From: Propionibacteriaceae bacterium
Lineage (GTDB): Bacteria > Actinomycetota > Actinomycetes > Propionibacteriales > Propionibacteriaceae
Length of the DNA: 44,056 nucleotides
Direction: 5' to 3'
Assembly: GCA_025965155.1 (NCBI GenBank)
Contig: JAOPXN010000010.1
Coordinates: forward strand, 1-44,056
The notes beneath the pieces were generated by a model. That model was not told the origin of the DNA, searched no databases, and saw nothing but the letters and a program-made list of their open reading frames with translations. The position numbers and the translations under genes are program-made. Position 1 is the first letter of the stretch, and the number at the start of each line of letters is the position of its first letter. Of this stretch, positions 1-44,056 are shown piece by piece.

Positions 1-16
1 CGCCGCCCGGTACGCC

Positions 17-1249
17 CTAACCCGCGCTGTGGACCAGCCGCTCGGCCGCGTCAATGATCATGCTGGTCTCGTGCTCCCAGGCCGGCTCCTGTCCCCGGTA
101 CGGTCCGGTGGCAAGCGAGATCGCCACGGCAGCGGCGCGCAGGCGCAGCTCCACCGGGTCAACCCGCAGGTCGAACACCGGCACCCAGGTACGGATCAGG
201 TCGCTGACCCGCTCCGCCTGATGGGGGTTCATCCGCTGCACCGTCGAAAGGTGGGCCAGCAGGCAGGCCAGGTCGTCGGCCCGGCGGCCCGGCCCGATGG
301 TGTCGATGTCCAGGATCCCCGAGATCCGGCCTTCAGCCACGAACAGCTGACCCTCGTGGAAGTCGCCGTGGGTCGGCTCGTCGCCCTGCGCGATCCCGGC
401 CAGACCGGACCGGATCTGACCCACCAGCCAGGTCAGCCGGGGCTCCAGAGCCGGCAGCGCAGCGGCCACCATGGCTGCATACTGCTCGACCGAGTCGGTC
501 CAGGGCGGCCGCCGGCTCAACCCGGCCACACTGGCCGGCATCGCGTCCAGCACCTCGACCAGCGCCTCGGCTGTGCACGGTGCGACCGGGTCGAAGATCG
601 CCTCCGCGAGCGGGCGGCCGGGCAGCTCGCGCAGCACCAGCAGATGGTCATGGGTTGCGACAGCCACCTCCGGAGCCGGTACGCCGGCTGCGCACAGCAG
701 CTCGTGCCGCTGCAGGGTCGGCCCGAGGTGCTGTCGACGTAGCACCTTGATGAACAGGTCCTGGTTCCCGTGAGGGCCGGCGACGCTGGCCCGCAGCACG
801 GCCCGGCGTCGCGGTCGGTACCCGATTACCTCCAGCGAGACCTGGCTGGGGACCACCGGCGCACCCACCACCTGGTGCTCGGTCAGCACCGCCGCCACAG
901 TCTCGGCGAACGCGGCCCGGATCAGCCCGGGCAGCTCGGGGTCGCGCGGGTAGAGCCACACCGCCACCTCCCGGTTGCCGTCGGCGAAGATCACGGCCTG
1001 CTCGTCACCGTCCGTCCGGCCGCCGGCCCGGGTACTGACGCCCAGCAGCTCCTCCCGCCGACCGAAGGGCCAGTCGATGGTCGCTGTGTACGTGGCGGTG
1101 GTGGAGCGGTACGGATGGGAGTCGACATGGTCGAGCTGCCAGGCCACCAGCGAACCACCGCCGTGGGCGACCGCAGTGGCCAGCAGGTTGGCGACCTCCC
1201 CCGAGGTGAGCAGGGTTGATCCGTCGGGGTCGTGCCCGCCCTTGGTCAT
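17..1249 (-). CDS. Phosphotransferase-like kinase (APH/choline kinase fold), substrate unknown
   Basis: A 410-residue protein of the aminoglycoside-phosphotransferase/kinase-like fold. The C-terminal half carries the Brenner-type catalytic motif HGDFHEGQ (H294, D296) followed by the metal-binding DID at about 314-316. The position usually held by Asn is Gln, as in maltokinase-like members. The first ~140 residues are an extra domain that I do not recognise. I chose the ATG at 1249 because AGGAG lies about 8 bases upstream; a longer reading to 1297 lacks such a site. It diverges from the antiporter gene with 82 bases between starts. The fold covers kinases for antibiotics, sugars and small alcohols, so no substrate or resistance role can be assigned. 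The fold is confident, the function is not. Confidence 0.8.
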   Translation of the reverse strand: MTKGGHDPDGSTLLTSGEVANLLATAVAHGGGSLVAWQLDHVDSHPYRSTTATYTATIDWPFGRREELLGVSTRAGGRTDGDEQAVIFADGNREVAVWLYPRDPELPGLIRAAFAETVAAVLTEHQVVGAPVVPSQVSLEVIGYRPRRRAVLRASVAGPHGNQDLFIKVLRRQHLGPTLQRHELLCAAGVPAPEVAVATHDHLLVLRELPGRPLAEAIFDPVAPCTAEALVEVLDAMPASVAGLSRRPPWTDSVEQYAAMVAAALPALEPRLTWLVGQIRSGLAGIAQGDEPTHGDFHEGQLFVAEGRISGILDIDTIGPGRRADDLACLLAHLSTVQRMNPHQAERVSDLIRTWVPVFDLRVDPVELRLRAAAVAISLATGPYRGQEPAWEHETSMIIDAAERLVHSAG

Positions 1250-1331
1250 CGACGCTCTCCTGCTCTCAGCCCCCCTGCTTAGCAGCGATCTTGCCACGTC
1301 CCACCTGAAGTGGCTCTGAGACTATGGTCAA

Positions 1332-3221
1332 GTGCAGATCGCTCTAGGGATCCTCGCGGTTGTCGCCACGGTCCTGGCCGTCACGGCGGTGGCCGAACGT
1401 ATCCGGTTCCCTGCTCCGCTGCTGTTGATGCTGGTCGGTATCGCCGCGTCCTTCGTGCCTTTCATAAAACAACCGGAACTCTCCTCCCAACTGGTACTCC
1501 TGGGCTTCCTACCCCCACTGCTGTACGTGGCCGCCATCCGGACCTCGGTCATCGACGTCCGCGCCAACCGACGATCGATTGGCTTCCTGTCCATCCTGCT
1601 GGTGGTCATCACCGCCCTCGGCGTCGGCCTGATCACCTGGCTGATCCTGCCGGTGCCGTTCGCGGTTGCGTTTGCGGTGGGCGCGGTGGTGGCACCCCCC
1701 GACGCCGTCGCCGCCACCTCCATCGCACGCCGGGTCGGTCTGCCGCGGCGTCTGGTCACCATCTTGGAGGGCGAGTCCCTGGTCAACGACGCCACCGCCA
1801 TCACCTGTCTGCGCGTGGCCCTGCTCGCGATCGGCGGCGGACTCACCGCCGGCAAGGTGGTGCTCGGCTTCCTGATCGCCGCCATCGGTGGGGCGGCAGT
1901 CGGGCTGGCGGTAGCGTTCCTCGTCGTCGCGATCCGCAAGCGCGTCAACAACCCGGTCTTCGACACCGCGCTGTCCCTGACCGTTCCCTTCGCCGCATAC
2001 ATTCCGGCGGAAGAGGTGAAGTGGGGCGGGTTTCACGGGTCCGGAGTGATCGCCGTCGTGATCGCCGGACTGATCCTCGGGCACAAGTCACCCGTCATCC
2101 AGACCGGTCAGTCCCGGCTCAGTGAACGGATCAACTGGGCCACCATCCAGTTCCTGCTCGAGAACGCCGTCTTCTTGCTGATCGGCCTGCAAGCGCGTCG
2201 GATCCTACGGGGCGTGTCCCGCTCCGAGCTTCCCCCGAGTCAGATCGCCATCTTCTGCCTCGCGGTACTGCTCGGGGTGATCCTGCTCCGGTTGATCTTT
2301 GTTGCGCTGGCTCGCGCCGCCCTGTTCCGCCGCGATCCGGACAAGGACAGCACCATTCCGGATTGGTCGGCGACGCTGGTGATCGGCTGGGCCGGGCTTC
2401 GTGGCGTGGTCACGTTGGCCGCCGCCTTTCTGATCCCAAAGTCAGTGCCACATCAGCCGGTGCTGGTGTTCGCGGCCATGGTCGTCACCGCGGGAACGCT
2501 GCTCGTGCAGGGCCTGTCGCTGCCCTGGCTGGTCCACCGGCTCGGTCTCCGTGGCCCGGACCCTCGTTCCGACGCTCTGCAGGCCGCCACTGTCCTGGAG
2601 ACCTCCGGCAACGCGGCGCTCGGCGCTTTGGAGATACTGAAGCAGCCCACCGACTCCGAACGGGTCCTTCAGATGATCCGGGAACGGATCCGGTTCCGGG
2701 CCAACAGCATCTGGGAGCGTCTCGGTGCGCCTGGCGAGGTCGAGACGCCGGCCGAGGAGTACCGCCGACTGCGGTTGCAGACGCTCCAGGTCGAACGGGA
2801 CGAAATACTGAAGATCCGCGCCACGGGCACCGTCGACCACGACGTCATCGAGCAGGTTCTGGCCTCCTTGGATATCGAGGAGTCCATGCTGACCATGGCC
2901 ACCGAGCGCTCGGAACAGGTGGCCGATGCCGACGCGCCAGTCGAAGCCCCCCCAAGTCCGGTGGGGGACTGCGTCCATCTGACGACGGCCGGGACCGAGG
3001 TCGGTTACGCCCCGATGCGAGTCTGCCAGGACTGCATCCGCGAAGGCACCCGGCCGGTCCACCTCCGCCTCTGTCTGGCCTGCGGCAACGTCGGGTGCTG
3101 CGACTCCTCTGTCGGCCGGCACGCGGACCGGCACTTCCACCAGAGCAAGCACCCGGTGATACGCAGCTTCGAGCCGAACGAGTCCTGGCGCTGGTGCTAT
3201 GTCGACGAGCGGATCGGGTGA
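1332..3221 (+). CDS. CPA1-type Na+/H+ antiporter with C-terminal UBP-type zinc finger
   Basis: A 629-residue membrane protein. Residues 1 to about 420 form the multi-helix antiporter core, including the CPA1 signature LVNDATA, whose Asp is the ion-binding residue in the family. It should exchange Na+ (or K+) for H+ across the cytoplasmic membrane. Residues of about 420-540 are a hydrophilic, helix-rich linker. Residues of about 545-629 are a UBP/BUZ-type zinc finger with an ordered ligand set: C547 and H549, C565 and C568, a further CxxC, GCC, and the HADRHFHQSKH segment. In eukaryotes this domain binds the free C-terminal Gly-Gly of ubiquitin; its ligand in bacteria is not established. The start is a GTG with no clear Shine-Dalgarno sequence. 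Strong assignment; the role of the finger is open. Confidence 0.93.
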   Translation: MQIALGILAVVATVLAVTAVAERIRFPAPLLLMLVGIAASFVPFIKQPELSSQLVLLGFLPPLLYVAAIRTSVIDVRANRRSIGFLSILLVVITALGVGLITWLILPVPFAVAFAVGAVVAPPDAVAATSIARRVGLPRRLVTILEGESLVNDATAITCLRVALLAIGGGLTAGKVVLGFLIAAIGGAAVGLAVAFLVVAIRKRVNNPVFDTALSLTVPFAAYIPAEEVKWGGFHGSGVIAVVIAGLILGHKSPVIQTGQSRLSERINWATIQFLLENAVFLLIGLQARRILRGVSRSELPPSQIAIFCLAVLLGVILLRLIFVALARAALFRRDPDKDSTIPDWSATLVIGWAGLRGVVTLAAAFLIPKSVPHQPVLVFAAMVVTAGTLLVQGLSLPWLVHRLGLRGPDPRSDALQAATVLETSGNAALGALEILKQPTDSERVLQMIRERIRFRANSIWERLGAPGEVETPAEEYRRLRLQTLQVERDEILKIRATGTVDHDVIEQVLASLDIEESMLTMATERSEQVADADAPVEAPPSPVGDCVHLTTAGTEVGYAPMRVCQDCIREGTRPVHLRLCLACGNVGCCDSSVGRHADRHFHQSKHPVIRSFEPNESWRWCYVDERIG

Positions 3222-3298
3222 GGGACCGCCGCGGTAGTCACCGCTAAAGATTTAGGTATCAACTACACCATCGGCGTCTCTTGTTCGGTATGAATGGA

Positions 3299-3316
3299 CC
3301 TGACCGCGAGGTCAGG
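3299..3316 (+). repeat. Perfect hairpin with GCGA tetraloop upstream of the protease gene
   Basis: CCTGACC and GGTCAGG form a perfect 7-bp stem around a GCGA loop, which is a GNRA-type tetraloop. It sits 26 bases before the start codon of the S8 protease and just upstream of its ribosome binding region. It could be a 5' UTR hairpin or, read as DNA, an operator with TGACC half-sites. It is the only strong structure in the 121-base leader of the four-gene operon. Confidence 0.6.
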
Positions 3317-3342
3317 GGTGCGACGGAGATGAGGAACGCTGG

Positions 3343-4983
3343 ATGAAGCCGGAGCGACGTAGGCCGCCCGACAAGCAGGCCGCCCAGCCGCGTCGGCGCA
3401 GGGTGGCCGACCAGCCACGCCGCGCTGCGCCGCGACCGGAGGTGCTGGCCCGCCACAACGGTCGGTCGCTGAACCCGGTCACCGCGGTCCGGTTCCGTGG
3501 CCAGCGGCTGGACTCGACCGTGTACGCGGGCGACCGGCTGCTGATCCGGCCGAGCGAGAACGAGCAGGAGGTGTTGGCCGAGCTGGCCGCCGCCGCCAAC
3601 GAGCTGGGGCTGGACATCTCCGTCGACCCGGTGGACCGCAGGCTCCGCCGGATGGCGCGCCAGGCCGGCATCTCGGCCGCCGAGGCGCAGCCGCTGCTGG
3701 CCCGGATCCACCTCACCCCACAGTGGTCGGACCAGCCACTGCCACCACCGGATGCCTGGCCGGTGCTGCAGCTCTTCCGGGCCCGGCTGCGGGCTAACGA
3801 CCCGGACCGCAACAGCGTCCAGCTGGACCACCTGCTCACCTCCGCCAACGGGTCAGGCATCACCGGCAGCCCGTACTGGAAGGTGCCGGGGACCGACGCC
3901 AACCCGTACTGGAAGGTGCCCGGTGGAGTCGGCGAGTACGCCGAGCCGGGCTACGGCGGTCGTACCCCGGTGACCTGGGTGGGCGCTCCCCCACTGCGCT
4001 GCCCGGAGGACTGGCTCAACGGGCGGCGCCGCCCGGTGGTCGCCGTACTGGATACGGGCGTCGGCGAGCATGACTGGCTGCCCGAGTCGATCGTCGACCG
4101 CCGGCCCAAGTGTGGGTCGCTGCGGATTGGCCTCACCGATCCCGCGACCGATCCGGAGCTAACCGGGACAGTGACCGACGCACTCAACGGCGGCCTGGAC
4201 CAAGACGCCGGGCACGGGACCTTCATTGCCGGACTGATCCGGCAGAAGTGCCCCGACGCCAACCTGCTCTCGATCCGGGTGATCCAGGGCGACGGTGTGG
4301 TCAGTGAAGGGGACCTGCTCGAGGCGTTGAACATGCTCTGGCTGAGGCAGAAGCTGGCCATCATCAACAACCGCCCGGAGCAGTTGGTGGACGTCATCTC
4401 CATGTCGCTCGGCTACTACCACGAGCAGCCGGCGGATGCCCGCTTCGATCCGCTGCTGCTCACTCCGTTGCGCGCGCTCGGGGCCCTCGGCGTCGCCGTG
4501 GTCACCTCGGCCGGCAACGACGCCACCACCCGGCCGATGTTTCCGGCCGCCTTCGCACCGCACCCGCAGGGTCTGGTCCGGCGGAACGAGCCGGGCGTGC
4601 TGCCGATTGTCAGTGTCGGTGCGCTGAACCCCGACGGCTCGATCGCGATCTTCTCCAACGAGGGCCCCTGGGTACGGGTCCATCGGCCCGGCGCCGCGCT
4701 GGTCTCCACCCTGCCAGTCACCTTCGACGCCTCCAGGGCGCCGTCGCTGGAGACCACGTACCGCGGAGAGGTGCGCGCCACCATCGACCCCGACGACTTC
4801 TCCTCCGGCTTCGGCACCTGGAGCGGTACGTCGTTCGCGGCGCCGATCCTGGCCGGGGAGATCGCCGAGTGGCTGAACGCCAGCTCCCGGCTCCGTGCCG
4901 ATACCGTAAACGCCGAGTCTGCGCTCGACCTGGGGTGGGACGCGCTGCGGAACTTCGTACCACGCCTGAGGAGGCCGACATGA
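3343..4983 (+). CDS. S8 (subtilisin) family serine protease, no signal peptide
   Basis: A 546-residue subtilase with the full catalytic set: Asp237 in LDTGVG, His291 in GHGTFIAG, oxyanion Asn392 in SAGND and Ser497 in GTSFAAP. The N-terminus is Arg/Pro-rich and has no hydrophobic signal segment, so it probably acts in the cytoplasm, unlike most subtilisins. Residues 1 to about 225 are a long pre-catalytic region that may serve as pro- or recognition domain. It contains an exact repeat of the heptapeptide PYWKVPG (177-183 and 188-194). The ATG is preceded by GAGATGAGG. It is the first gene of a four-gene coupled operon, and its stop overlaps the sigma factor start as ATGA. The enzyme class is secure. 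A role upstream of the sigma and CHAT proteins is inferred from the operon. Confidence 0.93.
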   Translation: MKPERRRPPDKQAAQPRRRRVADQPRRAAPRPEVLARHNGRSLNPVTAVRFRGQRLDSTVYAGDRLLIRPSENEQEVLAELAAAANELGLDISVDPVDRRLRRMARQAGISAAEAQPLLARIHLTPQWSDQPLPPPDAWPVLQLFRARLRANDPDRNSVQLDHLLTSANGSGITGSPYWKVPGTDANPYWKVPGGVGEYAEPGYGGRTPVTWVGAPPLRCPEDWLNGRRRPVVAVLDTGVGEHDWLPESIVDRRPKCGSLRIGLTDPATDPELTGTVTDALNGGLDQDAGHGTFIAGLIRQKCPDANLLSIRVIQGDGVVSEGDLLEALNMLWLRQKLAIINNRPEQLVDVISMSLGYYHEQPADARFDPLLLTPLRALGALGVAVVTSAGNDATTRPMFPAAFAPHPQGLVRRNEPGVLPIVSVGALNPDGSIAIFSNEGPWVRVHRPGAALVSTLPVTFDASRAPSLETTYRGEVRATIDPDDFSSGFGTWSGTSFAAPILAGEIAEWLNASSRLRADTVNAESALDLGWDALRNFVPRLRRPT

Positions 4984-5570
4984 GCGGCGGAACCCTGGAA
5001 GACAGCCTTGCCGCTCGGGCCGGCCGGCTGTTCGCCGACTACCGCAGCGGCGACCAGGCGAAGATGGCCGAGCTGGTGAGGATCCTGACCCCGATCCTGT
5101 GGCACACGGCTCGGGCCACCCGGCTCGACGCCGCCACCGCCGAGGACGTGCTGCAGAGCGTCTGGCTGGCGCTGGTCCGCAAGGCCGACACCATCACCGA
5201 ACCGCTTGCGGTGCTGCAGTGGCTGGTGATCAGCACCAAGCGGGAAGCCTGGCGGCTGTCGAAGCTGCAGACCAAGACCCGGCCCGAAGATGTTGACGGC
5301 GCTACCTTCTCCCGGCTCGAGGGCAGCGCCGCCGTGGAGGACGAGGTCGTCGCCGAGGACGCCCAACTGCGGCTGTGGCGCCACATTGAGGCACTGTCCG
5401 AGCGCTGCCGAACTCTGCTGCGCGTGATCGCCTTCGCCGACCGCCCCGACTACGCCGAGCTCGCCAAGTCTCTCGGCATGCCGCAGGGCAGCATCGGCCC
5501 CACCCGGGGACGGTGCCTGGCCAAGCTCAGGCTGGCCCTCGCTAACGACCCCTCCTGGGAGGACCGATGA
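4980..5570 (+). CDS. Sigma-70 family (ECF-like) RNA polymerase sigma factor
   Basis: A 196-residue protein with the two-domain layout of group IV sigma factors. The region-2 helix (about residues 25-90) contains TAEDVLQSVWLALVRKAD, the counterpart of the A-x-D-hub-Q-E-V/T-F segment. Region 4 (about 130-185) has ALSERCRTLLRVI and the helix-turn-helix YAELAKSLGMPQGSIGPTRGRCLAKL. The start is ATG at 4980, overlapping the protease stop as ATGA, with GAGGAGG just upstream; this implies translational coupling. No anti-sigma factor of a known zinc or membrane type is adjacent. Instead the next genes encode a small two-part protein and a CHAT protease. The sigma class is confident; its regulon is unknown. 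Confidence 0.9.
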   Translation: MSGGTLEDSLAARAGRLFADYRSGDQAKMAELVRILTPILWHTARATRLDAATAEDVLQSVWLALVRKADTITEPLAVLQWLVISTKREAWRLSKLQTKTRPEDVDGATFSRLEGSAAVEDEVVAEDAQLRLWRHIEALSERCRTLLRVIAFADRPDYAELAKSLGMPQGSIGPTRGRCLAKLRLALANDPSWEDR

Positions 5571-6079
5571 GTACCCCCGACTCCGCCGCGGAGCCTGAGC
5601 TGGCCGCCGGCCTGCTCGACCCCAGCGACGCTGCCCTGTTCAACTCCATCCGAGCCGTCTACGACGAACGTGACCCCGTCCCGGACGGGCTGGTGGAGCG
5701 GATCCAGTTCGAGCTCACGCTGGACGCGTTGCATACCGAGGTAGCCACACTGATGCAGCTGGAGTCCGCCACGGCGGGAGTCCGCGGTGGCTCGGCCACC
5801 GAGTCCGTCCGTACGGTGACCTTCACCTCAGACAGCCTCACCACCATGGTGACGATTACTCCGCAGCCGGACCGGACCGTACGCGTCGACGGCTGGGCCG
5901 CCCCAGGGGCCGGGGTGCGGGTGGAGCTGCTGGGGTCGGACGGCTCACAGGAGACGACGGCTGATGAGGACGGGCGCTTCGTCTTCGAGGGCGTTCGGCC
6001 GGGCCTGGCCAAGTTCGTGCTGTACGTCCTGAAGGAGGGCGGCCTGGCCACGGTCGTCAGTCCCGCCATCGAGCTGTAG
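5567..6079 (+). CDS. Small two-part protein: helical N-terminus plus carboxypeptidase-regulatory-like beta domain
   Basis: A 170-residue soluble protein with no signal peptide and no membrane segment. Residues of about 20-70 are predicted helical and contain VPDGLVERIQFELTLDALH. Residues of about 85-170 look like a beta-sandwich of the carboxypeptidase-regulatory/SpaA type: the pattern RVELLGSDGSQETTADEDGRFVFEGVRPG matches the G-x-F-x-F turn of that family. The ATG overlaps the sigma stop as ATGA, and the CHAT gene follows after 3 bases. Such proteins recur beside actinobacterial sigma/CHAT pairs, but I know of no assigned role. Possible roles are sigma inhibitor, adaptor or CHAT substrate. 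All are inference. Confidence 0.8.
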   Translation: MSTPDSAAEPELAAGLLDPSDAALFNSIRAVYDERDPVPDGLVERIQFELTLDALHTEVATLMQLESATAGVRGGSATESVRTVTFTSDSLTTMVTITPQPDRTVRVDGWAAPGAGVRVELLGSDGSQETTADEDGRFVFEGVRPGLAKFVLYVLKEGGLATVVSPAIEL

Positions 6080-6082
6080 CGG

Positions 6083-8707
6083 ATGGCCGCTTCGCTGGAG
6101 CCGGCCGCGCTGCAGAAACGGGCGCAGCAGGACTGCGACCGGGGCAGGTTCGACCTTGCGGAGCGGCGGCTGCGGCACGCCCTGGCCCAGCTGTCGGCGG
6201 CTGACGGCAACGGCACCGACACCTCCTCGACCCGGGTCCGGGTCCTGGTCACCCTCTCCACGGTCGAGGTGGAGCTCTACGGTCAGCAGCACGGCCGGTC
6301 GTCACTGGACGAGGCGCACCGGATCGCCGCCGAGACCGCCGCGCCGGAGCTCGGGTTCGCCGTCCACAACGCCTCCGCGCTGCGCTCGCTCCGCTTCGGT
6401 GACACCGACGAGGCGCTGCGGCAGTTCAGCGTGGCGGACACGTTGGCCGACGGGGCGACCGTGCCCGAACGCTGCACGCTGCTGCTGAACCGCGGCAACG
6501 TGTACCTGCAGCGGCTTGAGCTGGGCGACGCCCGTCGGGACCTGCAGCGGTGTATCACGCTGGCCGATGAGGAAATCGGGTCCTCCCCCGAGCTGGCAAC
6601 CCACGCGTTCATGGCGCGGCACAACCTGGGTTGGCTGGAGTTCCTGGCCGGCAACCTGCCGGCGGCGCTACGGCTGATGGACGAGGCGGCGGCTCAGCCG
6701 GCCGACGCCTCGCTCGCGATCTCGGCCCTCGACAAGGCCCGGGTGCTGATCGAGGCCGGGCTCAGCGATGCCGCCGACCGGGCGCTGGCCGACGCGGCTG
6801 CCCAGTTCCGGCGAGGCAGGCTGCACCAGGAGCTGGCCGAGACCGAGCTGGCCCGGGCAGAGTGCGCCGTGCTGAGCAGCAACCTGGCTGCGGCCCGCAT
6901 CCTGGCTCGGTCGGCCCGCGACCGGTTCCGCCGACGCGGCAACGAGCGGTGGTCCCAGATGGCCGAGCTCGCCCTGCTGGCCACCGACCTGGCCGCCGGC
7001 GAACGCGCCAGTGGGCTGATCCGACCGGCCACCCGGCTTGCCGAGGACTTCGCCGCCCAGCAGCTGGACGCGCACGCTCGGACCGCCGAGCTGCTGGCCT
7101 GCAGCGCCCTGCTCCGCGCCGGACGCACCGAGGAGGCCGAGGCCCGGATGGCTCGGCTGGGCCCGATCCGGCTGAGCGATCCGCTGGCCGTGGTGCTGCA
7201 GCATCGTGCAGTCACCGCGTCGCTGTTCGAGGCGCTCGGCCGGCACCGGGAGGCGACCCGGCAGGTCCGGATCGGCCTGGACGAGCTGGCCCGGCACCAG
7301 GCCAAGTTCGGCAGCATCGACCTGCAGACCGCCGGCGCCATCCACGGCCGCGAGCTGGTCGCGCTGGACCTGGACCTGGCGTTCAGCGACCCCACCCCGG
7401 CCCGCGTCTTCAACGCGATCGAGCGTGGCCGCGCCGTCTCCCGCCGGCTGAACGCCGTCACGCCACGCACCGACGAGGCGTCGGACCTGCTCGCCGAGCT
7501 GCGGCAGCTGACCGAGATGACCACCGCGATGACCGGTGATCCGGATGCAGCTGCGGCGCTGGCCACAGTGCGGGGCCGGATCGGCGAGCTGTACCGCGAG
7601 CTGAGCGCGGTGTCCTGGCGTGCCGTCGGCGCCGGCGACGTGATCCGTCCGGCATCGATGGCCCGGGTAGCGGCGGCCGCCACCGAGCACGGGACGACCC
7701 TGGTCTCGTTCAGCCAGCACCGGTCCCGCTGGTCGGCGGTGCTGCTCGGCGACGGGCGTCCGCGGATCCTCGGGCTGCCGGGCGACGACCGCATTCTTGA
7801 GCTGGTACGACGCTCCCAGGCCGACCTCAACGTGCTCGCCTACCCGCTGCTGCCGGAGCCGGTGCGGCGCAGCGCGAGGGCCTCGCTACGGCGCTGCCTG
7901 GAACAGATCGACCGGTGGCTGATCGCTCCGCTGCAGCTGCCCGACACCCCGTTGGCAATCGTGCCCACGGGACCGATCGCCACGCTGGCGTGGAACTGTC
8001 TGCCGAGTCTGCGAGGTCGCCCAGTGCAGGTCTCGCCGACGGCGACGTCGTGGTTGTCGGGTGCCGAGGCGGTCGACACAACGGGCACCGTCAGCGTGGA
8101 GGTCTTCGCCGGACCGGGCCTGGACTTCGCACCCCGCGAGGCGACCGGTGTCGCGGAGGTATGGAACACCAGCCGCCGGGACCGGGCCGGCCTGACCTCG
8201 CGAAGCACGGCATCGACTCCCGGAGGCACCGCGCCGGCGGATCGGCTGCACCTACGCTCGGCGGCGAGCCGGGCGGAGCTGAGCCGGGCCTTGGCCGAGG
8301 CGACGGTGGTGCACGTCGCCGCGCACGGCGCGCACATCCCACAGAACCCGATGTTCTCCTCGCTCCAGCTAGCCGACGGGGCACTGTTCGCCTACGAGCT
8401 GGCCGAGAAACAGGTGGCTCCGCACGTCGTGCTGTCGGCCTGCGAGCTCGGTCAGGCGACGCTACGTACCGGGGATGAGGCGCTCGGGCTGACCCGGGTA
8501 CTGCTCCAGCTCGGGACCCAGTGCGTCGTGGCAGGGGTGTCCCAGGTGGACGACGATGCGGCCGCGGCGGTGATGGTGGACTATCACCGCCGACTGGCCG
8601 CAGGGGCCGACTCGGCGACCGCACTCGCCGCCGCCACCGAACATGCCGGCGATGTCCCGTTCGTCTGCTTCGGCTCCTCCTGGCGGGCACTGCCGGCTAC
8701 CGGCTAA
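6083..8707 (+). CDS. TPR-CHAT protease (caspase-fold cysteine peptidase)
   Basis: An 874-residue protein. Residues 1 to about 480 are helical repeats of TPR type, for example LLLNRGNVYLQRLELGDARR and the HNLGWLEFLAGNLPAAL segment. Residues of about 540-874 are a CHAT domain with catalytic His748 in VVHVAAHG and Cys787 in VLSACELG, followed by the family pattern GLTRVLLQLGTQCVVAG. CHAT enzymes are clostripain/caspase-like proteases whose TPR part usually senses a partner that unlocks cleavage. Known cases cut gasdermins or Csx30. There is no signal peptide, so it should act in the cytoplasm. It is the last gene of the protease-sigma-adaptor operon, with a 3-base gap to the previous stop. The dyad is intact, so activity is likely; trigger and substrate are unknown. 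Confidence 0.93.
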   Translation: MAASLEPAALQKRAQQDCDRGRFDLAERRLRHALAQLSAADGNGTDTSSTRVRVLVTLSTVEVELYGQQHGRSSLDEAHRIAAETAAPELGFAVHNASALRSLRFGDTDEALRQFSVADTLADGATVPERCTLLLNRGNVYLQRLELGDARRDLQRCITLADEEIGSSPELATHAFMARHNLGWLEFLAGNLPAALRLMDEAAAQPADASLAISALDKARVLIEAGLSDAADRALADAAAQFRRGRLHQELAETELARAECAVLSSNLAAARILARSARDRFRRRGNERWSQMAELALLATDLAAGERASGLIRPATRLAEDFAAQQLDAHARTAELLACSALLRAGRTEEAEARMARLGPIRLSDPLAVVLQHRAVTASLFEALGRHREATRQVRIGLDELARHQAKFGSIDLQTAGAIHGRELVALDLDLAFSDPTPARVFNAIERGRAVSRRLNAVTPRTDEASDLLAELRQLTEMTTAMTGDPDAAAALATVRGRIGELYRELSAVSWRAVGAGDVIRPASMARVAAAATEHGTTLVSFSQHRSRWSAVLLGDGRPRILGLPGDDRILELVRRSQADLNVLAYPLLPEPVRRSARASLRRCLEQIDRWLIAPLQLPDTPLAIVPTGPIATLAWNCLPSLRGRPVQVSPTATSWLSGAEAVDTTGTVSVEVFAGPGLDFAPREATGVAEVWNTSRRDRAGLTSRSTASTPGGTAPADRLHLRSAASRAELSRALAEATVVHVAAHGAHIPQNPMFSSLQLADGALFAYELAEKQVAPHVVLSACELGQATLRTGDEALGLTRVLLQLGTQCVVAGVSQVDDDAAAAVMVDYHRRLAAGADSATALAAATEHAGDVPFVCFGSSWRALPATG

Positions 8708-8752
8708 GGCGGTGAGAACCTGACCTGCCACGCGGGCCGGCGGCTGCGGGTA

Positions 8753-11181
<2,429 letters not shown>

Positions 11182-11241
11182 CCCAGTGGCTGTTCGTCGA
11201 GAGTGAGGGCGGCGCCAGGGCTGCTCTCACGCGATGGTGTT

Positions 11242-11260
11242 GGGACCCTCGTGGGGTCCC
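11242..11260. repeat. Hairpin in the leader between the CorC-type gene and the GNAT gene
   Basis: GGGACCC and GGGTCCC form a 7-bp stem around the 5-base loop TCGTG. It lies in a 257-base divergent intergenic stretch in which I see no gene. It has no T-tract, so it is not a convincing terminator; it could be an operator or a leader structure. Confidence 0.4.
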
Positions 11261-11438
11261 CAGGTCTATGGGCGTCGGCGTCGTCGGCGTCGAGGTCAGA
11301 CGGGGCCCACTGGGCCTCGGGCTGCCCCGAGAATTCGGTACTCACTGCACAAGGGTAGTGAATGCTGCGGGTAGGGGCGAACTCCTGGCCGAGTTGCACC
11401 CGTCGGGCCGGCACGGCCAAGCGAGACTGGAGGACAAC

Positions 11439-12572
11439 ATGACGGCGACCGAAAACGCTCTGCGCTTTCCCGACTGCGTCCCCGCACTGGTAGACACCGA
11501 CCGGGGCATCACCCTGCGCGCGCACGGCGAGTCCGACCTTGACGGTGTGGTCGAGCAGTGCAACGACGCCGCCACTCAGCGGTGGACCACTGTGCCGATC
11601 CGCCCCGGGGGGTACACCCTGACCGACGCCCGCGACTTCGCGCTCCGGTTCGTACCGCAGGCGTGGGAGGCAGGGCGAACCCAGCTGTGGGCGATCGAGG
11701 CACCGGTCGGGTCGGGTCGCCGCTTCTGCGGGTCCATTGACCTTCGGCTGGGCGCCGACAACGAGGCCGAAGTGGGTTTCGGCCTGCACCCGGCCGCCCG
11801 CGGCCGGTCAATCATGAGCACCGCTCTGCGGATGGTGCGCGACCACGCTTTCGACTCGGTCGGTGTGCAGGTGCTCCGATGGCGCGCGCAGGTCGGAAAC
11901 TGGGGGTCGCGGCGGGTGGCGGCTGCGGCCGGCTTCAGGTTCGACGGGACGGTTCGTGGCCTCTTGGTGCACCGCGGCGAACGGCTGGACGGTTGGCTGG
12001 CCACAATGACGGCAGCGGATCCCCGAGCGCCGCTGCCGTGGCTGGAGACTCCGGTGCTGCGGACCGGCGCGCTGACGCTGCGCCCGTTCGCCGACAGCGA
12101 CGTGCGGCGGATCGTCGAAGCCACCATCGATGTCCGCACCAGGCACTGGTTGGTGGCGTTGCCTGAGCCATACGGCTCGGCCGAGGCCCGCGGCTACATC
12201 GACTCGACCCGTGAGCTCGGGGCGCAGTACCGCGGCCTGGCCTGGTGCATCGCCGATCCATCCGACGACCAGTGCCTCGGAGCGATCACGCTCGAAGGCC
12301 TCGGCGGGTACTCCCGGCGGGTCGAGATCGGCTACTGGACCCACCCGGCCGTGCGCGGGCGCGGGGTGATGACCGCAGCGGTCCGTGCGGTGACCCGGTA
12401 CGCGGAGGACAACGAGGTGGCGGACTCGATCCTGATCCGATGCGCGGCCGGCAACGCGGCGTCACGACACGTCGCCGAGTCCGCCGGCTACACCTTCATC
12501 GGCGTCCAGCCGCGCTGCGAGCCGCTCGGCGACGGGTCACTCTCGGACCTGGTCCTTTACACCCGACCCTGA
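11439..12572 (+). CDS. Double-domain GNAT N-acetyltransferase
   Basis: A 377-residue protein made of two related GNAT domains, about 1-190 and 195-377. Each has the RimJ/RimL-like start (TLRAHGESDLDGVVEQ and TLRPFADSDVRRIVEA) and an acetyl-CoA-binding segment (GFGLHPAARGRSIMSTALRM and the IGYWTHPAVRGRGVMTAAV region). The second R-G-R-G-x-M matches the canonical R/Q-x-x-G-x-G/A pyrophosphate loop better than the first, so the C-terminal domain is the likelier catalyst. I chose the ATG at 11439 because GGAGG lies 5-6 bases before it; an open frame extends further upstream but is unlikely to be used. The acceptor is unknown. Confidence 0.88.
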   Translation: MTATENALRFPDCVPALVDTDRGITLRAHGESDLDGVVEQCNDAATQRWTTVPIRPGGYTLTDARDFALRFVPQAWEAGRTQLWAIEAPVGSGRRFCGSIDLRLGADNEAEVGFGLHPAARGRSIMSTALRMVRDHAFDSVGVQVLRWRAQVGNWGSRRVAAAAGFRFDGTVRGLLVHRGERLDGWLATMTAADPRAPLPWLETPVLRTGALTLRPFADSDVRRIVEATIDVRTRHWLVALPEPYGSAEARGYIDSTRELGAQYRGLAWCIADPSDDQCLGAITLEGLGGYSRRVEIGYWTHPAVRGRGVMTAAVRAVTRYAEDNEVADSILIRCAAGNAASRHVAESAGYTFIGVQPRCEPLGDGSLSDLVLYTRP

Positions 12573-12659
12573 CGATGCCGGGTTCGCAGTCCATGAGTTC
12601 CGGGCCACAGACTGCCCAGATCCCTGGGTGCCCGACCACGCCTGTGGGAAGATCGGCGG

Positions 12660-13976
12660 GTGACTTTACGTGTCAGTGTCATCGGCACCAACTACCTCGG
12701 TGCCACCCATGCTGCGGGCATGGCTGAGTTCGGACACCAGGTGATCGGTGTCGACATCGACCCTGACCGGGTCAAGACGCTGAACTCCGGCCGGTCGCAC
12801 ATCTTCGAGGTCGGCCTGGAACCGCTGCTGGAGAAGAACACCTCAAGCGGCCGTCTCAGCTTCACCACCGACTACAGCCAGATTGCGGACTGGGCCGACG
12901 TCCACTTCCTGGCCCTCGGTACGCCGTCCGGGCCCGGCGGTGGCGCCGACCTCGGCCAGCTGCACGCCGCCATCGACACCTTGGCACCGATGTTGACCAA
13001 ACCGACCCTGGTCGTCGGCAAGTCAACTGTTCCGGTGGGGACGGCGCCTGCCCTGCAGGAACGGATCCGTCGGCTGGCACCGGCCGGGGACGGGGTCGAG
13101 GTGGCCTGGAACCCGGAGTTCCTCCGCGAAGCGTTCGCCGTGGAGGACACCCTGCGCCCGGACCGGCTGGTCTTCGGCGTGCAGTCCGAAGCCGCACTCG
13201 AGCTGCTGCAACGGATCTACGCGATCCCACTAAGCGAGAACACCCCGGTTATCACCTGCGACCTGGCCACCGCCGAGCTGATCAAGGCCGCAGCGAACGC
13301 CTTCCTGGCCACCAAGATCAGCTTCATCAACGCGATGGCCCGGATGTGCCAGGCTGCCGGCGGCGACGTCACGTTGTTGGCGGACGCGATCGGCTTCGAC
13401 AAGCGCATCGGCCGGGAGTTCCTCAATGCCGGGCTCGGTTTCGGGGGTGGCTGCCTGCCCAAAGACATCCGCGCGCTCGCTGTCCGGGCCGACGAGCTGG
13501 GCGTCAGTGTGCTCAGCGGCCTGATCGGGAGCGTCGAGGCGATCAACGACGGGCAGCGCCGGGACGTGGCCGAGCTCGCGGTGGAGCAGGCGGGCGGCGA
13601 CGTGCGGGGCAAGCGGATCGCCGTACTCGGTGCTGCGTTCAAGCCGGGCACCGATGACACCCGCAACTCGCCGGCCCTCACCGTGGCAGATCATCTGCAC
13701 GCTCAGGGAGCGGAGGTACGGATCTATGACCCGCAGGCCCGGCTGCCACCACGGGAGGGCTTCACCCAGGTGGCCAGCGTCGACCAGGCGGTGCACGGCG
13801 CCGATGTAGTGCTGCACCTGACCGAATGGCCCGAGTTTCGCTACCTCAATCCGACGCATCTGGCCGGACTGGTGCGCACCAAGATCATCATCGACGGGCG
13901 GCTCAAGCTGCACGCCGCCACCTGGGAACAGGCGGGGTGGAAGGTCGTCCAGATCGGTCGCGCCTCAACCCTCTAG
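12660..13976 (+). CDS. UDP-glucose/GDP-mannose dehydrogenase family protein (UDP-glucose 6-dehydrogenase type)
   Basis: A 438-residue NAD-dependent sugar-nucleotide dehydrogenase with all three domains: an N-terminal Rossmann domain, a central helical domain, and a C-terminal UDP-binding domain containing VAVLGAAFKPGTDDTRNSPA-like sequence near residue 325. The catalytic Cys265 lies in GFGGGCLPKD. The usual GxGYVG dinucleotide loop reads GTNYLG (about residues 9-14), with Asn replacing the second Gly. The product, a UDP-uronic acid in the standard family reaction, would feed cell-wall or capsule polymers. The start is GTG, with GGGAAG a few bases upstream. The gene stands alone, 88 bases after the GNAT gene, and is followed by a strong hairpin. 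Confidence 0.88.
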   Translation: MTLRVSVIGTNYLGATHAAGMAEFGHQVIGVDIDPDRVKTLNSGRSHIFEVGLEPLLEKNTSSGRLSFTTDYSQIADWADVHFLALGTPSGPGGGADLGQLHAAIDTLAPMLTKPTLVVGKSTVPVGTAPALQERIRRLAPAGDGVEVAWNPEFLREAFAVEDTLRPDRLVFGVQSEAALELLQRIYAIPLSENTPVITCDLATAELIKAAANAFLATKISFINAMARMCQAAGGDVTLLADAIGFDKRIGREFLNAGLGFGGGCLPKDIRALAVRADELGVSVLSGLIGSVEAINDGQRRDVAELAVEQAGGDVRGKRIAVLGAAFKPGTDDTRNSPALTVADHLHAQGAEVRIYDPQARLPPREGFTQVASVDQAVHGADVVLHLTEWPEFRYLNPTHLAGLVRTKIIIDGRLKLHAATWEQAGWKVVQIGRASTL

Positions 13977-13986
13977 CACCCGGTTG

Positions 13987-14032
13987 CTCTCCTTTGGGCC
14001 CCAGCGCGCGGCGCTGGAGCCCAAAGGAAGAG
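13987..14032. terminator. Bidirectional hairpin between ugd-like gene and icd
   Basis: A long, nearly perfect inverted repeat lies between convergent stops. The left arm (13987-14007, CTCTCCTTTGGGCCCCAGCG plus C) pairs with the right arm (14011-14032) around a GCG loop, with one mismatch and one bulge. It has no U-tract, but its position between convergent genes fits a shared terminator. Confidence 0.75.
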
Positions 14033-14048
14033 ACCACGAGGGAAACGA

Positions 14049-15266
14049 CTAGGCGAGCTTGGCCGCCAGGTTCTCGTCCAGCGCCCCGAGGAACTCCTCG
14101 GTGGTCAGGTATCCCTGGTCCGGCCCAACGAGCATGGCCAGGTCCTTGGTCATCTTGCCGGACTCGACGGTCTCGATGCAGACCTGCTCCAGGGTCTCGG
14201 CGAAGGCGGTGACCTCGGGGGTGCCGTCCAGCTTGCCACGGTGCTTCAGTCCACCGGTCCAGGCGAAGATCGAGGCGATCGGGTTGGTGGACGTCGGCTT
14301 GCCCTGCTGGTGCTGGCGGTAGTGCCGGGTGACGGTGCCGTGCGCCGCCTCGGCCTCAACCGTCTTGCCGTCCGGCGTCATCAGCACCGAGGTCATCAGG
14401 CCGAGCGAACCGAAGCCCTGGGCCACCGTGTCGGACTGCACGTCGCCGTCGTAGTTCTTGCAGGCCCAGACGTAGCCGCCCTCCCACTTCATCGCAGCCG
14501 CGACCATGTCGTCGATCAGGCGGTGCTCGTAGGTCAGACCCGCAGCCTCGAAGTCGGCCTTGAACTCGCTCTCGTAGACCTCTTGGAAGATGTCCTTGAA
14601 CTGGCCGTCGTACGCCTTGAGGATGGTGTTCTTGGTGGACAGGTACACCGGGTAGTTGCGCTGCAGGCCGTAAGAGAGGGACGCGTGGGCGAAGTCCTCG
14701 ATGGACTTGTTGAAGTTGTACATACCCATCGCCACGCCACCGTCGGGGCCGTAGTTGGCCACCACATGCTGGATCGGCTCGGAGCCATCCTCCGGGGTGA
14801 AGGTGATGGTCAGCTCACCCGCGCCGGGCACCTTGAAGTTGGTCGCCTTGTACTGGTCACCGTGGGCGTGACGGCCGATGACGATCGGCTTGGTCCAGCC
14901 CGGGACCAGCCGAGGGATGTTGGAGATGATGATCGGTTCGCGGAAGACCACGCCGCCCAGGATGTTGCGGATCGTGCCGTTCGGGGACACCCACATCTTC
15001 TTCAGGCCGAACTCCTCGACCCGCGCCTCGTCGGGCGTGATGGTGGCGCACTTGACGCCCACGCCATGCTTCTTGATGGCATTCGCTGCATCGATCGTGA
15101 CCTGGTCGTCGGTAGCGTCACGGTGCTCGATGCCGAGGTCGTAGTACTCGAGGTTCACGTCGAGGTACGGGTGGATGAGACGGTCCTTGATGAACTGCCA
15201 GATGATGCGGGTCATCTCATCGCCGTCCAGTTCGACGACCGTACCTTCGACCTTAATTTTCGCCAT
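14049..15266 (-). CDS. icd: NADP-dependent isocitrate dehydrogenase (type II, eukaryote-like dimeric form)
   Basis: A 405-residue TCA-cycle enzyme that converts isocitrate to 2-oxoglutarate and CO2 with NADP+. The sequence is of the type II homodimeric class shared with eukaryotes. It begins with [14 protein letters not shown] and has [19 protein letters not shown], the substrate loop [32 protein letters not shown], and the [24 protein letters not shown] metal site. It is not the monomeric ~740-residue enzyme found in many other actinobacteria. A sigma-70-type promoter lies upstream (TTGCTG, 17 bases, TATATC). The ribosome binding site is a weak GGAAGG about 10 bases before the ATG. Confidence 0.97.
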
Positions 15267-15315
15267 CAGCGCGACCTTCCAGATTGGGATCTGCGAGCGG
15301 TTATGTTGACATCAA

Positions 15316-15344
15316 GATATAACAACGCTGCATTGACGCAGCAA
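15316..15344 (-). promoter_or_regulatory. Probable housekeeping promoter of icd
   Basis: On the minus strand TTGCTG (15339-15344) and TATATC (15316-15321) are separated by exactly 17 bases, giving a 5' UTR of about 40-45 bases before icd. The spacer contains the inverted repeat GCTGC/GCAGC, which could bind a regulator. Confidence 0.6.
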
Positions 15345-15400
15345 GGGCCGTGAGGAGTCGGCTCTGCTGCGACACGCCGCCGAGGCCGCGGCGGATGTGC

Positions 15401-16027
15401 CTAGTCGGCGGTTTGGATGATGAGGTCGACACGCTGTTGTGGCTGCTGGGTTCGCTCGTACTCATCCTCACTGGGCATCCAGTCGGTCAGCCAGCGCTCC
15501 AGCATCTCGGGTCCGTCGCGTTCGGTGGCACGCCGCAGCCTGACCTCGGGGGAAGCCTCGACCCAGAGGGTCAGGTCCCACGGCACCTCCAGCCGGACGT
15601 CCGTGGCAGAGACACCCTCGACCACCACCGGGACACCGGTAGGTACCTGCCGCCAGTCAGCCCCACGGTTGGTGGCGAAGTCCCAGCGCTGGTAGTGAGC
15701 CGGCCGGCCGGCGAGCAACGGCTGCCGGATCTGCGCCACGAACCGCTCCCGGTCCCAGCCGGTGAGGTCTGGTCGAGCGAAGTCGTCGATCGAGACCAAC
15801 ACAGCCCGCGGCACGGCGGCGGCGATCTCCTGCGCCAGCGTTGTCTTTCCGGAGGCGCCTTTACCGTCGACGCCGATCCACACGGTCCGAGACAGCGAAG
15901 GCAGCCGGGAGAGCACTGCGGCCACCGCCTCGGACCGCTCGATCCGCACCGGCGATCGGCGAACCTCGGGAACATCCGGGAGCGCCGGACGACCATGGTT
16001 CGCTTGCCCGAGCTCGGGGTACTCCAC
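15401..16027 (-). CDS. Small P-loop kinase-like protein (uridine kinase/AAA type)
   Basis: A 208-residue P-loop NTPase. The Walker A motif GKGASGKTT (Lys61) is followed by VLVSIDDF, a nucleoside-kinase-like Asp pair, and by ERWLTDWMPSEDEY near the C-terminus. These features are typical of uridine-kinase-like proteins in actinobacteria that phosphorylate an unassigned small molecule. I chose the GTG at 16027 because GGAGG lies about 7 bases upstream. A longer reading to an ATG-type start at 16105 has no such site and would run into the promoter region of the transporter operon. It is transcribed divergently from the peptide importer. The precise substrate is unknown. Confidence 0.8.
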   Translation of the reverse strand: MEYPELGQANHGRPALPDVPEVRRSPVRIERSEAVAAVLSRLPSLSRTVWIGVDGKGASGKTTLAQEIAAAVPRAVLVSIDDFARPDLTGWDRERFVAQIRQPLLAGRPAHYQRWDFATNRGADWRQVPTGVPVVVEGVSATDVRLEVPWDLTLWVEASPEVRLRRATERDGPEMLERWLTDWMPSEDEYERTQQPQQRVDLIIQTAD

Positions 16028-16095
16028 CCGGCTTCCTCCGTGTTTCGGTAGCGTTTCAACGTCGCGAATGATTGATAACGATCGTCTGGAAGCAG

Positions 16096-16107
16096 TAGTG
16101 CACACTA
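16096..16107. promoter_or_regulatory. Candidate operator in the kinase/ABC importer divergent region
   Basis: TAGTG-CA-CACTA is a 5-2-5 inverted repeat in the 177-base region between the divergent starts at 16027 and 16205. The palindrome ACGATCGT (16079-16086) lies nearby. Either could bind a regulator of the importer, but no regulator gene is adjacent, so this is only a candidate. Confidence 0.35.
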
Positions 16108-16204
16108 ATGAACAGGGTTAGTCTCCTCCCTACGATCATTTCAGCACTGTGACCTCTCAACTTATGAGCCCTGATCCTGACGGATACCCAGCACCAGGAG
16201 CACC

Positions 16205-17344
16205 ATGGCAGTAGCAACAACTACCGGAGCCACGCAGCGACGCTCGGCCCGTACCGACCCGACAAGCGTGGCCGTGCTCGTGCGCAAGCTCCGGCGCAGC
16301 TATCTGCTTCAACGGGTTCTGCGGGCCATCTTCGTGATTTACATCGTGGCCACCGGCGTCTTCTTCATGGTTCGACTGCTGCCGGGCAACCCGGTCGACG
16401 TCTACATCAACACCCAGATCGCGCAGTACGGCAAGTCGTATGAGACCGCCGCAGCCGAGGCCGCCGCCCTGTTCAGCTTTGACCCGGGCACACCGCTGTG
16501 GCGCCAGTACGTCGACTACCTGGCCGGCATCGTGCAGGGCGACTTCGGGATGTCGATCCTCTCCCCCGGCACCTCGGTCCTGGAGAAGATCGCCCTCCAC
16601 CTGCCCTGGACCCTGTTCAGCGTCGGTCTCGCCCTGATCATCTCCGTCAGCATCGGTCTGCTGCTCGGCATGGTGATGGCGTACCGTCGCGGAGGTTTCG
16701 TCGACCACTTCGTCTCCACCGTCGGCAGCGCCTTCCATGCCATCCCGAACTACCTGCTGGCCATCATGATTGTGGTGATCTTCGCGGTCCAGCTGGGCTG
16801 GATCAACTTCACCCAGATGCGCGGACACAGCTCACCCGGAGTGCAGCCGGAGTTCAGCTTCGCCTTCCTGTCCGACACTCTGTACCACGCCACGCTGCCC
16901 ATGATCACCTACATCCTCACCACGGTGGGCACCTGGGCCCTGGTGATGAAGTCTTCCACCACCCAGACGCTCGGCGAGGACTACGTCACCGTGGCCCGCG
17001 CCCGTGGGCTCTCCGACACCCGCATCCGCACCCAGTACGTCGGTCGCAACGCGGTGCTGCCGCTGGTGGCCCAGATCGCCACCCAGGCAGGCTTCGTGGT
17101 CGGCGGCGCGATCTTTGTGGAGAAGACCTTCGCCTACGACGGCATCGGCATCACCTTGTTCGAGTCGATCAGCGCCCGGGACTACCCGGTGATCCAGGGC
17201 ATCCTGCTCGTCATCACCATCACCGTCGTGTTCGCCAACCTGCTTGCGGACCTCATCTACAGCCTGCTCGATCCGCGGATCCGGACCGGCGACCAGGACC
17301 AAGCCGCCAGTGCCGGCGTCACTACCGCAGGAGCTGATGCCTGA
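16205..17344 (+). CDS. Peptide/nickel-type ABC transporter permease, DppB-like
   Basis: A 379-residue inner-membrane permease with about six transmembrane segments. It has the DppB/OppB-type beginning (LLQRVLRAIFVIYIVATGVF, then a FxVRLLPGNPVD segment) and a BPD_transp_1 domain. The EAA loop that contacts the ATPases reads EDYVTVARARGLSDTRI (about residue 258). CCAGGAGCACC precedes the ATG. It is the first gene of a six-gene importer operon: permease, permease, ATPase, ATPase, small membrane protein, binding protein. Its stop overlaps the next start as TGATG. Confidence 0.94.
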   Translation: MAVATTTGATQRRSARTDPTSVAVLVRKLRRSYLLQRVLRAIFVIYIVATGVFFMVRLLPGNPVDVYINTQIAQYGKSYETAAAEAAALFSFDPGTPLWRQYVDYLAGIVQGDFGMSILSPGTSVLEKIALHLPWTLFSVGLALIISVSIGLLLGMVMAYRRGGFVDHFVSTVGSAFHAIPNYLLAIMIVVIFAVQLGWINFTQMRGHSSPGVQPEFSFAFLSDTLYHATLPMITYILTTVGTWALVMKSSTTQTLGEDYVTVARARGLSDTRIRTQYVGRNAVLPLVAQIATQAGFVVGGAIFVEKTFAYDGIGITLFESISARDYPVIQGILLVITITVVFANLLADLIYSLLDPRIRTGDQDQAASAGVTTAGADA

Positions 17345-18231
17345 TGTCCGCAGCCACCGCAACCATCTCGATCCCGCGCGGCAACGCCGTTCACGGGTTC
17401 TTCCGAGAGCTGACCCGCAGCAAGACCGGCTTCGCCGGGTTCGTGCTGGTCGCACTGATCGTTGGCATGACCGTGATCGGGCCGCTGGTCGTGGACCCGT
17501 CGAACCCGACAGATGTGAACGCCATCTGGGGCGCACCCAGTGCCGAGCACTGGCTGGGCACCGACGGTAGCGGCAAGGACGTGCTGAAGCAGATCGTGCT
17601 CGGCGGCCGAACCGTGGTCTTCGTCGGCTTCGCCGCAGCCGCCATCACCACGGTGATCGCCGTGGTGATCGGCTCGCTGGCGGCCTACTTCCGTGGCCGC
17701 TTCGACTCGGTGATGCTGCAGCTCACCGACGTGGTGATGACCATTCCGCAGATCGTGCTGCTGGCCGTGCTCGGCGCCTTCTTCCGGCTTGACTCCCCCG
17801 CCATGCTGGCACTGATGATCGGCGCGTTGTCCTGGCCGATCCTGATGCGTTCCATCCGCGCCCAGGTGCTGTCGTTGAAGGAACGTGAGTTCGTCGAGGC
17901 CGCGCGACTGCTGGACCTCGGCACGTACCGGGTCGTCTTCATCGAGATCGTGCCGAACATGGCCTCCTACATCATGATCAACTTCATTATCGCGGTGACC
18001 AACGCCATCTATGCCCTGGTCGGCCTCTACCTGCTCGGCCTGGCCCCGCTGGCCGGCGCAAACTGGGGGATCATGATCAACGACGCGTGGATCAAGGGAG
18101 CCATGTTCCAGCAGGACTCGCTGCTCTACATCCTCGCCCCGATAGCCATGATCGTGCTGCTGCAGCTGGGACTCATTATGTTGACCCGTTCGCTGGAAGA
18201 GATCCTCAACCCCCGGCTCAGGGACCGCTGA
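17344..18231 (+). CDS. Peptide/nickel-type ABC transporter permease, DppC-like
   Basis: A 295-residue permease that pairs with the upstream one to form the membrane channel. It has the usual OppC N-terminal helix (about residues 34-55), the periplasmic NAIWGAPSAEHWLGTDGSGKD segment typical of DppC proteins, and the EAA loop REFVEAARLLDLGTYRVVF. The start ATG overlaps the previous stop (TGATG), so translation is probably coupled. A 55-base gap follows before the first ATPase gene. Confidence 0.94.
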   Translation: MSAATATISIPRGNAVHGFFRELTRSKTGFAGFVLVALIVGMTVIGPLVVDPSNPTDVNAIWGAPSAEHWLGTDGSGKDVLKQIVLGGRTVVFVGFAAAAITTVIAVVIGSLAAYFRGRFDSVMLQLTDVVMTIPQIVLLAVLGAFFRLDSPAMLALMIGALSWPILMRSIRAQVLSLKEREFVEAARLLDLGTYRVVFIEIVPNMASYIMINFIIAVTNAIYALVGLYLLGLAPLAGANWGIMINDAWIKGAMFQQDSLLYILAPIAMIVLLQLGLIMLTRSLEEILNPRLRDR

Positions 18232-18286
18232 TGAGGCGACCGATGATGCGCGACGTCCAGCCGATCAGCCCGACAGGAGCACCTGC

Positions 18287-19345
18287 ATGACCCAGACGAC
18301 AGACCAGCCGATCCTGTCGGTCCGCGACCTGGTGGTCTCCTACCGCAGCGGCAACGGACAGAGCGTCGACGCGGTGCGCGGGGTGAGCTTCGACCTCTAC
18401 CCCAACCAGTCGCTGGCACTGGTCGGCGAGTCGGGCTGCGGCAAGACCACCCTCGGTCTGGGCCTGCTCCGGCTGCTGCCGCGACTCGGCAGCATTCCCG
18501 CCGGCACCGTGACCTACCGTGGCAGATCAGACGCCGAGGTGGATGTCCTCGCCCTGCCGAAGAACGACCTGCGTCGGTGGCGCTGGCGTGAAGCCGCGAT
18601 GGTCTTCCAGGGGGCGATGAACTCGTTCAACCCGGTACTGCGGATCATCGACCAGATGGGCGACACCATCCGTGCCCATCGCGAAAAGGGCAGTCGCAGC
18701 GTCAGCAAGTCCGAGATCTGGGAACGCAGCGCCGACCTGATGCGGTCGGTCCGGTTGGAGCCCAAGCAGGTGCTGCCGAGCTATCCGCATGAGCTCTCCG
18801 GAGGGATGCGGCAGCGGGTGCTGATCGCCATGAGCCTGCTGCTGGACCCCAAGCTGCTGATCCTGGACGAGCCGACCACGGCGCTCGACATCCTGACCCA
18901 GCGGGCGGTGGTGGATGTGTTGCAGGAGCTACGGGCCGAGCGGAAGTTCGCGATGATCTTCATCTCTCATGACCTCGGGGTTGCCGCCGAGCTGGCCGAC
19001 CGGGTGGCCACCATGTACGCCGGCCGGATCATCGAGACCGGAACGGCGAGCGATATCTTCTACTCCCCCCGGCATCCGTACACCTCCGGTCTGATCAACG
19101 CGGTGCCGCCGGTGGTGGGCGACCTCCCCGAGCTCGCCTCGATCCCCGGATCGCCTCCAGGGTTGAACAGTCTGCCGCCGGGATGCAAGTTCAACCCGCG
19201 CTGCAGCTATGTCGAGGACCGGTGTCTGAGCACCGATCCCGACCTGTTGACCATCTCTGCCCGCCCGGCAGGGATGAGCCACGAAGCCGCCTGCCTGCGC
19301 TGGCAGGACGTCGTCCACGAACGAAAGGTGGTGGCCCGTGCCTGA
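18287..19345 (+). CDS. Peptide ABC transporter ATP-binding protein, DppD-like
   Basis: A 352-residue ATPase that drives the importer. Walker A is GESGCGKTT (residues 47-55), the ABC signature is LSGGMRQR (170-177), Walker B is LLILDEPTTALD, and the H-loop is FISHDLG. The C-terminal oligopeptide/dipeptide extension, with the Cys set CKFNPRCSYVEDRC, is typical of DppD/OppD proteins and can bind an iron-sulfur cluster in some of them. AGGAGCACCTGC precedes the ATG. The last 8 bases overlap the next gene. Confidence 0.95.
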   Translation: MTQTTDQPILSVRDLVVSYRSGNGQSVDAVRGVSFDLYPNQSLALVGESGCGKTTLGLGLLRLLPRLGSIPAGTVTYRGRSDAEVDVLALPKNDLRRWRWREAAMVFQGAMNSFNPVLRIIDQMGDTIRAHREKGSRSVSKSEIWERSADLMRSVRLEPKQVLPSYPHELSGGMRQRVLIAMSLLLDPKLLILDEPTTALDILTQRAVVDVLQELRAERKFAMIFISHDLGVAAELADRVATMYAGRIIETGTASDIFYSPRHPYTSGLINAVPPVVGDLPELASIPGSPPGLNSLPPGCKFNPRCSYVEDRCLSTDPDLLTISARPAGMSHEAACLRWQDVVHERKVVARA

Positions 19346-20369
19346 GCGCACTCCGCTGATCAGTCTGCGAGGCGCCTCGCAGACGTTCCACTCCAAGAGC
19401 GGCGACATCCCGGCGGTCGACAACGTCGACATCTCCGTCGGGCCCGGGGAGGTGCTCTGCCTGGTCGGTGAGTCCGGCTGCGGAAAAACCACCAGTGCGC
19501 GGATGGCCGCAGGGCTGTCCCGACCCACCAGCGGCACGGTGGAGTTCGAAGGCAAGGACATCTGGTCGATGTCGAAGGAGGAGTTCGTCACCTTCCGCAA
19601 GTCGGTGCAGTACGTGCACCAGGACCCGTACGCCTCGCTGAACCCGATCCGCGACATCCACAAGACGCTGTCGGCTCCGTTGCTCAAACACGGCATCGCC
19701 AAGAACCGCAGCGAGGGCTGGACGCAGTCGGCAGAGCTGCTTCGCCGGGTCGACCTGACACCGCCGGAGAACTACCTGCCCAAGTTTCCGCACCAGCTCT
19801 CAGGTGGCCAGCGCCAGCGGGTCGCGGTGGCGCGGGCGCTGACCTTGAACCCGAAGCTGATCATCGCGGACGAGTCCACCTCAATGCTCGACGTCTCCAT
19901 CCGGGTCGGCATGTTGAACATGCTGGGCCGGCTGCGCGACGAGCTCGGAGTCGGGTTCTTGTTCATCACCCACGACCTGGCCATCGCCAAGTACTTCGGC
20001 TGGCGGGGGAAGATCGCGGTGATGTACCTGGGCCGGGTGGTCGAGTTCGGCGACACACCCGACGTGATCAACAACCCCCAGCACCCCTATACCAAGGCCT
20101 TGCTGGACGCGGTACCGGAGCCGGATCCCGACCTGACCAAGACCAAGAAGCCCGGCGGCGGGCTCCGTTCAGCAGATATCCCCAGTCTGCGTAACCTGCC
20201 GCCGGGGTGCACCTTCCACCCTCGGTGCCCCCTGTTTGAAGAGGGCACCTGCAACACCGTACGTCCCGAGCTGACCTTGCTCGACTCTGGTCGACAGGTG
20301 TCCTGCCACGTAGTTGCACGTCGTGGCTCCATCAACGCTCCTGCGGGAGCGAGCGCGGGTGGGAGCTGA
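19338..20369 (+). CDS. Peptide ABC transporter ATP-binding protein, DppF-like
   Basis: A 343-residue second ATPase of the importer, forming a heterodimer with the DppD-like protein. Walker A is GESGCGKTT (44-52), the signature is LSGGQRQR (154-161), Walker B is LIIADESTSMLD and the H-loop is FITHDLA. It keeps the C-terminal extension with CTFHPRCPLFEEGTC. The usual Walker B E-P is E-S here, a common variation in this subfamily. The start is GTG inside the end of the previous gene, and its stop overlaps the next ATG as TGATG. Confidence 0.94.
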   Translation: MPERTPLISLRGASQTFHSKSGDIPAVDNVDISVGPGEVLCLVGESGCGKTTSARMAAGLSRPTSGTVEFEGKDIWSMSKEEFVTFRKSVQYVHQDPYASLNPIRDIHKTLSAPLLKHGIAKNRSEGWTQSAELLRRVDLTPPENYLPKFPHQLSGGQRQRVAVARALTLNPKLIIADESTSMLDVSIRVGMLNMLGRLRDELGVGFLFITHDLAIAKYFGWRGKIAVMYLGRVVEFGDTPDVINNPQHPYTKALLDAVPEPDPDLTKTKKPGGGLRSADIPSLRNLPPGCTFHPRCPLFEEGTCNTVRPELTLLDSGRQVSCHVVARRGSINAPAGASAGGS

Positions 20370-20557
20370 TGCTTCCAGCCATTAGGGCAGTCCTCGGACT
20401 GGCCTGCTTCTTTGTTGCCGGGTCAGCTCTGATGCTGCTCGTCGTCAAGCCCGGAACGGGTGAGTTTGTCGTGACCGTGTTCAGCCTGGCCATTGGGCTG
20501 GCACTAGGCGCTGTTGCCATACCGCTGATCCGTATGAACGGACGGCACCATCACTGA
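20369..20557 (+). CDS. 62-residue membrane protein embedded in the ABC importer operon
   Basis: A small protein with two predicted membrane helices (about residues 5-27 and 33-53) and a basic tail ending NGRHHH. Its ATG overlaps the stop of the DppF-like gene (TGATG), and the binding-protein gene follows 10 bases later, so it is almost surely translated. I recognise no family. It may be a small accessory of the permease, but that is inference from position only. Confidence 0.7.
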   Translation: MLPAIRAVLGLACFFVAGSALMLLVVKPGTGEFVVTVFSLAIGLALGAVAIPLIRMNGRHHH

Positions 20558-20567
20558 GGAGAAGAAA

Positions 20568-22391
20568 GTGACCGAAGAGATCTTCCTGTCGCGGCGTGCA
20601 CTGCTGCAGTTGATCGGCCTGTCCGCAGCCGGAGTTGCGGGTGTCGGCGGCCTGGCGGCCTGCGCGCCGGCAGCACCCAACGACGGTTCAGCCGGGTCCA
20701 CCGGAGGTGAGTTCCACGGCGCCTGGCCGTACAAGCAGCCACCCGAGGGCAACTTCAACAACGCTGCAGGGCCGTTCGGTGGTGTGCCGTACCGGATCCT
20801 CGCTGATGGTCCGTATGCCGACCTGATCTGCCTGCCGTCGGGCTTCTACCTCTGGGCTGACAAGGCCTGGGAGCTGATGCTCGCTGAGTCGTACAAGCTG
20901 GACTCCGCCGCCAACACCTTCACCGTGAAGATAAAGCCGAACCTGAAGTGGAGCGACGGGGCGGCGCTGACGTCGAAGGACTACATGACGACGTTCTGGT
21001 GCCAGTACCTGCAGCGCACCTCGCTGTGGAACTACGTCACCAAGATCGAAGCGCCGGACGACCTCACCTTCGTGATCACCATGAACCAGCCCTCCACCGT
21101 GGTGGAGCGCTACATCCTGCGCAGCACGATCATCTCGACCGCGGTCTTCGGCGAGTGGGCCGACAAGGCCAGCGCGCTGGTGGCGTCCGGCAAGGACATG
21201 GACTCCTCCGAGGGAGGCAACCTCAGCAGCGAGTTCCAGAAGTTCTCGCCGAAGGAGTACGTCGCCAACGGCCCATACAACATCGACTACAACGCCATCT
21301 CCAACACCCAGATCACCATGGTGAAGAACGCCAGCGGTTACGGTGCGGACAAGGTGAAGTTCGAGAAGCTGGTGATCTACAACGGTGAGACCCCCGAGGT
21401 CACACCTTTGGTGCAGAGCAAGGACGTCGACTACGCGACCCACGGTTTCCCGACCGCTTCGGAGAAGTCGTTCCAGAGCGCCGGCTTCCGGATCCTGCGG
21501 CCACCGGTCTACTCCGGCCCCGCGATCCTGTTCAATATCGACAAGCTGCCGGAGTTCAAGGACGAGCGGGTCCGGCAGGCGTTTGCGCATGCCATCGACC
21601 GCAACACCAACGGCACGGTGTCGCTCGGCGACTCGGGCAAGGGTGTGCAGTACATGGCCGGGTTCTCCGACAACCAGCTCGACCAGTGGCTGTCGGCAGA
21701 CGACAAGGCCAAGCTGAACACCTACGACTACGACCAGGACAAGGCCAGCCAGCTGCTCACCGCCGCCGGGTGGAAGAAGGACGGCGCCAGCTGGAAGAAG
21801 CCGGACGGCAAGGCAGCGGTGTACGAGATCCAGTTCCCCGGCCCGTTCGCCGACTGGTCCGCGGCCGGCACCAATGCTGCCGAGCAGCTGTCGCAGTTCG
21901 GCATCAAGGTGACTCCCCGTGGTCTGGACGACAAGCAGGCCCCGGTGGACATCGACAAGGGCAACTTCGAGCTGGCCATCCAGGCGTGGGGCAGCTCCAA
22001 CCACCCGCACCCGCACTTCGCCTTCGTCCAGGATCTCTTCACCCACAACATTCCGATCGCCAAGAACCAGGGCGGCAAGGGCATGGGCTTCGAGCTGAAG
22101 ACCACGACCAAGGCGCTCGGTGACGTCGACCTCGAAGAGGTCGTCACCCAGGCCGGCTCCGGCCTGGACGAGGCGGAGCAGAAGGCCAACGTCACCAAGG
22201 CGGCGCTGGCCTTCAACGAGCTGCTGCCGATGGTCCCGCTGTTCGAGCGGTACGGCAACAACCCTGCTCTGGAAGGCCAACGGGTCGAGTCCTTCCCGGC
22301 CGACGACGATCCGATCCTGAAGAACGCTCCGTACGCGGACAACTTCGTGATCATGTGGATCGCGAACGGCAAGCTGGCGCCGGTCGCCTGA
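20568..22391 (+). CDS. Peptide ABC transporter substrate-binding lipoprotein (SBP_bac_5 family)
   Basis: A 607-residue extracellular binding protein. The N-terminus has a twin-arginine motif (SRRALLQ, residues 8-14), a hydrophobic stretch and the lipobox LAAC with Cys32 as lipid anchor. It should therefore be exported, probably folded through Tat, and tethered to the membrane. The rest is a family 5 solute-binding fold with features such as KPNLKWSDGAALTSKDYMTT and DERVRQAFAHAIDRN. It captures the ligand, probably a peptide, and delivers it to the DppBC-like channel. The start is GTG behind GAGGAGAAG. It is last in the operon, and a good terminator follows. Confidence 0.94.
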   Translation: MTEEIFLSRRALLQLIGLSAAGVAGVGGLAACAPAAPNDGSAGSTGGEFHGAWPYKQPPEGNFNNAAGPFGGVPYRILADGPYADLICLPSGFYLWADKAWELMLAESYKLDSAANTFTVKIKPNLKWSDGAALTSKDYMTTFWCQYLQRTSLWNYVTKIEAPDDLTFVITMNQPSTVVERYILRSTIISTAVFGEWADKASALVASGKDMDSSEGGNLSSEFQKFSPKEYVANGPYNIDYNAISNTQITMVKNASGYGADKVKFEKLVIYNGETPEVTPLVQSKDVDYATHGFPTASEKSFQSAGFRILRPPVYSGPAILFNIDKLPEFKDERVRQAFAHAIDRNTNGTVSLGDSGKGVQYMAGFSDNQLDQWLSADDKAKLNTYDYDQDKASQLLTAAGWKKDGASWKKPDGKAAVYEIQFPGPFADWSAAGTNAAEQLSQFGIKVTPRGLDDKQAPVDIDKGNFELAIQAWGSSNHPHPHFAFVQDLFTHNIPIAKNQGGKGMGFELKTTTKALGDVDLEEVVTQAGSGLDEAEQKANVTKAALAFNELLPMVPLFERYGNNPALEGQRVESFPADDDPILKNAPYADNFVIMWIANGKLAPVA

Positions 22392-22401
22392 GACCCCACG
22401 G

Positions 22402-22443
22402 ACGCCCGCGGGCCGGCCCAGTGGTCGTCCCCGCGGGCGTTTC
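22402..22443 (+). terminator. Terminator after the ABC importer operon
   Basis: ACGCCCGCGGG (22402-22412) pairs perfectly with CCCGCGGGCGT (22430-22440) and is followed by TTTC. It lies 11 bases after the stop of the binding-protein gene. Confidence 0.8.
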
Positions 22444-22447
22444 TGCG

Positions 22448-22491
22448 TCCCGCTCCGCGGGCGATCTGGGTCCCGCTCCGCAGGCGATCTA
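22448..22491. repeat. Short tandem direct repeat upstream of mdh
   Basis: Two 21-base copies that begin GTCCCGCTCCGC and end GGCGATCT lie at 22448-22468 and 22471-22491, differing at one position. They lie in the 256-base gap between the importer terminator and mdh, where I see no gene. Confidence 0.6.
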
Positions 22492-22647
22492 CTTCGCCGC
22501 ACCTGATCACCCACCGATCGCCTGAACCTACTGCTCCCCTGCTAGCGTCAGACCTGGCACGCCTCGGCGCGCCTGGCCAACTCGACACATTCGACTCAGC
22601 ACATTCGGGGGTCGACCCACCATGGAACTTAAGACAGGGAGATCGCA

Positions 22648-23658
22648 GTGAGCACTACGTCCGTCGCCGGCAAGGCACCCGTCAAGGTCGCCGTGACCGG
22701 AGCAGCCGGTCAGATCTGCTACAGCCTTCTGTTCCGGATCGCCAGCGGGTCCCTGCTCGGCCCTGACCAACCGGTGGAGCTGCGGCTGCTGGAGATCACG
22801 CCGGCGCTGAAGGCGCTCGAGGGAGTCGTGATGGAGCTGGAGGACTGTGCTTTCCCGCTGCTGAGCTCAGTCACGATCGGCGACGACGCCAACCACATCT
22901 TCGACGGGGCCAATCTTGCCCTGCTGGTCGGCGCCCGTCCCCGTACCAAGGGAATGGAGCGCGGCGACCTGCTTGAGGCCAACGGAGCCATCTTCACCGC
23001 CCAGGGCAAGGCGCTGAACGCGAACGCCGCCGATGACGTGTTGGTGCTGGTGACCGGTAACCCGGCGAACACGAATGCGCTGATCGCCATGAGCAACGCA
23101 CCGGACATCCCGCGGGAGCGCTTCAACGCGCTGACCCGGCTGGACCACAACCGCGCCAAGGCGCAGCTGGCGAAGAAGACCGGCGCTCCCGTCACCGACA
23201 TCCGCCGGATCACCATCTGGGGCAACCACTCCGCCACCCAGTACCCCGACATCTTCCACGCCGAGGTCGGTGGGCGGAATGCCGCGGAGGTGGTCAACGA
23301 CCAGAGCTGGATCGAGAACACCTTCCTCCCGACCGTGCAGCAGCGCGGCGCGGCCATCATCGAGGCCAGGGGCGCAAGCTCGGCGGCCAGCGCGGCCAAC
23401 GCCACGGTGGAGCACGCCCGCGACTGGATCCTCGGCACGCCGGAGGGTGACTGGGTGTCCCAGGCCGTTCCCTCCGACGGCTCCTACGGGGTTCCCGAGG
23501 GCCTGATCTCCTCCTTCCCGGTGACCACCTCCGCCGGCAGCTACAGCATCGTGCAGGGCCTCGAGATCGACGACTTCTCCCGCGGCAAGATCGACGCCAG
23601 CGTTGCTGAGCTGGTCGAGGAACGTGACGCGGTCAAGGCGCTCGGCCTGATTGGCTGA
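22648..23658 (+). CDS. mdh: Malate dehydrogenase
   Basis: A 336-residue NAD-dependent malate dehydrogenase that oxidises malate to oxaloacetate in the TCA cycle. It has the nucleotide loop [17 protein letters not shown], the substrate-binding arginines in [14 protein letters not shown], the LTRLDHNRA segment and the catalytic His in [12 protein letters not shown]. It belongs to the cytosolic-type subgroup of about 330 residues common in actinobacteria. The start is GTG with GGGAG about 8 bases upstream. In many actinobacteria mdh follows DUF3017, folD and purH; here it lies near them but on the opposite strand. Confidence 0.97.
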
Positions 23659-23723
23659 AGCCGGCTGTGGATGCTGCGTCGGGTCGTCGCGACACCGGCG
23701 GCCCGGTAGGCAACACTAGAACC

Positions 23724-24608
23724 ATGACTGAGAATGGCCGCGGCAGTAGCGAGGATCCGCAGAACACCCCCCAGGTGGACTCCGAGCGGCCGGACTCCGG
23801 GGCGGATGGACCGAACCCGTTCAGCCGCGAGGCCGCCGAGCGTCCCGAGGCGCCGCAGCAGCAGGTGTCGGGGCAGCCGGCCGGATCGTCGAGTACCTCA
23901 TCGCCGCCCTCAGCCGAGCGGACGGAGCCGGGCGAGGGTGCTGCCGGCCCCTACGGCGCTCAGGGCTACCCCGGGACCGGCTCGCCGGGCTCTGCTCCGT
24001 ACAGCCCACAGAGCTCCGGTCCCTACCACCCGCAGAGCTCCGGCCCGTACCACCCGCAGAGCTCCGCGGGACCTGGCGAGCCGCCCCCGTCGGGTCAAGC
24101 GTGGCCGGGCTACCCGACGCAGAGCAGCGCCGGCGAACCGGGCCCGTACGGCGGCTATCCCGGTGGCCCTGGGCAGTACCCGTACGGCAACCCGCAATGG
24201 CAACCTGATCAGGGCTATCCGCAGCAGCCACTGCCCTACGGGGACGGGCAGGACACGTCCGCGTCCGGATACGGTGGCGGCCCCTACGAGACCAACCCGT
24301 ACCAGGCGGCCCCTTACCATCCCGGTGTCAGTGGCTACGCGCCGTACGGGACGCCCGTCGAGAGTCACCCGCAGGCGGTGGTGGCGTTGATCCTGGGGAT
24401 TATCGGGCTGGTCGCCTGCCCGATCGTCGGTCCGGGCGCTGTGTACCTGGGCCACAAGGCACGGAAGGAAATCGACGCCGAGCCACACCGCTACACAGGT
24501 CGAGGCATGGCGACTACCGGTTTTGTTCTCGGCATCGTCGGCACCTTGTTCCTGGTCCTTTCCGTGGTCTTGTTGACCGTCCTCGGTATTGCCAGCTCCT
24601 CCTACTGA
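23724..24608 (+). CDS. DUF4190-type membrane protein with long Pro/Gly/Tyr-rich N-terminus
   Basis: A 294-residue protein. Residues 1 to about 215 are low-complexity and rich in Pro, Gly, Ser, Tyr and Gln, with the repeat GPYHPQSS. Residues of about 218-294 are a DUF4190 domain: two membrane helices (VVALILGIIGLVACPIVG and GFVLGIVGTLFLVLSVVLL) flanking the GHKARKEID loop. Function unknown. The N-terminal tail should be cytoplasmic and disordered. I chose ATG 23724, which has AACACT ending 7 bases before it and no Shine-Dalgarno, consistent with a leaderless message. It is the first of three DUF4190 genes in a row. Confidence 0.82.
   Translation: MTENGRGSSEDPQNTPQVDSERPDSGADGPNPFSREAAERPEAPQQQVSGQPAGSSSTSSPPSAERTEPGEGAAGPYGAQGYPGTGSPGSAPYSPQSSGPYHPQSSGPYHPQSSAGPGEPPPSGQAWPGYPTQSSAGEPGPYGGYPGGPGQYPYGNPQWQPDQGYPQQPLPYGDGQDTSASGYGGGPYETNPYQAAPYHPGVSGYAPYGTPVESHPQAVVALILGIIGLVACPIVGPGAVYLGHKARKEIDAEPHRYTGRGMATTGFVLGIVGTLFLVLSVVLLTVLGIASSSY
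24009..24066 (+). repeat. 24-base tandem repeat coding GPYHPQSS
   Basis: Two full 24-base copies (24009-24032 and 24033-24056) and a partial third lie within the Pro-rich part of the first DUF4190 gene. Differences fall at synonymous positions, so the peptide repeat is retained. Confidence 0.7.
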
Positions 24609-24748
24609 GCGTTGGAGATCGGGCTAGCTAATCGATTTTCGTCGCCCCAACGGAGGCGAACCGTGTTGCCAGATTGTGACCTGGAAGTCGGCGCGGACAC
24701 GCAGGCGAGAATGGCGATCGGCACTGCCGTTAGGTCAGACTGTCCGCC

Positions 24749-25057
24749 ATGAGTAACCCTTACGACCAGAATCCCTACGCCGCCGGCGGTGGTCTTCCGC
24801 AACCCCACCCCAAGGGCACGACCGTCCTTGTGCTGGGGATCGTCAGCCTCTTCGTCTGCGGCATCATCCTCGGCCCGATCGCCTTGATCCAAGGAAACCG
24901 CGCCCTCCGCGAGATCGATGCGAACCCCGGCGCCTACACCAACCGGCAGCATGTGGTGATCGGCCGCATCCTCGGCATCGTCGCCATCGTGCTGTGGGTC
25001 ATCGGCATCATCATCAACATCTTCGCGTTCGGCGCCGGGATGACAACCCCAAACTGA
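24749..25057 (+). CDS. DUF4190-type small membrane protein
   Basis: A 102-residue protein with a short Pro-rich N-terminus (NPYDQNPYAAGG) and two membrane helices around the loop GNRALREIDANPGAY. It is clearly paralogous to the genes on either side. No Shine-Dalgarno sequence is visible; CAGACT ends 8 bases before the ATG, which would suit a leaderless transcript. A hairpin terminator follows. Function unknown. Confidence 0.82.
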   Translation: MSNPYDQNPYAAGGGLPQPHPKGTTVLVLGIVSLFVCGIILGPIALIQGNRALREIDANPGAYTNRQHVVIGRILGIVAIVLWVIGIIINIFAFGAGMTTPN

Positions 25058-25094
25058 AAGCCCTAGCGCCGACCCGTGGGTCGACACCTCAGCG

Positions 25095-25123
25095 AGGGCC
25101 GTCACCGTCTCGGTGGCGGCCCT
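25095..25123 (+). terminator. Hairpin after second DUF4190 gene
   Basis: AGGGCCGTCACCG pairs with CGGTGGCGGCCCT (one G-T pair) around a TCT loop. It is followed by TTGTG, a poor U-tract. It separates the second and third DUF4190 genes. Confidence 0.65.
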
Positions 25124-25221
25124 TGTGCGTGCCTTCCCGCCGTACGGCTTGGCCGCACCCGGGCTTTCCCAGGTCGGTTAGGCTTGGACCGTAGATCGAC
25201 ACTCCTAGCCCAAGGGCCGTC

Positions 25222-25608
25222 ATGACCGAGTACAACCCCTACCAGCCGCCGTCATCGTCTGCCTACCCGCCGCCCCAGCCCGCGTCGCAGCCCTCGCCGG
25301 CAGGAGCGCTCCGACAGAGCTATCCGCCGATCTACTCCACCCCGCGAGAGCACCCGCAGGGGACCACCGTGCTGGTGCTCGGCATCCTGGGCCTCATGGT
25401 AGGCCTCTGTGGCCCGGCGGCCTGGTGGATGGGAAACAAGGCACTTCGCGAGATCCGGAGCTCCGGCGTGGTTTACGCCAACGAGCAGCAGATCGTCGTT
25501 GGCAGGATCCTCGGCATCGCGGCGACCATCCTGCTGATGATCTCGGTCGTCTTCGTTGTCGTACTGATCGGCATCCTCGCCATTACGACGGCCATGGGAT
25601 CGGCGTAA
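25222..25608 (+). CDS. DUF4190-type small membrane protein
   Basis: A 128-residue third paralogue. It has a Pro/Ser-rich N-terminal tail (about 45 residues), then two membrane helices flanking GNKALREIRSSGVVYANEQQ, the family loop. Upstream, TAGGCT around 25189-25194 is a plausible -10 element, with a short leader before the ATG and a weak AAGGG site. It converges on the DUF3017 gene, with an 82-base gap in which nothing was seen. Function unknown. Confidence 0.82.
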   Translation: MTEYNPYQPPSSSAYPPPQPASQPSPAGALRQSYPPIYSTPREHPQGTTVLVLGILGLMVGLCGPAAWWMGNKALREIRSSGVVYANEQQIVVGRILGIAATILLMISVVFVVVLIGILAITTAMGSA

Positions 25609-25690
25609 CCACCTCGGGCCGCGGCTGAGTCATCACAGTCGGTCGTCCCGGACGTTGTCAGAGTGCCCAGAGCCTGTCGCCGTGAACGGG

Positions 25691-25984
25691 TCAGCGTCCG
25701 TTGGGCACCACGATGGCCAGCGCCACGATGGCAGCACCGGTGAACGCCATCACGATGATGTCGAAGACGCGACCTCGTACCTGCAGCAGGCCTGCCTCCC
25801 GCCCCGGTAGCGCCAGTCGCTCCACCGCCCCGATGGCCAGCGACGCACCGATGATCAGGCAGCCCAGCCGCCAGGTGTCGCGGCCGAGCAGGGTCACCAG
25901 CAGCCCGCAGACGACGCCCGCGACGACAACCAGCAACGGCCACTGCCGCACCGATCGAGCCGCACCGGCGTCCCGCTTGTTCAT
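25691..25984 (-). CDS. DUF3017 membrane protein
   Basis: A 97-residue protein with three predicted membrane helices, recognised as DUF3017 from the sequence type (QWPLLVVVAGVVCGLLV, WRLGCLIIGASLAIGAVERLALP) and from its place directly after folD, the usual actinobacterial arrangement. I chose ATG 25984 because GGAAG lies about 7 bases upstream; a TTG two codons earlier is possible. Function unknown. It is last in the purN-purH-folD transcript. Confidence 0.85.
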   Translation of the reverse strand: MNKRDAGAARSVRQWPLLVVVAGVVCGLLVTLLGRDTWRLGCLIIGASLAIGAVERLALPGREAGLLQVRGRVFDIIVMAFTGAAIVALAIVVPNGR

Positions 25985-26006
25985 GATCAACTTCCACGCC
26001 GCACGA

Positions 26007-26873
26007 TCACTGTGCCGCCCCTGCGGCAGCGAGCCGCTCGGCTCGCTCCACCACGTTGCTGAGCAGCATGGCGCGGGTCATCGGACCGACCCCACCGGGT
26101 ACCGGCGCCACCCAGCTGGCGACCGCGCGCACGTCGGGATGAAGATCACCGACCAGGCCGGCCTCGGTCCGGGTGATGCCGACGTCGACACAGACCGCCC
26201 CCGGCTTGATCATGTCGGCGGTGATCAAACCCGGCCGGCCGGCGGCGGCAATGACGATGTCGGCCGAGCGGGTGTGGGCGCCGATGTCCACCGTCCCGGT
26301 GTGGCACAGCGTCACCGTCGCGTTCTCGCTCTTCCGGGTCAGCAGCAGGCCCAGCGGCCGGCCGACCGTGGTGCCGCGGCCGACCACGCAGACCTCCGCT
26401 CCGTTCAGCTCGATGCCATGGCGCCGGAGCAGTTCGACAATCCCACGCGGGGTGCAGGGCAGCGGCCCGCGCTCCCCCAGCACCAGCCGGCCGAGGTTCG
26501 ACGGATGGAGGCCGTCGGCGTCCTTGTCTGGGTCGACCAGACCGAGTGCCCAGTTGTCGTCCAGCCCCGGCGGAAGTGGCAGCTGGACGATGTACCCGGT
26601 GCATGCCGGGTCGGCGTTCAGCTCGGCGATCCGAGCCTGCAGCTCCTGCGCCGTCGTGGTAGCCGGAAGCTCCACCTGGAGCGAGGCGATCCCTACCTGG
26701 GCGCAGTCCCGGTGCTTGCCCGCCACATAGGAGTGGCTGCCGGGATCGTCGCCGACCAGGACGGTGCCAAGCCCGGGGATGATTCCCTGAGTGGCGAGGG
26801 CGGCCACCCGTTCCTTGAGCTCGGCCTTGATCTTGGCCGCGGTCGCCTTGCCGTCGAGGATTTGTGCTGTCAT
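26007..26873 (-). CDS. folD: Methylenetetrahydrofolate dehydrogenase/cyclohydrolase
   Basis: A 288-residue bifunctional enzyme that interconverts methylene-, methenyl- and formyl-tetrahydrofolate in the cytoplasm and so supplies formyl groups to purN and purH. It has the catalytic Lys segment [25 protein letters not shown], and the NADP loop [16 protein letters not shown]. The length is normal. It lies 91 bases downstream of purH on the same strand. Confidence 0.97.
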
Positions 26874-26964
26874 CGGATCTGCTCGCTTGTCTGCTCGTAC
26901 CGCCGACCTGTCCGGTCCCCTGCGAGTTGACGCTGCGGAGAATGACAGGCCGGCGGAGTGGTGG

Positions 26965-28560
26965 TCAGTGGAAGAAATGCCGCGCCCCGGTGAAGTACAT
27001 GGTCACACCGGCCGCCTGCGCTGCGGCGATCACTTCCGCGTCGCGTACCGATCCGCCGGGTTGGACGATGGCGGACACCCCGGCGTCGATCAGAACCTGT
27101 GGCCCGTCGGCGAACGGGAAGAAGGCGTCCGAGGCTGCTACCGAGCCACGGGCCCGGTCCCCGGCACGCTCGACCGCCAGCCGGCAGGAGTCGACCCGGT
27201 TGACCTGCCCCATCCCGACCCCGACCGAGGCACCGTCGCGGGCCAGCAGGATCGCGTTCGACTTCACCCCGCGTACCGCCGCCCAGGCGAACTCGAGATC
27301 GGCCAGCAGGTCGCCGTCCACCGGCTCGCCGGCGGCCAGCGTCCAGTTTGCCGCCTTGTCGTGGTCGGCGTTGGGGACGTCCACCGACTGCATCAGCATG
27401 CCGCCGTCGATGTTGCGGGTCTCCACACCTCCCGGCCGGTACTCCTCGACCACCAGGATCCGGATGTTCTTCTTGGCGCTGAGGATCTCGACCGCACCGT
27501 CCTCGTAGCCGGGAGCCAGGATCACCTCGGTGAACACCTCCGCGACCTGCTTGGCCATCTCGACGCTGACCGGCCGGTTGGCCGCGATCACGCCGCCGAA
27601 CGCCGAAACCGGGTCGCAAGCGTGGGCCTTCCGGTGCGCCTCCGCGACTTCTGCGCCGACCGCGACACCGCAGGGGTTGGCATGCTTGATGATGGCCACG
27701 GCCGGCTCGGCGAAGTCGCCCGCCGAGCGGCGCGCCGCGTCGGCGTCGACGTAGTTGTTGTAGGACAGGTCCTTGCCGTGCAGCTGCTCGGCGGTCGCCA
27801 GGCCACCCGGCAGGAAGCCGTTGGAGTACAGCGCGGCCCGCTGATGCGGATTCTCGCCGTACCGGAGCACCGCGCTCCGATCCCAGGTGCCGCCGACCCA
27901 GCGCGGGAAGCCGCTGCCATCACTGGTGTCGGTGACCACGTTGCCCATCCAGCTGGCCACGTGTACGTCGTAGGTGGCCGTGTGGATGTACGCGGCCGCA
28001 GCCAGCGCCTGCCGCTGGGCCAGGCTGAAGCCGCCGCCGGACAGCGCGGCCAGCAGGTCACCGTACTGGCTCGGGGAGGTGACCACCGCAACGTTGGCGT
28101 GGTTCTTCGCAGCGCCACGGACCATCGACGGGCCACCGATGTCGATCTGCTCGATGCACTCGTCCTGGCTGGCACCCGACATCACGGTCTCGGTGAAGGG
28201 GTACAGGTTGCTGATCAGCAGCTGGAACGGGGCGATGCCGAGCTCCTCCAGCTGGGCTCGGTGGCTCTCCTGCCGGACATCGGCCAACAGACCGGCGTGG
28301 ACCTTCGGGTGCAACGTCTTGACCCGGCCGTCCAGGCATTCCGGGAAGCCGGTGACCTGTTCGATCGGCGTCACCGGCAGCCCGGCGCCGGCGATGGTGG
28401 CCGCGGTCGATCCGGTGGACACGATCTCGACGCCGGAGTCGACCAGCGCCTGGGCGATCTCCACCAGGTTGGTCTTGTCGTACACCGAGATGAGGGCGCG
28501 CCGGATCTCCCGTCGGTCCTCCTCCGGCTCCGGAGTCTGCGCAGCAGCTGTTTCGGTCAT
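26965..28560 (-). CDS. purH: Bifunctional AICAR formyltransferase/IMP cyclohydrolase
   Basis: A 531-residue enzyme for the last two steps of IMP synthesis. The N-terminal IMP cyclohydrolase domain (about 20-150) contains [19 protein letters not shown] and [13 protein letters not shown]. The AICAR transformylase part contains the catalytic Lys-His in [10 protein letters not shown] and ends in [10 protein letters not shown]. The start is ATG 28560 overlapping the purN stop as ATGA, with AAAGG about 10 bases upstream. The open frame continues upstream through purN, but that part is shadow sequence. Confidence 0.97.
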
Positions 28561-29183
28561 TCCCAGTGGACCTTTCTCTCGATCACATGCCAACGACGGT
28601 TGGCGAGCTGTCGGGTGGTGGAGACGAGCAGGTCCCGTTCGGCCACCTTGATCCGCTCGTGCAGCGTCTCCACGGTGTCGTCGTCTGCCACGTCCACCGC
28701 GGACTGGGACAAGACCACGCCTGAGTCGACTCCCTCGTCGACGAGAAATACGGTGGCACCGGTGATCTTCACGCCGTAGGCGAGTGCATCTCTCGGGCCG
28801 TGCATGCCGGGAAACGACGGCAGCAGAGCGGGATGGGTGTTGATCACCCGGCCGCCGAAGGCGGAAAGGAAGTCGGTTCCCAGCAGCTTCATGAAACCGG
28901 CGCTGACCACGAGGTCCGGCCGAAACTGCGACACCAGGCCGGTCAGCTCCCGGTCCCAGGCGGCACGGTCCGCACCCTTGGCCAGTGGGTGCACGAACGT
29001 GGGGATGCCAGCCCGTTCGGCTCGCTCCAGGCCCGCAATCCCTTCCCGATCGGCGCCGACCGCTACCACCTGCGCGCCGTACTCCGGATCGGCGCAGGCG
29101 TCGATCAGGGCCTGCAGCAGACTGCCGGTACCTGACACGAGCACGACCAGTCGGCATGGCGCAGAGTCAGGCACGGGGTTCAC
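28557..29183 (-). CDS. purN: Phosphoribosylglycinamide formyltransferase
   Basis: A 208-residue GAR transformylase that adds a formyl group from 10-formyl-THF in purine synthesis. It has the N-terminal [15 protein letters not shown], the catalytic [13 protein letters not shown] and the Asp in [10 protein letters not shown]. The start is uncertain by a few codons: a GTG at 29183 or the GTG three codons later, which is better spaced from TAGGG. It is coupled to purH by a 4-base overlap. Confidence 0.96.
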
Positions 29184-29242
29184 CCTACTCAGCCATGGCG
29201 GCGGGAGGTGAACCGGCGTTCCGGTCCGGTCGGTGACGCAGC

Positions 29243-30517
29243 TCAGCTCGTCGGCTTGCGGAGCAGACCGAACACCAGACCGACGATCAAGCCGGACAGA
29301 CCCATCGTGGTGGCAGCCATCGTGGCCAGCGAGGCCAGCGGCGGACCCACGTCAGCGAGCCGCAGCATCCCCAGGTCGCCACCGCTGGCCGCACCCAGCC
29401 CGACGAACAGCAGACCTGCCACCATCCCGGCCAGGCCGCCGACCAGGCTCGTCTCGTCGAACCGCGCCGCCGGTCGTGCGCGCATCACGCACCAGGCGGC
29501 GGCCGCGCCCGCCAGAATGCCCACGCCCAGCCACGCCAGCTGAGCGAGGTCCCCTGGCCCCTCGGCCGGAAGTGCGCCGAAGACCGGGAGGCCGGGCAGC
29601 AGACCGAGCTGGGTCTCGGTGGGACTGACCGCCGTGCCGGGGCCGAGCGAGAACCCGGAGCCGAGCGTGTACGACGACGCCCAGATGATCAGGTTGGGGG
29701 CGAACGCCAGCTGCGCCACCAGCAGGGCGATGCCCCCGGCAACTCCGGCGTCCAAGGCCCGGGTCAGCTGCTCGACCCTCTCCAGGTGGGCCACCAGCGC
29801 GGTGGCCAGCGCCGCCGCGCCGCCGGCGACCATCACCAGCGAGGCGGCCAGTACGGCGCGTGGCACCGCGCGGGACCAGAGCGGCCACGCTCGGGTCGGG
29901 TCGTAGTCGAGAGCACGGCAACATCCCCAGGCACTTGCCACGGCTGCCGTGACGGCGGCAATGACACCGCCACGCACGGCATGCTCAGGCTGACCGACCA
30001 GCAGCGCCACCACCACTACCAGCAGCAGGTAGGTCGCACTGGTGATCGCCACCACACGCCCGATGGCGGCCCCTCGGGCGCGTCCAGCGCCCCCGGTGAG
30101 ATCGGTGCCGCGGGTCTGCCGGACGGCGAAGCCGGCAAAGCGGGACAGCATCACCGCGAACACCGCGGTGGCCCCCCACGGGACCAGGGTCAGCTCGGTC
30201 GCGCCGAGGCGGCCACCCGCACCGTTGGCGAGTAGCCAGAACTGAGTACCCACGCCAATGGCCCCGGCCAACGACCCGGGATCGGCCGCGAGCCAGCCGA
30301 CCACGGCCAGACCCGCCATCAGCACCCAGCCGAAGAAGGCACTGGCGACGGCGCCGACCAGGGCGGCAACGGGCCAGCCGACCACGAGAGCGGCGGCCGC
30401 CTCAGCGGTCGGCTTCGGGTTACCCAGGTTTGGGACCGTTGCCTCAAGCCGGATCCCTGATCGCCCTCGGCGTCTCGATTCCGGATCCGTACGACGGGAC
30501 GTGAGCAGGGAGGCCAT
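29243..30517 (-). CDS. DUF6350 multi-pass membrane protein
   Basis: A 424-residue integral membrane protein with about ten hydrophobic helices. Family and place (between sucCD and purN) match the actinobacterial DUF6350 group, whose function is not established. The start is ATG 30517 with GGTGG nearby. The frame stays open upstream to 30655, but that would overlap the divergent gene, so the short form is preferred. It lies 59 bases upstream of purN on the same strand and may be cotranscribed. Confidence 0.8.
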   Translation of the reverse strand: MASLLTSRRTDPESRRRGRSGIRLEATVPNLGNPKPTAEAAAALVVGWPVAALVGAVASAFFGWVLMAGLAVVGWLAADPGSLAGAIGVGTQFWLLANGAGGRLGATELTLVPWGATAVFAVMLSRFAGFAVRQTRGTDLTGGAGRARGAAIGRVVAITSATYLLLVVVVALLVGQPEHAVRGGVIAAVTAAVASAWGCCRALDYDPTRAWPLWSRAVPRAVLAASLVMVAGGAAALATALVAHLERVEQLTRALDAGVAGGIALLVAQLAFAPNLIIWASSYTLGSGFSLGPGTAVSPTETQLGLLPGLPVFGALPAEGPGDLAQLAWLGVGILAGAAAAWCVMRARPAARFDETSLVGGLAGMVAGLLFVGLGAASGGDLGMLRLADVGPPLASLATMAATTMGLSGLIVGLVFGLLRKPTS

Positions 30518-30644
30518 GATCCACCATGCTGAACCAGCCGCTTGCCCAAAATCGTCGGGACACGCCAGCAGCAGGTAAAGTTTGCGTGATTGTGCCGGGA
30601 GCGATTCTGCATTCCGGCGCCGCGATACCTGAGGAGCACGCAGC

Positions 30645-32288
30645 ATGGTCGGCAAGGAGTCCGAGAGCTATCGGCCCCGACGCGCCCAACCGAACGACCC
30701 CGGAACTACCGATCCCACGCAGCAGAGCGAGGACAGCAAGCCGCTGTTCCGCGACGACCAGCCCACTGAGGGCCGCGGCTCGCAGAGTCTCGGATCGGCT
30801 GATACGCACCGGTTGGCTGATGTCGGGGAGCATGCGGAAGCTCAACCGGCGTCCGGTCCGGGAACCAGCGCCAGCCGGGCCGAGGACGACGACGCGACCA
30901 CCATCTTGCCCAAGACCCAACGGCGAACCGCCGAGCCGGGCTCGATCGACGACCGGCCGACCGGTAACCGCACCCGGACCGCCCTCCTGGTCGGTGCCGT
31001 CGCGGCCGTGGTGGTGCTGGGGCTGGCCATCGGCTACTCGATCTTCTCGCTGAGCAGCCCCAAGGCCGCCGACCCCGGGACGAACGAGTCGCCGTCGGGG
31101 AGCATTTCGGCCTCGGGCAGCACCTCTCCCTCGGTCGAGGCCAGCGTGCTGCTCACCGACGACTCCATGCTCAACGCCAAGGAGGCCAAGGCGGTGAGCG
31201 ACAAGCGCACCTGGAAGGTGGCGCTGACCCAGAAGGGCCTCGACGCCAACTCTCCGCAGCCCGCCTGCCTGGGCGGCGATCCGGCCGAGGGGCAGCCCAC
31301 TCCTCAGCAGACGGTGCTGCGGCTGCTCAGCAGCTCGGGCAAGGACGGACCCGGCATCCTTCACCAGGCTGACGCCTACAACACTGAGGAGGAGGCGGCA
31401 CAGGCGTTCGCGCTCACCTCCAAGGCGCTGGGTGGGTGCACCATGGCGGCCACCTACATCGACTCGGGCCAGGTCGTCTCCGGAGTGGGTGACCAGTCCC
31501 TCGGCCTGGTGCTCCAGGTCCAAGACGCCGCTGCTCCCGAGTTCCGCAGCGTCATCCTGAGCCGAACCGGCCGGATCGTGAACGTGGTGGACGTCGCGCA
31601 GAAGAACAAGGTTGTGTCTCAGCGTGGCGTGATGGCAGCTCTGGCCGCCGTCACGAACGTCCAGTGCACGACCTCCGGCGGCAAGTGTGCCGAGAACCCA
31701 GACTTCCGTGACGGGCCCCCTCCGGTGGGCGGCGACCAGCCCGGGTTCCTGGCCACCGGCGACCTGCCCCCGGTAGGCGAGCCGGCCGCTACGTGGGTCG
31801 GTGACGCCCCGAGCCAGCCGAACCCGGACTTCACCGGAAGCGGGTGCGAGACAACCCGGTTCCACCGGGTCAAGGCGAAGTCAGCCAGCGCCCGGACCTA
31901 TCTGCTGGACGGCACCGGCGGCGTGTTCGGTCTGGACGAGATCGTGCTCACCCTGGACAGCAGCAAGGCGGCCAAGTCACTCGCCAGCGACCTGTTGGCC
32001 GACATGAACAGCTGCAAGGCTCGAAAGCTGACGGCGACTGTGACCAAGCCGAAGCAGGTCACCGGGAACGCCGCCAAGCGGGCCAAGATCACCGGCTGGA
32101 CGACGACGGTGACCCAGTCAACGAGCGCGACAGCCAAAAGTACGTACCGCGTCGGCGTGAGCACGGTCGGCCCGAAGCTGACCTACGTCTTCCTCTCCGC
32201 GGACGTCGACAAGAAGCTGGACGTGACCGACAAGGAATGGGACCGGGTGACCATCCGCGCAGCGCAACGGGCCAGCCAAGTCAACTAA
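30645..32288 (+). CDS. Single-pass membrane protein with large extracellular sensor-like region
   Basis: A 547-residue protein with a hydrophilic cytoplasmic N-terminus (1-111), one membrane helix (about 112-136), a Ser/Gly-rich linker and an extracellular region of about 380 residues. That region seems to be two related alpha/beta units with Cys residues (including GGCTMAATYIDSG and the CKARKLTATV segment), resembling the PknH-type extracellular sensor domain. Just before the helix lies DDDATTILPK, an acidic Thr-Thr motif like known Ser/Thr-kinase or FHA-recognised sites. The ATG follows GAGGAGCACGCAGC, a clear ribosome site. TAAAGT at 30576-30581 is a possible -10. Function unknown; the sensor role is inferred. 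Confidence 0.75.
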   Translation: MVGKESESYRPRRAQPNDPGTTDPTQQSEDSKPLFRDDQPTEGRGSQSLGSADTHRLADVGEHAEAQPASGPGTSASRAEDDDATTILPKTQRRTAEPGSIDDRPTGNRTRTALLVGAVAAVVVLGLAIGYSIFSLSSPKAADPGTNESPSGSISASGSTSPSVEASVLLTDDSMLNAKEAKAVSDKRTWKVALTQKGLDANSPQPACLGGDPAEGQPTPQQTVLRLLSSSGKDGPGILHQADAYNTEEEAAQAFALTSKALGGCTMAATYIDSGQVVSGVGDQSLGLVLQVQDAAAPEFRSVILSRTGRIVNVVDVAQKNKVVSQRGVMAALAAVTNVQCTTSGGKCAENPDFRDGPPPVGGDQPGFLATGDLPPVGEPAATWVGDAPSQPNPDFTGSGCETTRFHRVKAKSASARTYLLDGTGGVFGLDEIVLTLDSSKAAKSLASDLLADMNSCKARKLTATVTKPKQVTGNAAKRAKITGWTTTVTQSTSATAKSTYRVGVSTVGPKLTYVFLSADVDKKLDVTDKEWDRVTIRAAQRASQVN

Positions 32289-32289
32289 A

Positions 32290-32335
32290 CCCCCCAAACC
32301 GCCCCCCGCCCCCGCCCCCCGCCCCCCCACCGCCC
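32290..32335. repeat. C-rich tract; perfect G-quadruplex motif on the minus strand
   Basis: A run of C5-C7 blocks separated by single Gs lies just after the stop of the sensor-like gene. On the minus strand it reads as four consecutive G5-G7 blocks with one-base loops, a strong G-quadruplex pattern, with an i-motif pattern on the plus strand. Confidence 0.75.
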
Positions 32336-32346
32336 TCACGGGTGTG

Positions 32347-32409
32347 CTGAGCCCTTTGCTACCTTCCTGAGCCCGCTGCATCGGGCTCAGGAGACGGCAA
32401 AGGGCTCAG
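32347..32409. repeat. Nested double inverted repeat between convergent genes
   Basis: The outer arms CTGAGCCCTTTGC (32347-32359) and GCAAAGGGCTCAG (32397-32409) are a perfect 13-bp match. Inside them CCTGAGCCCG (32366-32375) and CGGGCTCAGG (32382-32391) form a second perfect 10-bp stem. Inner and outer arms share the core TGAGCCC, so alternative pairings are possible. Confidence 0.85.
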
Positions 32410-32434
32410 GAGTGGGCTACTGATAGGCGCGAGA

Positions 32435-32466
32435 AAAGGCGCGCTCCCGGGTGGGGGCGCGCCTTT
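32435..32466. terminator. Bidirectional terminator before sucD stop
   Basis: AAAGGCGCGC (32435-32444) pairs perfectly with GCGCGCCTTT (32457-32466). A and T runs flank both sides, so it can act for either strand, most likely for sucCD, whose stop is 12 bases away. Confidence 0.8.
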
Positions 32467-32478
32467 GTCGCGGGTTGG

Positions 32479-33396
32479 TCAGGCGTTCAGGTCCTGCATA
32501 ATCTCGCGCATCAGGTCCGCGGTCTCGCTCGGTGTCTTTCCGACCTTGACCCCAGCTGCCTCGAGGGCTTCCTTCTTGGCGCTGGCCGTACCGGACGAGC
32601 CGGACACGATGGCGCCGGCGTGACCCATGGTTTTGCCCTCGGGTGCGGTGAAGCCGGCGACGTAGCCGACGACCGGCTTGGTCACGTTGGCTGCGATGTA
32701 CTCGGCCGCCCGCTCCTCCGCGTCGCCGCCGATCTCACCGATCATCACAATGGCATCGGTGTCGGGATCGTCCTGGAACGCCTGCAGGGCGTCGATGTGG
32801 GTGGTCCCGATGATCGGATCGCCACCGATCCCCACCGCGGAGGAGAACCCGAAGTCCCGCAGCTCGTACATCATCTGGTAGGTCAGGGTGCCCGACTTCG
32901 ACACCAGACCGATCCGTCCTGCCTTGGTGATGTCGGCGGGGATGATTCCCGCGTTGGACTGTCCTGGTGAGATCAGGCCCGGGCAGTTCGGACCGATCAG
33001 CCGGGTCGAGGAGTTCTGCGACAGCGCGAAGAACTCCGCCGTGTCCTTGACCGGCACGCCCTCGGTGATGACGACGGCGAGGCCGATCTTCGCGTCGATA
33101 GCTTCAACCACGGCGGCCTTGGTGAACTTGGCCGGGACGAAGATCACCGTGACGTCGGCACCCGTGGCCTCGATCGCCTCGCCGACGGAGTTGAAGACCG
33201 GCACCGCAACGGTTCCGGCCTGGGAGTCGGCGCCCTCGGCGGGTTCGAACTCAACCGACTGCCCGCCCTTGCCGGGCGTCACCCCGCCGACGATGTTGGT
33301 GCCCGAGTTCAGCATCCGCTGGGTGTGCTTGCGGCCCTCGGAGCCCGTCATGCCCTGGACGATGACCTTGGATTCAGAGTTGAGAAAGATTGCCAT
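32479..33396 (-). CDS. sucD: Succinate-CoA ligase, alpha subunit
   Basis: A 305-residue subunit that binds CoA and carries the phosphohistidine, His259 in [11 protein letters not shown]. The N-terminal CoA-binding Rossmann domain includes [11 protein letters not shown] and GGVTPGKGG. With SucC it forms succinyl-CoA synthetase, which makes ATP or GTP from succinyl-CoA. AGGAG lies just before the ATG and overlaps the sucC stop region; the gap to sucC is 11 bases. Confidence 0.97.
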
Positions 33397-33407
33397 GGTG
33401 TCGCTCC

Positions 33408-34613
33408 TCAGTTCCCGCGGGCGGAGCCCGCAGCAGCGTCTTGTGCCAGCTCGGCAGCCCGCTGGGCTGCACCGTCCATCGTGTCCACCTGCTCGAGGCC
33501 GGCCAGGTTGGCGTCGGTCAGGATCGCCCGGCCCTCCTCGGCGTTGTTGCCGTCGAGGCGTACGACGAGCGGTCGGTCGACGTGCTCATCACGACTGGCG
33601 AGCAGCTCGAAGGCCTGGACGATGCCGTTGGCGACCTCGTCGCAGGCGGTGATGCCGCCGAAGACGTTCACGAAGACGCTTTTCACCTGCGCGTCGCTGA
33701 GGATGATCTCAAGACCGTTGGCCATCACCTCCGCACTGGCGCCGCCGCCGATGTCGAGGAAGTTGGCGGGCCTGGGCTGGCCGGGGAACTGCTCGCCGGC
33801 GTACGCCACCACGTCCAGGGTGCTCATCACCAGACCTGCGCCGTTACCGATGATCCCGACCGAGCCATCGAGCTTGACGTAGTTGAGGCCCTTCTCCTTG
33901 GCGGCGTTCTCGAGCGGGTCGGTGGCAGAGTTGTCCACCAGTGCCTCGTGCTCGGGATGCCGGAAGTCGGCGTTCTCGTCCAGGCTGACCTTGCCGTCCA
34001 GGGCCAGGATCGACCCGTCGCGGGTCTTCACCAGCGGGTTGACCTCGACCAGCGTGGCGTCCTCGGCCTGGTACAGCTTGCCGAGCAGCTGCAGCACACG
34101 GGCGATCTCCGGCCGGTCGGCTTCGTCGAAGCCGGCTGCGGCGACGATCTCGTCGGCCTTGGCCTGGTCGATCCCGACCAGCGGGTCCACCGGGATGCGC
34201 GCAAGCGCCTCCGGCCGCTCCACCGCCAGCTGCTCGATGTCCATGCCGCCCTCTTTGCTGCACATCGCCAGATAGGTACGGTTTGCGCGGTCCAACAACA
34301 AGGAGAAGTAGTACTCCTCGGCAATGTCGGCGCCTTCGGTGACCATCACCGTCTTCACGACGTGGCCCTTGATGTCCAGTCCGAGGATCTCCTCGGCGCG
34401 CTGAGCTGCCTCCTCAGGGCTACGGGCGATCTTCACGCCGCCTGCCTTGCCGCGGCCGCCGGTCTTCACCTGGGCCTTCACTACCACGACTGAGCTACCG
34501 AGTTCGGCAGCAGCGGCCTTGGCCTCGTCCGGAGTGGTGGCGGTGATGCCCTTCAGCACGGGAACCCCGTACTTCTCAAAGGTGTCTCGCGCCTGGTACT
34601 CGTACAGATCCAC
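33408..34613 (-). CDS. sucC: Succinate-CoA ligase, beta subunit
   Basis: A 401-residue ATP-grasp subunit starting [18 protein letters not shown], with the nucleotide-binding [38 protein letters not shown] and the interface motif [18 protein letters not shown]. The start is GTG at 34613, with GAGG about 11 bases upstream. It is the first gene of sucCD. A gap of 152 bases separates it from the B12-binding gene; no further gene was seen there. Confidence 0.97.
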
Positions 34614-34765
34614 GACGGTTCATCCTCGCTCTCGGTTGCTACGCCATCCGGGCAGCACGACGCACCCGGGCGGAGTCGACCACGTTCAGTGGCCGAAGAT
34701 GAGCCTAGTGGTCTGGTCCCGTCGACGGCCGGGTGGTCACCAGATTGCTCATCCAGTGGGGCGGG

Positions 34766-35194
34766 TCACAGCCCGTCGGCACGCCGCACATTCGCTCGTA
34801 CCCACGCGACAATGTCGGCCATCGTCGCGCCCGGCGTGAACACCTGGGCCACCCCGGCGTCGGCCAGCGGGGCCCGGTCCGCCTCGGGAATGATCCCGCC
34901 ACCGAACACCACGATGTCCTCAGCACCGGCCTTCCTCAACAGCTCGACCACCCGGCTGAACAAGGTCATGTGGGCACCCGAAAGCACCGAGAGGCCGATC
35001 GCGTCGGCGTCCTCAGCCAACGCGGTCTGCACGATCTGCTCCGGACTTTGGTGCAGGCCGGTGTAGATGACCTCCATGCCGGCGTCGCGCAGAGCCCGCG
35101 CCACGACCTTCGCACCGCGGTCGTGACCGTCCAGGCCCGGTTTGGCGACCACGACACGAAGTGGGGGGCCTGCGGCAGCGGCATCCGATTGCAC
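34766..35194 (-). CDS. Stand-alone cobalamin (B12)-binding domain protein, methylmalonyl-CoA-mutase-like
   Basis: A 142-residue protein that consists only of a B12-binding Rossmann-like domain. PGLDGHDRG holds the cobalt-ligand His24 of the D-x-H-x-x-G motif, and GLSVLSGAH and VFGGGIIP are the other nucleotide-tail contacts. It matches the C-terminal domain of methylmalonyl-CoA mutase, but no mutase catalytic subunit is next to it. It could be the small subunit of a split mutase encoded elsewhere, whose product, succinyl-CoA, would feed SucCD. The GTG at 35194 follows TACAGT by 7 bases, so the message is probably leaderless. The frame extends far upstream, antisense to the lipase gene, and that extension is rejected. 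Confidence 0.88.
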
Positions 35195-35201
35195 AGTCCG
35201 C

Positions 35202-35207
35202 ACTGTA
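35202..35207 (-). promoter_or_regulatory. -10 element of a leaderless promoter for the B12-binding gene
   Basis: On the minus strand TACAGT fits TANNNT and ends 7 bases before the GTG at 35194, the spacing expected when transcription starts at the start codon. No Shine-Dalgarno sequence is present. A -35 would fall over the start of the divergent lipase gene; no good -35 match is seen. Confidence 0.65.
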
Positions 35208-35215
35208 CTGCGGAG

Positions 35216-35221
35216 TAACCT
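35216..35221 (+). promoter_or_regulatory. -10 element of a leaderless promoter for the lipase gene
   Basis: TAACCT fits TANNNT and is followed by 6 bases and the GTG at 35228, the classic leaderless layout. It is only 8 bases from the opposing -10 of the B12-binding gene, so the two polymerase sites must overlap. Confidence 0.65.
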
Positions 35222-35227
35222 AGGTGC

Positions 35228-36196
35228 GTGCTGAACTCGGCGTTGGGAGGGCTTTCCCGGCTGCGCCTCGCCCGTCCGAACAGCGACGGGTTGACCTCGA
35301 GTCGGGCCAGTCTTGGGTCGGGCGTGTCCAGGATCGCCGCGGAAGTACCGCGGCTCGCCTCTGGAGTGGCCCGCGAGGTCGGCTGGGTTTCGGCCCACCT
35401 GGTGATGTACCCGCTGGGCGTGCTGGCCGAGCCCGCCAGGAAGCGCGGACGCCATGATCTCGATGGCCTCTCCCCCGCTCAGCGCGGGCTGATGCACCAC
35501 GGCGTGGACAGCGCGGCAACGCCGATCCTGCTCGTGCACGGCATCATCGACAACCACTCCATCTTTACGCTGATGGACCGGGCGCTGAGCCGGCGCGGAT
35601 TCAGCGACATCTCCTCCTTTGACTACGGCCTGCTCACTAGTGACGTACGGAAGGCGGCCGAGGACCTGTCCGCGGCCGTCGAGCGGCTGGTCGCCGAGTC
35701 GGGGTACGAGCGGGTCCACCTGATTGGACACAGCCTCGGCGGGCTGATCAGCCGCTACTACGTACAGCGGATGGGTGGCGACGCCCGGGTGCACACGCTT
35801 ATCACCTTGGGTACCCCACACTCCGGCACGGCACTGGCCCGCGCGGGCCAGCTGGTACCCGTCGTGCGGCAGCTGCGCCCGGATTCCGATCTCATCAGCG
35901 AGCTGGCCGAGCCGGCTCCCGGTTGCAGCACCCGCTTCGTGGCGTTCTACAGCCTGCTGGACCATCTGATCGTGCCCAGCCGCAACGCCCGGATCGAGCA
36001 CCCCGACCTCAACGCACGCAATGTCGAGGTCCGTGGCGTCGGCCACCTCTCCATGCCGCACAACGGGCGGATCGCCTTCGACATCGCTGCCACTTTGCGA
36101 CAGCTGGACGAGGGCGCCGACCCGACCGGCGCCGGGTGGGACTCGACCCAGCAGTCCGCGCCTGAATCGTTTCCACAAGCAGACATCAGAGTTTGA
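35228..36196 (+). CDS. Alpha/beta-hydrolase lipase/esterase
   Basis: A 322-residue hydrolase with the nucleophile Ser169 in GHSLGG, the oxyanion region [11 protein letters not shown] (His104 of the HG pair) and the catalytic His273 in GVGHLSMPH. The acidic residue is probably the Asp in SLLDHLIVP. The family contains triacylglycerol lipases and esterases. There is no classic signal peptide, but residues of about 55-75 are moderately hydrophobic, so location is unclear. The start is GTG at 35228 with no Shine-Dalgarno, read as leaderless. Confidence 0.88.
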
Positions 36197-36202
36197 GCTT
36201 TG

Positions 36203-36218
36203 GTTACCGGTCCGTTAT
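36203..36218 (+). promoter_or_regulatory. Probable MtrA box upstream of the first M23 gene
   Basis: GTTAC-N6-GTTAT (36203-36207 and 36214-36218), a direct repeat with an 11-base period, reads ATAAC-N6-GTAAC on the other strand. This resembles the GTAAC-type repeats bound by MtrA, the actinobacterial response regulator of cell-wall peptidase genes. A possible -10, TAGCGT, lies at 36228-36233. The same element occurs before the second M23 gene. Confidence 0.55.
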
Positions 36219-36379
36219 CTTTGCTCGTAGCGTCCATTGTGTCGAGGGGCGTCTGTTGTTGCATCTGAGGTGCTCTTCCCCCTCCAAATATGCAATCGGG
36301 CGCACAGGGACGTACGCTTATGCGTGGAGCCTCCCCCGCGGCGTCCGACCCAGGTAGTCGAGGACGAGGAGTTAGTTAC

Positions 36380-37441
36380 GTGTCACCCCAGACGCCCGCG
36401 CGCGACTCGCGCCGGACGTTCATCGCGGATCTGGAGCCGGAGGACCGGCGCGGCTGGCTGTCGCACGGTCTCGCTGCGCTTGCCATCTCCGCTCTGGGAC
36501 TCGCCGTGGCTGGATCGGTGGCCGTCACCACCAACGCCCAGACAGCCGCCGGGCCGGTGACCGAGACCACCATCCGCCAGTCCGTGGGGAAGATCAGCAC
36601 CTCGCCGCGCAACGTCCCCAACCCGAAGACCCCGGCCCCTTCGGTGCTCGAGCAGGGCACCCTCTCGGCCTTCGAGAACCGCCAAGCTACTACTGAGGGC
36701 ACCTCCCGGAGCACCCTGCGCAGTGCCCAGGTGAAGGAGCTCGCTGCAGCTCGCGCCGAGGACCTGTCCAAGACCGCCGAAAACATCACCCGAGCCGCGC
36801 GGAGCGAGAACAGCAAGGTGCGAACCCAGGACCTCAAGGCCAGTGAGCGCGCGGTCCAAGCGAATGCAGTACGCATCGCCGAGGAAGCCCGGCAGCGCGC
36901 CGCCGCGGCTCGGCTTGCCGCGGAGAACGCGCGCATGGCCGCTGAGGCAGCGGCCAGCACCACGGCCACCGCGCCGGCAGGTCCGCCCCCTACCATCGAC
37001 CTGTCCACCATCCCAGCCGGTAGCGGCGGCTCCTCGCCCGTGCCCGGCGCGGTCATCGGCGCCCACTTCGGCCAGTACGGTCTGTGGTCTCGGTATCACA
37101 CCGGTCTGGACTTCCGCGCCGCCTACGGCGTGCCGATCAGGGCGGTACGGGCTGGCGTTGTGCTGTATGCCGGGAACTCCGGCGACTGGGCCGGCAACCA
37201 CATCGCGGTCCGGCACGCGGACGGGATGACGACCATGTCGTCGCATATGTCCAGGATGTCGGTCGCCGCAGGGCAGACCGTGCAGGCCGGCCAGGTCATC
37301 GGTTACGTCGGTCAGACCGGCCGGGCGTTCGGCGCCCACCTGCACTTCGAGCTCTACCCCGCCGGTGTGAAGTACGGCGACGTATACCGGGCGGTCAACC
37401 CGCAGCCGTGGCTGGTCGCCAACGGCGTGCAGACCCGCTGA
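36380..37441 (+). CDS. M23 family metallopeptidase (LytM-type), secreted or membrane-anchored
   Basis: A 353-residue peptidoglycan hydrolase. After a short cytoplasmic part comes a signal anchor (LSHGLAALAISALGLAVAGS, about 30-50), then an Ala/Glu-rich region of about 100 residues likely to be coiled coil, and the M23 domain (about 225-350). Zinc ligands are His240 and Asp244 in YHTGLDF and His322 in HLHFELYP; His320 is the catalytic base. I chose GTG 36380 because AGGAG lies 8-9 bases upstream and its N-terminus then aligns with the paralogue downstream. It is likely regulated through the upstream GTTAC repeat. Confidence 0.92.
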   Translation: MSPQTPARDSRRTFIADLEPEDRRGWLSHGLAALAISALGLAVAGSVAVTTNAQTAAGPVTETTIRQSVGKISTSPRNVPNPKTPAPSVLEQGTLSAFENRQATTEGTSRSTLRSAQVKELAAARAEDLSKTAENITRAARSENSKVRTQDLKASERAVQANAVRIAEEARQRAAAARLAAENARMAAEAAASTTATAPAGPPPTIDLSTIPAGSGGSSPVPGAVIGAHFGQYGLWSRYHTGLDFRAAYGVPIRAVRAGVVLYAGNSGDWAGNHIAVRHADGMTTMSSHMSRMSVAAGQTVQAGQVIGYVGQTGRAFGAHLHFELYPAGVKYGDVYRAVNPQPWLVANGVQTR

Positions 37442-37522
37442 CCAGCGCCCGATCCATCGCTTGATCCTCGGATAACTGTGTCTTCGGACACTTGTAGCGC
37501 TTTCTTGCGATACCACTTTCGC

Positions 37523-37543
37523 CACTGGTCCGCCAGTGTTTTT
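37523..37543 (+). terminator. Intrinsic terminator between the two M23 genes
   Basis: CACTGG-TCCG-CCAGTG followed by TTTTT is a compact, textbook Rho-independent terminator. It ends the first M23 message just before the control region of the second. Confidence 0.85.
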
Positions 37544-37550
37544 GTGCCCC

Positions 37551-37566
37551 GTTACGATTCCGTTAT
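37551..37566 (+). promoter_or_regulatory. Probable MtrA box upstream of the second M23 gene
   Basis: GTTAC (37551-37555) and GTTAT (37562-37566) are separated by the same 6 bases as in the element at 36203. A perfect TTGACA -35 candidate follows at 37572-37577, which fits an activator site next to the promoter. No clear -10 is seen at 17 bases. The rest of the 247-base gap holds no gene. Confidence 0.55.
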
Positions 37567-37688
37567 TCTGGTTGACATGTCCAGCAATCACCACAGCGCT
37601 GGCTCACTTCAATCGGCGAGATAACGGGCCTCTCCACATTCGACGATTGGTGCATTGACCCCCAGTTGTCGACCGAGGAGAACACTCC

Positions 37689-38660
37689 GTGCCACGATTG
37701 TCGCCGCAGCATGCGCTCGCGCGCCGGGCTCTGACCGAAGACCTGCAGCAACACAAGCGTGGTTGGCTTCAGCACGGCATCGCCGCTCTCGCCGTCTCCG
37801 TACTCGGTGTCGGTGTGGCAGCGTCGATGATCCTGACCGGTGCCGCCCAGCAGCAGAGCACCCCGCAGGTGGCGACCGCAGCAGTCCAGACCTCCGTGCA
37901 GGCAGGCGTCACCCAGCCCACCCAGTTCGACAGCCGGCAGGAGCAGGTCACCCGTTCCGCGCGCCGCCAGGCGTTGAGCCCGGAGAAGGTGAGCGGACTC
38001 GCCGCGGAGCGGGCCGCGGGATTGGGCCAGGCCGAGGCAGCGCTGTCCAAGTCGTCGGCGGCGAAGGCCGTGCAGGCCCGGGAGAAGAAGCTCAAGGCCA
38101 AGTCCAAGGCGAGCCTGAAGGTGGCAGCGCGGCTCAAGGCCCAGCGGGCACTGGCCCAGCGAGGCGCAGTAGCCGCCGCCACCTCGGGAGCAGCCGCCGC
38201 TGCCGCCCAGATCGGTACCCAAGGCACCGCCACCGGCAAGGCGGCGCTGCCGGTCGCCGGCGGCTACACCATCGCCGCCCGGTTCGGCCAGGTGGGCTCC
38301 TGGTCCAGGTACCACACCGGGTTCGACTTCGCCGCGCCGGTCGGCAGCCCCCTCGAGGCCACCACCGCCGGTGTTGTGACCAATGCGGGACCGGGGCCGG
38401 CCAGTGGCTGGGCCGGGAACTACGTGACCATCAAGCACGGCGACGGCACCAGCACCCTGTATGCGCACATGTCGACCGTCTCTGTCTCCGTCGGCCAGTC
38501 GGTCTCGGGCGGCCAGCAGGTGGGAGCCGTGGGCATGACCGGTCGTACCTTCGGCCCGCACCTGCACTTCGAGGTCTACCCGGCCGGTGTCGAGCCAGGC
38601 GATGTGTACCGGGCAGTTAACCCCGAGCCGTGGCTTGCCGGGCTCGGCCTGCACCCCTGA
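37689..38660 (+). CDS. M23 family metallopeptidase (LytM-type), paralogue of the preceding gene
   Basis: A 323-residue protein built like its upstream neighbour: a short basic cytoplasmic segment ending KRGWLQHG, a signal anchor (IAALAVSVLGVGVAASMIL), a Lys/Ala-rich helical region (about 95-160) and an M23 domain with His209, Asp213 (YHTGFDF), His291 and His293 (HLHFEVYP). It should cleave peptide bonds in peptidoglycan outside the membrane. The start is GTG with GAGGAG about 9 bases upstream. The pair probably arose by tandem duplication. Confidence 0.92.
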   Translation: MPRLSPQHALARRALTEDLQQHKRGWLQHGIAALAVSVLGVGVAASMILTGAAQQQSTPQVATAAVQTSVQAGVTQPTQFDSRQEQVTRSARRQALSPEKVSGLAAERAAGLGQAEAALSKSSAAKAVQAREKKLKAKSKASLKVAARLKAQRALAQRGAVAAATSGAAAAAAQIGTQGTATGKAALPVAGGYTIAARFGQVGSWSRYHTGFDFAAPVGSPLEATTAGVVTNAGPGPASGWAGNYVTIKHGDGTSTLYAHMSTVSVSVGQSVSGGQQVGAVGMTGRTFGPHLHFEVYPAGVEPGDVYRAVNPEPWLAGLGLHP

Positions 38661-38710
38661 CCTGGCGCCTGGCCCACGGTCTTAGGGCCGGGGTGTGACG
38701 GCTCAGCGCC

Positions 38711-41314
38711 TCAGAGCTTCTCCAGCGGTGCATGCCGCAGCGACAGCCTCTTCAACCCGGCCGATCCGAAGTCCACGTCCGCCTTGCGGTCGTCGCCGGA
38801 TCCCGACGTGGCGACCACGGTGCCCATCCCGAAGGTTGCGTGCAACACCCGGTCGCCCGCCTCAACCGAGGGAACCCGCTTGATAGCGGGCCTGGCGCCA
38901 TAACCGACGGAATTCCGCCAGGACTGTGTCGCTCTACTGGTGGCCGACGTGGTGCGCCAGCTGGTCACAGCGCTCTCGGTCCGGCGCCAGTCGACCAGGT
39001 GGGCAGGGATGTCGGAGAGGAACCTGCTGGGCGGGTTGTGCTGCGGGGCACCCCAAGCCGCCCGAACGATGGCGCGCGAGAGGTAGAGACGCTTCCGCGC
39101 CCGGGTAATGCCGACGTAGGCAAGCCGCCGTTCCTCCTGCAGCTCGGCCGCATCGGCGAGCGCCCGCTGGTGCGGAAAGACGCCATCCTCGAACCCGGTC
39201 AGGAAAACGGTGTCGAACTCCAGCCCCTTGGCCGTGTGCAACGTCATCAAGGTCACCACGCCGGCGTCCTCGCCGTCGGGCGTGGACGGGATCTGGTCGG
39301 AGTCGGCGACCAGGGCCACCCGCTCCAGAAAGGCGCCGAGCGACGCGTCCGGTTCCGGGGCGCCGGCGCCGAGGTCCAGTTCCGGGTCCACGGCCGTATC
39401 CAGCGGTGGAGGTGTCCCCAGCTCCCGGGGCGGGTCGAGCTGCGGGGGAAGGTCGAGATCGGGAACCGCAGTCAGCGCTGCTGCCGGGCTGCCAGCCGCC
39501 AGCTCCAGCTCGAACGCCGCCAGGTCCAGCTCGCCACCCGGGCTCAGATCGGGCCCCGCGGTGGCGCCGGCGACAAACTCCCGAGCCACCGCCACCAGCT
39601 CCACCAGGTTCTCCAGCCGCGTCTCGTCCTGCGGGTCGGTGGAGTTCTGCAGCTCGGCGAGATACCCGGACTCGGTCAACACACTGGTCAGGATCTGGTC
39701 GGCCGGCGCCCCCTCGGCCACCATCCCTTCGTGGGCGTCCAGGAAGTCGACGAAGCCGGCAATCTGGCGCGCCGAACGTGTCGCCAGGCCCGGCGCCTCG
39801 TCGGCACGTCGGAGGGCCTCAGCAAAGCTGATCCTCTCCCTGGTGGCAAGCGCCTCGACGGCTGCTTCGGCCCGGTCGCCGATGCCCCGCTTCGGTACGT
39901 TCAGGATCCGGCGGATCGAGACGTCATCGGTCCGGTTCGCAATGGCCCTGAGGTACGCGATGGCGTCGCGGACCTCGCGCCGCTCGTAGAAACGCACCCC
40001 GCCGACCACCTTGTACGGCAGTCCCACCCGGATGAAAACCTCTTCGAAGGCACGGGACTGGGCGTTGGTGCGATAGAACACCGCCGCGTCGGCGTACTTG
40101 CTCTTGCCCTCATCACTCAGCCGGTCGATCTCGCTGGCGACGAACTGCGCCTCGTCGTGCTCTGAGTCGGCGACGTAACCCACGATCAGATCGCCGTCTC
40201 CGGCGTCGGACCACAGCCGCTTGTCCGCCCGGCCCTGGTTCTTCACGATCACTGAGTTGGCGGCGTTGAGAATGGTCTGGGTGGAGCGGGAGTTCTGCTC
40301 GAGCAGGATCGTCCTAGCGCCGGGGAAGTCCGACTCGAAGTCCAGAATGTTCCGGATGGTGGCGCCGCGGAACGCGTAGATGGACTGGTCGGAGTCGCCG
40401 ACCACCATCAGCTCCGGCGGGTCGGCCATCGGCCCATCCGCGGGTGCGTCAACTTCGGCGCCGCACAGCTCACGGATCAAGGAGTACTGGGCGTGGTTGG
40501 TGTCCTGGTACTCATCCACCAGCACATGCCGGAAGCGTCGCCGGTACTGCTCCCGCAGGTCGGGGAACGCCTGCAGCAGATGCACCGTGGTCATGATGAG
40601 GTCGTCGAAGTCCAACGCGTTGGCCGCCACCAGCCGGCGCTGGTACTCCCGGTACGCCTCCAGGTACGTCTCATCGTTGCCGTTGGCCACCCGGTCGGCG
40701 GCGGACTCGTGGTCCACCAGCTCGTTCTTCATGTTCGACACCCAGTTCATGATCGACCGGACCGGGAACCGTTTGGCATCCAGATCGAGGTCGCGGGCCA
40801 CCAGCTGCATCAGCCGCTTGGAGTCGGCGTCGTCGTAGATGGAGAACGTTCGGGAAATGCCGAACCGACCGATCTCGGCCCGCAGAATACGAACGCACGC
40901 AGAGTGGAAGGTGGAGACCCACATCAGCTTGGCCCGGTTGCCGATCAGGTCCATCACCCGGCCGCGCATCTCCGCAGCAGCCTTGTTGGTAAAGGTAATG
41001 GCCAGGATAGAGCCGGGATGCACCTTCCGCTCCCCCACCAGGTAGGCGATCCGACGGGTCAGCACCCGGGTCTTACCGGAACCGGCGCCGGCGACGACCA
41101 GAACGGGCGCGCCCTGGTGCAGCACCGCCTGGCGCTGCGGAGGGTTCAGCCCCTCCAGCAGCGACGCGGTGTCGACCTTGGGGCCCTTGGTCCTGAGGCG
41201 CGGTGCGGTTACCTGGGGGAAGAGGTCGTCGGGCATCCCTGTAATCCTCAGTGAGGCCCCAGATTGCGAGGCCCCAGATTTCGAAGACGGGCGGGGTTCG
41301 GGCTGGGTCGTCAT
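38711..41314 (-). CDS. pcrA: ATP-dependent DNA helicase PcrA/UvrD
   Basis: An 867-residue superfamily 1A helicase. It has motif I AGAGSGKTR, motif II VDEYQDTNHAQY, motif III GDSDQSIYAFRGA, motif V VTLMTLHTAKGLEFD and motif VI RLAYVGITRARKRLY. The last ~50 residues (GDRVLHATFGMGTVV and onward) form the Tudor-like tail that contacts RNA polymerase in PcrA/UvrD. It unwinds DNA 3' to 5' in repair and removal of recombination intermediates or stalled polymerase. A Pro/Asp/Leu-rich low-complexity insert of about 70 residues lies at about 583-655. The start at 41314 lacks a good Shine-Dalgarno; TAGGGT lies 9 bases upstream. Confidence 0.96.
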   Translation of the reverse strand: MTTQPEPRPSSKSGASQSGASLRITGMPDDLFPQVTAPRLRTKGPKVDTASLLEGLNPPQRQAVLHQGAPVLVVAGAGSGKTRVLTRRIAYLVGERKVHPGSILAITFTNKAAAEMRGRVMDLIGNRAKLMWVSTFHSACVRILRAEIGRFGISRTFSIYDDADSKRLMQLVARDLDLDAKRFPVRSIMNWVSNMKNELVDHESAADRVANGNDETYLEAYREYQRRLVAANALDFDDLIMTTVHLLQAFPDLREQYRRRFRHVLVDEYQDTNHAQYSLIRELCGAEVDAPADGPMADPPELMVVGDSDQSIYAFRGATIRNILDFESDFPGARTILLEQNSRSTQTILNAANSVIVKNQGRADKRLWSDAGDGDLIVGYVADSEHDEAQFVASEIDRLSDEGKSKYADAAVFYRTNAQSRAFEEVFIRVGLPYKVVGGVRFYERREVRDAIAYLRAIANRTDDVSIRRILNVPKRGIGDRAEAAVEALATRERISFAEALRRADEAPGLATRSARQIAGFVDFLDAHEGMVAEGAPADQILTSVLTESGYLAELQNSTDPQDETRLENLVELVAVAREFVAGATAGPDLSPGGELDLAAFELELAAGSPAAALTAVPDLDLPPQLDPPRELGTPPPLDTAVDPELDLGAGAPEPDASLGAFLERVALVADSDQIPSTPDGEDAGVVTLMTLHTAKGLEFDTVFLTGFEDGVFPHQRALADAAELQEERRLAYVGITRARKRLYLSRAIVRAAWGAPQHNPPSRFLSDIPAHLVDWRRTESAVTSWRTTSATSRATQSWRNSVGYGARPAIKRVPSVEAGDRVLHATFGMGTVVATSGSGDDRKADVDFGSAGLKRLSLRHAPLEKL

Positions 41315-41384
41315 GTTGTCTCTACCCTAGACGCTCGCGCCGACGGCGGCCGCCCTGCCTCGCCGCGACAACGCCACCACGACG

Positions 41385-41390
41385 TAGATT
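41385..41390 (+). promoter_or_regulatory. -10 element of a leaderless promoter for the phospholipase D gene
   Basis: TAGATT followed by 6 bases and the ATG at 41397 places the predicted transcription start on the start codon. There is no Shine-Dalgarno sequence. The pcrA start lies only 82 bases away on the other strand. Confidence 0.6.
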
Positions 41391-41396
41391 GAGTGC

Positions 41397-42629
41397 ATGT
41401 GGTTTCGCCGGATCCCAGTGCGCAAAATCGTCAAACGGACGGTGCTCGGGGTCGGCGCAATCCAAGCCGGGACTATCGCCACGCTGATGGTGGTGGACTA
41501 CCGGCGCAAGCGGCATCGCACGCCCGCGGTGTTCCCCCGGGTGCCGCCACGGTCGGTGACCGCCGGTAGCTCCGAAGTCACCGTCTACACCTACGGCGAA
41601 GACCTCTACAGCGACATGCTCGGAGCCATCCGGCAAGCCAAGGAGCAGATCTTCTTCGAGACCTACATCTGGAAGTCCGACGCGATCGGCCAGGCCTTCA
41701 AGGACGCACTGATTGAGGCGGCCGACCGAGGGGTGCGGGTGTACGTCGTCTTCGACGAGTTCGCCAACCTGGTCGTCCCCCGCCGCTTCTTCCGCTTCCC
41801 CGCCAACGTCAACGCGCGCCGCCACCCGCTGCTCGCGCACAGCGTCCGGATGCCGCGAAACGGTGGCCGCAACCACCGCAAGCTGCTGGTCGTGGACAGC
41901 GACGCAGCCTTCATCGGCGGCTACAACATCGGGTCGTTGTACGCCACCGACTGGCGCGACACCCACGCACGGCTGACCGGCGACATCGTCTGGGACGTGC
42001 AGAACGCGTTCATCGACTACTGGAACCTGTCGGCCACCAGGCGCCAGCAGGCGCTGCCGGACTCCGGAACCATGCACTGGCAGCCGAACATCCGAATCCA
42101 CCGCAACATCCCCCGGAACATGGTCTACCCGATCCGTGGCATGTACCTGGAGGCGATCGACCGCGCCTCCGACCACATCTATCTCACCCATGCCTACCTG
42201 ATTCCCGACGAGGACATGCTGCGGGCGCTGATCGGCGCCGCTCGGCGCGGGGTGGACGTCCGGATCATTGTCCCGGCCGAGTCCAACCACATCGTGGCCG
42301 ACTGGCTATCCCGCGGGTACTACAGCCAGCTGCTGCGTGGCGGCGTCCGGCTCTTCCTCTACCAGCAAGCCATGGTGCACGCGAAGACCGCCACCATCGA
42401 CGGCCAGTGGTCGACCATCGGAACCGCCAACCTCGACCGGATCAGCCTGCTCGGCAACTACGAGATCAACCTGGAGGTGTTCGACCCCGACGTGGCCCGC
42501 CAGATGGAGGAGATCTTCGCCATCGACTCCTCCAACACGGTGGAGCTGACCTCGGAGAACTGGCACCGCCGGCATGCGATGGTCAAGTTCTCCGAGGCAG
42601 TGCTGACTCCGCTCCGACCACTGCTCTAG
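41397..42629 (+). CDS. Phospholipase D-like protein, cardiolipin synthase type
   Basis: A 410-residue PLD-superfamily protein with both HKD motifs intact: His160-Lys162-Asp167 in NHRKLLVVD and His328-Lys330-Asp335 in HAKTATID. It has one N-terminal hydrophobic segment (about residues 17-33) instead of the two helices of classical bacterial Cls. The most likely reaction is phosphatidyl transfer to make cardiolipin at the membrane; another PLD-type activity cannot be excluded. The start appears leaderless. It converges on the XRE gene with a 54-base gap. Confidence 0.9.
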   Translation: MWFRRIPVRKIVKRTVLGVGAIQAGTIATLMVVDYRRKRHRTPAVFPRVPPRSVTAGSSEVTVYTYGEDLYSDMLGAIRQAKEQIFFETYIWKSDAIGQAFKDALIEAADRGVRVYVVFDEFANLVVPRRFFRFPANVNARRHPLLAHSVRMPRNGGRNHRKLLVVDSDAAFIGGYNIGSLYATDWRDTHARLTGDIVWDVQNAFIDYWNLSATRRQQALPDSGTMHWQPNIRIHRNIPRNMVYPIRGMYLEAIDRASDHIYLTHAYLIPDEDMLRALIGAARRGVDVRIIVPAESNHIVADWLSRGYYSQLLRGGVRLFLYQQAMVHAKTATIDGQWSTIGTANLDRISLLGNYEINLEVFDPDVARQMEEIFAIDSSNTVELTSENWHRRHAMVKFSEAVLTPLRPLL

Positions 42630-42683
42630 CTCGGTGTGTCTGTGAGCGGCCGGCGCCCGTCGACTGACCCGCTGAGCACCAGG

Positions 42684-42878
42684 TCAGTCCTCGGGCTGGA
42701 AGATCTCCTCGATTCGCGCCCCGAAGAGGCCGGCGAGGCGGAAGGCGAGGGGCAGACTGGGGTCGAACCGACCCTTCTCCAGGGAGATGATCGTCTGACG
42801 CGAGACCCCTAGCTCTTCGGCGAGGTGCGCCTGCGACCAACCCCGGTCCGTGCGCCGCTTGGCAATGTCGTTCTTCAC
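42684..42878 (-). CDS. Small XRE-family transcriptional regulator
   Basis: A 64-residue protein that is almost entirely one Cro/CI-type helix-turn-helix (WSQAHLAEELGVSRQTIISLEKGRF), followed by a short dimer-forming tail LFGARIEEIFQPE. Regulators of this size typically sit beside a small membrane protein and repress their own operon. The start is GTG, 3 bases after the stop of the upstream membrane-protein gene. The palindromes at 43313-43372 are the probable operators. Confidence 0.92.
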   Translation of the reverse strand: MKNDIAKRRTDRGWSQAHLAEELGVSRQTIISLEKGRFDPSLPLAFRLAGLFGARIEEIFQPED

Positions 42879-42881
42879 GAC

Positions 42882-43283
42882 TCAGCGGTCCCGACGCTCA
42901 AGCACGACGTAACGCAGCGCCACGTCGACCATGGCGACGATCACTACCGCCATGAGCACGAGTTGGGTATCCAGGACGATACCCGCGATCGAGATGACGG
43001 CGAGGCCAAGCCCGATCAGGGCGAGGATGTCCGCGAACGCCCTGGCAGCCGCCTGCTCTGCCCAGCGGTGCTCCACATTCTCCGCTGAGTTCCGATCCTG
43101 AGGAGCGGACCTTGGCGCGATGAAGAGCAACCAGCCGAGCGCGCCGAGCGGTGCGATCGTACATGCGCCAAAGACCGCGGCAGTCAGTACGAAGTGGTCT
43201 GGGTTGAAGCTTCCCGCGAGTGCACCGATACCTGCTGCTCCGAGCAAGGCCAATGCGACGACGGCGATCCAGCGCCCGATCAT
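42882..43283 (-). CDS. Small membrane protein paired with XRE regulator
   Basis: A 133-residue protein with four predicted membrane helices in two pairs (about 4-25, 35-57, 85-105, 108-125) joined by a hydrophilic loop. I recognise it only as the type of protein commonly encoded next to small XRE regulators. I chose ATG 43283 because GGGGA lies about 5 bases upstream; a GTG nine codons earlier has no such site and falls on the operator region. Function unknown. Confidence 0.8.
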   Translation of the reverse strand: MIGRWIAVVALALLGAAGIGALAGSFNPDHFVLTAAVFGACTIAPLGALGWLLFIAPRSAPQDRNSAENVEHRWAEQAAARAFADILALIGLGLAVISIAGIVLDTQLVLMAVVIVAMVDVALRYVVLERRDR

Positions 43284-43312
43284 GATGTCCCCTATGGTGG
43301 TAGCCTCCACGT

Positions 43313-43372
43313 GTCAAGCACGCTTGACGTAAAGGATGCTTTACCACCGAGGCCATGTCAAGCGCACGTGAC
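43313..43372 (-). promoter_or_regulatory. Promoter and three-palindrome operator of the XRE/membrane protein operon
   Basis: On the minus strand TTGACA (43356-43361) and CATCCT (43333-43338) are separated by 17 bases. Three inverted repeats cover the site: GTCAAGC-AC-GCTTGAC (43313-43328, perfect), GTAAAG-GATG-CTTTAC (43329-43344, perfect, over the -10) and the less perfect repeat at 43357-43372 beginning GTCAAGCG (over the -35). Binding here would block transcription, fitting autorepression by the XRE protein. Confidence 0.65.
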
Positions 43373-43441
43373 GATGACCTCGCGCAAGGATCTAGAACGT
43401 GCCCCTCCGCTGTACGGCCGGGGCAGGGGCGCCGATATGGG

Positions 43442-44056
43442 TTAGGAGGCGAAGACGCGCTCAGGCTGGGCCTCGGCGGCCGGAACGGCCTTCCTGGCAC
43501 GCTGAGCAACCACCCAGAGACCGACGAGAGTGACCAGGCCGATGACGCCGTACACGCCGAAGCGGACGAGATCGGAGCTATCGAAGCTCCGCAGCAGCGT
43601 CCGGGCGTTGGTCAGCAAGATGATGCCGCCGACAGCGACGCCGAGGAGGTGGGCCGGCGCTACCCGGACCAGGTACGCAGCCAGCGGGGCGGCAACCAGA
43701 CCGCCGGCCAGCAGGGCCAAGGCGAAGCCCCAGTTGATACCGGCCGCACCAAGGCCGACGATGAAGCCAAGGCTGGCCGCCGCGCTGACAGCGAACTCGC
43801 TGGTGTCGACCGAGCCGATCACCTTGCGCGGTTCCAGCCGTCCGTCGGCCAGCAGCGCCGGAGTAGCCACCGGGCCCCAGCCGCCGCCACCGGTGGCGTC
43901 GACGAAGCCGGCGAACAGCCCGAGCGGGGCCAGGAACTTCGCCGTCAGCTCCTTCTTCAGAGCAGGCTTGATGCCCAGGATGAAGCGGATCAGGATGTAG
44001 ACGCCCAGCAGGACCAAGATGGCCGACATCACCGGGGCCGCGGCCTCAGTCGACAG
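43442..44056 (-). CDS. TSUP (TauE/SafE) family exporter, 5' end outside window
   Basis: The C-terminal 204 residues of a sulfite exporter/TauE/SafE-type membrane protein. The frame is open to the window edge. A GTG-ATG pair at 44032-44027 is a possible internal start, but the family normally has a first half before this region, so the gene is most likely cut. The visible part has about five membrane helices and the second-repeat motif LGLFAGFVDATGGGGWGPV, which marks the family. Members export sulfite, sulfoacetate or other small anions; the substrate here is unknown. Confidence 0.88.
   Translation of the reverse strand: MSTEAAAPVMSAILVLLGVYILIRFILGIKPALKKELTAKFLAPLGLFAGFVDATGGGGWGPVATPALLADGRLEPRKVIGSVDTSEFAVSAAASLGFIVGLGAAGINWGFALALLAGGLVAAPLAAYLVRVAPAHLLGVAVGGIILLTNARTLLRSFDSSDLVRFGVYGVIGLVTLVGLWVVAQRARKAVPAAEAQPERVFAS

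Follow-up and report, generated by a model that had tools for sequence, protein, structure and literature searches.

A four-gene operon with the ECF54 gene context as a putative proteolytic sigma factor switch made of two separable gene couples

What do two proteases, a sigma factor and a small protein do together in one tightly packed operon? The question is raised by a 44,056-nucleotide stretch of contig JAOPXN010000010.1 from a Propionibacteriaceae bacterium (this whole stretch is the window below). A first-pass annotation had described four coupled genes there and had proposed that they form a CRISPR-free stress or defence switch in which the proteases act in series on the sigma factor. 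We recover the same genes, overlaps and spacing from the window:

3343..4983, + strand: S8, a subtilase of 546 aa (PF00082 Peptidase_S8, 9.4e-21)
4980..5570, + strand: SIG, an ECF-type sigma factor of 196 aa (PF04542 Sigma70_r2; TIGR02937)
5567..6079, + strand: ADP, the 170-aa partner of SIG (sub-threshold CarboxypepD_reg; AF2 model)
6083..8707, + strand: CHAT, a TPR-CHAT caspase-like protease of 874 aa (PF12770 CHAT, 7.6e-29)

S8 and SIG share an ATGA overlap, as do SIG and ADP, and three bases separate ADP from CHAT. Peptidase_S8, Sigma70_r2 and CHAT score above their Pfam cut-offs; the TPR models for the CHAT protein fall below theirs. The catalytic residues named in the first-pass annotation are correctly placed: the S8 triad D237, H291 and S497 is invariant in 80 aligned S8 proteins, and the CHAT dyad H748 and C787 in 89 aligned CHAT proteins. 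As also claimed, none of the four proteins begins with a signal peptide, as judged by eye. The gene upstream of the operon (window 1332-3221) encodes what is presumably an antiporter-like protein with a Cys/His-rich C-terminal tail that by eye resembles a UBP-type zinc finger; in several loci of the genus a protein of about this size precedes the operon.

SIG scores above the cut-off of the ECF superfamily model TIGR02937 (53.2 against 42.9 bits, residues 29-187). Its gene is accompanied by subtilase, CHAT and carboxypeptidase(-regulatory) genes, the last recognized through a CarboxypepD_reg match below the Pfam cut-off. This is the ECF54 gene context as given in the ECF54 section of PMC8999054, which cites Huang 2015 and Casas-Pastor 2021: carboxypeptidase, subtilase and CHAT-domain proteins are conserved around the sigma gene, and proteolytic control without an anti-sigma factor is proposed. 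The gene context thus appears to be already in print, and it is by context that we assign the operon to ECF54. Section 3.3 of PMC8999054 names no anti-sigma factor, promoter or target for ECF54, and the ECF54 section has no mention of split couples, of a promoter box with a regulon, or of a repeat array. The operon also departs from that section in its small protein, which has a predicted CarboxypepD_reg-like, non-peptidase fold and an invariant arginine, R73. The literature searched mentions neither the array in S8 nor the two couples, the conserved R73, the box or its regulon, although the box may be in Casas-Pastor 2021. Our additions to the known context are therefore two gene couples, a promoter with its regulon, a likely cut site and an unusual array whose copies selection appears to keep alike, each described below as far as sequence and models allow. 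The box, R73 and the array had escaped the first-pass annotation.

To ask whether the four genes occur together elsewhere, we assembled 94 loci from 16 regions of relatives and 80 loci found with SIG, minus two duplicates (L037, identical to L025, and L038, identical to L028). The scan with the SIG alignment found at least 557 relatives among at least 593 candidate stretches, and the best 80 of the 557 were used; with 78 loci reached through SIG and 16 through ADP, the co-occurrence counts call for caution. Within the relatives' set, 17 of 57 genomes have an ADP match, and within the phylum set 30 of 396, the source genome included. Genes were called by a simple custom script with approximate starts and spacings. 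By these calls, 78 of 94 loci have all four genes on the same strand and no farther than 5.5 kb from SIG, seven loci have SIG, ADP and CHAT, five have SIG and ADP, and one each has SIG, ADP and S8; SIG alone; SIG, CHAT and S8; or no SIG. A six-frame check recovered ADP in L092 and SIG in L107, showing that the last two loci are really complete. The final tally is 80 complete loci, which bears out the co-conservation expected of a true unit; seven that lack only S8; five with SIG and ADP only; and two (L041 and L047) truncated by contig ends. ADP and SIG are neighbors in 93 of 94 loci; the remaining one is cut at a contig end. Where both S8 and SIG were called (80 loci), S8 comes first in 65 and behind ADP in 15, and the genes flanking the operon vary from lineage to lineage. 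Among 30 distant loci, SIG adjoins ADP in 26; in the other four (L128, L138, L144 and L145) there is no SIG beside ADP on the ADP strand. These counts support the view that the operon is one functional unit, kept far beyond the genus.

Within this unit, the genes do not all travel together. We searched a chosen set of genomes, rather than every carrier of the system, for S8 and CHAT. Four genomes of the genus with only SIG and ADP at the locus (G008, G015, G017 and G019) have S8 and CHAT adjacent to each other at another site, so that the close form, which nine genomes of the genus have, shows its two pairs apart in four of them. We accordingly rejected the idea that these SIG-ADP loci are decayed relics, and likewise for L039, whose genome has S8. 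Of the ten ADP-less genus genomes six were searched, and none of the six gave S8 or CHAT at E<=1e-40. CHAT was present at 1e-40 in 13 of 14 distant ADP genomes chosen from the 30; in G441 none reached that level. For S8, seven of the 14 have a partial match of lower significance (1e-30), and by coordinates CHAT and S8 lie no more than 4 kb apart on opposite strands in six of them (G098, G142, G174, G245, G334 and G372). Of the seven loci with SIG, ADP and CHAT, six belong to genomes without such an S8 anywhere at E<=1e-40, indicating that S8 is not essential. Taken together, the presence and absence searches suggest two separable couples, SIG with ADP and S8 with CHAT, and an order of loss in which SIG and ADP form the core, CHAT comes next and S8 is most dispensable. 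The earlier proposal that the proteases act in series is partly upheld, in that the proteases go together and the order of loss fits a series. A fixed complex of all four proteins, which had been argued from their coupling, is doubtful given the four genus genomes in which the couples are apart.

The two couples appear to be linked at the level of transcription. A candidate promoter element precedes the operon in the window:

3256..3282, + strand: predicted promoter box GTATCA-N16-CTCTT, an exact match 60 bases before the S8 start codon

A paired 5-mer search found GTATC-N17-CTCCT in 42 of 118 operon upstream regions; in one shuffled set, no pair was counted more than 7 times. A refined motif, trained on the same regions, scored at least 9 in 95 of the 118 and in 7 of 590 shuffles. 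A conserved box, GTATCA-N15/17-CTCYT, is therefore predicted before the operon. We then counted GTATCAN{15,17}CTCYT in whole genomes, using the reversed pattern as a control. In the nine genomes of the genus that have the close form (G000, G005, G008, G010, G011, G015, G017, G018 and G019) we counted 49 matches against 7 reversed, or 42 once seven operon boxes are set aside, and the ten ADP-less genomes of the genus hold 14 against 18. G009 carries a more distant form and gave 1 against 1; it is counted again in a set of 16 genomes, the other 15 of them found by way of named loci from other genera. This set gave 60 against 15, or 48 without twelve operon boxes. In the source genome by itself the box is not enriched (4 against 3 in the control, not significant), and one of its three extra sites lies 448 bases from the next gene.

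The box also occurs away from the operon. The unlinked S8-CHAT pair of G008 has its own exact box, and those of G015, G017 and G019 have none in the stretch examined. In L264, L266 and L267 a looser GTATCA-type site precedes S8, and at two of these loci the site runs into the called start of the opposite gene. Orthologous targets recur in two to four genomes: an exported 243-aa protein (G000, G018, G011 and G010), an L,D-transpeptidase with a peptidoglycan-binding domain (G000, G018 and G011), a DyP-type peroxidase (G018 and G015) and further proteins that are exported or membrane-bound, export being judged by eye. Those recurrent targets that could be assigned to a family are envelope or redox enzymes. 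Targets seen once include tyrosinase, trypsin-like, PASTA and endonuclease/phosphatase-family proteins, and some sites lie inside genes or remote from any gene. One recurrent box stands at the same place in G018, G011 and G005 (L184, L192 and L209), beside a gene that we take to be glmM and with no called gene on its own strand; it may serve a small gene or an RNA. The box would thus tie together the operon, the unlinked S8-CHAT pair (exactly in one genome) and a small regulon.

Several genes behind or near the box deserve a record of their own. The DyP peroxidase (L182:583-2094) and the tyrosinase (L202:575-2296) are oxidizing enzymes, while the peptide array of S8 described below is rich in Tyr and Trp. 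A second gene behind the box in G017 (L198:476-1819) encodes 448 aa with no Pfam match, presumably a somewhat pore-former-like product as judged by eye. The gene downstream of CHAT in two loci (L103:12650-14749 and L109:12652-14781) has its own box about 55 bases ahead, and in L103 it encodes another subtilase, unlike the first and equipped with a Fervidolysin-type prodomain. A box target in G010 (L207:534-1970, a weak Trypsin match) and a divergent operon neighbor in G024 (L034:5451-6818, no Pfam match) have starts that look alike by eye.

ADP is the least recognizable of the four proteins. Its CarboxypepD_reg match reaches 24.6 bits against a Pfam cut-off of 32.3. An AF2 model of ADP alone, built from 17 sequences (pLDDT 87.4, pTM 0.54), places helices at residues 8-14, 19-35 and 42-70 and eight strands from 82 to 164, separated by a loop at 72-76 with pLDDT below 50. 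ADP therefore looks like three N-terminal helices joined to a CarboxypepD_reg-like sandwich, with no peptidase. A Foldseek search of the PDB gave no match at E<=0.001, the weak matches being mostly sandwich folds, and no anti-sigma factor appears among the top 50 rows; similarly, ADP has no anti-sigma match in Pfam or NCBIfam. It is from the pairing of its gene with SIG that we infer ADP to be a putative soluble anti-sigma or sequestering protein.

The low-confidence loop of ADP contains one invariant residue:

5783..5785, + strand: codon of ADP R73, candidate cleavage site (R in 126/126; low-confidence loop)

R73 is arginine in all 126 aligned ADPs, amid columns that are variable or gapped (column 75 is gapped in 92 of 126), and is followed by G, S, A or T in 122 of 126. 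Arginine at P1 is a known preference of several clan CD proteases, and R73 is likely the best candidate for a cut site in ADP. R73 is also kept in loci without a neighboring CHAT, and in G441, so that another protease or a contact with the sigma factor is possible; it is kept as well in four ADPs without a neighboring SIG. For the small protein, a role like that of Csx30 is plausible in light of this invariant residue in a flexible loop, while cleavage of the sigma factor itself, also proposed, is without direct support, ADP being the better candidate substrate.

The structural prediction for S8 (80 sequences; pLDDT 88.7, pTM 0.90) resembles a zymogen. Its best match in the PDB is 3whi, an unautoprocessed pro-subtilisin E (E 2.8e-13), and a disordered linker at residues 169-192 (pLDDT below 50) lies between the prodomain and the catalytic domain. 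S8 is thus predicted to be zymogen-like, with a prodomain, a repeat linker and a catalytic domain; it shares the first and last of these with pro-subtilisin zymogens such as 3whi and differs from them in the lineage-specific peptide array of its linker. The corresponding features of the window are:

3460..3840, + strand: S8 prodomain, about residues 40-166 (AF2 blocks from 41 to 160, pLDDT 84-98)
3868..3924, + strand: two copies of (S/N)PYWKVPG, residues 176-183 and 187-194, in the disordered linker (a short form of the array)

The window S8 has these two copies only and stands outside our survey of 100 S8 genes (HMM E<=1e-4, partial genes at contig ends included), of which 86 carry a tandem peptide array in the linker. 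The period is 6 in 57 genes, 7 in 18, 11 in five, 10 in three, and 5, 8 or 9 in one each; no array was found behind the catalytic His region of S8. The 14 genes without an array comprise partial genes at locus ends (L054, L061 and L072), one just under the threshold (L116, 8.5), three distant genes (L125, L133 and L134) and seven others (L029, L030, L050, L141-L143 and L146); the distant S8 genes of L262-L268 likewise yielded no array. At a score of at least 9, 33 of 1,270 other called proteins of the loci reach the mark, and at a threshold of 8 arrays occur in 0 of 95 SIG, 0 of 93 ADP and 5 of 86 CHAT proteins. The 80 arrays with at least three copies have 62 different units, containing an aromatic residue in 74, G or P in all 80 and K or R in seven.

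Between adjacent copies in these 80 arrays, the share of differing sites is 1.3% at the first codon position, 1.1% at the second and 34.7% at the third. Silent divergence (pS 0.462) is close to that of random codons of the same gene (0.505), pN is 0.0107, and none of the 80 arrays has identical DNA units. The arrays were selected by amino acid identity, so the low pN and the low change at first and second positions are partly built in, but the change at third positions is not. Divergence of 35% at third positions and about 1% at first and second positions suggests that selection keeps the copies identical, and nearly saturated silent sites argue against recent slippage. In G153 and G408, two S8-CHAT systems stand side by side with unlike units, HP(M/L)YDG in one and PFTSGG in the other; both units are conserved between the two genomes, and the M/L change is present in all four copies. 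The loci L120 and L121 hold such paired S8-CHAT systems with unlike units, with one SIG called per locus. Besides its complete operon, G005 has another S8-CHAT pair (L229), whose array is of the MTVGG type.

We compared the distances between repeat units with those of the operon proteins in 72 loci, the window included, each with a called gene for every one of the four proteins and an array of two or more copies (L120 and L121 were left out). Correlations were 0.61 for the N-terminal part of ADP, 0.58 for the CHAT domain, 0.52 for the ADP sandwich and for SIG, 0.48 for the TPR region, 0.28 for the S8 catalytic domain and 0.20 for the S8 prodomain. The test is not specific to CHAT, since ADP and SIG also exceed the S8 catalytic domain. 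That domain shows weaker correlations with the other parts than SIG, CHAT or ADP do, and the permutation ignores ancestry; a link between the unit and CHAT or ADP is therefore suggestive and confounded by ancestry. The 14 order-B loci showed no difference in this test. A repeat unit fitted to the active site of S8 itself was weakly disfavored.

Multi-copy peptide precursors such as yeast alpha-factor and fungal kexin-processed peptides also contain identical short tandem peptides that vary between species. The S8 array is like them in this respect and unlike them in lying inside a protease that is apparently cytosolic. One reading, which we put forward tentatively and regard as less probable than not, is that S8 carries its own multi-copy peptide ligand, read by the TPR-CHAT protein, which would give an insulated, lineage-specific cascade ending in the cut at R73 and the freeing of SIG. 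The array might then activate CHAT by proximity, acting as a multivalent scaffold, or it might supply peptides that are released upon S8 maturation. The neutral alternative, a low-complexity linker born of replication slippage, is improbable. The disorder of the region in the AF2 model, the variation in copy number and unit, the mere two copies in the window and the S8 genes with no array found are what such a linker would give. Slippage copies would share their silent sites, whereas those of adjacent copies are almost random and no two units of an array are identical in DNA; the score was reached by only the small set of other called proteins given above.

A close parallel to the operon is the type III-E CASP system, in which, according to PMC10028731, CASP-sigma is inhibited by Csx30 and Csx29 cuts this inhibitor; PMC8195603 describes further caspase systems that have ECF sigma factors, and PMC10907252 has no bearing on the operon. 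CASP and our operon have in common a TPR-CHAT protease, an intermediate protein and an ECF-like sigma factor in one locus. Relief of sigma inhibition by cutting of the intermediate is part of the CASP account in PMC10028731, and it is proposed below for the operon. The operon differs from that account in its extra S8 protease and in having no Cas protein among the scanned genes, and ADP (170 aa) is compared with Csx30 (565 aa in PMC10028731) by role, not by homology. A second parallel is the DegS/RseP-RseA-RpoE pathway as covered in PMC8103513, where sequential proteases free an ECF sigma factor, as proposed for the operon; its proteases and anti-sigma factor are membrane proteins, whereas the operon proteins have no signal peptide by eye.

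We propose that the operon is an ECF54-context sigma switch of two couples, for which we put the chances of the full cascade, S8 to CHAT to ADP (at R73) to SIG, at about even. ADP would keep SIG inactive as a soluble anti-sigma factor until a trigger switches on the cytosolic S8 zymogen. The repeat linker of S8 would be recognized by TPR-CHAT, either as a docking site or as peptides released on cleavage, and active CHAT would cleave ADP after R73, parting the helices from the sandwich. The freed SIG would then transcribe its own operon, a positive feedback, along with envelope, exported and redox genes. In this scheme S8 would be an optional input and SIG the output; between them, CHAT would act as the executioner and ADP as its substrate. 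Of the stress or defence switch first proposed, the conserved unit and the two linked proteases stand; the defence role lacks support in the neighbors sampled.

Two alternatives turn on where proteolysis acts, and both seem unlikely to us to a similar degree. S8 and/or CHAT might degrade SIG to keep the system off, with ADP as a scaffold presenting SIG. Sandwich folds like that of ADP are often used for recognition, and S8 is a co-encoded, zymogen-like protease. The ECF54 section of PMC8999054 also proposes proteolytic control of the sigma factor. Yet SIG-ADP units exist with their proteases unlinked, S8 is absent from six genomes, and the sole invariant residue in a disordered loop is in ADP, SIG having been viewed as a list of conserved columns. 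R73 might instead be a fixed contact to SIG or within ADP, with CHAT cutting S8 or other proteins and a ligand on the sandwich freeing SIG. Its retention where neighbors lack CHAT, and in the four ADPs without a neighboring SIG, agrees with this, and the loop may become ordered in a complex, since the model was of ADP alone with 17 sequences. The variable or gapped columns around R73 fit a cut site better, and G, S, A or T after R73 suits cleavage more than a structural contact.

That the operon is an anti-phage or abortive-infection module akin to type III-E CASP is, in our judgment, very improbable. The Csx29 model NF041237 does match CHAT weakly (22.6 bits against a cut-off of 300; E 4.1e-5), the CHAT-Csx30-sigma logic described in PMC10028731 is alike, and a caspase-domain gene (Peptidase_C14; L033:12284-13822) lies divergent to the operon in G009, where a second caspase-like protease may thus join. 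Against it, among 19 neighbor proteins scanned as a sample, nine are housekeeping, Pfam gives no family for seven, and the other three are a subtilase, the caspase-domain protein and a sub-threshold CarboxypepD_reg protein; no Cas match was found among these or the operon genes. PADLOC returned generic subtilase and caspase models and a very weak IetS (for S8, the generic subtilase model at 1.6e-5 and IetS at E 0.03-0.08 only), and those recurrent targets of the box that have a family are envelope or redox enzymes, the others being exported by eye. The suggested defence role and enrichment near defence genes thus found no counterpart in the neighbors sampled, among which a defence island has no positive support.

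ECF54-context switches are widespread in actinobacteria, and the operon offers handles on them in its promoter box, its regulon, the single residue R73 and a repeat array open to scrambling. If the proposal is true, its logic would be close to that of caspase activation platforms and CRISPR CASP, minus the CRISPR, and a caspase-like/subtilisin cascade with an internal, lineage-specific peptide code would be a new way of insulating proteolytic signaling.
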